Below are positions 1 to 44,937 of a stretch of DNA of 44,937 bases, piece after piece (positions within the stretch are counted from its first letter, which is position 1; every line of letters begins with the position of its first letter). Where the stretch lies: assembly GCF_024346455.1 (NCBI RefSeq), contig NZ_JAGQCY010000021.1, positions 1 to 44,937 on the forward strand. The letters are read 5' to 3'. Made by a program: the position numbers and the translations under genes. The DNA is from Cyanobium sp. Aljojuca 7A6. GTDB taxonomy: Bacteria > Cyanobacteriota > Cyanobacteriia > PCC-6307 > Cyanobiaceae. A model generated the notes under the pieces. It was not told the origin of the DNA. It worked only from the letters and a program-made list of their open reading frames with translations, and did no database searches.

Positions 1-123
1 GTGCTCAACCGTGCCGGCCTCGGCATGGAAGTGATGCACGAGCGCAATGCGCACAACTTCCCGCTCGACCTGGCGGCCGCCAGCGCCACTCCTGTGGCCC
101 TGACCGCCCCGGCCATCGGCTGA
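1..123 (+). CDS. psbA: Photosystem II D1 protein, C-terminal end (partial)
   Basis: These 40 codons and the TGA are the C-terminus of D1, the reaction-centre protein that binds the Mn4CaO5 oxygen-evolving cluster in the thylakoid membrane. By family numbering, if the Ala before the extension is Ala344, the window shows His332, Glu333, His337, Asp342 and the carboxyl-donating Ala344 in the stretch [13 protein letters not shown]. It is followed by a 15-residue extension ending TAPAIG that CtpA removes during maturation. All visible manganese ligands are intact. The gene starts outside the window, so the isoform (for example residue 130) cannot be read. A strong intrinsic terminator follows at 152-177. 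Confidence 0.97.
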
Positions 124-151
124 TCCGATCCTGCTCTCCACGAGCCCATGA

Positions 152-177
152 CCCCCTGCTTCGGCAGGGGGTTTTTT
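152..177 (+). terminator. Intrinsic terminator of psbA
   Basis: A perfect 8-bp stem, CCCCCTGC with GCAGGGGG, closes a TTCG tetraloop and is followed by six T residues (172-177). It lies 28 bases after the psbA stop. The T-tract overlaps the ATG codons at 176 and 179, so those cannot serve as starts for the next gene on a separate transcript. Confidence 0.95.
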
Positions 178-226
178 GATGGTTGTCCGCCGCATCCATC
201 ACGTGCTGCCTCTGCAGAATCGAGCC

Positions 227-1192
227 ATGCACACCTTGCCTGCCATGACTGCTGACGCTGGCCATGACCCCTTGCCCTCCTGGCGGGAGGGCGCACTCAA
301 GACCAACCTGCTCGACTTCGTCGAGAGCGTCAGTGGCCCAGGCAGCCCCGACTTCGTGGCGCCGCAGGAGCGGATCGCCGTGTTCGACAACGACGGCACG
401 CTCTGGTCCGAGCAGCCGATGTATGTGCAGATGGCCTTTGCCCTGGATCGGGCCCGCCAGTTGGTGGCGGAGCGCAGCGATCTGGCCCGTGATCCGCTGG
501 TGGCCGCGGCGGCGGCCGAAGACATGGACACCCTGATGGGCCAGGGCATGCGGGGCCTGCTGGAGTTGGTGGCTCACACCCATGCCGGGATGACCACTGC
601 GGCGTTCGCGGACCTGGCCCGCGACTGGTTGCGCGACGCCCGCCATCCGCAACGGGGTGTGCCCTACACCTGGCTTGTGTACCAGCCGATGCTGGAGCTG
701 CTGGCTTACCTGCGGGCCAGGGAGTTCAGCAACTGGATCGTGACCGGCGGTGGTGTCGAATTCGTGCGGCTTTTCGCCGAAGAGATCTACGGCATTCCCC
801 CGGATCAGGTGATCGGCTCGACCTTGCGGTTGCGCTACGCCGACGAGAACGACCAGCCCACCCTGTGGCGCGAGCCCGTGGTCGACTTCATCAACGATGG
901 CGACGGCAAACCGGTGGGCGTGCAGCGGGCCATCGGTCGCCGCCCGATCGCGGCTTTTGGCAATTCCGATGGCGACCTGGCACTGCTTCGCTGGACCACC
1001 TCCGGTCCGGGGCGGCGGCTGGGGTTGCTGTTGCACCACGATGATGCCGAGCGGGAGGTGGCCTATGACAGGAACTCCCGCTTCGGCCGGCTGGATCGGG
1101 GGCTGGAGCTGGCAGCGCAGAATGGCTGGAGCCTGGTCAGCCTTCGCCGTGACTGGAGCCAGGTGTTTCCCGCTTCCCCTGCCAAGCCGTGA
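227..1192 (+). CDS. HAD-family hydrolase (phosphoserine-phosphatase-like)
   Basis: A cytoplasmic 321-residue haloacid-dehalogenase-type phosphohydrolase. Motif I is FDNDGTLW, with the nucleophile and general-acid aspartates two residues apart. Motif II is the Thr-Gly run in IVTGGGVEF, and the metal-binding motif IV is FGNSDGDLALL near the C-terminus. A helical cap region lies between motifs I and II. The substrate cannot be told from sequence; relatives are annotated as phosphoserine phosphatase-like or general phosphatases. The ATG at 227 is preferred to 176, which lies inside the psbA terminator; 245 is also possible. The pentapeptide gene begins 7 bases after the stop, so the two are probably co-transcribed. 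Confidence 0.85.
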   Translation: MHTLPAMTADAGHDPLPSWREGALKTNLLDFVESVSGPGSPDFVAPQERIAVFDNDGTLWSEQPMYVQMAFALDRARQLVAERSDLARDPLVAAAAAEDMDTLMGQGMRGLLELVAHTHAGMTTAAFADLARDWLRDARHPQRGVPYTWLVYQPMLELLAYLRAREFSNWIVTGGGVEFVRLFAEEIYGIPPDQVIGSTLRLRYADENDQPTLWREPVVDFINDGDGKPVGVQRAIGRRPIAAFGNSDGDLALLRWTTSGPGRRLGLLLHHDDAEREVAYDRNSRFGRLDRGLELAAQNGWSLVSLRRDWSQVFPASPAKP

Positions 1193-1199
1193 CCCTTCG

Positions 1200-1940
1200 A
1201 TGATCAGGCGTCCCCCCCCTTCCACCTGGTACGAGCGCCAGCGGCAGCGGCGCGCCTCGCCCTTCTTTCGTCTGCTGGAGAGCTCCTTCGGGTTCCGGGT
1301 TGTGATCGCAGCCGCCCTCTCCTTTGGCTTGCTCGCCGCTGTCAACCGTTTCGAGAACTGCCACGATCCCTCGTCGGGGCCCGACTGCCTGACCACCGAC
1401 TTTCTGGACATCATCAGCATCGGCAATGTCGAGTCGTTCAGTATTGTCACGGCCGCAATTGTTTACCTGCTCGAAGCCTCCAAAAGGAAAGAGCGGGAGC
1501 ACCATGAAATGTTCGAACTCCTGCTCGCCCAGCGCGAGGCAAGAACGTCCAACAGCCTTGGCCGGCTGAGGGCTCTGGAAAATCTCTCTGCCGCCGGACT
1601 CTGGCAGGACGATTTCGATCTGCAGGGGGCCAATCTTGAGGGTCTAAGAATCCCATTCAGCCGTTGGCGGGGGGCAAACTTCACCAACACGCTGCTGTGC
1701 CAAGCCGATCTCCATGGCGCTGATCTGGCCAGGGCTGATTTCAGCCATGCCGATCTCACCGGCGCCGATCTCAGTGGTGCCGATCTTCGGGCCGCCAGCT
1801 TCGTGGGCGCCAAGCTGAGCCTGGCGGATCTCCGAGGAGCCAATATCGATGGGGCCAATTTCCGGGAGGCTGAACTGAACCAGACACGCTGTGACGGCAG
1901 ACTTCCGAGCCAAAACGGTGCAGACGTCGCCAACGGTTAG
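1200..1940 (+). CDS. Membrane-anchored pentapeptide-repeat protein
   Basis: A 246-residue protein with two parts. The first half has two hydrophobic segments (about residues 33-50 and 80-93) separated by a loop with two cysteines, then a charged helical stretch (KRKEREHHEMFELLLAQREA). The second half, from about residue 140, is a run of A(D/N)LXX pentapeptides such as GADLARADFSHADLTGADLS, which fold as a right-handed quadrilateral beta-helix. Such proteins are abundant in cyanobacteria and mostly of unknown role. The repeat domain probably faces the cytoplasm. The start is the ATG at 1200, 7 bases after the HAD gene; longer versions of the frame run antisense-like through that gene and are not credible. 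Confidence 0.85.
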   Translation: MIRRPPPSTWYERQRQRRASPFFRLLESSFGFRVVIAAALSFGLLAAVNRFENCHDPSSGPDCLTTDFLDIISIGNVESFSIVTAAIVYLLEASKRKEREHHEMFELLLAQREARTSNSLGRLRALENLSAAGLWQDDFDLQGANLEGLRIPFSRWRGANFTNTLLCQADLHGADLARADFSHADLTGADLSGADLRAASFVGAKLSLADLRGANIDGANFREAELNQTRCDGRLPSQNGADVANG

Positions 1941-1952
1941 AAGGCTTCAGCC

Positions 1953-2291
1953 TCAGGCGATAAGTCTGGTCAGGGCGTCCTGGGACAGAGTGGAATTGAC
2001 GAAAGAAAGGCCCACGTAGGTGTTGAATCCGGTGTTCCTCACCCAGCACACCTTGCAGGGGAGGGTGATCTTGGCAGCGGAGTCGTATTCCAGGACGAGG
2101 ATGACGACGTTGTCGTCCTCGTTGATGTCAAGACTCCCCTGACGCACCACGCAGGCCCCCTTCTCACTGACGTTACGGAGGTTGACGAACACCGATTGCT
2201 TCGAGGCCAACCTGAGGCTGACGGAGACGCCGACGGGGACAAGGAGCCGTGGGCTGCGGCGTTGCTCCTCTGGGTGCAGGTCTTGGGACAT
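1953..2291 (-). CDS. PilZ-domain protein
   Basis: A small PilZ-fold protein of 112 residues. It carries the RxxxR element (RRSPR, about residues 10-14) and, roughly 30 residues later, an N-V-S-E-K-G-A segment corresponding to the (D/N)xSxxG motif. Together these bind cyclic di-GMP in canonical PilZ domains, so ligand binding is plausible but the first motif position is Asn, not Asp. It has clear similarity to the PilZ protein at 25809-26228 (shared GACV.R.GSL and NT...GL.F segments), so the two are paralogues. The start at 2291 gives MSQDLHPEEQ; an upstream ATG at 2309 is also in frame. It faces the pentapeptide gene end to end. Confidence 0.85.
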   Translation of the reverse strand: MSQDLHPEEQRRSPRLLVPVGVSVSLRLASKQSVFVNLRNVSEKGACVVRQGSLDINEDDNVVILVLEYDSAAKITLPCKVCWVRNTGFNTYVGLSFVNSTLSQDALTRLIA

Positions 2292-2309
2292 GAATGGCGC
2301 TACAGCCAT

Positions 2310-2816
2310 CGCACTGGAGCGATCTGGCGGGGAATCGCATCATGGTAGGTCTGCTTTTTCGCTTGGACATCCCCCGCTTTCTGTCATTTTTTGCTCCCTG
2401 CGGGTGGAGCAGCCCAAGGATCGGCTATGGTTGTTACATCCGGCAGAAGCCGGCGGACCTGGTGTTCGCCTTCGCCGGAGCCAGCACCGAGCCGCCCCGC
2501 GCTTCCTGGGGACGGTCCACCAGGTCCAGCAATGACTGCCGTGTGCGATTCCCCGCGTGGGAACGGCAGCCTCCCGGTGCGAGATCCATATCCCCTTGTT
2601 TTCATTTTCCATGAACACCCTTTCCAGGCGTCCGTCGCCCTCGACACGTCCCAGTTCGTCCCCCGCCGTCGCCGGCAGGGGCACTGCCTATCCCAGTTGC
2701 CTGCTGGTGGCCAGGCCACCGCGCCACGACCCTGGCCAGCACCCCCTCACCTGGGAGGACCTGCTCGGCCGTCGCTGACGCACCCTCTCTCGGCTGGCCC
2801 TCACTTGTTGGGGTTC
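2310..2816. other. About 0.5 kb without a recognisable gene
   Basis: Several reading frames stay open here on both strands, as expected at this GC content, but none has a recognisable domain, a convincing start or protein-like composition. No tRNA, repeat array or strong intrinsic terminator was seen. The left part should contain the promoter of the minus-strand PilZ gene. Confidence 0.5.
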
Positions 2817-3284
2817 TCAATCGTCGTCGTCCCAGCGGCGGCGCTTCTCCAGCCCGTAGGCGCGCCCGGCGGGTGTCACCAGCACCCATGTGTCGCGCTT
2901 GGCCTGGGCGGCCCGCAGACGCGGCGCGTAAACATGGCGGTACCAGTCGTCTCGGACGAACTGAACGGGCACATGGCAGGCCTGATAGAGACCGCAGTAG
3001 CGACCCCAGTCACGAATCTGGTTCGGGGGCACCCGCAGGTACACCGGTTGGCTGGAGGCCTGAGTCCAGCGGTTTCGTCCCTGGGACGGCGGCCGGACGA
3101 TCACCGGCCGGTAGCCATACACCGGCGGCGGGCCCTGATTGCCGAGGTTGATCTGTCCGAGGTAGCCGGGTTGGCCCAGCTGCAGGCTCAGGGAGGTCTG
3201 GGCCTGGACCGGTGCGTAGACGATGCCAGCGCCACAGCCCACCACCAGGGCGGCATGGAGCAGTCGGGAGGATCGGCTGATCAT
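2817..3284 (-). CDS. Secreted conserved hypothetical protein
   Basis: A 155-residue protein with a Sec signal peptide: basic start (MISRSSR), hydrophobic core and an AQA-type site after about residue 28. The mature N-terminal third is rich in Gly, Pro and Tyr. The C-terminal half has a conserved-looking module with two cysteines, VPPNQIRDWGRYCGLYQACHVPVQFVRDDWY, quoted here in pieces: VPPNQIRDWGRYC, YQACHVPV and FVRDDWY. Similar exported proteins of unknown function occur widely in bacteria. The tail is very acidic (DDDD). It is probably periplasmic. No partner is evident; the neighbours on the same strand are over 100 bases away. Confidence 0.75.
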   Translation of the reverse strand: MISRSSRLLHAALVVGCGAGIVYAPVQAQTSLSLQLGQPGYLGQINLGNQGPPPVYGYRPVIVRPPSQGRNRWTQASSQPVYLRVPPNQIRDWGRYCGLYQACHVPVQFVRDDWYRHVYAPRLRAAQAKRDTWVLVTPAGRAYGLEKRRRWDDDD

Positions 3285-3393
3285 GGTGGAAGTTCCGTTG
3301 CCCCATCAGACAAACGCCTCCGGATGACTCACCGCTGACCGGGGTGGAGGGGATCTGTGACCGGACGTGACCAGTTGGCGCGCAGTAGGCGCG

Positions 3394-4143
3394 TCACCCG
3401 TCCGCAGGAAGGGGCTCCAGCAGGCCGTAGGGGGAGTAGTGGCGTTCGATCCGACAGCGGACATCGGCGTCGACCTGCCAGGTGAGCGATACCTGCACGG
3501 GCCCCGGCGGGGTGGGGGGATGAACGATCACCACCTCAACGTTGTCGTCCAGGCACCAGCGGGTGGCTGCTGCGCTGCCCGCTTCAGTGGTCTGCAGGCT
3601 GGCGACCAACGGGGTGGCGGGGCCTGCTTCGGTGACGCCGGGCCGCCATTCCCTGGCGTAGGTGAGGTTCTCCAGGGCGTCGACACCATGGCGCAGCACG
3701 ATCCGGCGGCGGCGGTCGCCGTGGGCGACGCACAACTCGGCGATCCAGGGCCAGGGACCGGTCCGATCGATGCCAAGGCTCCAGTGACCGGCGGCGCTGA
3801 TCTGCATGGCCGCCGGCGGCTCATGGAAACGCATCGGTACGGTGCGCCCGGAGTTGAGGTAGGTGAGGGCGGCTTCGATGCTGCCGTCCTGGTCGGTGAC
3901 GAGCAGGCGGGTGGGGAACCGTTCGATCTCGCGGCCATCGGGACCCAGGCGAACGAACAGGCCCTCCCAGCAGCCGCCATTCACCTCGAGCAACCTCTGG
4001 CGGGGTGGGGCACTCAACGGCATGGCAGGCCAGGTAAGGCCCTCCAGCATGGCGACAACGTTCGTGCCCCCGAGGCTGATCAGGTGATGACCAGGGGTTG
4101 GGCTGAATCTGCTCAGGGCCGTGGACGAGGAGACAAGCGTCAA
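3394..4143 (-). CDS. DUF3598-like (calycin-type) protein
   Basis: A 249-residue soluble protein without signal peptide or membrane segments. After a variable N-terminus of about 50 residues it shows NGGCWEGLFVRLGPDG, then a long run of alternating beta-like strands. This pattern of a start Asn-Gly-Trp-Gly-Phe followed by a beta-barrel is what I associate with the cyanobacterial DUF3598 family of lipocalin-like folds; the match is by eye. Function is unknown. The stop of a 53-residue membrane protein lies 3 bases upstream, so the two form a tight transcription unit. The Met at about residue 32 is an alternative start. Confidence 0.65.
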   Translation of the reverse strand: MTLVSSSTALSRFSPTPGHHLISLGGTNVVAMLEGLTWPAMPLSAPPRQRLLEVNGGCWEGLFVRLGPDGREIERFPTRLLVTDQDGSIEAALTYLNSGRTVPMRFHEPPAAMQISAAGHWSLGIDRTGPWPWIAELCVAHGDRRRRIVLRHGVDALENLTYAREWRPGVTEAGPATPLVASLQTTEAGSAAATRWCLDDNVEVVIVHPPTPPGPVQVSLTWQVDADVRCRIERHYSPYGLLEPLPADG

Positions 4144-4146
4144 CCT

Positions 4147-4308
4147 TCAGACCAAATAGGCCACGATGAGGATTAGTAGCACCACCCCAAGGATCTCCGT
4201 TCCGGAAATCGTGTACAAAGGATGGCTGGCTTCGGCGAGCGTGAACAGCCGGTAGCGCCGCTTGATCGTGCGTTTCCTCAACTTCTGAGCTGATTGTGGC
4301 TTTGGCAT
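4147..4308 (-). CDS. 53-residue basic single-pass membrane protein
   Basis: A short frame found by direct reading of the minus strand. It begins MPKPQSAQKL, continues through a strongly basic stretch (RKRTIKRRYRLF), and ends in one hydrophobic segment, EILGVVLLILIVAYLV. The arrangement predicts a tail-anchored or single-pass protein with its basic N-terminus in the cytoplasm. It stops 3 bases before the DUF3598-like gene on the same strand, which supports it as a real first gene of that unit. I recognise no family. Its base composition is less GC-rich than its surroundings. Confidence 0.65.
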   Translation of the reverse strand: MPKPQSAQKLRKRTIKRRYRLFTLAEASHPLYTISGTEILGVVLLILIVAYLV

Positions 4309-4521
4309 GGCAGAGCTCTTCGCTCATCGGCCAACGGCAGCCACGAACGACGGCAGAATCAGCCGGTTCGCGTCGGCATCGGCTGGTGAGCAACCAGGAA
4401 AATCAGCAAAATCTAATCACCCTCTCATCCTCTGGGTGTTTTCGTTCACAGCACGTTTAATTCCGACCGCCAGGCGTGTTGACGCGGGGCCATCGCAGCG
4501 GTGATCGGCCCAACGACGTGC

Positions 4522-5796
4522 TCACCCCCCCAAGGAGGGCACCAGGGTTTGGGGTTGCTGCCTTGGCGGCGCCGGTAGGCGGGTGCTCACCAGCCAGGCC
4601 AGTCCCACCAGCAGGGCCGAGGCCCAGAGGCAGGCCTGGATCCCGCCCACCAGGAACAGGGCGCCCGAAAGCAGGGTGCCCACCAGGCGGCCGGCGGCGT
4701 TGGCCATGTAGTAGAAGCCCACGTTGAGGCTCACCGCATCGGCATCGGTGTAGGCCAGCACCATGTAGCTGTGGATCGAGGAATTCATGGCGAACACCAC
4801 CCCGAACACGGCCAGACCCACCACCACCGTGAGCGCGGGGTTGCCCACCTCGCGCCAGAGGGTGATCGCCATCAGGGCGGGGATGGCCGTGAGCAGGGCG
4901 GCCCAGAACTGCACGGCGCTGGGCCCCGGCGGCCGCGTCTGACCCCAGGCCTGGCGCAGGCTCGGCGCCGACCCCTGCACGATGCCGTAGCCGATCACCC
5001 ACAGGCCCATGAAGCCGCCCACCTCCCAGAAGCGCCAGCCCAGGCTGGATTGCAGGAACACGGGCAGGGCCACCACGAACCAGACGTCGCGGGCGCCGAA
5101 CAGGAAAAAGCGGGCCAGGGAGAGCACGTTGATGCCCTCGCTCTTGGAGAACAGCGCCTTGAAGGCCGGCTTGGTCTTCATCCTGCCGATGTCCTGTGGC
5201 AACAGCAGCGTCACCAGAAAAGCCAGCGCCAGCCAGGCCGCCATCACGATCACGGCTTTGTTGAACCCCACCGTGTAGAGCAGCAGGCCCCCCACGAAGA
5301 AGCCCAGGCCCTTGAGGCCATTCTTGGCGCCGGTAAGGATGGCCACCCAGCGGAACAGCTGCTGCTCCCCCTTGGCCTGATCCTCCGGAGTTTCCGGCAC
5401 CACCACCCGGATGGCGCTCTTGGCGCTCATCTTCTCCAGGTCCTTGGCGATGCCGCTGATCGCCTGGGCCCCCATCACCCACCCCACCGACAACGCCTTG
5501 GGCCAGGTGTCGGCCACCGGCACCAGCAGGAGCAGGGCGGCGATCTGCAGCAAGGTGCCGATCCAGAGGGTGAGCTTCAGGCCGAAGCGAGCCCCCAGCC
5601 AGCCGCCGTAGAGGTTGGTGAGAATCCCGAAGAACTCATAGAAGATGAACAGGAAGGCGATCTCCAGCGTGGTGTAACCCAGCTGCAGGAAGTGGAACAC
5701 CACGAGCATGCGCAGTGCCCCATCGGTCACCGTGAACGCCCAGTTGTTGGCCGTGATGATCGCGTACTGCTGCAGGGGGGACAGCGTGCGCATCAC
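4522..5796 (-). CDS. arsJ: ArsJ organoarsenical efflux permease (MFS)
   Basis: A 424-residue major-facilitator protein with about a dozen hydrophobic segments. The N-terminus ([27 protein letters not shown]) and the loop with [13 protein letters not shown] are typical of ArsJ, the inner-membrane exporter of 1-arseno-3-phosphoglycerate. That unstable product, made by GAPDH from arsenate and glyceraldehyde 3-phosphate, decomposes outside the cell, so the pair removes arsenate. The assignment rests on the adjoining GAPDH gene as much as on sequence: the start codon overlaps the gap stop by 4 bases (ATGA), so they are translationally coupled. The strand runs away from the ArsR operator at 6850-6865. 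Confidence 0.9.
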
Positions 5797-6818
5797 GTCG
5801 CCTCCAGGCTGGCCACATGGCAGGCCAGATCAGCCATCCGGCAGCTGTAGCCCCATTCGTTGTCGTACCAGGCGAACACCTTCAGCTGGGTGCCGCCCGT
5901 CACCATCGTGGAGAGGGCATCCACGATCGAACTGCGGCTGTCGTTGAGGTAGTCGACCGACACCAGGGGCCGCTCCTCATAGCCGAGGATGCCCAGCAGG
6001 GGGCCTGCCGCCGCCGCGGCGAAGGCCCCATTCACCTCCTCCACGGTGACGGGGCGCTCCAGCTCGAACACCGCGTCGGTGATGGAGGCATTGAGCAGGG
6101 GCACGCGCACGGCGTGGCCGTTGAGCTTGCCCTGCAGCTCCGGGAAGATCAGGCCGATGGCCTTGGCTGAGCCGGTGGTGGTGGGAATCAGGCTCTGCAT
6201 GCAGGACCGGGCCCGGCGCAGATCGCTCTTGAAACTGTCGATCACCACCTGGGTGTTGGTGATGTTGTGCAGGGTGGTGATCGAGCCATGGCGGATGCCG
6301 AAGCTCTCCTGCACCACCTTCACCACCGGCGCCAGGCAGTTGGTGGTGCAGGAGGCGGCGGTGAGGATCCGGTGGCGTTCGGGCACGTAGGTGCCGTGGT
6401 TGATGCCGAAGACGATGTTGGGCACGGCGACGCCGTCCAGTTCCCCTTTCACGGGACAGGCCACGATCACCCGCCGCACACCGGCCTGCTGCAGGTAGGG
6501 GGCGAGGGTCTCGGGGGTCTTGAACTTGCCGCTGCACTCGAGCACCAGCTCCACCCCGGCTGCCTGCCAGGGCACCTCGGCCGGATGGCTGAACGTCGAC
6601 CAACCCACCCGGCGTTCCTCGACCGCGAAGCCATCGCCATCGGCCAGCACCGGCCGGCTCCACCGACCATGCACCGAGTCGAACTCCAGCAGGTGGGCGG
6701 CGGTGGCGGCGTCACCGGCACTGTCGTTGACGTGCACCAGCTCGATGCCGGGCCGCCCCCAGAGGGCGCGGAAGACCAGGCGGCCGATGCGTCCGAAACC
6801 GTTGATGCCGATCTTCAA
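5793..6818 (-). CDS. gap: Arsenate-linked glyceraldehyde-3-phosphate dehydrogenase
   Basis: A full-length 341-residue type I GAPDH. The NAD-binding start is [13 protein letters not shown]; the catalytic Cys is residue 157 in SCTTNCLAP, and the assisting His is residue 184 in [10 protein letters not shown]. In an ars operon this enzyme is thought to act with arsenate in place of phosphate to make 1-arseno-3-phosphoglycerate for ArsJ to export. The organism must have another gap gene for glycolysis and the Calvin cycle, not in this window. It is the first gene of the leftward arm of the island, starting 31 bases from the predicted ArsR operator. Confidence 0.93.
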
Positions 6819-6849
6819 AGCGCCTGCCGCAACATGGACCTATCGTCAC

Positions 6850-6865
6850 ATCAGCTGCTGTTGAT
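6850..6865. promoter_or_regulatory. Predicted ArsR operator between gap and arsR
   Basis: The sequence ATCAG-CTGCTG-TTGAT is a 5-6-5 interrupted palindrome differing in one base from ATCAA-N6-TTGAT, the operator reported for ArsR of Synechocystis. It lies in the 53-base gap between the divergent gap and arsR genes, 6 bases before the arsR ATG at 6872. Repressor bound here could block both promoters until arsenite releases it. Only one copy was seen. Confidence 0.7.
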
Positions 6866-6871
6866 GGATTT

Positions 6872-7225
6872 ATGGCCGGGTTAAGGATGGCCCCTGCTCC
6901 TTCGGCTCTCTGCGAGCCGGCTCCCCTGCAGCCCGAGCAGGCGCGACTGCTGCTGCGGGCCCTGGCTGATCCGATTCGGCTGCAGGTGATCGAGGCCCTG
7001 GGCGATGGCGAGCGCTGCGTCTGCGACCTCACCAGCGAGCTGGGCCTGGCCCAGTCGAAGCTGTCGTTCCACCTCAAGGTGCTCAAGGAGACGGGCCTGC
7101 TGGCCGACCGTCAGAGCGGCCGCTGGGTGTACTACCGCCTGCAGCCCGCCGCCCTGGAGCGCCTGCGGGCCTGGCTCGCCACCCTGGCGGCCAGCTGCAC
7201 CGCCCCGGCCTCACCCTGCTCCTGA
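6872..7225 (+). CDS. arsR: ArsR/SmtB-family arsenic-responsive repressor
   Basis: A 117-residue winged-helix repressor. The family metal-site motif is present as GERCVCDLTSELGL (Cys-Val-Cys, as in the classical ELCVCDL signature), followed by the recognition helix in LAQSKLSFHLKVLKETGLL and the wing DRQSGRWVYYRL. Two further cysteines near the C-terminus (SCTAPASPC) could take part in arsenite binding. It should repress itself, acr3, and the divergent gap-arsJ pair. The start could be the ATG at 6872 or 6887; neither has a good ribosome-binding site. acr3 follows 22 bases downstream. Confidence 0.92.
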   Translation: MAGLRMAPAPSALCEPAPLQPEQARLLLRALADPIRLQVIEALGDGERCVCDLTSELGLAQSKLSFHLKVLKETGLLADRQSGRWVYYRLQPAALERLRAWLATLAASCTAPASPCS

Positions 7226-7247
7226 TCCCCCCACCAAGTGAGTCCCG

Positions 7248-8267
7248 ATGGGAATCTTCGAGCGCTTTCTGAGCCTGTGGGTCGCCTTGGCGATCGTGGC
7301 CGGTGTGGCCCTTGGCGCCTTGGTGCCCCAGCTTTCCGAGGCTGTGGCGGCGTTTGAATTCGCCCGCATCAATCTGCTGATCGCCCTGTTGGTGTGGGGA
7401 ATGATCTTCCCGATGATGCTGGCGGTGGATTTCGGTTCCATCGCCGGCCTGCGGCGCCAGCCCAGGGGATTGGTGGTGACGGTGGTCGTGAACTGGCTGA
7501 TCAAGCCGCTGACGATGACGGCCATCGCCTGGCTGTTCATCCGCGGCCTGTTCGGCGCCTGGATTCCGGCAGCCGTGGGTGATCAGTACATCGCCGGCAT
7601 GATCCTTCTGGGGGTGGCGCCCTGCACCGCCATGGTGTTCGTGTGGAGCCGGCTCAGCAACGGTGATCCCAACTACACCCTGGCCCAGGTGGCGATCAAC
7701 GACCTGATCATGGTGTTCGCCTTCGCGCCGATCGCCGCGCTGCTGCTGGGGGTGAGCAATGTGCTCGTGCCCTGGGACACCCTGGTGACGGCGGTGGGAC
7801 TGTTTGTGGTGGTGCCCCTGGCGGCCGGTTGGCTCACCAGGGTGCTGCTGCGTTCCCCCACCCGGATCGAACGCCTGGAGCAGCGGCTCAAGCCGGTGGC
7901 GATCGTGAGCCTGATCGTCACGGTGCTGCTGCTGTTCATGGTGCAGGCCCAGGCCATCCTCTCCAACCCGCTGGCGATCGTCCTGATCGCCATCCCCCTG
8001 ACCCTGCAGACCTACCTGATCTTCTGGATCACGGCCCTGTGGATGCGCTTCTGGCACCAGCCCCACGCCATCGCCGCCCCCGGCGCCATGATCGGCGCCT
8101 CCAATTTCTTTGAGCTGGCCGTGGCCGTGGCCATCAGCCTGTTCGGCCTCCACTCCGGAGCGGCCCTGGCCACCGTGGTTGGAGTGCTGGTGGAGGTTCC
8201 GGTGATGCTGTCTCTGGTGGCGATCGCCAACCGCAACCGGCGCCTGTTTCCGGCAGCCGTGTCCTGA
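7248..8267 (+). CDS. acr3: Acr3-type arsenite efflux transporter
   Basis: A 339-residue inner-membrane protein of the BART/Acr3 superfamily with about ten hydrophobic segments. The diagnostic region is [20 protein letters not shown], with the essential Cys of the fourth transmembrane helix, followed by the AINDLIMVF segment. Acr3 exports arsenite by a proton-driven antiport and is unrelated to ArsB. It lies directly after arsR and completes the second branch of the island: arsenite export beside the arsenate route of gap-arsJ. No arsenate reductase (arsC) is seen nearby, so arsenite would need to come from one encoded elsewhere or from outside. Confidence 0.93.
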
Positions 8268-8325
8268 ACGAACGGGCAGGGGGGCTCACTGCCGCCATGC
8301 TGGAAACAGCACCGGACCTCCCCCC

Positions 8326-8730
8326 ATGCTGCGTTTCCTGCTCAACGTCCTCTGGTTTGTGCTCGGGGGGTTGGTGATGGGCCTGGGCTGGTGGCTGGCC
8401 GGCCTGGTGGCGGCGATCACGATCGTGGGGATTCCCTGGGCCCGGGCCTGTTTCGTGATCGGCAACTTTTCCTTCTGGCCGTTCGGCTATGAGGCTGTCA
8501 GCCGCCGGGAGCTGACCGGCCGCATGGACTTCGGCACCGGTCCGCTGGGGCTGATCGGCAATGTGATCTGGTTCCTGCTGGCCGGCTGGTGGCTGGCCAT
8601 CGGCCATCTCAGCGCGGCGGTGGCCTGTTTCGTGACGATCATCGGCATCCCCTTCGGCCTCCAGCACATCAAGCTCGCCCTGATCGCCCTGGCCCCGATC
8701 GGGATGCAGGTGGTGCCGGTGCGGCGCTGA
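8326..8730 (+). CDS. yccF: YccF-family inner membrane protein
   Basis: A 134-residue protein made of two similar halves, each with the pattern N-V-(L/I)-W-F followed by Gly-rich membrane helices and I-x-x-(V/I)-G-I-P. These are LLNVLWFVLGG...TIVGIPWARAC and IGNVIWFLLAG...TIIGIPFGLQH. This internal duplication is characteristic of the YccF (DUF307) family, whose members sit in the cytoplasmic membrane and have no firmly assigned function. The gene is complete. It starts 58 bases after acr3 on the same strand but I see no reason to link it to arsenic. Confidence 0.88.
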   Translation: MLRFLLNVLWFVLGGLVMGLGWWLAGLVAAITIVGIPWARACFVIGNFSFWPFGYEAVSRRELTGRMDFGTGPLGLIGNVIWFLLAGWWLAIGHLSAAVACFVTIIGIPFGLQHIKLALIALAPIGMQVVPVRR

Positions 8731-8869
8731 GTCGGGGCGATCAGGCGGGCGAGCTCCAGCCAGTAGCAGACGGCAGTCTCAGCTGGCTTCAAGGCAGGAG
8801 ATCAAGCGCCCCAGGCTGATGAGACTGGCTTTTGTGGACAGGTTTAATCGATATCCGCTGAAGCGTTGT

Positions 8870-9634
8870 TCACTCTGCGAGCGTCTCGAAATAGTCCTGA
8901 TCGACGCCGCGATTACCCCCACCCGACACTTGAGTCCGAGGCAGGACCCCGGCGAGGAAGGCGAAGCCGATCGCATAGGCCAGGGCGGAGATGGCGATAC
9001 GGATGGTTTCCTTGAGCGGCAGAGTCGGTTTCATGGCAGCTTGGGCCTCAACCTGCTGCATCATCCGGGTGGAAGCCAGCTCGGCCCGTGCGCGCAGCAT
9101 GTTGCGCAGTTCGTTGATGGGCATGCGGAATTCAGATGGCGAGAGGCCGGCGTTCCGGCCGATCAGCTTCTTCAGCTTGGCCTGTAGCTCAGCGTGGGTG
9201 GTGGCGGAATTGATGGCCTGGCGCAGTTCAAAAAGCTGCTTACTGGTTTGGGTGGTCTGCTGCTCTTGGGCGACGGTGGCAGTTCTCTGGAACTTCCAGG
9301 CGGCATAGCCCTGCAGGGGAATCAGCAACAGAAAACCGAGGGCGGCAGGCAGGGCCCAGCGGCGGAAGGCGTCCCAGCGGGCCCTTAGCCGATGGTTGGT
9401 GGGATCGAAGCCGAGGGCCAGGGGCAGCAGCAGAGTGCCCATCAACGCCAGGGAGGCGTTCGTGATGATCGTTGCGATGAGGGCCAGCTGCCACGAGGGA
9501 TTAAGGAGCCTTGGTGGCAGCGCAACCGTGGCTACGGCGGCGAGGAAAACCACCAGCAGCACAGGCGACAGGGTGGCCAGAAGACGGGAGAGGTAAGGGC
9601 TGGCGGCGAGCGAGGAATCAGGGCTGACAGTCAT
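8870..9634 (-). CDS. HpsJ-like membrane protein
   Basis: A 254-residue protein with three or four hydrophobic segments (about residues 15-42, 48-74, 90-110 and 205-228) and a long polar helical domain between the third and fourth (QQTTQTSKQLFELRQAINSA and KKLIGRNAG). The LLNPSWQL segment after the first helix and this overall plan match the HpsJ-like family of cyanobacteria, members of which accompany exosortase and polysaccharide-secretion systems. The next gene upstream on this strand encodes an exosortase-type substrate, so a shared surface-anchoring or polysaccharide role is likely. A terminator at 9679-9713 lies between them, so they may be separate transcripts. Confidence 0.7.
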   Translation of the reverse strand: MTVSPDSSLAASPYLSRLLATLSPVLLVVFLAAVATVALPPRLLNPSWQLALIATIITNASLALMGTLLLPLALGFDPTNHRLRARWDAFRRWALPAALGFLLLIPLQGYAAWKFQRTATVAQEQQTTQTSKQLFELRQAINSATTHAELQAKLKKLIGRNAGLSPSEFRMPINELRNMLRARAELASTRMMQQVEAQAAMKPTLPLKETIRIAISALAYAIGFAFLAGVLPRTQVSGGGNRGVDQDYFETLAE

Positions 9635-9678
9635 GATCGGTGAAGGCAGGAAATGCAGGCACGCCGGGGATCAAGGGT

Positions 9679-9713
9679 AAAAAAAGGCCCCTATGTCAAT
9701 AAGGCATAGGGGC
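9679..9713 (-). terminator. Intrinsic terminator of the PEP-CTERM-type gene
   Basis: Read on the minus strand, GCCCCTATG pairs with CATAGGGGC over 9 bp around a 9-base loop, followed by a single C and a run of seven T residues. It lies 64 bases past the stop of the 9778-10596 gene and before the HpsJ-like gene. Confidence 0.9.
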
Positions 9714-9777
9714 TTGTTGGGAAGAAAAGTGCTAGGTATCTCTCAAGCCACTGCAGGTGACTGAGTTGCTGCGCGCA

Positions 9778-10596
9778 TCAGTTGCCTTGAATACGTTTCC
9801 TGAGCTTGCGGCTGTATCCGAAAGCTGCAGCAATACCGAGAACGGGCAGGGGTCCGGGGACGGCATCCCCAGGGCCTGTCACGGGGTTGTCCCCGGGGTC
9901 CGTAAGTCTCCCCCAGAGTTCGGCGGTGGTGGTCCCACCTTCTTGGGAAATCAAGGAATTCGTTGGATTCTTGTTGGAATCGAGGAAGAAGGAAGCCAGT
10001 GTTAGTTGTCGACCCTCAAAGGTGAACGTTTGGGCGGGAATAGTGCTGATGCTTATCTTGTCAGCGCAAGGGTTGCCGGGAGTGCTCGGGTAAGCGCAGG
10101 GTGTGGAATTGGGAGTTTCATCAATGCTGGTGGTATATATAAAATCAATACTTAGAGGGTTTGTGTTTTCAAATAATGTATCAATAGTTAATTGCGCAGA
10201 AGTCAGAGCCGTGCCAGCGCTAATAGGATTATTGAAATGCTGGAGTGTGCCAATCAGGAAGTCTGTTGTCCCTGGAAGGATTGTCAAATTTGGATTATAG
10301 TCTTCTCCCGTGAACCCCAAGCCACTCTTGGAGTTGACATTAGTAGGGGAACCCCAACGGATCTGGTTTTGGCCAGCAACTGTTTGATACTCGACAGTGT
10401 TAATTGCGGTAGTTGGGCCAACAGGGTTGCTCCAGGACCCAGTCGTTTTGTCAAGAACGACCTGAGCTTGCACTGGAGCTGGGGCAAGCCCAACGGCGAG
10501 GGCTGACCCGGCGGACACCGCCATGCAGGCGAGGACGCCAAAAGGGCTGGATGCCTTGCTCAGAGGAGATCTGAACCCGTTAAAAACTTTAGTCAT
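9778..10596 (-). CDS. PEP-CTERM-type secreted protein (choice-of-anchor K-like)
   Basis: A 272-residue exported protein. A signal peptide ends near residue 44 (APVQA). The mature part is beta-rich, with NQIRWGSP, SGLGFTG and LIGTLQHFNNPIS segments that I associate with the choice-of-anchor K and THxN-type ectodomains. The C-terminus is a sorting tail: a short VPGPLPVLG motif, a hydrophobic stretch, and a basic end (YSRKLRKRIQ), the tripartite form recognised by cyanobacterial exosortases. The tail should be cut and the protein glycosylated or released to the surface. No exosortase lies in the window. An array of three 11-bp units lies 47-80 bases upstream, and its own terminator follows. Confidence 0.78.
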   Translation of the reverse strand: MTKVFNGFRSPLSKASSPFGVLACMAVSAGSALAVGLAPAPVQAQVVLDKTTGSWSNPVGPTTAINTVEYQTVAGQNQIRWGSPTNVNSKSGLGFTGEDYNPNLTILPGTTDFLIGTLQHFNNPISAGTALTSAQLTIDTLFENTNPLSIDFIYTTSIDETPNSTPCAYPSTPGNPCADKISISTIPAQTFTFEGRQLTLASFFLDSNKNPTNSLISQEGGTTTAELWGRLTDPGDNPVTGPGDAVPGPLPVLGIAAAFGYSRKLRKRIQGN

Positions 10597-10643
10597 GAGT
10601 TTTTTCTTGTCCGGCGCTCACCGTACAGCAACCAAAGCCTCAC

Positions 10644-10676
10644 TTGAACTAAAGAAGCCCTAAAGAAGCATTAAAG
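10644..10676 (-). promoter_or_regulatory. Three 11-bp direct repeats upstream of the PEP-CTERM-type gene
   Basis: On the minus strand CTTTA recurs three times at exactly 11-bp spacing (plus-strand TAAAG at 10650, 10661 and 10672), and two of the spacers also end in CTT. One-turn spacing of short direct repeats is the hallmark of OmpR/PhoB-family response-regulator sites; the cyanobacterial Pho box has the same geometry, though this sequence is only a loose match to it. The array lies 47-80 bases before the start codon, where an activator would bind. Confidence 0.5.
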
Positions 10677-12035
10677 TCCATCCATGCATCCGCAATGGGC
10701 CTGAAGCCTGCGCTGTATTGCTGGTCCAACTCTGAGACCGTCCGGGTGACTGCCGGGCCGCGACGGCCGATCAGGCGCCCTGCGGTTGTGTTTTACAGCA
10801 TGGCCATGGTGGGCGCGTCCATCAACGGCTGGCCCGGTTCCCGGTAGCGCCCCCCCAAGACTCACCCCTTGTGGGGATGTCGCGATCCACGGAAGGCGGC
10901 GGATCGGTGGAGTTGCCCATCCCGAGGTGCCCTGTTCTCGATCAGGAGGTGCTGGTGGCCAGCCAAAGTAGCAAGGTCTGCCTGACGGGCGACTGGTTTC
11001 TTGATCCCACCGGAGCGAACTGCAGCCCGGTACTCACTCGCCGCTGCCAGGGTTGGACCGACCACATGACCGGCAGGTGCTGCGCTTTTGCCCACACCGT
11101 TGGGAGCGTACCAATGAAAGGCAGCTGATCACCACCGGCGAGTGGCGTCCCGATCCGGAGATCCCGTTGCTGAAACCACGCTGAGAGCCGAGCCGAGCCG
11201 AGGCCCAGACACTCTGGGCCGACAAGCGCAAGACGTGCAGGGCGCCCTGCTTCTGCAGTGTTGAACGGGCCGTCTTTGCCGTTGGGGCCCTCAGCGCCGC
11301 TTTCGGCTTGCCGTACTGAGAAGCAAGGCAAGCGGACCCATGAATGAATCGAAGCCCACGACCAGGCCAGCGTGAGCCGGGACCCTGCAGCCGGCTCGAG
11401 CCCTTGGCTTCTCGAAGCCGTAGAGCTCCCGACACCACGGGGCGCCATTCTCATTGGCAGCGAGGTAGGCGGTGACCACCCCCAGAGAAGGCAGGACCAG
11501 CACGGCTGTGCATACCTCCAGCCATCGGTGACATTTTCAGCAACTCCTTCAGGTGTGGCCATTTCAGGCTCTGCTCCATTCAGGGCCTCAGCATCACACC
11601 CATGTCGCGCACACCATTCAGGCCCGGCGTCGCTCCGCCATCAACGAGTGAACCGCTCCCCATCAGGGCGGCCAGAAGTCGATCAAGCGCCGAGACAACG
11701 GCACAAAAACCAAGCAAATTGGATCAGATGACCGGAACCGGCATCCACGGGCTCTCGATCTTCAAGGGGGCATTGGTCATGTCCAGTAGCGGCTGGATAA
11801 TGGTGTCAGAGATTGAGCAGGACCTGGGTCTCGAGCACTGAAGACTCGCGCGGGCTCCAGGCATCCAGCTCCATGAGGACGCCAATCCGTAAGGGGGCGA
11901 CGGTGCTGGCGCGATGGCCCGGTTTCGCAGGGCTGCATTCATCCTGCTGCGGCTGGCTGAGCCGCACCTCATCCGTGCGCGCCAAAGATAGATTCAACGG
12001 CTACCCCGCAAGGACAGAGAGGAGAATGGCAGTGA
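10677..12035. other. 1.36 kb without a confident gene; possible gene remnants
   Basis: No complete gene is convincing here. Short protein-like fragments occur: plus strand 10871-11035 (DQEVLVASQSSKVCLTGDWF) that would continue one frame over to a stop at 11184 (ITTGEWRPDPEIPLLKPR), and minus strand 11291-11503 (VVTAYLAANENGAPWC then ELYGFEKP). They look like decayed coding sequence but I cannot name a parent gene. Nothing resembling a tRNA, CRISPR or transposase was seen. The right end carries the ribosome-binding site of the next gene. Confidence 0.4.
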
Positions 12036-14213
12036 TTGCATTCCCTGGCCTTGATACCGTCCGCTCCAGCCTTCTTGGGTCGTCTCTGGCCCAGGCAAAT
12101 CGGCAACCAATGCCTGTTGATGATGGCCGCAGGCATCCTGTTTGGTCTGCTTGCGCCGGCCCAGACCCCCTGGCTGCAACCGCTGGCGACAGTCTTTTTG
12201 CAGGCCTCACAGATCGTGGTGATGCCATTTCTGATCTGCGAGCTGATCGTCGGGTTTGGGCGGCTGCGCGAAGGATCGCTCAGCGAGCTGGCGAGCAGGG
12301 GCGGGGTGGTGCTCCTGGGGCTCTGGCTGGCCGCCTCGCTGCTGGTGGTGGGGTTGCCCCTGTTTCTGCCGCCCCTGGTGACCTCCGAGTTCTTCCACGC
12401 CGGTCTGTTTGAAACCAGCGAGACCGCTGATCTGCTCACCACCTATCTGCCCGACAACATTTTTGGAGCCCTAGCGGCTGACAACTTTCCCGCGGTGGTG
12501 TTATTCAGTTGCCTGCTTGGAATCCTGTTGCAGGGGGTTGATCGCCGCGATGATCTGCTCAACCCCCTGGCGGTGATGCGCACGGTGTTCGGCAAGCTTA
12601 ATAAGCTTGTGGTCCGTCTGATCCCCTTCGGTATCTTTGCACTCATCGCACTCAATATATCCAGGTTAGATTTGCAGCAGCTGATCCGGATTCAGGGTTT
12701 CTTTCTCATCAGCCTGATCTCGTTCTTGGTATTGAGTTTCGGCTGTGCCATGGCGGTATTGGCCTTGACGCCCTTGAGCCCCTTGGTCCTCTGGCGGATC
12801 GTGCGGGGCCCCTTGGTCCTTACCGCCAGCAGTGCCAACCTGCTGATCTCGCTGCCGATGCTGGTGAACAACCTGCAGGAGCAGTTACCCGCCCAGCTGA
12901 ATCCGCCTGCCCGGTCGAATCTGGCCGCTGAAATGCGTGATGAGCTGGCACCGTTGGTTTCGCTTGGCTTTGCCCTGCCCAACCTGGGCCAGGTCGCGAG
13001 CTTGATCTTCATTCCTTTCTCCGCCTGGTATGTGGACCGGGCCCTGGAGCCCGCCACCACCGCCCGCATGTTGCTGAGCGCGATTCCAGCTTCGGTCTCG
13101 GGGCTCAAGGCGGTGATCCGGCAGGAATTGCTCCATCTCGGCCTGCCGATAGACCTGCTGCAGCTGGTGTACATCAATGGTGAATGGCTTTATCGGATCG
13201 AGAAGGTGCTCTCACTCGAGGGCCTGGTGGTACTGGCGGTGCTCGTTTATGCCCGGGGCGTAGGGGCTTGGAGACCGCGGCCGCTGCTGGTGCTGGCCAG
13301 TTTCAGTGCGGCCTTGGCCCTGGCCTTTGGCCTGGGCTTGGGCAGCCGGCTCAGCCTGGCGGCGGCCCTGCAGAATTCGTACCGAAATGACGACCGCCTG
13401 CTGGCTCTCACCACGGCGCGTAGCGGCGGTCAGCCCCAGGAGCTGCAGGGAGTACAGCCAGCCCAACGCGTCAGCTTGGAGGCGATCCGGGCCCGCGGTC
13501 TTTTGCGGGTGGGCTTGCGCCAGGACGGCCTGCCCTGGGCCTTTCGCAACCAGGACGGCACGATTGTGGGCTTTGACGTGGACCTGCTCAAAAGCCTGGC
13601 CTCCAACCTGGGCGTGCGACTACAGGTGCAGGTGGCACCGATGGCCCAACTGGAGCAATGGCTCGCGGATGAAAGGATTGATCTCGTAGCCGGTGGCATT
13701 CAGACCAGCCCACGCCACGCGATTCGCCACGAGCTCAGCCTCGGTAACCTACCGGTGCACTTGGCCCTGGTTGTGGCTGACGCAAAGGTCAAGGAACTGC
13801 AGCGCGGATTGGCAAACCCCCAGGAGCACACAGTGACCCTGGCCGTGCGTGATGCCGCCATGATCAGCCCCGGTCTGCAGGCCCAAATCGCAAAGTATCT
13901 CGGTGACGGTCATCAGCGCGCCAAGGTGGAGTTGATCCCAATCGAATCAAAGCAAGAATTCTTTTCAGCAGCAGGCCAAAAGAAGTTTGATGGTCTGCTC
14001 ACGACGGCTGAGTCGGGAGCAGCCTGGGCGGTGTTGTATCCCCGCACATCATTGATGACTCCCTTTAGCGATGATCTGAGCAGCGAATTGGTGCTCTTGA
14101 TCGGTGGTCAGGATGCCACCCTTCGCCGCTACCTTAACGGCTGGCTCTCCCGCGAAAGGGCCCAAGGCCGCATCGACGAGCTCTTCAACTATTGGATCTT
14201 GCTCAAGGATTGA
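12036..14213 (+). CDS. Dicarboxylate/amino-acid symporter fused to a solute-binding domain
   Basis: A 725-residue fusion. Residues about 20-420 form a DAACS/SDF (glutamate-dicarboxylate:cation symporter) membrane domain, with re-entrant-hairpin-like LTASSANLLISLPML and a later GFALPNLGQ segment. Residues about 475-725 form a family 3 extracellular solute-binding domain, starting LEAIRARGLLRVGLRQDGLPWAF and carrying the GFDVDLLKSLA signature. The binding domain would lie in the periplasm, tethered to the last helix, and could hand substrate to the carrier. The substrate is probably an amino acid or dicarboxylate. The start is a TTG with AGAGAGGAG 11 bases upstream; the ATG at 12026 is in a different frame. 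The closest alternative, ATG-ATG at about residue 29, would delete part of the first helix. Confidence 0.85.
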   Translation: MHSLALIPSAPAFLGRLWPRQIGNQCLLMMAAGILFGLLAPAQTPWLQPLATVFLQASQIVVMPFLICELIVGFGRLREGSLSELASRGGVVLLGLWLAASLLVVGLPLFLPPLVTSEFFHAGLFETSETADLLTTYLPDNIFGALAADNFPAVVLFSCLLGILLQGVDRRDDLLNPLAVMRTVFGKLNKLVVRLIPFGIFALIALNISRLDLQQLIRIQGFFLISLISFLVLSFGCAMAVLALTPLSPLVLWRIVRGPLVLTASSANLLISLPMLVNNLQEQLPAQLNPPARSNLAAEMRDELAPLVSLGFALPNLGQVASLIFIPFSAWYVDRALEPATTARMLLSAIPASVSGLKAVIRQELLHLGLPIDLLQLVYINGEWLYRIEKVLSLEGLVVLAVLVYARGVGAWRPRPLLVLASFSAALALAFGLGLGSRLSLAAALQNSYRNDDRLLALTTARSGGQPQELQGVQPAQRVSLEAIRARGLLRVGLRQDGLPWAFRNQDGTIVGFDVDLLKSLASNLGVRLQVQVAPMAQLEQWLADERIDLVAGGIQTSPRHAIRHELSLGNLPVHLALVVADAKVKELQRGLANPQEHTVTLAVRDAAMISPGLQAQIAKYLGDGHQRAKVELIPIESKQEFFSAAGQKKFDGLLTTAESGAAWAVLYPRTSLMTPFSDDLSSELVLLIGGQDATLRRYLNGWLSRERAQGRIDELFNYWILLKD

Positions 14214-14464
14214 AAGCCGAAGATCAACGCCAATAGGCCTTGATCGGCCCAGCGACAGCGGTGGCACAGCTCACGCCCCTGTGGTGTGCCTTGCCTATAC
14301 CATCCGCGCGCTGGAAGGGCTGTGCAAGCAGGTTACAAATCAGAACCGGGCCAAGAGACAGCCTGGGCAACAACCGTCGTGTTGATTCCAACGTTATAGG
14401 AATCGTTAATGACCTTGGTAATGAGCTGGGATCGACTATATCTAAACTATGTTTGTTGATCATC

Positions 14465-17032
14465 ATGCCACCACTACAGGCTAAGACCCACCGGTCACGA
14501 GCCATAAGGGCTTCCGCTTTGATGAGCGGCGTGGTACTGGCTGTGCTGGCGGCCAGTGGCGAGGGCTTGGCAAAGCCGATGACGCCCATCCCGCGGGTGG
14601 AAGCCACCGGAGGTCTGGTGTTCCAGAGCCAGGGCGGTGGCACCCCCAACACCGTCACGGCCTACCTCTTTGCGCCCCTGAGCCAGGGGGAGCGAGGCCA
14701 AGTGTTGTTTTTGGATGTGGCGGCAAACATGAACCTTGGCGGAGCGCTTGGGCCAGGTTCCGATGTTTCCGCTGGCTTCAGCACGCGCCTTGGCTATCGC
14801 TGGCTCAGTGGTGATCAACGCTGGATGTATGGTTTCAGCGCCGGTGTGGACACACGCCAGGCATTTAACGACTATGCCTTTCAGGCGGGCGTTGGAGCCG
14901 AGGCCCTTAGCCGCAACGTGGAATTGCGGTTCAACGGCTACATCCCCTTCTCCAACCAAGCCGATCAGTACCAGACCGGTTACAGCAATGCTTCGTTGCG
15001 CAACAACCAGTTGATCATCGATGGCTGGAATCGCTATGTGGTGTCGCTGGGTGGAGTGAATCTTGAGGCCGGCATCCCGGTGGCCCGCTGGAAGAAAGAC
15101 AGCCTCTGGCTCTACGCCTCCTATTACTACCTTAACGGCAACTATGTGAATGCCAGTTCAGGGGTCCGCGGGCGCGGTGAACTGCGCATCGGCAATCAAC
15201 TGGCCCTAGGCGCCACGATTTCCTACGACTCGATCTTCAAGACCCAGGCCACGGGGTATCTGCGCTATGGCGCCAAACCATTGGCGGGTAGCGCGACTGA
15301 CGCGGTGGATGCTGCCGAGCGCAACTTCTTGGCCTTGCGCGGGTTGCCGATGCAACGGGAGACATCCCTGCGCCTGGTTTCGGCACAGCAGGACTTGCCC
15401 GATAGCGTGGCCACCAATCCCGGCAATTTCGACGCGAGCTGGGTCGTGCGCTGCTCCGGCACTACCACCAACACCGGCACGGCTCAAGTGAGCTGCGTCA
15501 ATCCAAGTCTCGATGCGCTGCTGGCGGCCGCCGGGCCCGGAGATGTGCTGTTGGTGGGCGGTGGCGCCAGTTCCGACCTAGGCGGATGAACTCTGCGCCT
15601 CGCAGCGGGAACCAGCCTCACCGGCAGCGGCCATGCGCCCACCCTGACCACGCAATTCGGCCCTGTGAATCTTAATCCGGTGTTCGGTGCGAGGGTGGGG
15701 GCGCAGGCCTCCGTCGGTAACGGCATCATCAACATTGGCAGCAATACCACCATTGCAGGTTTGAGCTTCACCAACAGCTCAATTACTAATTACAGCACCA
15801 GCAATGTGCTGATCGCCGACAACACCTTTACAGGCTCCTACACCGACAGGCCGACAGACCTGGCAACGGCCCAGGCCTTTGGCGCCATCAACGTGTCAGC
15901 CAATGCGCTGCCAGCCATTCAACTGGACGGTGTTGACAACCTCGTGATCTCCAACAATACCTTCCTCTATCCACAGGTTCAGACCTACCAATCACAGCTG
16001 GGAACGCTTGGTGGCGTCGGTATGGCTCCAGTCTGCAATCAGAACGGAGCCAACACCAGTGGCCTTTGTCTCAGCGGTAACGCCATCCGGCTCAACAACA
16101 GCACGAATGCCGTCATCTCAGGAAATACGGTGATCGGTGCTCTCGATGAAGCCTTCCGAATCAACAATCCCTCAGGCACCTTGCTGATTGACAGAAATAC
16201 CATCTCCAACATGCGGATGGGCCCTGATAGCAACATCGGCACGGCCATCATCATTGGCCAGAATCGGGGCACCAGCACTGTGACCATCAGCAACAACTCG
16301 ATCAGTAACAACAGCCCTGGTGTTTATCCGATTGTCGCATCCCCCAATCAGAATGGTGTCGCCGTAGCCTCAGCCAGAGACCTGAAGCTCAATAACATTG
16401 ACCCGATTGAGATTGGCCTTTGCCGCGGAAGTGCCAACTACCCACGTGCTCAAGACCTGTATGCCGATCCGAACTTTTCGGGCAATTGCAGTGGACCCAC
16501 CACGATGAATGTCTCTGTCATCGGCAATACCATCGGCTTGCCTTCCATCTCCGGCGGCATCAAGCAAGACGCCGACGGAATCGACTTCAACATTGGTAGC
16601 AACAGTATCCTGCGTGCCAATGTCTCCGGAAACACTATTTTGACCCTCGGCGGCAGCAGGGGTGGAGACAATGGCATTACCTTCGACATCCGCGGCAAAG
16701 CCGATGCCAGGGTCACCATCGCCGACAACAAGATTAATGATGTTAGTGACGAGGCTATCGACCTCGGCTTCACTAACACGGTCAGCAACAATCAGCCTGG
16801 ATTTGCTGAATTCACCCTGTCGGGCAACGGCTTCAGTGGCAGCACAGACGGCCTGCTCAATATCGACCTGATCAACAACCCCGGCATCCCAGTCTCCAGC
16901 TTCTTCGTCACGGGCCAAGGCAACAACGCCAGCCAGGTGGGGGCTGTCAAGCCTCGCTCCTTCAGCTTCAACACCGGCAGCTTCCCCAAGCTTTATCTCA
17001 ATGGCTCGCTTTTCCTCCAACCTTCGCCATGA
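14465..17032 (+). pseudogene. Inverse-autotransporter/beta-helix surface protein split by an in-frame TGA
   Basis: One 856-codon frame interrupted at codon 375 (15587-15589) by TGA; the reading resumes in the same frame and protein character is continuous across it (...SSDLGG, stop, TLRLAAGTSLTGSG...). Residues 1-37 form a signal peptide. Residues about 40-290 resemble the intimin/invasin-type inverse-autotransporter barrel (AGFSTRLGYRWLSGDQRWMYG, FNGYIPFSNQ). From about 350 to the end are Asn-rich right-handed beta-helix repeats (VISGNTVIG, LVISNNTF). Without readthrough the product would be a barrel and short stub lacking the surface passenger. The stop is one base change from GGA, CGA or TGG. 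No frameshift or other damage was seen, so the lesion looks recent, or is a sequencing error. A GTG or ATG restart after the stop would lack a signal peptide. Confidence 0.75.
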
Positions 17033-17406
17033 GCCAGCCTCCTCTGCGCTGGATGGCCTTTTTGGAAGGCGCCACTGTTAAACGTTGGCTGTTCCACCGT
17101 GGGAGCCGAGGTTGTTCGCTCGCCTCGCTGGCCGCCCAGATGTATCACCCGCGGCAACGTCGTTTCAATCGCAGGCGGCCGCAGCAGCTTGATTGCCGCC
17201 TCGGCTGGACGGCTCAGGCTCTGCAGGAACTCCGTCACCAGCGCCGTGACCACGACCCACTGCCAGCTACCCCCGTGTCCTATTGGCGGCAGCACCCAGC
17301 TAGGGCCGCTGCAACCGATGCCGGATCTGGCGGAGTGGATGCTGACCGCCTCGGCTGAGCCTGTCCGGATGGACTCAGACCCCAGACCCGCACCCGTTTC
17401 CACCAA
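17033..17406. other. Gap between the autotransporter gene and tRNA-Arg
   Basis: The frame starting with the ATGA overlap at 17029 (109 residues, MSQPPLRWMAFLEG) is possible by translational coupling but its composition is Arg/Gln-rich and looks like a shadow. The adjoining frame, open to 17416, has serine-, cysteine- and threonine-rich text (SVTSAVTTTHCQLPPCPIGG) but no proper start and runs into the tRNA. Neither is called as a gene. No terminator was seen. Confidence 0.4.
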
Positions 17407-17480
17407 CGCCCCCTGATGGATTCGAACCATCGACCGGCTGCTTAGAAGGCAGCTGCTCTATCCAGCTGAGCTAAGGGAGC
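17407..17480 (-). tRNA. tRNA-Arg (anticodon TCT)
   Basis: A complete 74-base cloverleaf on the minus strand. Acceptor arms GCTCCCT and AGGGGGC pair with one G-T. The D-arm holds AGCTGGATAGAG. The anticodon loop CTTCTAA, on a GCTGC/GCAGC stem, gives anticodon TCT, which reads AGA and AGG arginine codons. The T-loop is GGTTCGAATC. CCA is not encoded in the gene, which is usual for cyanobacteria. Confidence 0.96.
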
Positions 17481-17563
17481 ACGGAGCGCATTGTGACAGC
17501 GTTCGGTGGTCAGGCCACTCCGGTAGCCAGCCGTACAGTGGGCGACCGCGCTTGAACCGTTCC

Positions 17564-18520
17564 ATGGCCGCCACCCGGCTCAGCGACAGCCAGAAAACCG
17601 AGCTGGTTGGGCGCTTCCGGGAGGGTTCCAGCAGCCAGGAACTGGCGGAGACCTACGGCTGCAGCCCCAACACGGTCATCCGGGTGGTGCGCACGGAGCT
17701 GGGGGAAGAGGCCTACGAGCGTGTCAAGTCCGAGCGCTCCCGTCGCCGCAGCCGGCCGCCAATGGATGGGGCCGCCCCCCCGGAAGCCCTGCAGACGGCC
17801 CTGGCGATCAGCAGCACCGACGACTCCAGCCTCGAAGCCGCTCCGGAACCGGCAGCCCCAGCACCGCCAGCCCCAGCACCGCCAGCCCTGGTGTTCATCC
17901 CGGAGCCCACCGAGGCCTTCACTCCCGAGGAGCCCGAGCCTGAGCTTGAGCCCGCGCCCCCCCGCAAGGTGTTGCCCGATCCCCCCCGCCGGCTGAGCGT
18001 GGCGGCACCGGTGAGGGCCGAGGCGGTGGCGGAGGACGGCCCCGCGGTGCTCGCCATCGAGGATGCCGACGACTTCGGCGCCGATGACGACGATCTGCTG
18101 ACCAGTGACGACGACGACAGCGATGACGGTGCCGACGGGGAGTTCAACCCGTTCCAGGTGATCCCTGTGGTCCGGCTCGACGACGGCGCAGCGGCCGGTG
18201 GTGAGGGCCAGCTCCAGCCCCTGGTGGCCGCCGCACTGCCCTCCAGCGCCTACATGCTGGTCGACAAGACGGTGGAGCTGCAGGCCCGGCCCCTGAGCGA
18301 GTTTCCCGAGCTGGGCCGGCTCCCCGACGCGGAGCTGGAGCGCCAGGCGCTGGTGGTGTTCCTCAACCCCCGCCAGGCCAAGCGCCAGTGCGGCCGCACC
18401 CAGCGGGTGATCAAGGTGCCCGACCTCAAGGTGTTCGAACTCACGGCCCCCTATCTGCTGGCCCAGGGCATCAGCCGGGTGGTGATCGAGGGTGCCCTCT
18501 ACGCCCTGCCCGGCAGCTGA
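17564..18520 (+). CDS. HTH protein with acidic linker, conserved in cyanobacteria
   Basis: A 318-residue soluble protein in three parts. Residues about 5-48 form a helix-turn-helix (LSDSQKTELVGRFREGSSSQ, then ELAETYGCSPNTVIRVV), of the type seen in transposase and resolvase DNA-binding ends. A basic patch (ERSRRRSRP) leads into a Pro/Ala-rich and then strongly acidic linker (about residues 70-195), including a run of Asp around SDDDDSDDG. The C-terminal 110 residues are a compact globular domain (RPLSEFPELGRLPDAELERQ, VVIEGALYALPG). Acidic linkers of this kind are usually disordered. DNA binding is likely; the target and effect are unknown. The ATG at 17564 is chosen over the TTG at 17552. 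Confidence 0.8.
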   Translation: MAATRLSDSQKTELVGRFREGSSSQELAETYGCSPNTVIRVVRTELGEEAYERVKSERSRRRSRPPMDGAAPPEALQTALAISSTDDSSLEAAPEPAAPAPPAPAPPALVFIPEPTEAFTPEEPEPELEPAPPRKVLPDPPRRLSVAAPVRAEAVAEDGPAVLAIEDADDFGADDDDLLTSDDDDSDDGADGEFNPFQVIPVVRLDDGAAAGGEGQLQPLVAAALPSSAYMLVDKTVELQARPLSEFPELGRLPDAELERQALVVFLNPRQAKRQCGRTQRVIKVPDLKVFELTAPYLLAQGISRVVIEGALYALPGS

Positions 18521-18524
18521 GGCC

Positions 18525-18764
18525 TCAGCCCTCGTCGACGGGGGTGTTTCCGGGCAGCAGCAGGGCCGCGGTGGCGCCGCCGCTGATCACCCCCAGCACC
18601 AGGGCCACCCCCACGATGAAGCCCGCGGGCAGCGGGGCGCTGCGGGCGAAGCCGAAGCGCAGCTGGGGCCGCTCCTCCAGGTTCTGGGCCCCGAGGCAGA
18701 GCAGGGTCAGCAGCAGGGTGCCGCCCAGCAGGCTGCCGCACAGGAGGCGCAGGCGCAGAAGCAT
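18525..18764 (-). CDS. Small two-helix membrane protein, LapA/DUF1049-like
   Basis: A 79-residue protein with hydrophobic segments at about 4-26 and 46-70, separated by a short loop, NLEERPQLRFGFARSAPLP. The layout of a first helix, an N-x-x-x-x-x-L-x-F loop, then a Gly-rich second helix resembles the LapA (DUF1049) family. Members lie in the cytoplasmic membrane; the E. coli protein has a role in lipopolysaccharide assembly control, but function in cyanobacteria is not established. The gene lies 23 bases after rsmI on the same strand and is likely its operon partner. Its end nearly meets the HTH gene (4-base gap). Confidence 0.7.
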   Translation of the reverse strand: MLLRLRLLCGSLLGGTLLLTLLCLGAQNLEERPQLRFGFARSAPLPAGFIVGVALVLGVISGGATAALLLPGNTPVDEG

Positions 18765-18787
18765 CGGGGCGTCGCGGGACCGGGCCC

Positions 18788-19654
18788 TCAGTCTGACGGC
18801 TCGCGGTGCAGCAGGGCATAGAGGTCCCGGCGGCTGTGGCCGCTCCGCTCAGCCAGGCTGCGGGCGGCCTCCCGGTTGCTGAGGCCGCCCGCCACCAGCT
18901 CATCGAGGGCGCGCCGCAGGGCGGTTTCGTCCCAGACGGGGGCCGCTGCCGGGGGGGCACCGCCGAGCACCAGGGTGCATTCCCCCTGGGGCGGGGTGCG
19001 GCGGAAGTGCTCAAGGGCCGCCGCCACGCTGGGGCCCACCTGTTCCTCGTGGCGCTTGGTGAGCTCCCGGGCCACCTGCAGGGGCCGGTCCCCCAGCACC
19101 GCCAGCAGGTCCTCGAGCAGGGCCAGCAGCCGGTGGGGGGCTTCGAACAGCACCATCGTGCGCTCCTCGCCGGCCAGGGCCTCGAGCCGCTGGCGCCGGG
19201 GCCCGCCCTTCGGCGGCAGGAACCCCTCGAAGCAGAAGCGGCCCGTGGGCAGGCCGCTGCTCACCAGGGCCGTGGTCACGGCGCTGGGGCCGGGGATGCA
19301 GATCACCTGGCGGCCGGCGGCGCGGGCGGCGGCCGCCAGCTCCTGGCCGGGATCCGACACCCCCGGCAGGCCGGCATCACTGATCAGGGCGATCGCTTCG
19401 CCCGCCTCCAGGGCCGCCAGCAGCTGGGGGATGCGGGCCGTCTGGTTGTGCTGGTGGAAGCTCAGCAGGGGCACCCGCAGGCCGAGGTGGTGCAGCAGCA
19501 GGCCGCTGCGGCGGGTGTCCTCGCAGGCGACCCGGCTGGCCCCCGCCAGCACGCGCCGGGCCCGGGGGGAGAGGTCGTCGAGGTTGCCGATGGGGGTGCC
19601 CACCAGATAGAGGACGCCGGCGGCGGGTTCGTGCTCCTGCACCGGGTCCTGCAC
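18788..19654 (-). CDS. rsmI: 16S rRNA (cytidine-1402-2'-O)-methyltransferase RsmI
   Basis: A 288-residue tetrapyrrole-methylase-fold enzyme that 2'-O-methylates C1402 of 16S rRNA. The family motifs are present in order: LYLVGTPIGNLDDLSPRA at the start, CEDTR, LLSFHQHN, then ALISDAGLPGVSDPGQE for SAM binding, and GFLPPKGGPR in the middle. The C-terminal part ends in a helical domain (SNREAARSLAERSGHSRRDL). It begins with GTG at 19654, only 20 bases from the divergent cysQ start, so the two promoters must overlap or lie inside the genes. Confidence 0.95.
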   Translation of the reverse strand: MQDPVQEHEPAAGVLYLVGTPIGNLDDLSPRARRVLAGASRVACEDTRRSGLLLHHLGLRVPLLSFHQHNQTARIPQLLAALEAGEAIALISDAGLPGVSDPGQELAAAARAAGRQVICIPGPSAVTTALVSSGLPTGRFCFEGFLPPKGGPRRQRLEALAGEERTMVLFEAPHRLLALLEDLLAVLGDRPLQVARELTKRHEEQVGPSVAAALEHFRRTPPQGECTLVLGGAPPAAAPVWDETALRRALDELVAGGLSNREAARSLAERSGHSRRDLYALLHREPSD

Positions 19655-19674
19655 AATGCCGTTTTTCGGTCCCC

Positions 19675-20610
19675 ATGATGCCGTCTCCCTTCGCCCTGCC
19701 CGACGGCGTCGGCCTCGAGCCCCTGCTGGCGGAGTTGCGCCGGCTGGCCTGGGGGGCGGCCGACATCCTGCGGGCCTACGCCCGTGGTGAGCAGCCCCCC
19801 TATGGCTTCCCGCCGGCCCTGAGCGTCGACCATGGAGGCGAGGGGCCCGTGTCGGCGGCGGATCTGGCGGTGAACCGCTGGCTGCTCGATGGCCTGGCCG
19901 CGGCCTTCCCGGCCGCCGGCTGGACCCTGCTGAGCGAGGAGACCGCCGCCGAGGTGCTGGTGCCGGGCCAGCCCCTGGACGCCGAATGGCTGTGGATCCT
20001 CGATCCCCTCGATGGCACCAAGGATTTCCTGCAGGGCACCGGCGAGTACGCCGTCCATCTGGCCCTGGTGCACGGTCAGCGGCCGGTGCTGGGGGTGGTG
20101 CTGCTGCCGGAGCCGGAGGAGCTCTGGTTCGGGTTGCTGGGCGCCGGCGGGGCCGGCACCGGGGCGGGGGAGGCCTGGCGGGAGAACCGGGCCGGTGAGT
20201 GTTTCGCCCCGGCCCTGAGCGGCCGCAGGGAGGACCTGGTGCTGGTGGCCAGCCGCAACCACCGCGACGACCGCCTGGAGCAGCTGCTGGCTGAGCTGCG
20301 GCCCGCCCGCAGCCGGGCGATCGGCAGTGTCGGCGGCAAGGTGGCCACGATCCTGCGGGGGGAGGCCGACCTCTACATCTCGCTGTCGGGCCGCAGCGCC
20401 CCCAAGGACTGGGACATGGCGGCCCCGGAAGCGGTGCTGCGCGCCGCCGGGGGCGGGTTCGACCATGCCGATGGCCGGCCGCTGCTCTACAACACCGGCG
20501 ACGTGCGCCAGGCGGGCTGCCTGATCGCCAGCAACGGCCCGGCCCATGCCGAACTCTGCCGCCGTGCCGCTGAAGCGATGGCGAGGATCGATCCCGGCTT
20601 CGCGGTGTGA
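19675..20610 (+). CDS. cysQ: 3'(2'),5'-bisphosphate nucleotidase CysQ-like
   Basis: A 311-residue Mg-dependent phosphatase of the inositol-monophosphatase fold. The metal-site residues are visible: LLSEE (Glu88, Glu89), ILDPLDGTKDFLQG (Asp110, Asp113) and KDWDMAAPEAV for the late aspartate. It would remove the 3'-phosphate from PAP produced in sulfate assimilation. Inositol monophosphatase activity cannot be excluded by sequence, but the rsmI-cysQ-pnp neighbourhood is typical of cyanobacterial cysQ. The start may be either ATG at 19675 or 19678. The stop converges on a PIN-toxin gene 17 bases away. Confidence 0.88.
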   Translation: MMPSPFALPDGVGLEPLLAELRRLAWGAADILRAYARGEQPPYGFPPALSVDHGGEGPVSAADLAVNRWLLDGLAAAFPAAGWTLLSEETAAEVLVPGQPLDAEWLWILDPLDGTKDFLQGTGEYAVHLALVHGQRPVLGVVLLPEPEELWFGLLGAGGAGTGAGEAWRENRAGECFAPALSGRREDLVLVASRNHRDDRLEQLLAELRPARSRAIGSVGGKVATILRGEADLYISLSGRSAPKDWDMAAPEAVLRAAGGGFDHADGRPLLYNTGDVRQAGCLIASNGPAHAELCRRAAEAMARIDPGFAV

Positions 20611-20626
20611 GTAAGGGCCGGCTGAA

Positions 20627-21043
20627 TCAGCAGGCGAGCAGCTCCAGCCCGCAGCTCTTTGCGGCCGCCAGAAGCGCGTTGTCGCGACTGGCCAGGGGGA
20701 GTCCTCCACGCATCGCCAGTTCCAGATAGGCCGCGTCGTAGCTGGTGAGGCGATGCTGCGCCGCCAGGCTCAGGACGTCGTGCCAGATGACGTGCGGATC
20801 CGCAGGATCGATCTGCAGGTCGAGCTGAACCACCAGGGCAAGGAAGCGGCTCCGATCCGCCGCGGTGATCCGGCCGCGCCGTTCGGCCATCAGCAGCACG
20901 TTCCCCAACTCCCACAGAAACAGCGCTGGAACGAAGAGTTCGCACTCCGGTAATCGGCCCAGGAGCGCCTCCGAAGCCGCCGTGCGCTCGTCCTCGAAGC
21001 ACCAGGCGCACACCGCAGAAACGTCAGGGACGAAGCTCAGCAC
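20627..21043 (-). CDS. VapC-type PIN-domain RNase toxin (TA locus 1)
   Basis: A 138-residue PIN-domain ribonuclease. The four expected acidic residues are present: Asp7 (FVPDVSAV), Glu45 (FLWELGN), Asp103 (TSYDAAYLELA) and Asp121 (LASRDNALL). Such toxins cleave tRNA or rRNA when freed from the antitoxin. Its start overlaps the end of the antitoxin gene upstream by 7 bases, so the pair is translationally coupled. The gene appears intact. Confidence 0.88.
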   Translation of the reverse strand: MLSFVPDVSAVCAWCFEDERTAASEALLGRLPECELFVPALFLWELGNVLLMAERRGRITAADRSRFLALVVQLDLQIDPADPHVIWHDVLSLAAQHRLTSYDAAYLELAMRGGLPLASRDNALLAAAKSCGLELLAC

Positions 21044-21279
21044 CTGCGGCCTTCGTCCCGCAACTCCCTCATGGAGAGGCCATGGAGGCGACGGCCCGTT
21101 GCGAAGCTGCGAAGATGGTCAATGGCCTCCAGGCGTCGCTCGCGCCCATCGGAGGCGATCGGAACAAGCCGCGCCAACGGTTTGCCGTGGCGCGTGATCA
21201 GAATCTCCTCGCCGCCGGCCACCTCTTCCAGCAGGCTGGAGAGGTGGGTCTTGGCTTCGAAGGCACCGACCGTCTTCAT
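21037..21279 (-). CDS. Phd/YefM-family antitoxin (TA locus 1)
   Basis: An 80-residue antitoxin. The N-terminus, MKTVGAFEAKTHLSSLLEEV, followed by ILITRHGKPLARLVP, is the DNA-binding Phd/YefM fold; the C-terminal half (RLEAIDHLRSFATGRRLHGL) would wrap the toxin. It should repress its own operon with the toxin. The ATG at 21279 begins at the family-typical position; an upstream Met at 21303 adds eight unneeded residues. It sits 71 bases from the end of pnp on the same strand. Confidence 0.88.
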   Translation of the reverse strand: MKTVGAFEAKTHLSSLLEEVAGGEEILITRHGKPLARLVPIASDGRERRLEAIDHLRSFATGRRLHGLSMRELRDEGRRC

Positions 21280-21350
21280 CGCCCCATTCCAACCAGTCGT
21301 CAACCAGTTTAGGGGTGAGGGCCCAGCCGCGCGGCCAGGCCCCGTGACAA

Positions 21351-23480
21351 TCAGACCGCCGCCGGCTCCTGCTGCTCCACGCCCCGCAGGGTGAGGTTGA
21401 TGCGGCCGCGGTTGTCGATCTCCCGCACCCGCACCGTCACCTGGTCGCCGACGTTGACGACGTCCTCGACCTTCTCGACCCGCGATTCGGACAGCTGGGA
21501 GATGTGGATCATCCCCTCCTTGCCCGGCAGGATCTCCACGAAGGCCCCGATCGGGATCACTCGGGTGACCGAGCCGTTGAACACTTCCCCTTCGCTGACG
21601 CGACGGGTGAGGCCCTCGATGATGCGCTGGGCCTCCTCGGCGGCGGCGCCGTCATGGCTGGCGATCGTGACGATGCCGCCGTCCTCGATGTCGATCTTGG
21701 TGTTGGTGCGCTCGGTGATGCCCTTGATGGTGCGACCGCCGGGGCCGATCACCGTGCCGATCAGTTCCGGATCGATGCGGAAGCTGAGCAGGCGCGGGGC
21801 ATGGGGGGAGAGGACGTCGCGGGGCTTGTCGATGGCTTCGAGCATCTTGCCGAGGATGTGCAGCCGGGCCGGGCGGGCCTGGTTGATCGCTTCGGCGACG
21901 GTCTTCACCGCCAGGCCGGAGATCTTCATGTCCATCTGCAGGGCGGTGATGCCCTTCTCAGTGCCGGCCACCTTGAAGTCCATGTCACCGAGGAAGTCCT
22001 CGATGCCCTGGATGTCGGTGAGGATCCGCACTTCCTCGCCCTCCTTGATCAGACCCATGGCGGCGCCGCTGACGGGGGCCGCCAGGGGCACGCCGGCATC
22101 CATCAGGGCCAGGGTGCTGCCGCACACCGAACCCATTGAGGTGGAGCCGTTGGAGCTGAGGCACTCCGACACCACCCGCAGCACGTAGGGGAAGCTCTCC
22201 TTGGAGGGCAGCACGGGAATCAGGGCCCGCTCGGCCAGGGCGCCGTGGCCGATCTCGCGGCGACCGGGGGAGCGCATCGGGCGCGTCTCCGCCACCGAGT
22301 AGGGGGGGAAGTTGTAGTGGTGGAGGTAGGTCTTCTCGCTGATCGGGTTGAGATCGTCCATCTCCTGGGCGTCGCTCGGGGTGCCGAGGGTGGCGCAGGA
22401 GAGCACCTGGGTGAGCCCACGCTGGAACAGGCCCGAGCCATGTACGCGCTTGGGCAGCACGCCCACGGCCGCCTGGATCGGGCGCACCTCGTCGAGGCTC
22501 CGGCCATCGACCCGCTTGCCTTCGGTGATGATCTGCTGCCGCATCAGCTTCTTGGTGAGGCCCTTGTAGGTGTTGCCCAGCACCTTGCCGTTGCTGCTCA
22601 CCGCCACCCGGATCGGATCGTCCTCCTTGAGGGCGGCGATCTTGTGGCTGACTTCGGCCTTGATGGCGTCGAGCTTCTCGTCGCGCTCGCCTTTGGTCTG
22701 GCTGAACTGCTTGAGCACCTCACCGATGCCACCGGAGCATTCCTGCTCCAGGAACGAGGGCAGGGCGGGATCTTCGCTGCGCTCTTCGGGGAGCACCTGC
22801 TCGATGCCGAGTTCCTTGAGCAGCTCGAGCTGGGCCCTAAGCAGTTCGCCCACGGCTTCGTAGCCGAAATCGATGGCCTCGATCACGTCCTGCTCGGGGA
22901 GCTGGTTGGCGCCCGCTTCCACCATCACCACGCCGGCCGGCGAGCCGGCGACGACCAGATCCAGTTCGCTGCGCTCGATCTCGCGGAAGCTGGGGTTGAG
23001 CACGAAGTCGTCACCCAGCAGGCCGACGCGCACGGCGGCCATCGGGCCCATGAAGGGGATTTTCGCCAGCAGGGTGGCCATCGAGGCCCCGGTGACGGCG
23101 AGCACATCGGGCGGCACCCGCTCATCGAGGGACATGCAGGTGGCGACGATCTGGAGGTCGTCGCGCAGCCAGCCCGGGAACAGGGGCCGCATCGGCCGGT
23201 CGATCAGGCGACAGGTGAGGATGGCCCGCTCGGGGGGGCGGGCCTCACGACGGAAGAAACTGCCGGGGATGCGGCCGGCGGCGTAGAGGCGTTCTTCGTA
23301 ATCGCAGATCAGGGGCAGGAAATCGATGCCTTCGCGGCCTTTCGAGCGGGTGGCGGTGACCAGGATCGACGTATCGCCGCATTCCACCATCACCGAGCCC
23401 CCGGCCTGGGGCGCAAATCGGCCGCTGGTCAGCCGGATCTCCCGACCATCGAAGGAGATCGACTGAGTGTGTCCTTGCAC
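21351..23480 (-). CDS. pnp: Polynucleotide phosphorylase
   Basis: A full-length 709-residue exoribonuclease that degrades RNA 3' to 5' with phosphate and can add tails. Two RNase-PH domains (first about 10-230, second about 330-555; [20 protein letters not shown] in the second) are joined by an alpha-helical linker. A KH domain with [10 protein letters not shown] follows at about 575, then an S1 domain ([20 protein letters not shown]) at about 635. The start is GTG at 23480, giving [15 protein letters not shown]. It follows rpsN by 131 bases on the same strand. Confidence 0.97.
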
Positions 23481-23545
23481 TGGGCGTTATGTCCGTTTTG
23501 TTGTCGCCCGGCATTCTCGCATCCACCCCCGCCCGGCCATGAAGA

Positions 23546-23566
23546 AGGCGCCCCCAAGGGGCGCCT
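23546..23566 (-). terminator. Hairpin after rpsN, possible terminator
   Basis: A 9-bp stem (AGGCGCCCC with GGGGCGCCT) with a 3-base loop lies 46 bases past the rpsN stop. Reading on the minus strand it is followed only by TTCTTC, so termination may be weak or partial, leaving some transcription into pnp. Confidence 0.5.
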
Positions 23567-23611
23567 GCTGCAGCCGAGAGCCGTTGCGGGACAGGGCGGT
23601 TGCCCCGCCGC

Positions 23612-23914
23612 TCACCAGCTCGACTTGACCACGCCGGGGAGCTCACCCTTGTGGGCCCGCTCGCGCAGCTGGTTGCGGCAGAGACCGAAATCGCGGTAGA
23701 AGCCGCGGGGCTTGCCGGTGGCCCAGCAGCGGTTGCGGATGCGGTTGGGGGCGCTGTTGCGGGGCAGCGACTGCAGCTTGCGGTGGATCTCCAGGCGCTC
23801 CATCGGATCGCCGGCCGCATCGAAGGCCTCCTTGAGGGAGGCACGGCGCGTCGCGAAACGCTCCACGATCTTGCGGCGCTTGACGTCACGCGCGATCATC
23901 GACTTCTTCGCCAT
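23612..23914 (-). CDS. rpsN: 30S ribosomal protein S14
   Basis: A 100-residue S14 of the long, zinc-free type, with no CxxC pairs. The start [15 protein letters not shown] and the C-terminal core [20 protein letters not shown] are conserved. It binds 16S rRNA in the head of the small subunit. It lies outside the main ribosomal operon between nth and pnp, as is common for rpsN in cyanobacteria. Confidence 0.97.
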
Positions 23915-23975
23915 GCGGCCGGAGGAGGGAGAAACTTCAGCCTGCCACCATACCGCGTGGGCTGGCCGTCCCTGA

Positions 23976-24623
23976 TCAGGAGGCCGGATGGCTGGGGCAG
24001 AGATCGGCCAGACCGCAGCCCTGGCAACGGGGCTTGCGGGCGACGCAGACGGCCCGGCCGTGGAAGATCAGCCGGATCGAGAGGTTCTCCCATTCGGGTC
24101 TGGGCACCAGCTTCATCAGGTCGGGTTCGATCTTCTTTGGGTCGCTGTGGCGGGTGAGCCCGAGCCGGTTGGCCAGCCGTTTCACGTGGGTGTCCACCGT
24201 GACGCCGGCGTTGATGCCGAAGGCGTGGGCCAGCACCACGTTGGCGGTCTTGCGGGCCACCCCCGGCAGGGGCAGCAACTCCTCCATCGAAGCGGGCACG
24301 GCGCCGCCGTGGCGCTCCATCAGCAGGCGGGAGGCGGCCACGATGTGCTTGGCCTTGTTGCGGTAGAAGCCGGTGGACTGCACGTAGGGCTCCACCGCCT
24401 CGCTCTCAACGGCGGCGGCGGCGGCGGCATCGGGGAAGCGCTCGAACAGGGCCGGGGTGACCTTGTTGACCCGCTCGTCGGTGCACTGGGCCGACAACAT
24501 CGTGGCCACCAGCAGTTCCCAGGGCGTGCGCCAGTCGAGGGAGCAGGTGGCGTCGGGGTAGAGCATGCCGAGCCGCTCCAGGATCAGCGGCGCCCGGGTG
24601 CGGGGGCTGGGGAAGCGGGGCAC
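23976..24623 (-). CDS. nth: Endonuclease III (DNA glycosylase/AP lyase)
   Basis: A 215-residue base-excision repair enzyme acting on oxidised pyrimidines. The helix-hairpin-helix [15 protein letters not shown] holds the catalytic Lys125, and VDTHVKR holds the catalytic Asp144. The C-terminus has the iron-sulfur loop Cys193, Cys200, Cys203 and Cys209 (spacing 6-2-5) that binds a 4Fe-4S cluster. It starts 1 base after the rseP stop, so the two are almost certainly co-transcribed. Confidence 0.97.
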
Positions 24624-24624
24624 C

Positions 24625-25713
24625 TCAGCGGCTGAGCAGCTGCTGGATGGCGGGCAGCTGGCTGGTGTCCTTGACGATCAGCACCAGCGAGAGGCCCACC
24701 AGGAACACAAAGCCCGACTGCATGAAGGCCATCTGGTAGCGGTCGGAGAGGGGGCGGCCCCGCGCCCCCTCCAGCAGCAGCAGGGCGAACTGGCCGCCGT
24801 CGAGCAGGGGCAGGGGCAGGGCGTTGAGCACCGCCAGGTTGATCGAGATCAGGGCGGTGAACAGGAACAGGCTGCTGCCCCCCTGGCTGGCCAGGGAGGC
24901 CCCCATCTCGACGATCTTCACCGGCCCCGACACCTGGGGGGCGGTTTCGCCGAAGTGGGTGAGCAGGGTGCCGAAGCCTTCCACGGTGCGGCGGGTGAGG
25001 GCGACGACGTCGTGGTTGGCCTGCAGGACCGGCTCCAGGGGGCTGGTGGGGGTGCGGAAGGATTCGCTGCCGTTGGGCTGCAGCTGGGCGCCGATGCGGC
25101 CGATGCCGCCGTTGTCGGTTGGGGTGAGGGGCAGGGTGACTGTTGTGCCGTTGCGGTCGGCCTGCAGGCGCAGGGTGCGGCCGGGGGCGTCCTTGATGCG
25201 GCCCACCAGGGCCAGCACCGCCTCCTGCCCGCCGGCCAGGGGGGTGCCGTCCACCGCCACGATGCGGTCGCCGGGCTGGAGGCCGGAGCCGGCGGCCGCC
25301 TGGCCGGGCTGCACGGCGGCCACCACCACGCCGGGGATGGTGCTGAAGCCGGAGGGGATGCCGAGCACCAGCCCCTGGGCCAGCAGCACACTCCAGGCCA
25401 GCAGCAGGTTGGCGATCACGCCGGCGGCGATCACCAGGGCCCGCTGGGCCAGGGGCCGGTTGCGCATCAGGTCGGGATCATCGGCGGGGATGGTGCTGTC
25501 CTCCTCGTCGTCGGGGAAGGACACGAACCCCCCCAGGGGAATGGCCCGCAGGGCGAACAGCACGCCGCGCCGCCGCCACTGGATCAGGGCCGGACCGAAG
25601 CCGATCGAGAAGCCGCTGACCCGGATGCCCTGCCAGGTGGCGGCGAAGAAGTGGCCGGCTTCGTGCACCAGGATCAGGCCCGCCAGGATCGCCAACGCCG
25701 TCAGTACACCCAT
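24625..25713 (-). CDS. rseP: M50 site-2 zinc metalloprotease (RseP-like)
   Basis: A 362-residue intramembrane protease. The zinc site HEAGH is in the first helix (His17, Glu18, His21), and the third ligand region is LNALPLPLLDGGQ near the C-terminus. A PDZ domain lies in the middle (VQPGQAAAGSGLQPGDRIVA) and the C-terminal helices follow. It would cleave membrane-anchored regulators such as anti-sigma factors in the cytoplasmic membrane. The ATG at 25713 puts HExxH at the usual distance from the start; the in-frame ATG at 25740 and others upstream add atypical residues. nth follows with a 1-base gap, and a PilZ gene diverges 95 bases away. Confidence 0.93.
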   Translation of the reverse strand: MGVLTALAILAGLILVHEAGHFFAATWQGIRVSGFSIGFGPALIQWRRRGVLFALRAIPLGGFVSFPDDEEDSTIPADDPDLMRNRPLAQRALVIAAGVIANLLLAWSVLLAQGLVLGIPSGFSTIPGVVVAAVQPGQAAAGSGLQPGDRIVAVDGTPLAGGQEAVLALVGRIKDAPGRTLRLQADRNGTTVTLPLTPTDNGGIGRIGAQLQPNGSESFRTPTSPLEPVLQANHDVVALTRRTVEGFGTLLTHFGETAPQVSGPVKIVEMGASLASQGGSSLFLFTALISINLAVLNALPLPLLDGGQFALLLLEGARGRPLSDRYQMAFMQSGFVFLVGLSLVLIVKDTSQLPAIQQLLSR

Positions 25714-25808
25714 TCCGTCGCCCGGCTCCGTTGGTCCCATTCTGCGGGAACCGCCCCGCCGCCGTGCCAGGGGCCTGGGCCATGGCACCACCGGGACCGG
25801 CGGATAAC

Positions 25809-26228
25809 ATGACTGTGTCGATGTTGACAGCTGCCTGGATGTCACCAGAAGAGGCCGAAGGCCAAGGACAGCTGGAAGAGATGCGCACGGCGCTGCGCCA
25901 TGTCCTGCCCCCGGGGGTCTCCGCCAGCATCCGGCTGTCCACCGGTCGCACGGTCTACGTGACGGTGGGTGACATCAGCCGCACGGGGGCCTGCGTGATC
26001 CGGCGTGGCTCGCTGGAGGTGGTGGCCAACGAAGCCGTTCTCCTCGACATCAGCGATTACGAGCAGCACCAGAACATCTCCCTGGCGGCCCGGGTGCAGT
26101 GGGTCAACACCCGCAGCTACAACACCCTGGTGGGGCTGGTCTTCACTGAGGGGCCCCTGCTGCCGGGCACGATGCTGGATCAATACTTCGACCAGACCCT
26201 GAAGGCCCGCGGTTCCGTGGAGGGTTGA
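25809..26228 (+). CDS. PilZ-domain protein upstream of pseudopilin operon A
   Basis: A 139-residue PilZ-like protein. RTALR after about residue 25 occupies the RxxxR position, and DISRTGACV is the (D/N)xSxxG motif with an Asp first position, so cyclic di-GMP binding is plausible. The central part pairs with the other PilZ protein at 1953-2291 (GACV-x-R-x-GSL and NT...VGL.F). It ends 145 bases before the pseudopilin operon on the same strand, so it may be co-regulated with it; PilZ proteins control type IV pili in other bacteria. Start uncertain: ATG at 25809, 25821 or 25839. Confidence 0.8.
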   Translation: MTVSMLTAAWMSPEEAEGQGQLEEMRTALRHVLPPGVSASIRLSTGRTVYVTVGDISRTGACVIRRGSLEVVANEAVLLDISDYEQHQNISLAARVQWVNTRSYNTLVGLVFTEGPLLPGTMLDQYFDQTLKARGSVEG

Positions 26229-26373
26229 GGCGGCCATGCCCTGCGAGGCTTGCGCAAGGCTGCTGTGACCACCCGGCACCTGTAGCCATCGCTGGGGAAT
26301 GATCTAGGCTTGATTCCTGGGCCCGTGGTGTCGTAACACTGAATTTCCACAGGGTCTGCTGCTGGTTCGTGCC

Positions 26374-29175
26374 GTGACACCTCAAATTCTGCTGCAACTG
26401 CTCGCGGCCCGTTCCAGGGGGCGCCGTGGTGAGTCGGGATTTTCGATGTTGGCCGGCATCCTGATCCTGCTGGCCCTGGTGGCGGGAACGGTGGGGCTCA
26501 CCACACTCACCGCCAACAATCTGCTGGCCAGCCGCAAGCAGGACACGCGCAGTGACGCTCTCTCGGTTGCCGAAGCCGGCGCCGACCAGATCATTGCGGT
26601 GCTCAACCAGGTGGAAAACCGCAAGATGCTGGTGTCCGGCCAGAAGATGACCCAGTGGTCCTCGGCCGATTTCACCAGCCCCTGCCGCGACAAGACCAAC
26701 AATCCCCCCGGCCTTCCCTCGGCCACGGCCCGCAGTCTCGGTGATGGCCAGTTCCGCAATCTGGATACCCTGGTGGCGAACACGGGGGATCGTCGGTTTG
26801 CCCTCAAGTCGGTGACATTCGCGGCGGGCCAGCCCGGCGCCGCCGATCGCCGCAGCGACTCGATCACCACGACGGCCGGTTCGGGCACCACGGTCAACAA
26901 GGGAACCTTCAGCAGCGACCTGATCAACCTGCAGGATCCCGCGGACACCCCCTCCACCAAGCTGCCCGGCTTCAACAAGGGATACATCACCCTGACGGTG
27001 GAAGGCCAGGTGATCAGAAACGGTGTGGTGCAATCGACGGCCACGGTGACGCGCGAATTTGAAGTGTTGCCCAAATGCTGCGGGGCTTCCCTCGGTTCCG
27101 GCGGTTCCGGTGGGGTGGTGGCATCCAAGGGATCCGACCCCAGCCAATCTCTTGGCGGCGAGAGCCGCTTCTGCGGGGTGGAGTTCGGCATGATCGTGGG
27201 CCTCAATGGAGGCACGATCTGGAGCAATGCCGCCAACGACCGCTTCACCAAGCGGGTCTCCAGCACCAAGATCACCGACATCTCCAACGCGCTCGGCGTC
27301 GTCGCCAAAGATGGTGATCCGTTTGATCGGGCCTCCAATCGGGTGGTGCCCAACCAGTTCTCCACGGCGGTTCCCGATGTCTGCGATCCGGCGCGCTGGA
27401 TCGGCAGTTCGCCAGGTTGCAGCTCCACCTGGCCCGGCGGGCTTAAGAATGCCAAACCCGGTGCTTTCTACGGCACTCAGGACGATATCCTCGGGCGCTC
27501 GGTTTCCGGAATCCCCATCATTCCTTCGGCGATCACCCTGCCTGCTATCGGTAGTCAGATCACAACGGGCAAATATAATTTCACCTGGACCAGCGGCAGT
27601 GGTCCCAGCACCCGTCTAGCGAGTCAAAAGGAATACGCCACCCTCAATCCTCCCGGTGCCAGCGGTTACAAATTCCGGTTCCGCACCCGCGATGACACCT
27701 CACCGCCCCGCGTCGAGGTGTGCAATGAGTCTCCCGACACCATCGGCGGCACCGGGCCCTGCACCAACACGTCCTGGCGTGCGATCAGCGGCACGGCCGG
27801 CACGGTGGAAAATCTGGAGAACTTCCAGGGAATGACCGGGGGGAGCACCGCCAGCACCCGTTACAAATCGGCCTACACCAACATCACCACGCCCATCGCC
27901 CACCCGAACTGGGTGAACGTGAGCAACTGGCAGTGGTATGCCATGGATCAGAACAAAAACGACACCAATGCCGGTGGGGGCCGTGTTCGGCTGGCCTCCA
28001 CCAGTGGGAACAGTCACATCCAGCTCGGCGTTGGCGGCACCATGACCGCGCTTCAGAATGCCATCTGCCGGCCCGCCAATCTCAGCGGCAATCTCGGTCG
28101 AGCCACCCTCTCCTTCAAGCAGTCGGGCAACTCCAATGTTGATGCCGCCGATCAACTATGGGTTCAGGTGCGAACGGGTGCGGCTTCAACCACCACCCAG
28201 TGCACCGGCACCACCGGCACCAACATCACCACCAACTGGGTCACGGTTGCCAAGTTCCCCGGTGTGAATGGAGGCATCAAGACCAACGAAGTGACCCGTG
28301 TCGTCAGCCTGGGCGATTACCAGAATGCCGATACTCGGATCCGGATCATCAACGGCACGGCAACCGCCAACAATGAAACCCACGCCATCGACGAAACCCA
28401 CGCCATCGACGATGTCAACCTGCGGCTGAGTGACTGGTGCGAGTACTCCGCCAGCTCGCCGGCCTCCGCCGCGCCGGGTTTTCATTGTCTCGGTCCCCAC
28501 TTCAATCTGTCGGTTGATACCTCACTCTGGACCGGCACGGTCGCCGGTGGACAGGTGTATATCGACACCGTCGGCGGGCCGCTCTCCTTCTACTACACCC
28601 GCACCGATGACCTGCGCGGCAGTTCCTTCACGGATGTGAACCCCACCGTGGATTCCAACCCGTTGGTTTCCGTGGGCAATGGGGGCTTCCTGCGGCTGGT
28701 GAAGTGCGCTGGCGCTCCCGTCAACAATTGCACCACGGCCGTACCGGAAACAGACGTGGCCCTGGTGGGCGATCCCGATAATCTCAATATCTTCGGGCGC
28801 GACAGCGGCAGCTTGCAGATCGTCAATTTCGGTGTGATCAGCACCGCATCTGGATTTGGCCGTATTTCAGGCGCTTGGTTCTACATGCCTGTGGGTTATT
28901 TCGAGCTCAAATCCTATGGTTGTGCTGGCTATAACCCCCCCGGCACAGCTCCCGGCATCAGTGCGGATGATTCCTGGATCTTCAACGGCCGCATCTGGAC
29001 CCAATCGTTCAAGCCCTGCGGAGATATCCACATCCGCGTCCCACCCTCTTCGGCCAACAACCTGGGTGCTGTTGTCGCGGCCAGTTCCTTGCTTGACGAC
29101 ATCAGTTTCGTTCCCTGGGTGGGTGAAGACTGGGTGGCCCGCAGCGTCACCAATGCCCGCAACTACGGCCCGTGA
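26374..29175 (+). CDS. Large PilX-like pseudopilin/adhesin (operon A, gene 1)
   Basis: A 933-residue exported protein with a type IV prepilin leader: Gly22-Phe23 (ESG|FSMLAGILILLALVAG) followed by a hydrophobic helix, but with Ala at position +5 instead of the usual Glu, as in PilX-type minor pilins. The rest is Gly/Ser/Thr-rich and looks like one or more beta-sandwich binding domains with paired cysteines (for example around 480-680 and 690-930). An 18-bp tandem repeat duplicates ETHAID at 28375-28410. It could be a pilus-tip adhesin on the scale of HpsA-type proteins, but I cannot assign the family. It starts with GTG; the next gene overlaps by 4 bases (GTGA). Confidence 0.75.
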   Translation: MTPQILLQLLAARSRGRRGESGFSMLAGILILLALVAGTVGLTTLTANNLLASRKQDTRSDALSVAEAGADQIIAVLNQVENRKMLVSGQKMTQWSSADFTSPCRDKTNNPPGLPSATARSLGDGQFRNLDTLVANTGDRRFALKSVTFAAGQPGAADRRSDSITTTAGSGTTVNKGTFSSDLINLQDPADTPSTKLPGFNKGYITLTVEGQVIRNGVVQSTATVTREFEVLPKCCGASLGSGGSGGVVASKGSDPSQSLGGESRFCGVEFGMIVGLNGGTIWSNAANDRFTKRVSSTKITDISNALGVVAKDGDPFDRASNRVVPNQFSTAVPDVCDPARWIGSSPGCSSTWPGGLKNAKPGAFYGTQDDILGRSVSGIPIIPSAITLPAIGSQITTGKYNFTWTSGSGPSTRLASQKEYATLNPPGASGYKFRFRTRDDTSPPRVEVCNESPDTIGGTGPCTNTSWRAISGTAGTVENLENFQGMTGGSTASTRYKSAYTNITTPIAHPNWVNVSNWQWYAMDQNKNDTNAGGGRVRLASTSGNSHIQLGVGGTMTALQNAICRPANLSGNLGRATLSFKQSGNSNVDAADQLWVQVRTGAASTTTQCTGTTGTNITTNWVTVAKFPGVNGGIKTNEVTRVVSLGDYQNADTRIRIINGTATANNETHAIDETHAIDDVNLRLSDWCEYSASSPASAAPGFHCLGPHFNLSVDTSLWTGTVAGGQVYIDTVGGPLSFYYTRTDDLRGSSFTDVNPTVDSNPLVSVGNGGFLRLVKCAGAPVNNCTTAVPETDVALVGDPDNLNIFGRDSGSLQIVNFGVISTASGFGRISGAWFYMPVGYFELKSYGCAGYNPPGTAPGISADDSWIFNGRIWTQSFKPCGDIHIRVPPSSANNLGAVVAASSLLDDISFVPWVGEDWVARSVTNARNYGP
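28375..28410 (+). repeat. 18-bp perfect tandem duplication
   Basis: Two consecutive copies of an 18-bp unit encode ETHAID-ETHAID inside the large pseudopilin, just before an IDDVNL segment. The copies are identical, so the duplication is recent, and it keeps the frame. It adds one six-residue unit next to what looks like a domain edge. Confidence 0.9.
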
Positions 29176-29807
29176 GGCGCTCCCGTCCCACGGCTGCCGG
29201 CGGATTCACCATCGTCGAACCCCTGATCCTGCTGGTGATGCTGCTGATCGTGAGTTCCGGCACCTCCGTGCTGATCGACAGCATCAATCGCAGCTCGGTG
29301 AATGCCCGGCTGCAGATCAAGATCAACGAGGACATCGAATCGGACATCGCCACCGTTCGTGGCGTGGCCGACCGCCTCACCTGCTGCTCCGGCACCTGCC
29401 TGGTGGCCACCCTCAACGCCGCCACGGGCCTGGCCACCTTCCCCTCCGTGGATTCGGGCACCGCCACCTCCTCCTGCGCCACCAACAATCCGCGCAGCAG
29501 CGCCTTCTTCTTCCCCACCCGCGACGACCTCTCCACCGCATCCCCCATCCCGGGTTCCACATCGGCCCGGGAGCCGGATGCGGTGACCGAGTTCTGTGCC
29601 AACAACACCACCACCTCGCCGGTGATGACCCCACTGCTGACGGCCGTCAACGCCCTGCCCAATCCCCTGGCGGCCCAGAACATCACCCGGGTTGCCAGCA
29701 TTCAGCCGAACAAGGTGCTGCGGGTGATCTACCGGGAGACCGTGCCCACCACCAGGGATCTGCGGCTGATCAGCATCGTCCCGCCGATGGCCAACTTCTG
29801 CACATGA
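29172..29807 (+). CDS. Type IV pseudopilin (operon A, gene 2)
   Basis: A 211-residue prepilin-like protein. The leader ends in Gly11, followed by Phe12-Thr-Ile-Val-Glu16 (GGFTIVEPLILL), so the prepilin peptidase site and the Glu at +5 are present. The hydrophobic N-helix is followed by a cysteine-containing globular domain (LTCCSGTC). It is probably a minor pilin inserted by a type IV pilus or type II secretion-like machine. Start GTG overlaps the stop of gene 1 by 4 bases and its own stop overlaps the ATG of gene 3. Confidence 0.82.
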   Translation: MRRSRPTAAGGFTIVEPLILLVMLLIVSSGTSVLIDSINRSSVNARLQIKINEDIESDIATVRGVADRLTCCSGTCLVATLNAATGLATFPSVDSGTATSSCATNNPRSSAFFFPTRDDLSTASPIPGSTSAREPDAVTEFCANNTTTSPVMTPLLTAVNALPNPLAAQNITRVASIQPNKVLRVIYRETVPTTRDLRLISIVPPMANFCT

Positions 29808-30376
29808 CGGTTCCCTTCCCGCCAGCGCGATCCCGGCCCTGGGCCCAAGGCTTCACCACCATGGAGATCATGGTCACCGTGGCGGTGCTCGGGGTGGTGG
29901 CGGCCGTGGTGGTGCCCGCCAACCAGGTGCAGTGGCGGCGGGAGCGGGTCAATGCGGCCGCCCTCGAGCTCACCTCCTGGCTGGAGGTGATCGCCCGCAC
30001 CCCCGACCAGACCGGCGCCAGCTGCACCGTCACCGTCACCACCGGCACCAACCGGGCCGCGGGGGCCCTCCTGGCAACCGTGGTTTCGAACCCCTCCGGT
30101 GTCGCCTGTGCCCCCGAGAGCACGCTCAATCTGCCGGCGACGGTGCTGGGGGCCTCCACCTACCACGTGGGGGCTTCGTCCACCACCATCACCTTCACCC
30201 CGCGGGGGGCCGTTTCCACCGCAGGCCCCATCCAGGTGCGCATCAGCGTCGACGGCCAGCTGCCCCTGCGCTGCGTTCAGGTCTCCGGCCTGCTGGGGCT
30301 GCTGCGGCTGGGGAACAACAACACCACCGGCAACGTGGGCACCGCCTGCGACGCCAGCCAGTTCAACCGCGCATGA
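29804..30376 (+). CDS. GspH/FimT-like pseudopilin (operon A, gene 3)
   Basis: A 190-residue prepilin-like protein. The cleavage site is Gly16-Phe17 followed by TTME (Glu at +5), then the helix MVTVAVLGVVAAVVVP. The pattern ME-I-M-V-T-V-A-V-L-G-V-V-A with a following beta-rich domain is typical of the GspH/FimT minor pseudopilins. The start ATG overlaps the gene 2 stop in ATGA, and its own stop overlaps gene 4 in the same way, so the whole operon is translationally coupled. No cysteine pair in the first half. Confidence 0.85.
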   Translation: MTVPFPPARSRPWAQGFTTMEIMVTVAVLGVVAAVVVPANQVQWRRERVNAAALELTSWLEVIARTPDQTGASCTVTVTTGTNRAAGALLATVVSNPSGVACAPESTLNLPATVLGASTYHVGASSTTITFTPRGAVSTAGPIQVRISVDGQLPLRCVQVSGLLGLLRLGNNNTTGNVGTACDASQFNRA

Positions 30377-31014
30377 AGCCTCTCCATCGCCCCCACGTCG
30401 CCGCCGCCGGGTTCACCCTGGTGGAACTCCTGGTGGGGGTGGTCCTGGGCGGCATCGCCCTGGCTTCGATCGCCAGCGTGGCGGTGAGCCACATCCGCAC
30501 CACCAGCCGGGTCACCTGGAACACCCAGGTGCAGCGCGACATCGCCAAGATCAATTCCTTTCTGGCGGTGGAATCCCGCGAGGCCTGCGCCTTCTCCGCA
30601 GGTGCGGCGGCCCCGGCGAACTGGGCCACCTCGCCGATGCCCACCCCCTCGCCCTGCACCACGGCCTGCACCACCGGAGCGGCCAACGAAGTGCGGCTGC
30701 TGGTCCCGTTCAACACCGGCGTGAACGCAGCTCCGACCCCGCGGGTGATCCGTTTCTACACGGCGGTGAATGGCACCACCGGCCTCACCGAGCTGCGTCG
30801 CGACGGGCCTGCGATCACCGCCACTGGCCAGCTCAATCAGACCACCAACCTGACCGGATCGGTGCTGGTGGACGGGGTCAACACCTTCACGGCCACCGTC
30901 TCGCCCGATTGCCGCACCGTGACCCTGCAGCTCAGCTTCGACGTCCCCAACAACGGCGGCACCACCCCCCTGGAGTCGATCACGCTCACCACCGGTGTGC
31001 GGATGTTCTCTTAG
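30373..31014 (+). CDS. PilW/GspJ-like pseudopilin (operon A, gene 4)
   Basis: A 213-residue prepilin-like protein with the classic N-terminus Gly13-Phe14-Thr-Leu-Val-Glu18 (AAAGFTLVELLVGVVLGGIA). The helix is followed by a polar, Thr-rich globular domain; cysteines occur in the TPSPCTTACTTG segment. The position after a FimT-like gene and the size match the PilW/GspJ-type minor pilins. It ends operon A; a methyltransferase gene begins 9 bases later on the same strand. Confidence 0.83.
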   Translation: MKPLHRPHVAAAGFTLVELLVGVVLGGIALASIASVAVSHIRTTSRVTWNTQVQRDIAKINSFLAVESREACAFSAGAAAPANWATSPMPTPSPCTTACTTGAANEVRLLVPFNTGVNAAPTPRVIRFYTAVNGTTGLTELRRDGPAITATGQLNQTTNLTGSVLVDGVNTFTATVSPDCRTVTLQLSFDVPNNGGTTPLESITLTTGVRMFS

Positions 31015-31023
31015 AGCCCCGGC

Positions 31024-32625
31024 ATGGCCTGGGACCACGGCTATTACTCCCACTCCACCTACACCAGCGGCTTCTTCCGGGAACTGACTCCCGGCTGGCT
31101 GGATTTCGCCGCCCTGCTCAAGGGCCATTCCCCCCCCCGCAGCGACGAGGGCCAGCCGTTTCAGTACCTCGAACTGGGCTGCGGCATGGGTTTCGGCCTC
31201 TGCCTGCTGGCGGCGCTCCACCCGGAGGGCACGTTTCTCGGCATCGACTTCAATCCCTCCCACATCAGCCATGCCGAGGGGCTGCGCCGCCGGCTGGCGC
31301 TCACCAACGTGCGCTTCGTTGAAGCCGATTTCCTCTCCCTGGCGGACGATCCCCACCTGCTGGGGCCCGGCCGGGCCGACGGCGGTGGCTACCACTACGT
31401 GGCCGCGCACGGCATCGCCACCTGGGTGAGCGAGCCGGTGCAGCAGGCCCTGTTCGCCGTGGCGTCCGCGGCCCTGCGGCCGGCCGGTCTGTTCTACTGC
31501 TCCTACAACACCCATCCGGGCTGGCTGGGGCGCACCACCTTCCAGACGCTCTACTCCCTGGAGCGCCGCCGGGCCGATCCCGCCGATCCCCGTGCCCCGT
31601 TGCGTCGGGCCATCGCCGCCATGCAGTCCCTGCTCGGCAGCGACGACCAGCCCTCGGCCCTGCGGCATGCCATACCCCAGCTGGGGGAGGATCTCGCCGG
31701 CCTCAATCCCGACCATTTCGATTACCTGTGCGGGGAGTTCGCCAACGACGGCTGGCAACCGCTCTACGTGGCCGACCTGCACCAGCGGTGTCAGGCCCAC
31801 AAGCTGCATCCCCTCGGCACGGCCACCCTGCCTGAGGCTTTCGAGCAGTTGCTGGCCCCGTCCCTGCAGGGCCCGATCTTCGCGGAGGCCAATCCCCTGA
31901 TCCGCCAGACCATGATCGACCTGGCCACCAACAAGGCGTTTCGCCGCGATGTCTTCGTCAAGGGGCTCGACCCGCTCACCCTGCAGGATGCGGAGCTGCG
32001 GATCGGCGTTCTGGGCCTGCGGCCCCTGCAGTTCCCCCCGGTGACCGCCTGGGGGGAGGAGTCGTTCAGCTTCAGCACCAGCTTCGGCCAGGTCCAGGGG
32101 GACCCTGCTGTGTACGGCCCGGTGGCCGACCGCCTGGCGGCCGGAGCCTGCACGGTGGCCGAGCTGCAGGAGCACAGCGGCCGATCGGCCGCGGAACTGC
32201 TGATGATCCTGGCGCTGTTTCTCGATGCCGGCTGGATCGGCTTCGATCGCGCCCGCCTGGCCAATGCCGGCAAGCTGGCGGCCCAGGTGCAGCGCTGCAA
32301 TGGCGTGCTGATGGAGCTGATCGCTGGGGGCCGGCCCTATGCCTCGCTGATGCTTCCGGAGGTGGGGACGGCCCTCCCGGTCAGCGTCGTCGATGTGCTG
32401 ATCCACCAGGCCAGGTCCCAGGGGCTGGAGGAGCCGATGCTCGGCACCTGCGTGCTGATGGGTATGGAGCAGCTGGGCGTTCACCTGCTGGCTTCCGACA
32501 AGAGCCCGATCAACGACCCCGAGGCGCAGCTGACGCGTCTGACGGCCCTCATCGCCGATTTCTGCGAGCAACGGCTGCCCCTGCTGCAGCGCCTGGGGGG
32601 CCTGCCTAAACCGAAGCGGCGCTGA
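31024..32625 (+). CDS. PKMT-like class I methyltransferase 1
   Basis: A 533-residue SAM-dependent methyltransferase. Motif I is YLELGCGMGFGLCLLAAL, and a second acidic site is in GTFLGIDFNP. The family landmark segment [12 protein letters not shown] follows at about 160, then a regulatory/substrate domain at about 200-300 (FDYLCGEFANDGWQPLY, HPLGTATLPEAF). This plan, a SAM domain plus MethyTransf_Reg domain, is that of the bacterial protein-lysine methyltransferases; the rickettsial ones methylate lysines of outer-membrane proteins. It follows the pseudopilins by 9 bases, so these or another envelope protein could be substrates (inference). Its paralogue is at 35265-36842. Its end overlaps serS by 20 bases, tail to tail. 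Confidence 0.82.
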   Translation: MAWDHGYYSHSTYTSGFFRELTPGWLDFAALLKGHSPPRSDEGQPFQYLELGCGMGFGLCLLAALHPEGTFLGIDFNPSHISHAEGLRRRLALTNVRFVEADFLSLADDPHLLGPGRADGGGYHYVAAHGIATWVSEPVQQALFAVASAALRPAGLFYCSYNTHPGWLGRTTFQTLYSLERRRADPADPRAPLRRAIAAMQSLLGSDDQPSALRHAIPQLGEDLAGLNPDHFDYLCGEFANDGWQPLYVADLHQRCQAHKLHPLGTATLPEAFEQLLAPSLQGPIFAEANPLIRQTMIDLATNKAFRRDVFVKGLDPLTLQDAELRIGVLGLRPLQFPPVTAWGEESFSFSTSFGQVQGDPAVYGPVADRLAAGACTVAELQEHSGRSAAELLMILALFLDAGWIGFDRARLANAGKLAAQVQRCNGVLMELIAGGRPYASLMLPEVGTALPVSVVDVLIHQARSQGLEEPMLGTCVLMGMEQLGVHLLASDKSPINDPEAQLTRLTALIADFCEQRLPLLQRLGGLPKPKRR

Positions 32626-33898
32626 TCGCCTCCGCTCCGAAGTAAGGCACCAGCGCCGCCGGCAGCTTCACACTGCCATCGGCCTGCTGGCCCGCCTCCA
32701 GCAGGGCGGCCATGGTGCGGCCCACCGCCAGGCCACTGCCGTTGAGGGTGTGCAGCAGGCGGGTGGTCTTGCCGTCGCGGCAGCGGATCGAGGCCCGCCG
32801 GGCCTGGAAGTCGCCGCAGGTGCTGCAGCTGGAGATCTCCCGGTAGGTGCCGGCACCCGCCAGCCACACCTCCAGGTCGTAGGTGCGGGCGGCGGAGAAG
32901 CCCAGATCGCCCGTGCACAGCTCGATGCGGCGGTAGGGCAGCTCCAGGGCCTCGAGAATCGCCTCGGCATCAGCGGTGAGCTGCTCGTGGGCGGCTTCCG
33001 AGTCTTCGGGGCGGCAGAACCAGTAGAGCTCCACCTTGTTGAACTGGTGCAGGCGGATCAGGCCGCGGGTGTCGCGGCCGTAGGAGCCGGCCTCGCGGCG
33101 GAAGCAGGGGGTGTAGGCGGCGTACTTCAGCGGCAACTGCTCGGCGCCCAGCACCTCGCCGCGGTGCAGGGACGTGACCGGCACCTCGGCGGTGGGGGTG
33201 AGCCAGAGGTCGTCCTCGGCGCAGCGGAAGCTCTCCTCGGCGAACTTGGGCAGCTGGCCCGAGGCGGTGAGGCTGGCGGTGTTCACCAGGATCGGCGGCA
33301 GCACCTCGGTGTACCCCCGTTGGCTGTGGCGATCGAGCATGAAGCTGATCAGGGCCCGCTCCAGCCGGGCCCCCTGGCCCAGCAGCGTCACGAAGCGGCT
33401 CTGGGCGATGCGCACCGAGCGCTCGGTGTCGACGATGCCGAGCCGTTCGGCGATCTGCCAGTGCTCCTGGAGCTGCTCGCCGCCGGTGGGAAGGCGTGGC
33501 GTGCCCCAGCGCTTCACCTCGACGTTGTCGGCCTCGCTGCGGCCCGTGGGGCAGAGGGGCGAGGGCAGGTTGGGCAGCACCATCAGCTGCTCCAGCAGCT
33601 GGGCCTCGATCCCCTTCTCCTGCTCTTCGAGCTCCGCCACCTGCTGCTTGATGCGATTGCCCTGCTCGCGCAGCTCCTTCACCTCCTCGCCGCCGGGGGC
33701 GGCGCCGGCCCGGATCCGCTCACCCACCTGGCGGCCGATCCGGTTGCCCTCCGCCTGCAGCTCACTGCGCTGCTGCTCCAGGTCGCGGGCCTCCAGGGCC
33801 AGTTGCTGCAGGCCGGAGAGGTCGGTGGCCAGGCCGCGCCGCGCCAAGGGGGCGGTGATCTGCGTCGGGTCGTTGCGCAGCAGGCGCTGATCCAGCAC
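32606..33898 (-). CDS. serS: Seryl-tRNA synthetase
   Basis: A complete 430-residue class II synthetase. The N-terminal coiled-coil arm (LEARDLEQQRSELQAEGNRI) reaches the tRNA long arm; the class II motifs follow, including motif 2 YTPCFRREAGSYGRDTRGL and motif 3 LAVGRTMAALLE near the end. The start is GTG at 33898 (MLDQRLLRNDP), the family-typical start. In the cyanobacterial chromosomes I know of, serS tends to lie near rseP and rpsN; here more than 6 kb of PilZ, pseudopilin and methyltransferase genes separate them. Confidence 0.97.
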   Translation of the reverse strand: MLDQRLLRNDPTQITAPLARRGLATDLSGLQQLALEARDLEQQRSELQAEGNRIGRQVGERIRAGAAPGGEEVKELREQGNRIKQQVAELEEQEKGIEAQLLEQLMVLPNLPSPLCPTGRSEADNVEVKRWGTPRLPTGGEQLQEHWQIAERLGIVDTERSVRIAQSRFVTLLGQGARLERALISFMLDRHSQRGYTEVLPPILVNTASLTASGQLPKFAEESFRCAEDDLWLTPTAEVPVTSLHRGEVLGAEQLPLKYAAYTPCFRREAGSYGRDTRGLIRLHQFNKVELYWFCRPEDSEAAHEQLTADAEAILEALELPYRRIELCTGDLGFSAARTYDLEVWLAGAGTYREISSCSTCGDFQARRASIRCRDGKTTRLLHTLNGSGLAVGRTMAALLEAGQQADGSVKLPAALVPYFGAEAISAASV

Positions 33899-34031
33899 GG
33901 GAGGGTCATCGTCTTGGGGGCAGCCTACGGACCGGGGGTTCCAGGCCTGAATTCAAGATCTGGCTGCGGCTGGGGCTGAGGCCCATGGCTGCATCGGCCC
34001 TAAGCTCTAAAAACTATCTGACCATCTGACC

Positions 34032-34283
34032 ATGCGATCTGTTGGATTGGCGGAGGCGAAAGCGCAGCTCTCCGCCTTGCTGGATGCGGTGGAGCTGGGC
34101 GATGAGGTTGTGATCACCCGCCGCGGCCAACCGGTGGCCCGACTGGTGCGCGAAATCCCGGCGCTATCGAAGGATGCCGCGCTTCCCTGGCCGGAGCGGC
34201 TGCGGCGGTTTCATGGCAACCAGCCCCCCTTTGCAGGGAACGCGGTTGCCCTCGTTGGTGAACTGCGGCGGGATCGGGGATGA
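34032..34283 (+). CDS. Phd/YefM-family antitoxin (TA locus 2)
   Basis: An 83-residue antitoxin: MRSVGLAEAKAQLSALLDAV then VVITRRGQPVARLVREIP, the Phd/YefM DNA-binding fold and its hinge. The C-terminal helix region would neutralise the toxin. Its stop overlaps the toxin start (ATGA at 34280-34283). It is divergent from serS with 133 bases between, which should hold the promoter and an autoregulatory operator. Confidence 0.9.
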   Translation: MRSVGLAEAKAQLSALLDAVELGDEVVITRRGQPVARLVREIPALSKDAALPWPERLRRFHGNQPPFAGNAVALVGELRRDRG

Positions 34284-34747
34284 CGCCCCAACGCCGGAAT
34301 CCGATGGCGGCTCCGTATGTGGACACCTGCGTGGTGCTGTCCCTTTTTCTGAACGACGCCGGCTTTCCTGCGGCGGAGCAGTGGTTACTCGACCAAGGCC
34401 ATGCGCTTCTCTGGGTCAGCCACTGGGTGTTGCTGGAATTCGCCGGCGTGGTCTCTCTGTGTGTGCGCCGGGGTGATCTCAGCGCGGATCGCGCCGGGGC
34501 CGTCCACGCCGAATTTGAGTGCTTCCGCCGCGAGCGCCTGCAATTGCTGGAACCGCGGGGAACGGATTTCCTGCTGGCCAGGCAGTGGATTCAGGAGGTG
34601 GGGAGCCTGCCCCTGCGCAGTGGCGACGCCCTCCACCTGGCCATCGCCAGCCGGGAGCAGTTGATCCTCACCACGGCTGACCAGGCGCTGATTCAGACCG
34701 CCGCCGCCCTGGGCCTGGACCACCACTGGATCCGCCCAGACCCGTGA
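34280..34747 (+). CDS. VapC-type PIN-domain RNase toxin (TA locus 2)
   Basis: A 155-residue PIN toxin. All four acidic residues of the active site are recognisable: Asp15 (YVDTCVV), Glu53 (LLEFAG), Asp116 (RSGDALHLAIA) and Asp134 (TTADQAL). It overlaps its antitoxin by 4 bases. The Met at residue 9 (34304) is an alternative start that gives a family-typical MAAPYVDTCVV. It appears intact. In family members the target is tRNA or rRNA. Confidence 0.9.
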   Translation: MTPQRRNPMAAPYVDTCVVLSLFLNDAGFPAAEQWLLDQGHALLWVSHWVLLEFAGVVSLCVRRGDLSADRAGAVHAEFECFRRERLQLLEPRGTDFLLARQWIQEVGSLPLRSGDALHLAIASREQLILTTADQALIQTAAALGLDHHWIRPDP

Positions 34748-34803
34748 GATCTGGGGCGGAATCCGCTGGTTACTGCGGAAGAAACGGTTGACAATTCCAC
34801 ATG

Positions 34804-34825
34804 AAAAACCCCTCCAGAAGGAGGG
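34804..34825 (-). terminator. Intrinsic terminator of nfu
   Basis: On the minus strand CCCTCC pairs with GGAGGG around a 4-base loop and is followed by a G and five T residues. It lies 27 bases after the stop of the NifU-like gene. The stem is only 6 bp. Confidence 0.8.
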
Positions 34826-34852
34826 AGCATTCAGACCGATGAAGGCAGGATT

Positions 34853-35122
34853 TCAGAGCACCTGCACCACTTCGCTCACTTCCGGGATCGCTTCGCGCAG
34901 CTTGCGCTCGATGCCCATCTTCAGGGTCATGGTGCTGCTGGGGCAGGAGCCACAGGCGCCCTGCAGGCGCACCTTCACGATTGGCCCGTCGATTTCGACC
35001 ACTTCCACGTTGCCGCCATCGGCCATCAGGTAGGGGCGCAGCTCATCGAGGGTGCGCTCCACGTTCTCGATCGTGAGGGCGCGGGGGTCGGTGCCGGTTT
35101 CGGTGGTGGTCTCGGTGGTCAT
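34853..35122 (-). CDS. nfu: NifU C-terminal-type iron-sulfur scaffold
   Basis: An 89-residue Nfu protein with the CxxC site at Cys57 and Cys60 ([13 protein letters not shown]), where a 4Fe-4S cluster is assembled between two subunits before transfer to apo-proteins. Small stand-alone Nfu proteins are the main scaffold for photosystem I clusters in cyanobacteria. The ATG at 35122 has GGAG 5 bases upstream; an in-frame ATG at 35143 lacks one. It diverges from a methyltransferase gene over 142 bases. Confidence 0.93.
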
Positions 35123-35264
35123 GGGTACTCCATTGCTTGACAAGAGCTTAGTAAGCCCGCGGCCGGTTCAGGCGAGGCGCAGGGTGGCCGGTCGGGGACG
35201 GGTGACGCGTTCCCACAGATCGTTTCCTGAGGCATCCTGCGCGCACTGCGCCTGCACCGCCGGG

Positions 35265-36842
35265 ATGGATTTCGCGCCCGCCTATCCCACCGACAAAACC
35301 TACGGGGCCTTCCTGCACCGGGAACTGTCCGTGTCCTGGCTCGTGCTGGCGACCCTCATGGGCGGCCGCCATCGGCTCGATCCCGGCCTGATCCGCTCGG
35401 GCTTCCATTACCTCGATTTCGGCTGCGGCCACGGCCTGAACCTCCTGTTCAACGCCGCCGCCCACCCCGAGGCCCACTTCTACGGGCTCGACCTGAACCC
35501 CACCCACATCGCCGGCGCCACCGCCAAGGCGGAAGCGCTGGGCCTGGGCAACGTGCACTTCGCCCTGGCGGATCTGACGACCTTCGCTGGCGGCCTGCCC
35601 AGCACCGGCCCCTGCCGCGGCTGGCCGGAGGCCTACGACATCGTGGTGGCCCATGGGCTGGCGAGCTGGGTGGGGCCCGAGGTGAGGGAGGCCCTGATCG
35701 CCGCGGCGGGGTCTGTGCTGCGGCCGGGTGGCCTCTTCTACTGCTCCTACAACACCTATCCGGGCTGGCTGTCGCGAAGCACCCTGCAGATGCTGAGTGT
35801 GGAGGAGGCCCTGCGCGCCGGTGGCAGCACCTCCACGGCCGGCATTCGCAGGGCCGCGGAGACCCTCTCCCGATGCACGGGCCCGGAGGACAACGCCTGG
35901 CCCCTCGGCAAGGAACTGCCGCAGCTCCGCGGCCTGGTCACGGCGCTTCAGCCGATGCCGGAGTCCTACCTGGTGGGGGAATACCAGTCGGCCCATCAAC
36001 CCCTCTATGTGGGCCCCATGCACCGGCTCTGCGGAGCCCATGGCCTCACCCACATTGGTTCGGCAACGCTGCCGGAGATGTTCCCCGAGATGCTGGATCC
36101 GGAACGGCGTGCCCTGGTTCTGGGGGCGGCCGATCTGCCCATGCGCGAGGTGTTGCTGGATCTGGCGATCAACCAGACGTTCCGACGCGATCTCTTCGCC
36201 CGGGGGGCCTGCCCGCCATCGAAGCCATGGCGCCGCCAGGCCCTGGCGGAACTGCTGCTGCATTCCTGCGCAAGATCAGACGACGAGGCGGATGCGTTCG
36301 ACACGTCTCTGGGCCGCCTGGGGGTGGATCCCAGCTTCGTCCAGACATTGAAGAATGTGCTTGCCGACCAGCCCGAGAGCTTCGGATGGCTGCTGGATCA
36401 GGCCGCGCTGGACCTCGAGGACGGGCTGATGCGGCTCGCCGTTCTCGCCGGTGCGGGAGTGGTGGGGGTGGGTGTCTGCGAGGGAGCTGAACCGTCAGGG
36501 CCTGCCATCGCCGCGTTCCATCAACGTTGCCTCGAGCAGATCACGGCGGGTGAGGAGATCGGCGCCCTGCTCTCGCCGGTGCTGCTGCAGCCCGTCGCCA
36601 TCACCCTGCTGGAAGCCTTCTTCCTGCAGGTCGCCCAGGCGGACCTGCCACCCGAAGACATCGTGCCGCTGGTGTGGATGGGCATGGGCATGGCCGGCGC
36701 CACTGTGAAAGACCCCGAGGGACGACCGATCGAGGATCCGGAGCAGGCCCTGGGACAGCTGCAGCAGTTCTGGGACAACTTCTCCAGCGAGCGCCTGCCG
36801 GTGCTGCGGCGGCTCGGCATCGCCTCTGCCGCCGCTGCCTAG
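35265..36842 (+). CDS. PKMT-like class I methyltransferase 2
   Basis: A 525-residue paralogue of the enzyme at 31024-32625. Motif I is [17 protein letters not shown], then [15 protein letters not shown], a [10 protein letters not shown] segment, and the landmark [12 protein letters not shown]. The regulatory domain ([25 protein letters not shown]) follows. The active-site pattern is the same as in its partner, but the N-terminus and the acidic loops differ, so different substrates are possible. It lies alone, between nfu and lepA; lepA starts 50 bases downstream on the same strand. Confidence 0.82.
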
Positions 36843-36892
36843 GATCGCCCCAACTTGCGGTGGCCCCTGTGGGCCGCCTGTCGCTGCTCCTT

Positions 36893-38701
36893 ATGACCGA
36901 CGTTCCCGCCCAGCGGATCCGTAATTTCTGCATCATCGCCCACATCGACCACGGCAAATCGACCCTGGCCGACCGGCTGTTGCAGGACACCGGCACCGTG
37001 GCGGCCCGGGACATGCAGGCCCAGTTCCTGGACAACATGGAACTGGAGCGGGAGCGGGGCATCACGATCAAGCTCCAGGCCGCTCGCATGGAGTACAAGG
37101 CCGCCGACGGCCAGACCTACATCCTCAACCTGATCGACACGCCGGGCCACGTCGACTTTTCCTATGAGGTGAGCCGCAGCCTGCTGGCCTGCGAGGGGGC
37201 CTTGCTGGTGGTGGATGCCAGCCAGGGGGTGGAGGCCCAGACGCTGGCCAATGTGTACCTGGCGCTGGAGAACGATCTGGAGATCATTCCGGTGCTCAAC
37301 AAGATCGACCTGCCCGGGGCCGATCCCGACCGGATCAAGGCGGAGATCGAGGCGATCATCGGCCTGGATACCTCCACGGCCATCAATTGCTCCGCCAAAA
37401 CCGGCCTGGGGGTGCCCGAGATCCTGCAGGCGGTGGTGGACCGGGTGCCGGCGCCGCCGGACCAGGCGGATGAACCGCTGCGGGCCCTGATCTTTGACTC
37501 CTATTACGACCCCTACCGGGGTGTGATCGTCTACTTCCGGGTGATCAGCGGCGTGATCGCCCGCAAGGACAAGGTGCTGCTGATGGCCAGCGGCAAGGTG
37601 GTGGAACTCGACGAGGTGGGCGTGATGGCGCCCGACCAGCGCCAGGTGGACAGCCTGCATGCCGGCGAAGTGGGCTATCTGGCCGCCTCGATCAAGGCGG
37701 TGGCCGATGCCCGCGTCGGCGACACGATCACCCTGGCGGCGAATCCGGCGGCTGAGCCGCTGCCCGGCTATGCCGAGGCCACCCCGATGGTGTTCTGCGG
37801 CCTGTTCCCCACCGATGCCGACCAATATCCGGATCTGCGCGAGGCGCTCGACAAGTTGCAGCTCTCCGATGCGGCGCTGAAGTTCGAGCCGGAGACCAGC
37901 AGCGCCATGGGCTTCGGCTTCCGTTGCGGTTTCCTCGGCCTGCTGCACATGGAGATCGTGCAGGAGCGGCTGGAGCGGGAGTACGACCTCGACCTGATCG
38001 TCACCGCTCCCTCGGTGATCTACCAGGTGAACATGGTGGACGGCAGCACCTTGATGGTGGACAACCCCGCCACCCTGCCCGATCCCCAGAAGCGGGAATC
38101 GATCGAGGAGCCCTATGTGAAGCTGGAGATCTATACCCCCAATGTGTACAACGGCGCCCTGATGGAGCTGTGCCAGGAGCGCCGTGGTGAGTTCATCGAC
38201 ATGAAGTACATCACCACCGACCGGGTGACGCTGCACTACGAGATGCCGCTGGCGGAAGTGGTGACCGACTTCTTCGATCAGATGAAGAGCCGCACCAAGG
38301 GCTACGCCTCGATGGAGTACAGCCTGATCGGCTATCGCCGCAACGAGCTGGTGCGGCTGGATGTGCTGATCAATGGCGAGCGGGCCGATCCGCTCACCAC
38401 GATCGTGCATCGCGATAAGTCGTACAACGTGGGCAAGAGCCTGGTGGAGAAGCTCAAGGAGCTGATTCCCCGGCAACAGTTCAAGATTCCGATCCAGGCC
38501 TCGATCGGCAGCCGCATCATCGCCAGCGAAAGCATCAGCGCCATCCGCAAGGATGTGCTGGCGAAGTGCTACGGCGGCGACATCTCCCGCAAGAAGAAGC
38601 TGCTCAAGAAGCAGGCCAAGGGCAAGAAACGCATGAAGGCGATGGGCCGTGTCGAGGTGCCCCAGGAAGCCTTCATGGCAGTGCTGAAGCTGAATCAGTG
38701 A
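36893..38701 (+). CDS. lepA: Elongation factor 4 (LepA)
   Basis: A full-length 602-residue translational GTPase. The GTPase motifs are AHIDHGKST (residues 16-24), the RGITIK switch, DTPGHVDF and NKIDLPGA. The C-terminal region specific to LepA ends with [19 protein letters not shown]. It can move stalled ribosomes backwards and affects ribosome assembly. The ATG at 36893 begins the canonical N-terminus. Its last 7 bases overlap the end of an opposing PIN-toxin gene. Confidence 0.97.
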
Positions 38702-39063
38702 CTTGGCTTACGAAGCAGCCCGAGCTCGTGGGCAACGGCGGAAAGGCGTCGGTCTGCTGTCCAGATGGTGGTCTGGCTGAGCATGGCCGAGGTAAGCAGA
38801 TGGGCATCAATGAAGCCGATCCCTCGTCCCAACAGCTGTCTGTTCTCGATCGTGAGCAGCACCTCATGATCCGCCGCGACGGAAACGCGGGGTAAGCCGT
38901 TGAGCAATCCCAGAAGGGTTGCGCGGTTGTGAAGCTGGCCGCAGGCCAGTTCGCCGATCACCCATGGATGGGTTGCCACCGTCCCATCCTCGAGTGCCTT
39001 GGCGAGTGTCGGGAGACGGCTGCGGAGGTGCTCGATCCAGATCGACGTGTCCACCAGGGTCAT
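38695..39063 (-). CDS. VapC-type PIN-domain RNase toxin (TA locus 3)
   Basis: A 122-residue PIN toxin with Asp5 ([12 protein letters not shown]), Glu38 (VIGELACG), Asp86 (GFIDAHLL) and Asp104 (WTADRRL): the full acidic set. The start ATG at 39063 overlaps the antitoxin stop (ATGA). Its sequence is the common VapC type that pairs with ribbon-helix-helix VapB. Intact. It converges on lepA with a 7-base overlap. Confidence 0.9.
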
Positions 39064-39257
39064 GGGCGCGTGCTGCGTCGGCGTGGCACGGCCTCCAGTG
39101 CGGGCTCGCTGCCGCCAAGAGCCGCTAGGCGGCGGGCACTTTCCCGTTGGACGAGGGCTCGCAGCGCCTCTCGTATCAGCAGCGCCCGTTCGCTGATGCC
39201 ACTGAGGCGCTGGGCCTCGGAGAGCAGTTCGTCGTCGAGATTCAGGGTGGTGCGCAT
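39060..39257 (-). CDS. VapB-type ribbon-helix-helix antitoxin (TA locus 3)
   Basis: A 65-residue antitoxin. MRTTLNLDDELLSEAQRLSG is the DNA-binding ribbon and first helix of the MetJ/Arc-like VapB fold; the second half (LIREALRALVQRESARRLAA) ends in a Gly-rich tail that would occupy the toxin's active site. It is a different antitoxin class from those of loci 1 and 2. The ATG at 39257 is chosen over an upstream Met at 39323. The promoter would lie in the 0.3 kb to the right, which contains no other gene. Confidence 0.9.
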   Translation of the reverse strand: MRTTLNLDDELLSEAQRLSGISERALLIREALRALVQRESARRLAALGGSEPALEAVPRRRSTRP

Positions 39258-39555
39258 GGCCGGCCAAGCCCACGAGGTGTCAGGCATCAATTGTGGCACC
39301 AGATGATGCGCCATCTGATTCATCCTGTATCCCGACGGCTACGCGAAAAGCGCACCCGGTGAACATTTCGGCGGACTGCTGAGTGAGCAGGGACTCTTTA
39401 CTGCCAGCACGATCATCGAATGGGTAAGAGCTGCGCTGGCCCAGTTCTGCCCACGTCTTTTGCGGACTCCGGAGTGTCTCTACCTGCAGGCCGTGACGGG
39501 CTGGCGGCCATGGCCTAGGGCCGTAGATTTCAAGCGCCCAACGAACGACCTCTTT

Positions 39556-40983
39556 GTGGCCAAGCATTCCGTCCAGGCCTACATCGAGGATGTGCCTCTC
39601 TGGGATGATGGTCTGCCACTCGCCGGTCCACCGCTGTCGGGAATGCAGTGGTTTTTGTGGAGTCTGGCCACCGCCGGCAAGTTCTTTGAGGGCATGATTG
39701 TATTCATGCAAGGTGTCGGCCTGCCCCTGATCGCCAGAGAATTTGCGCTCACAGACCTGGACAAGGGGCTGGTGACGGCAGCCACATTGGCCGGGATCCT
39801 GGTCGGTGCGCTGCTGCTTGGTGGCTTGGCCGATCGACTGGGGCGCAAACCGGTTTTCATCGGTGAGATGGTGCTTCTGCTCGTTGCCTTGGTGGTGGCG
39901 GCTGCAGCCCCAAACAAATCGGTGCTGATCGGCAGTCTGTTTGTCATTGGACTGGCTTTGGGGGCCGATTACCCCACGGCCCACCTGGTGATCTCCGAAA
40001 GCATCCCTTCCGCCATCCGCGGCAGGCTGGTGTTGGGTGCCTTCAGCTTCCAGGCGATCGGTGCTGTGCTGGGAACCGCGATCGCCGCAGTCGTGCTTGG
40101 CGCGAGCCCGTCTCTGGAGGCCTGGCGGATCTTCTTCCTGGTGCCCGTTCTGCCGGTGGCGGCAGTGATCTGGGGCCGGCTGTTCCTGCCGGAGAGCAGC
40201 CATTGGCTGTACAGCCGGGGCTTCCCGGAGAAGGCGGAGCAACAGCTGCGCAAGCTTCTCAACCGCCAGAATCTGACCCTGGCCAAGGTGGACCGACTCA
40301 AGGAGATCCGTGCGGATCAGCGCAGCAATGATGTGATGAAGCTGTTTCGCGGTAAGTATCTCCGCTCCACCATCCTTGCCTCGGTGCCCTGGTTTCTTCA
40401 GGATCTCTCCACCTATGGCATCGGCATCTTCACGCCGGTGATCATCACCTTGGCCTTCGGCGCGAAGGTCCATGAGAACACGGTTGCGGCTCTGATTCAG
40501 AACGATGTGGTTGCTGCGCGCGGCACGGCACTGATCGATGTGGGTTTCCTGGTGGGGATCGCCGTGGCGATTGTGCTTGCGGATCGCTGGGGTCGCATCC
40601 CGCTCCAGATCACCGGCTTCATCGGTTGTGCGGCCGGTCTGGCCCTGGCCGGATTTGGTAGCAGTGGACCCACCAACAATCTGCCCCTGATCGTTGCCGG
40701 TTTCCTGCTCTTTCAGTTCATGACCAATCTGGGCCCCAATGCCACCACGTATCTCATGGCCGGTGAACTCTTTCCCACCAAGATCCGAGGTCTTGGAGCC
40801 GGTTTTGCCGCTGCCAGTGGCAAGGTTGGCGCTGTGCTGACGGCGTTTTTCTTCCCCACGCTCCTCAAGGTCTGGGGGACCGAAACGTTGCTGTCAGTGC
40901 TGGTGCTGACGTCCCTGCTTGGCGCCGTGGTGACCTGGCTCTATCGCATCGAACCGAAGGGCCGGGATATGGAAACCATCTGA
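39556..40983 (+). CDS. MFS transporter, sugar-porter-like
   Basis: A 12-helix major-facilitator transporter (475 residues from this start). The signature loop GGLADRLGRKPVFIGEMV lies after helix 2, with the matching DRWGRIPLQITGF in the second half, and the PESSHWLYSRG segment before the central loop is typical of the sugar-porter and related organic-anion families. The charged central loop (RADQRSNDVMKLFR) follows. Substrate unknown. The start is uncertain: GTG at 39556 gives VAKHSVQAYIEDVPL, while the frame stays open upstream to a TTG at 39460. Nothing recognisable lies in 39258-39459. Confidence 0.83.
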   Translation: MAKHSVQAYIEDVPLWDDGLPLAGPPLSGMQWFLWSLATAGKFFEGMIVFMQGVGLPLIAREFALTDLDKGLVTAATLAGILVGALLLGGLADRLGRKPVFIGEMVLLLVALVVAAAAPNKSVLIGSLFVIGLALGADYPTAHLVISESIPSAIRGRLVLGAFSFQAIGAVLGTAIAAVVLGASPSLEAWRIFFLVPVLPVAAVIWGRLFLPESSHWLYSRGFPEKAEQQLRKLLNRQNLTLAKVDRLKEIRADQRSNDVMKLFRGKYLRSTILASVPWFLQDLSTYGIGIFTPVIITLAFGAKVHENTVAALIQNDVVAARGTALIDVGFLVGIAVAIVLADRWGRIPLQITGFIGCAAGLALAGFGSSGPTNNLPLIVAGFLLFQFMTNLGPNATTYLMAGELFPTKIRGLGAGFAAASGKVGAVLTAFFFPTLLKVWGTETLLSVLVLTSLLGAVVTWLYRIEPKGRDMETI

Positions 40984-40995
40984 CGGCCGTCTGGT

Positions 40996-41607
40996 TCAAC
41001 CCCCATCCGTTGAGCGGCGCCGCTGTTGCTGCACCGGTCCGGTGGCGTCGGTGCGGAAGAACAGGGCCGGGGTGAGGCCCACCCGTCGCATCTGGCGCAG
41101 TCCCTGGCGCCGCAGAAGCAGCAGTCCGGCGCCGGTGATGCTCTGCAGCAGCAGGGTGGTGATCAGGCGCAGGGGGTTGAGCAGGTCCTGGTGCAGGGGC
41201 GAGAGAGCTCCCAGGCCCTGTTCCTGGCTGGCCAGGCTGACGGCGTCATGGATGGTGATGGCCGGCAGCAGCAGCAGCAGGACCAGGCCCAGTGGCAGCA
41301 GGGTGCGATGCAGGGCCCCGGTCCAGGGCTGCTCGCGTCGGTGGCGGCGATGGCCGCCGCCCAGCAGGTAGAGACCAAAGCCCAGGGTGAGCAGCGGCAG
41401 GGCCGGCGAAAGGCCGACCAGACCGCTGAGCCGCGCCAGGGGAGGCTCAGCGCTGGCGAAGACCCCCGCCAGCAGCAGGGTGCTCAGCTCCAGGGCCAGC
41501 AGCAGCAGCCCCACGAGCCGCAACTGGCCAACGGAATAGTCCAGCTGGTGGCGGTGCACGAAGCCGTCGACCTCGTCGCGGCTGTCCCTGGGCCTGGGGT
41601 GGGTCAT
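40996..41607 (-). CDS. Four-helix membrane protein, unknown
   Basis: A 203-residue membrane protein. After a polar N-terminus (MTHPRPRDSRDEVDGFVHRH) come four Leu-rich segments at about 28-50, 60-80, 100-118 and 140-165, and a polar C-terminus. I do not recognise the family; HpsJ-like membership is possible but the long polar middle domain of that family is missing. The ATG at 41607 is preferred to the Met at 41703, since the intervening residues look non-protein. It lies tail to tail with the MFS gene (12-base gap). Confidence 0.6.
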   Translation of the reverse strand: MTHPRPRDSRDEVDGFVHRHQLDYSVGQLRLVGLLLLALELSTLLLAGVFASAEPPLARLSGLVGLSPALPLLTLGFGLYLLGGGHRRHRREQPWTGALHRTLLPLGLVLLLLLPAITIHDAVSLASQEQGLGALSPLHQDLLNPLRLITTLLLQSITGAGLLLLRRQGLRQMRRVGLTPALFFRTDATGPVQQQRRRSTDGG

Positions 41608-41671
41608 GGGGGGAACTTTGGCGCAGGCCCCGGTCCGGGGCATCCGCTTGCAGCCGCTGCCGATGTTCTGA

Positions 41672-42094
41672 TCAGGGGGCGTCAAGCCAGATCTGAAACT
41701 CATCCGGCGTAAGGATCAGCAAGGGCTGCACCTGGTTCTTCAAGGCAAGCAGGTCACCATCTCAGCTGACGAGCACCGGCACGCCAGCAGCCAGGGCCAG
41801 ACCGAGAAACACCTGATCCTTGGGGTCACGTATTTGGTGCTGACAGGGCTCAATGGGGCCCGCCTTCGTTTCACACCAAGGCAGCACATCCCCCAGCAGC
41901 TGATCGATAGCGGGCCGTGTGAGCCGAAACTTGGGGTAAGCCAGCACACGAATCAGTTCGCGGGCGGTGGGTTCCGCCAGCACAGGCCTGATCGCGCCTG
42001 CCTGCCAGCTCCGGCGCAGCCAGGCCAGGCGGCCCTTCTCGAACAGCAGTGCCGACACCAGCACGTTCGTGTCGAGAACGACGCGGCTGGTCAC
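41672..42094 (-). pseudogene. PIN-domain toxin gene cut by an in-frame TGA (TA locus 4)
   Basis: A PIN toxin frame of 140 codons whose 111th codon (41762-41764) is TGA. Before it: Asp8 (VVLDTNVLVSALL), Glu46 (ARELIRV) and Asp93 (RDPKDQVFL). After it, in the same frame: DGDLLALKNQVQPLLILTPD and a natural stop at 41672. PIN proteins of this type read S-G-D-x-D-L-L here, so the lost codon was probably Gly (GGA to TGA). The truncated product lacks the last acidic active-site region and should be inactive. Start GTG overlaps the antitoxin stop (GTGA). Confidence 0.85.
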
Positions 42095-42315
42095 TCCTGG
42101 CGAGACCAGGCCACGGCGTCGCTCACATCCGCTTCGGTGATTCCCAGCTCCGTCAGGCGGGCTCGCACGTTGGCGGCAGCAGCCGGATGGACAGGTGTGA
42201 GCACGATGCGGCCATTTTCGGTGGCCACGTCGTAGTAATCGGCGACCCCAACAGCCTCCACCACAGCCTTGGGCAAGGTGAGCTGGTTTTTGCTGGTGCG
42301 CTTGGCCAGGACCAT
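42091..42315 (-). CDS. SpoVT/AbrB-type antitoxin (TA locus 4)
   Basis: A 74-residue antitoxin with a swapped-hairpin AbrB fold: VLAKRTSKNQLTLPKAVVEA, then YYDVATENGRIVLTPV. The C-terminal helical part (NVRARLTELGITEADVSDAV) would bind the toxin. It appears intact although its toxin is not. The start is ATG at 42315; a TTG at 42318 is in frame just before it. It lies head to head with pseudopilin operon B, 92 bases away. Confidence 0.88.
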   Translation of the reverse strand: MVLAKRTSKNQLTLPKAVVEAVGVADYYDVATENGRIVLTPVHPAAAANVRARLTELGITEADVSDAVAWSRQE

Positions 42316-42407
42316 CAACGCAGCCGGCTGAGTCCGGAAAAAAGGATTCCTTACTTTCGCTGCTGTCCTCGGGTGGGAACTCTGGAGCAGACGTTGCTGT
42401 CACCGCC

Positions 42408-42914
42408 ATGCCCGCGATGCTTTGCCGCCATTACCCCCCCCGATCACCGGGGTTCGTACTGCCCCTGGCCATGGGGGCGTCCATGGTTCTGCTGCTGGGG
42501 AGCCTCTCGGCCCATACCGTCAGTCTTCAGGTGCGCCTGCAAGGGATCCGGGAGCAGCAGCAGCGCCAGGCTGAAGACCGGTTGGCTTCGGCGGGCCAGC
42601 AGTGGCTGGCCGATCTTCACCGCAGCCATCCCTGCCTGCTGGCGCTGCCGTTGGAGCATTGGGATTCCCAGGGGCTGGCCTGCGCTCCCGCCCAGGCGAT
42701 CGCCTCCCTCAAGGCCGGTCAGGTGCTGGGCAGCTCCTACCGGCTGGTGGGCTGGCGCCCGCAGCTGGTCCCGGCCGAACTGCTGCTGGAGCTGGCCGCC
42801 GCCGCGGGGCAGCCGGCGCGCCAGGGGGCCTTTGCGGTGCAGCTGGCCCCGGCCCAGCCCCAGCCGCAGATCACCGACGTGCGCCTGGTGGGGCTGCAGG
42901 GGGTGGCGCCATGA
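42408..42914 (+). CDS. PilX-like pseudopilin (operon B, gene 1)
   Basis: A 168-residue exported protein with a prepilin-type leader: Gly15-Phe16 (SPG|FVLPLAMGASMVLLLGSLS), but with Leu at +5 instead of Glu, as in gene 1 of operon A and in PilX-type minor pilins. After the hydrophobic helix a charged coil (QGIREQQQRQAEDRLASAG) leads into a small domain with two cysteines (HPCLLALP, LACAPAQA). It is much shorter than its counterpart in operon A. Its stop overlaps gene 2 (ATGA). An alternative start is ATG at 42417. Confidence 0.78.
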   Translation: MPAMLCRHYPPRSPGFVLPLAMGASMVLLLGSLSAHTVSLQVRLQGIREQQQRQAEDRLASAGQQWLADLHRSHPCLLALPLEHWDSQGLACAPAQAIASLKAGQVLGSSYRLVGWRPQLVPAELLLELAAAAGQPARQGAFAVQLAPAQPQPQITDVRLVGLQGVAP

Positions 42915-43315
42915 ACCTGATCGAAGTGCTGACCGGATCGGTGGTCTTCGCCGCCTCGGCCGGATCCTCCCTGCAGCTCTGGGGTCTAGCGGCCGCGGCG
43001 GCCGTGGCCGAACAGCGCCAGCAGGAGCGGATGGAGCAGGCGGAGGTCGCCCTGTTGCGGGCCGAAACCTCCCTGCGCGGCCTGGCCCCTTTCGCTGGCG
43101 ACTGCACCGCGGCGACGACTCAGCTGCTGCAGGCCCTTGGGGCCCAGCCCCTGGCCCCGGGACTGGACCGCCAGCTGGAGGTGTCGGCCAGCGGCGATGG
43201 GGTGGTGCTGCGCCTGGCGGTGGCCGGCGAAACCGAACCACGCCAGCGGCTCTACGTGCCGGCGGTGCTGGGGCTCTGCGCAGGGGCGCAGGGAGGCGGT
43301 GGTGGCAACCCCTGA
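42911..43315 (+). CDS. Leaderless pilin-like protein (operon B, gene 2)
   Basis: A 134-residue protein that begins MNLIEVLTGSVVFAASAGSS. This is the mature N-terminus of a type IV pilin (F-T-L-I-E-V-L) with the initiator Met where the N-methyl-Phe would be, Glu at position 5, and no leader or preceding Gly. No leader was found upstream: the frame before this ATG has shadow composition. After the helix come a charged segment, QRQQERMEQAEVALLRAE, and two well-separated cysteines. The ATG overlaps the gene 1 stop, which fixes it as the start. Possibly a minor pilin inserted without peptidase processing. Confidence 0.72.
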   Translation: MNLIEVLTGSVVFAASAGSSLQLWGLAAAAAVAEQRQQERMEQAEVALLRAETSLRGLAPFAGDCTAATTQLLQALGAQPLAPGLDRQLEVSASGDGVVLRLAVAGETEPRQRLYVPAVLGLCAGAQGGGGGNP

Positions 43316-43799
43316 GTCGGGCGGCTTCACGTTGCCCGAAACCCTGCTGGCCCTGGTGCTGGTGGGCCTGCTGGCTCAGCTGGGGCTCACCTCCGCCAGC
43401 ACGGAGCTGGCCGCCGCCCGGCTGGAGGGCGCCAGCCGCCGGGTGATGCTGGGGCTCGAGCGGGGGCGCGATGCCGCCCTGCGTCTGGGCCAACCCTGCG
43501 CCCTGTCCCTCACCGACACGGGCTGGCAGGAGCCCCAGGGCAGCAGCCTGCCCCCCTGCGAAGGAGCCGCACTGGATCTGGGTGAGGGCCTCGGTGGCGG
43601 GCCGGCGGTGAGCCTCAGCCACAACCTGCCGGCCGCGGTGCGCTTCACCAGCAACGGGCTGATCATCGATGGCGGCACCGTGCTGCTCAGCACCGAGGGC
43701 ACCGACCTGGTGCGCTGCGTGGTGGTGGCCCTGCCCCTGGGGGTGACCCGCCTGGGCCGGCAGGGGCCGGGCGGTTGCCTGCCGGATCCGCGGCCCTGA
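43302..43799 (+). CDS. GspH/FimT-like pseudopilin (operon B, gene 3)
   Basis: A 165-residue prepilin-like protein. Leader Met-Ala-Thr-Pro-Glu-Ser-Gly-Gly8 is cut before Phe9, followed by TLPE (Glu at +5) and the helix LLALVLVGLLAQLGL. The beta-rich remainder (LEGASRRVMLGLERGRDAAL, NGLIIDGGTVLL) is of the GspH/FimT type. The GTG at 43302 has GGGAGG 6-11 bases upstream and lies inside the end of gene 2 (14-base overlap). It occupies the same position as the FimT-like gene of operon A. Confidence 0.8.
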   Translation: MATPESGGFTLPETLLALVLVGLLAQLGLTSASTELAAARLEGASRRVMLGLERGRDAALRLGQPCALSLTDTGWQEPQGSSLPPCEGAALDLGEGLGGGPAVSLSHNLPAAVRFTSNGLIIDGGTVLLSTEGTDLVRCVVVALPLGVTRLGRQGPGGCLPDPRP

Positions 43800-43824
43800 G
43801 CCGCCCTTTCATCGGAGTTAAACC

Positions 43825-44403
43825 ATGGCGTTGAAGCGTTCCAGGACGATCCCAGCTCCCAATAGGGCGGGATTCACGCTGGTGGAGCTACTGGTGGCGG
43901 CCTGCCTTGGGCTGCTGGTGTGGGGGGTGGTGCTGCAGGCGCTGGTGGCCGATGGCCGTCAGGTGGACCGGATGGTGCGCCAGCTGCGGGAGCGGGGCCA
44001 GCAGCGGCGGGTGCTGGCCCTGCTGCGGGGCGATCTGCTGCGCGCCGAGCGGGTGGACCTCGCCCAGGCCACCGGGGCCGCCTGCGGCCTGGGCGGCAGG
44101 GATCCCGTGCTGCAGCTGCAGACGCCGGCCGGCCCGATCACCTACACGGTGGGCGCTGCCCCCAGCGCCATCTGGCGGGGCCGGGTGCTGATGCGCTGCG
44201 GCCCCGCCTTCGGGCTGCACGGTGAACCCAGCGCCGGAGCGGCCCAGAACCGGGTGCTGCTGGATGGACTCGCCGACCCCGGCCTGGCCGGAGCCCTGGA
44301 GCCCGACGGCCTGCTGCGCCTGCAGCTGCGGCAGGAGTTTGAGCCTTCCGGCGGCGGCACCCAGCGCATCGAAACGACGGCGCGGATGGGGGCGGGGGGG
44401 TGA
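43825..44403 (+). CDS. PilW/GspJ-like pseudopilin (operon B, gene 4)
   Basis: A 192-residue prepilin-like protein with Gly16-Phe17-Thr-Leu-Val-Glu21 (RAGFTLVELLVAACLGLLVWG). The leader is basic (MALKRSRTIPAPNRAG). The body is rich in Arg and Leu (VLALLRGDLLRAERVDLAQA) and ends in ETTARMGAGG. It matches gene 4 of operon A in position and type. It starts 25 bases after gene 3, the only gap of any size in the operon; GGAGT lies upstream of the start. Confidence 0.82.
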   Translation: MALKRSRTIPAPNRAGFTLVELLVAACLGLLVWGVVLQALVADGRQVDRMVRQLRERGQQRRVLALLRGDLLRAERVDLAQATGAACGLGGRDPVLQLQTPAGPITYTVGAAPSAIWRGRVLMRCGPAFGLHGEPSAGAAQNRVLLDGLADPGLAGALEPDGLLRLQLRQEFEPSGGGTQRIETTARMGAGG

Positions 44404-44477
44404 GGGAGGAGCCCAAGCTTCCGCAGCATGCCATCCGCATGCATTCCAAGTAAACTGCTTGAAGAACGGAGCCTGCC

Positions 44478-44723
44478 ATGCCTTCCCTGCAGATCCGCGA
44501 CCTGCCGGATCCCCTGCATCGACTGTTGCAACGCCGGGCTAGCGCCCAGAAGCGCAGCCTCAGCCAGCAAGCCCTGGCTGATCTGGAAGCGATCGTTGGC
44601 GGGGACCCGAGGCAGCGGCGCCAGCTGGCGCTGGAGAGGATCGCCGAGCGATGGCAGCAGCGACCGGCGCTGCAGTGGGAGGAGTCGCCGGAATCCCTGA
44701 TCCGCAGCGACCGCGAGCGCTGA
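44478..44723 (+). CDS. FitA-like ribbon-helix-helix antitoxin (TA locus 5)
   Basis: An 81-residue antitoxin of the FitA type: MPSLQIRDLPDPLHRLLQRR begins with the RHH ribbon (LQIRDLP) and helix, and KRSLSQQALADLEAIVG is the second helix. The C-terminal part should block the PIN toxin. It appears intact. The following toxin gene starts inside its stop codon (TGATG). Confidence 0.87.
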   Translation: MPSLQIRDLPDPLHRLLQRRASAQKRSLSQQALADLEAIVGGDPRQRRQLALERIAERWQQRPALQWEESPESLIRSDRER

Positions 44724-44854
44724 TGGCACCGGCGCTGGTGCTCGATGCCTCGGCTGCGCTGCGCCTGATCACGCATGATCCGATCGCCAGTGGCTGGGCG
44801 GAGCAACTAGGTGTGCAGTGCCACCAGGTTGTTCCGGCTGACAAAGGGGTGTGA
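44723..44854 (+). pseudogene. PIN-domain toxin gene interrupted by an IS481-type element (TA locus 5)
   Basis: The first 30 residues, MAPALVLDASAALRLITHDP through SGWAEQLG, are the start of a PIN domain with the first catalytic Asp (Asp8). From about codon 30 the frame runs through the left end of an insertion sequence (from 44812) and stops at 44854. A normal PIN toxin has 120-140 residues, so the product here lacks at least three of the acidic active-site residues. The rest of the gene should lie on the far side of the element, outside the window. Confidence 0.82.
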
Positions 44855-44937
44855 GGCCGACAGGGTTGTGGTGCGACCCAACAGCCCCAGACCTCACCCC
44901 CCATGCATACACACCCGAACGCCCGCCTGACACCGAT
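44812..44937 (+). mobile_element. Left end of an IS481-family insertion sequence (partial)
   Basis: The element appears to begin with TGTGCAG at 44812. From there the spacing of AGGTTGT resembles the left inverted repeat I recall for Bordetella IS481 (TGTGAAG... AGGTTGT). Immediately before it is ACTAGG (44806-44811), matching the NCTAGN target of IS481. A transposase start follows at 44903. The right end and the second target copy lie outside the window. Confidence 0.75.
44903..44937 (+). CDS. IS481-family transposase, N-terminus only (partial)
   Basis: The visible codons read MHTHPNARLTP. IS481 transposases begin in this way (MNTHKHARLT- in Bordetella), followed by a helix-turn-helix that binds the inverted repeats and a DDE catalytic domain. 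The rest is outside the window, so whether it is functional cannot be judged. The start lies 91 bases inside the presumed left end. Confidence 0.8.
   Translation, partial: MHTHPNARLTP

Follow-up and report, generated by a model that had tools for sequence, protein, structure and literature searches.

What a secondary carrier of the SDF/DAACS type does with a solute-binding protein (SBP) domain on its own chain is the question raised by a gene at 12036-14213 (+) of the window, by which we mean the whole stretch of DNA analyzed, the 44,937-nt contig NZ_JAGQCY010000021.1 of Cyanobium sp. Aljojuca 7A6 (assembly GCF_024346455.1, forward strand). The gene is one uninterrupted open frame (TTG start, stop codon included) for a protein of 725 aa, with an SDF carrier at the N-terminus and an SBP_bac_3 domain at the C-terminus. 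Pfam SDF (PF00375) matches residues 25-284 (4.6e-32, 111.9 bits, cut-off 27.9), covering only profile positions 4-270 of 387, and SBP_bac_3 (PF00497) matches residues 490-721 (3.6e-15, 56.3 bits, cut-off 26.4); with both matches above their cut-offs, the architecture described in the initial annotation, an SDF carrier continuing into a family 3 solute-binding domain in one chain, is borne out. No other Pfam family was detected in the protein at E values up to 0.1, and no subunit or SBP kind of the TRAP or TTT transporters. The first residues conserved in the alignment of relatives lie at about 16-20, so the true start may sit slightly 3' of 12036. The gene is the sole SDF match in its source genome (G000). 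The neighboring genes give no clear pointer to the substrate. Downstream in the window, 14240-17032 (+) encodes a protein with an inverse-autotransporter beta-domain match and another with a right-handed beta-helix; the two may belong to a single surface protein. On the other side of the gene, 9778-10596 (-) encodes an exported-looking protein without a Pfam match, the C-terminus of which we take to resemble a PEP-CTERM-type tail. At loci L040, L041, L043, L044, L046, and L047, upstream frames less than 4 kb from the fused gene resemble, by eye, an amino-acid ABC permease and ATPase.

Fusions of this kind recur. Among 22 loci in genome contigs, 18 carry intact, full-length fusions (56-94% identity), the frame is broken in three (L048, L049, and L052), and a contig end truncates the last (L053); an alignment of 20 fused proteins has a mean column identity of 70%. 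In the other genomes of the genus a strong match was found in 11 of 36, one of these being partial. All 22 locus records are titled cyanobacteria except one MAG labelled Bifidobacterium breve (L045, CALPNT020000019.1), which encodes a cyanobacterial fusion, so that a wrong label or contamination of the record is probable. A profile search of the class recovered five more distant fused proteins of the marine picocyanobacterial type, with frames of 746-760 residues and 24-28% identity, and tblastn searches of plasmids recovered a fused relative on the Halioglobus pacificus plasmid pRR3-57 (26.6% identity over 98% of the query) and a plasmid-borne one in Pseudoalteromonas xiamenensis, WP_308362721.1, annotated as a "cation:dicarboxylase symporter family transporter". 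Phyla beyond the cyanobacteria were sampled through plasmids only, and 2 of the 42 matching plasmid records cover at least 80% of the query. Both Pfam families exceed their cut-offs in all four distant relatives scanned from the marine-type and gammaproteobacterial set. Because these relatives, WP_308362721.1 included, keep the whole architecture, the fusion was already in the databases under a generic name, a possibility the initial annotation had allowed for. Its concern that a sequencing error might have joined two genes is refuted, as the order SDF then SBP_bac_3 is found across genomes: although the broken frames in three relatives could be quoted in favor of an error, or of a recent chance fusion of unrelated genes, the 18 intact loci and the distant full-length relatives make either explanation extremely improbable. 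It should be noted that the frame break in L049 lies near the domain join and that in L048 inside the SBP; the breaks in L048, L049, and L052 are assembly errors or true pseudogenes.

Purifying selection acts on both domains, replacement change being far below synonymous change: five pairs gave dN/dS values of 0.075-0.118 in the carrier part and 0.103-0.206 in the binding domain, the sixth pair being saturated in each case. The carrier is the more strongly conserved half, with 87 of 260 residues invariant in its Pfam-matched part versus 58 of 245 in the SBP.

The carrier part (residues 18-410, TM1-TM8; 12087..13265, (+)) is of the SLC1/DAACS fold, as judged by Pfam and by the predicted structure. 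The models were built on 19 sequences. The AF2 model of the full protein has a mean pLDDT of 72, with low confidence at residues 112-147 and in some stretches of the SBP, and its pattern of helices is in keeping with the SLC1 fold. The best structural match of the carrier model is 9bgy (Z 35.8, 353 residues, rmsd 2.8), an ancestral sodium-uncoupled aspartate transporter, and the GltPh chains among the matches listed score Z 28.8-30.2; a profile alignment to stand-alone SDFs (hhalign) spans residues 18-404. For the ligand sites we followed the roles that the available portion of PMC12668577 gives to GltPh N310, M311, D312, T314, D394, R397, N401, and D405, together with its coupling signatures, in which Na+ coupling goes with N310, M311, D312, and D405 and the H+ signature has L311 and N405. 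In the profile alignment N310, M311, D312, and T314 become P315, N316, L317, and Q319 of the window protein, within the TM7 motif PNLGQV (residues 315-320; 12978..12995, (+)) that replaces NMDGT, and D394, R397, N401, and D405 become Y386, E389, S393, and L397, within the TM8 motif YRIEKVLSLEGL (residues 386-397; 13191..13226, (+)), which structural and profile alignment place at GltPh D394-D405. The TM8 register is consistent between methods, as the last residues aligned to 9bgy agree with the profile alignment. R387, invariant in an 18-row cyanobacterial alignment, was considered as the counterpart of R397 and rejected, since hhalign places E389 there, the end of TM8 in the 9bgy match agrees, and in this register the Halioglobus protein keeps both D394 and R397. 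The HP1 tip (residues 263-274, TASSANLLISLP; 12822..12857, (+)) was located by alignment to GltP, and its N268 is invariant in a 20-row alignment; HP2 (about residues 349-368; 13080..13139, (+)), located by alignment and comparison with other SDFs, is shortened and has no GxxG tip motif.

We scored seven ligand positions, leaving out M311. None of the seven is kept in 26 of the 27 fused proteins and three are kept in Halioglobus (T314, D394, and R397), N310, D312, and D405 being retained in 0/27; among 41 stand-alone SDFs (all cyanobacterial except three from E. coli), 5-7 are kept by 35 sequences and 1-3 by six, these six being four sequences of the divergent group described below, E. coli TcyP, and one frame cut by a contig end. 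The stretch between TM7 and TM8 has 67-68 residues in the fused proteins versus 74-77 in each of the 69 other SDFs in the comparison; a GxxG-like HP2 tip motif is present in 0/27 fused, 25/25 classical, and 38/44 divergent or two-gene sequences. The replacement residues are constant in 20 freshwater proteins at the positions of N310, T314, D394, R397, T398, and D405, and we rejected decay of the carrier half because the new ligand-site residues are mostly constant in this way and dN/dS is low.

The chain of GltPh ends in the cytoplasm, after TM8, and with such an end a C-terminal SBP would face the wrong side of the membrane unless another helix were added. A candidate for this ninth helix lies at residues 416-445 (13281..13370, (+)), where the model has a helix and from where the chain is predicted to return to the periplasm. 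A hydrophobic segment between TM8 and the SBP is found in all 27 fused proteins (mean Kyte-Doolittle 1.25-2.45), and an extra hydrophobic tail segment in 0/69 non-fused SDFs; lysines and arginines before the segment outnumber those after it in 24 of the 27, with a tie in three. Given the hydrophobic segment in every fused protein, the charge bias, and the modelled helix, we predict that the ninth helix places the binding domain in the periplasm.

The binding domain itself (residues 479-723; 13470..14204, (+)) matches SBP_bac_3 in Pfam, and its domain-only model (mean pLDDT 76.7) has the two-lobe SBP fold, matching 5t0w with Z 18.6 over 218 residues (rmsd 3.7), 6svf with Z 18.3, and the tryptophan-bound 9e2b with Z 18.1; the matches are amino-acid SBPs and dehydratase descendants. 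In amino-acid SBPs an arginine binds the carboxylate of the ligand and usually an aspartate binds the amine. The arginine position holds Arg in 18 of 20 freshwater fused proteins, and His in the window protein (His561) and in L032, and none of the 12 fused rows compared has the aspartate, Glu (nine) or Gln (three) standing two positions on; both residues are kept in 33/33 SBPs of the two-gene pairs. From these comparisons we predict an amino acid or a related compound as the probable ligand, but His561 and the missing aspartate mean that binding of the usual amino-acid type is not assured in the fused SBPs.

Whether carriers of this type have binding proteins elsewhere was addressed in two censuses. 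SDF was found in 58 of 400 genomes of the window's family, and among the 64 matches listed 38 (in 36 genomes) lie in fusion-sized frames of 718-868 residues, a class assigned by length, 18 in stand-alone frames of 425-474 residues, and eight in partial or odd ones. In all 17 of the 18 stand-alone loci that were fetched, an SBP-type gene lies directly upstream on the same strand, its open frame overlapping that of the SDF or lying at most 27 nt away. Across the class, SDF was found in 99 of 242 genomes, and the matches listed split into 77 of at least 291 bits and 30 of 203-279 bits. We took 29 of the lower-scoring 30 as the divergent set (L144-L172; the thirtieth lies in L120) and 20 loci with 22 SDF genes from the upper 77 as the classical control. 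An SBP gene lies directly upstream on the same strand of 24/29 divergent SDF genes versus 0/20 classical loci (Fisher p 1.9e-9, all five misses counted), and the classical control thus rules out chance adjacency. In the divergent pairs 30-360 nt separate the SBP stop from the beginning of the downstream SDF domain, and SBP_bac_3 exceeds its cut-off in 9/9 paired neighbors scanned. Two of the five misses are at contig ends (L156 and L168), and the other three (L160, L162, and L164) belong to one genus and have an unlinked SBP elsewhere in the genome, 47-50% identical to the paired ones and falling inside the paired SBP clade; two of these three genomes hold no other SBP_bac_3 match. In genome G043 an SBP gene is flanked by two divergent SDF genes, and a third SDF has an SBP upstream. 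One Priestia plasmid locus examined, carrying a stand-alone SDF, has no annotated SBP alongside. The one weak SBP match in the classical control, on the strand opposite to the SDF, is L181:4308-6878 (-), an 857-residue frame with DUF1400 and alpha/beta-hydrolase matches and a C-terminal SBP_bac_3, an odd fusion of hydrolase and binding protein; L166:1452-2894 (+) is a paired SBP that also bears a PG_binding_1 (peptidoglycan-binding) domain.

The statement in the initial annotation that this class of carrier normally needs no SBP therefore fails for a large cyanobacterial SDF branch, in the divergent set and in the window's family alike; of that interpretation as a whole, the architecture stood, whereas the symporter label (see below) and the view of SDF carriers as a class without SBPs did not. 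In a set of 85 rows, classical SDFs keep 5-7 ligands in 24 of 25 cases (TcyP keeps three) and SDFs with an SBP gene keep 1-3 in 38 of 39 (L172 keeps five). Since the lower group was chosen by score, its loss of ligands follows in part from the selection, but the SBP neighbor does not. The HP2 motif is present in 34 of 39 two-gene carriers and lost in the fused ones, so the fused and two-gene forms may differ somewhat in how they work. SBP and carrier are genetically linked here, as operon and as fusion, which is the mark of SBP-dependent secondary transporters, and the two-gene relatives lend support, at the level of sequence, to the view that carrier and binding protein work together.

The SDF tree contains a classical clade (support 87), a clade of two-gene or divergent carriers (99, flagged), and a fused clade (100, flagged) with both gammaproteobacterial proteins inside; the SBP tree contains a clade of paired plus unlinked SBPs (99, flagged), one of fused domains (97, flagged), and one of nine other cyanobacterial SBPs (85). 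Both are quick searches in which long branches were flagged. The matching clades indicate that carriers and binding proteins split in parallel; a putative origin of fused and two-gene pairs from one SBP-partnered ancestor is neither shown nor excluded by these trees. Fused and two-gene forms coexist in one genome, as G368 carries a fused gene (C222) and a separate SBP and SDF gene pair (C237, L126). G460 encodes two fused proteins (L140 and L141; 751 and 722 residues), one of which clusters in the SDF tree with the two plasmid proteins of the gammaproteobacteria, a placement that may hint at transfer between phyla.

From these comparisons we consider it fairly probable that the window protein is a one-chain, binding protein-dependent importer on the SLC1/DAACS elevator fold. 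The periplasmic C-terminal SBP_bac_3 domain, standing on the ninth helix, would capture a small molecule, probably an amino acid or a related compound, and hand it to the elevator, this solute then passing through the SDF part, where the carrier's own high-affinity aspartate and sodium (or proton) sites would have been rebuilt. Given that rebuilding, we propose that selection moved from the carrier to the binding protein. Power might come from a different ion site or from uncoupled flow drawn by metabolism; an uncoupled cycle is conceivable, since neither the known sodium signature nor the known proton one is present and an SDF carrier without coupling is described (PMC12668577, available portion). 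Transport, the need for the SBP, the substrate, and the energy coupling are what we infer for the fused protein. Several observations count against the one-chain importer: His561 and the missing aspartate in the binding domain, replacement residues at the ligand sites that vary among freshwater, marine, and gammaproteobacterial fusions, the separate clades of fused and two-gene carriers, and the HP2 motif that two-gene carriers mostly keep and fused ones have lost. With somewhat less confidence, though still on the favorable side of even, we suggest a further class of SBP-dependent secondary transporters on the GltPh/EAAT elevator fold, in which an adjacent or fused SBP_bac_3 protein would select the solute and the carrier's sites would be dismantled; of the seven known ligands, classical carriers keep 5-7, two-gene carriers mostly 1-3, and fused ones none.

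A classical Na+- or H+-coupled amino-acid/dicarboxylate symporter, with the binding domain as an accessory that raises affinity or gates, would agree with the SDF match and fold, with the three of seven ligand residues in Halioglobus, and with the database name of the Pseudoalteromonas protein. We hold it unlikely, as 26/27 fused proteins keep 0/7 of the ion- or substrate-coordinating residues of GltPh versus 5-7 in 35/41 stand-alone carriers, and the GxxG tip of HP2 is missing in 27/27; the term "symporter" used in the initial annotation finds no support in such sites, and "sodium symporter" is probably the wrong label for the fused protein. The loss of every known transport ligand, together with purifying selection on the binding domain, would suit a receptor or sensor, in which the carrier fold has become the membrane anchor and signal relay of the binding domain. 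This too seems unlikely, and to a similar degree: the chain has no cytoplasmic output domain in Pfam, the carrier is the more strongly conserved half, and the two-gene relatives resemble transport operons.

SLC1 carriers are known to conduct anions, and binding to the SBP could open a path for water or anions along the elevator fold, as in SBP-gated channels of the iGluR type. Apart from that conductance, such a ligand-gated pore would be in line with the missing ion and substrate sites, the shortened HP2, and the Lig_chan-Glu_bd matches seen in 4/9 paired SBPs scanned; these matches, however, fall short of the cut-off and reflect only the fold common to SBPs, and Pfam shows no channel domain, so we rate the pore as quite improbable. 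The binding protein-dependent importer is the explanation we favor.

Its closest precedent is TAXI-GltS, in which coupling of an SBP and a carrier was proposed from adjacent genes and fusions, and glutamate binding by the SBP was measured, for Bordetella BP0403 with GltS (PMC12344293, in the portion available). As here, an elevator-type secondary carrier and an SBP are encoded by adjacent genes in some bacteria and fused in others; unlike here, the carrier is GltS (ESS family) and the TAXI SBP is N-terminal in the fusion, whereas the window protein has an SDF/DAACS carrier with SBP_bac_3 C-terminal on an added ninth helix. Our reading of the window protein as an SBP-dependent carrier rests on one branch having an operon and another a fusion, the type of evidence used in the available portion of that work. 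The TRAP and TTT transporters share the principle that a binding protein feeds a secondary carrier (PMC12344293, same portion) and differ in their membrane and SBP families. Classical SDF/DAACS carriers (GltPh, GltP, and DctA; SLC1 family) share the Pfam family and the fold of the membrane part with the window protein, in which seven ligand positions are replaced, the HP2 tip motif is absent, and a ninth helix is added. AncInt and its clade (PDB 9bgy, 9bgz, and 9bh0) provide the best structural match and a precedent for an SDF without sodium coupling, but AncInt keeps the substrate- and ion-site residues that the fused proteins are without and binds aspartate, and no SBP partner is found for it in the available portion of PMC12668577. 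The cyanobacterial two-gene pairs of an SBP and a divergent SDF resemble the fusion in carrier Pfam family, in their SBP_bac_3 partner, and in having largely lost the known ligands; they differ in their separate genes, the lack of a ninth helix, an HP2 motif that is mostly kept, and a clade of their own in both trees. The main text of PMC12344293, as available, makes no mention of DAACS, SLC1, GltPh, or SBP_bac_3, and no report of an SDF carrier having an SBP fused to it or encoded next to it was found in a literature search in which subscription journals were thinly covered, an earlier description thus being possible.

Before that work (2025), TRAP and TT transporters were the only secondary transporters known to use a soluble SBP, and finding more classes that depend on an SBP would test whether it is the elevator mechanism that permits such a partner (PMC12344293, available portion). 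The present results are a caution against naming such proteins sodium:dicarboxylate symporters. An SBP-partnered branch within the SLC1/DAACS fold, if true, would make the elevator question testable in a family with a very rich structural record, and would be a natural experiment on what happens to a carrier's substrate and ion sites when selection falls to a binding protein.
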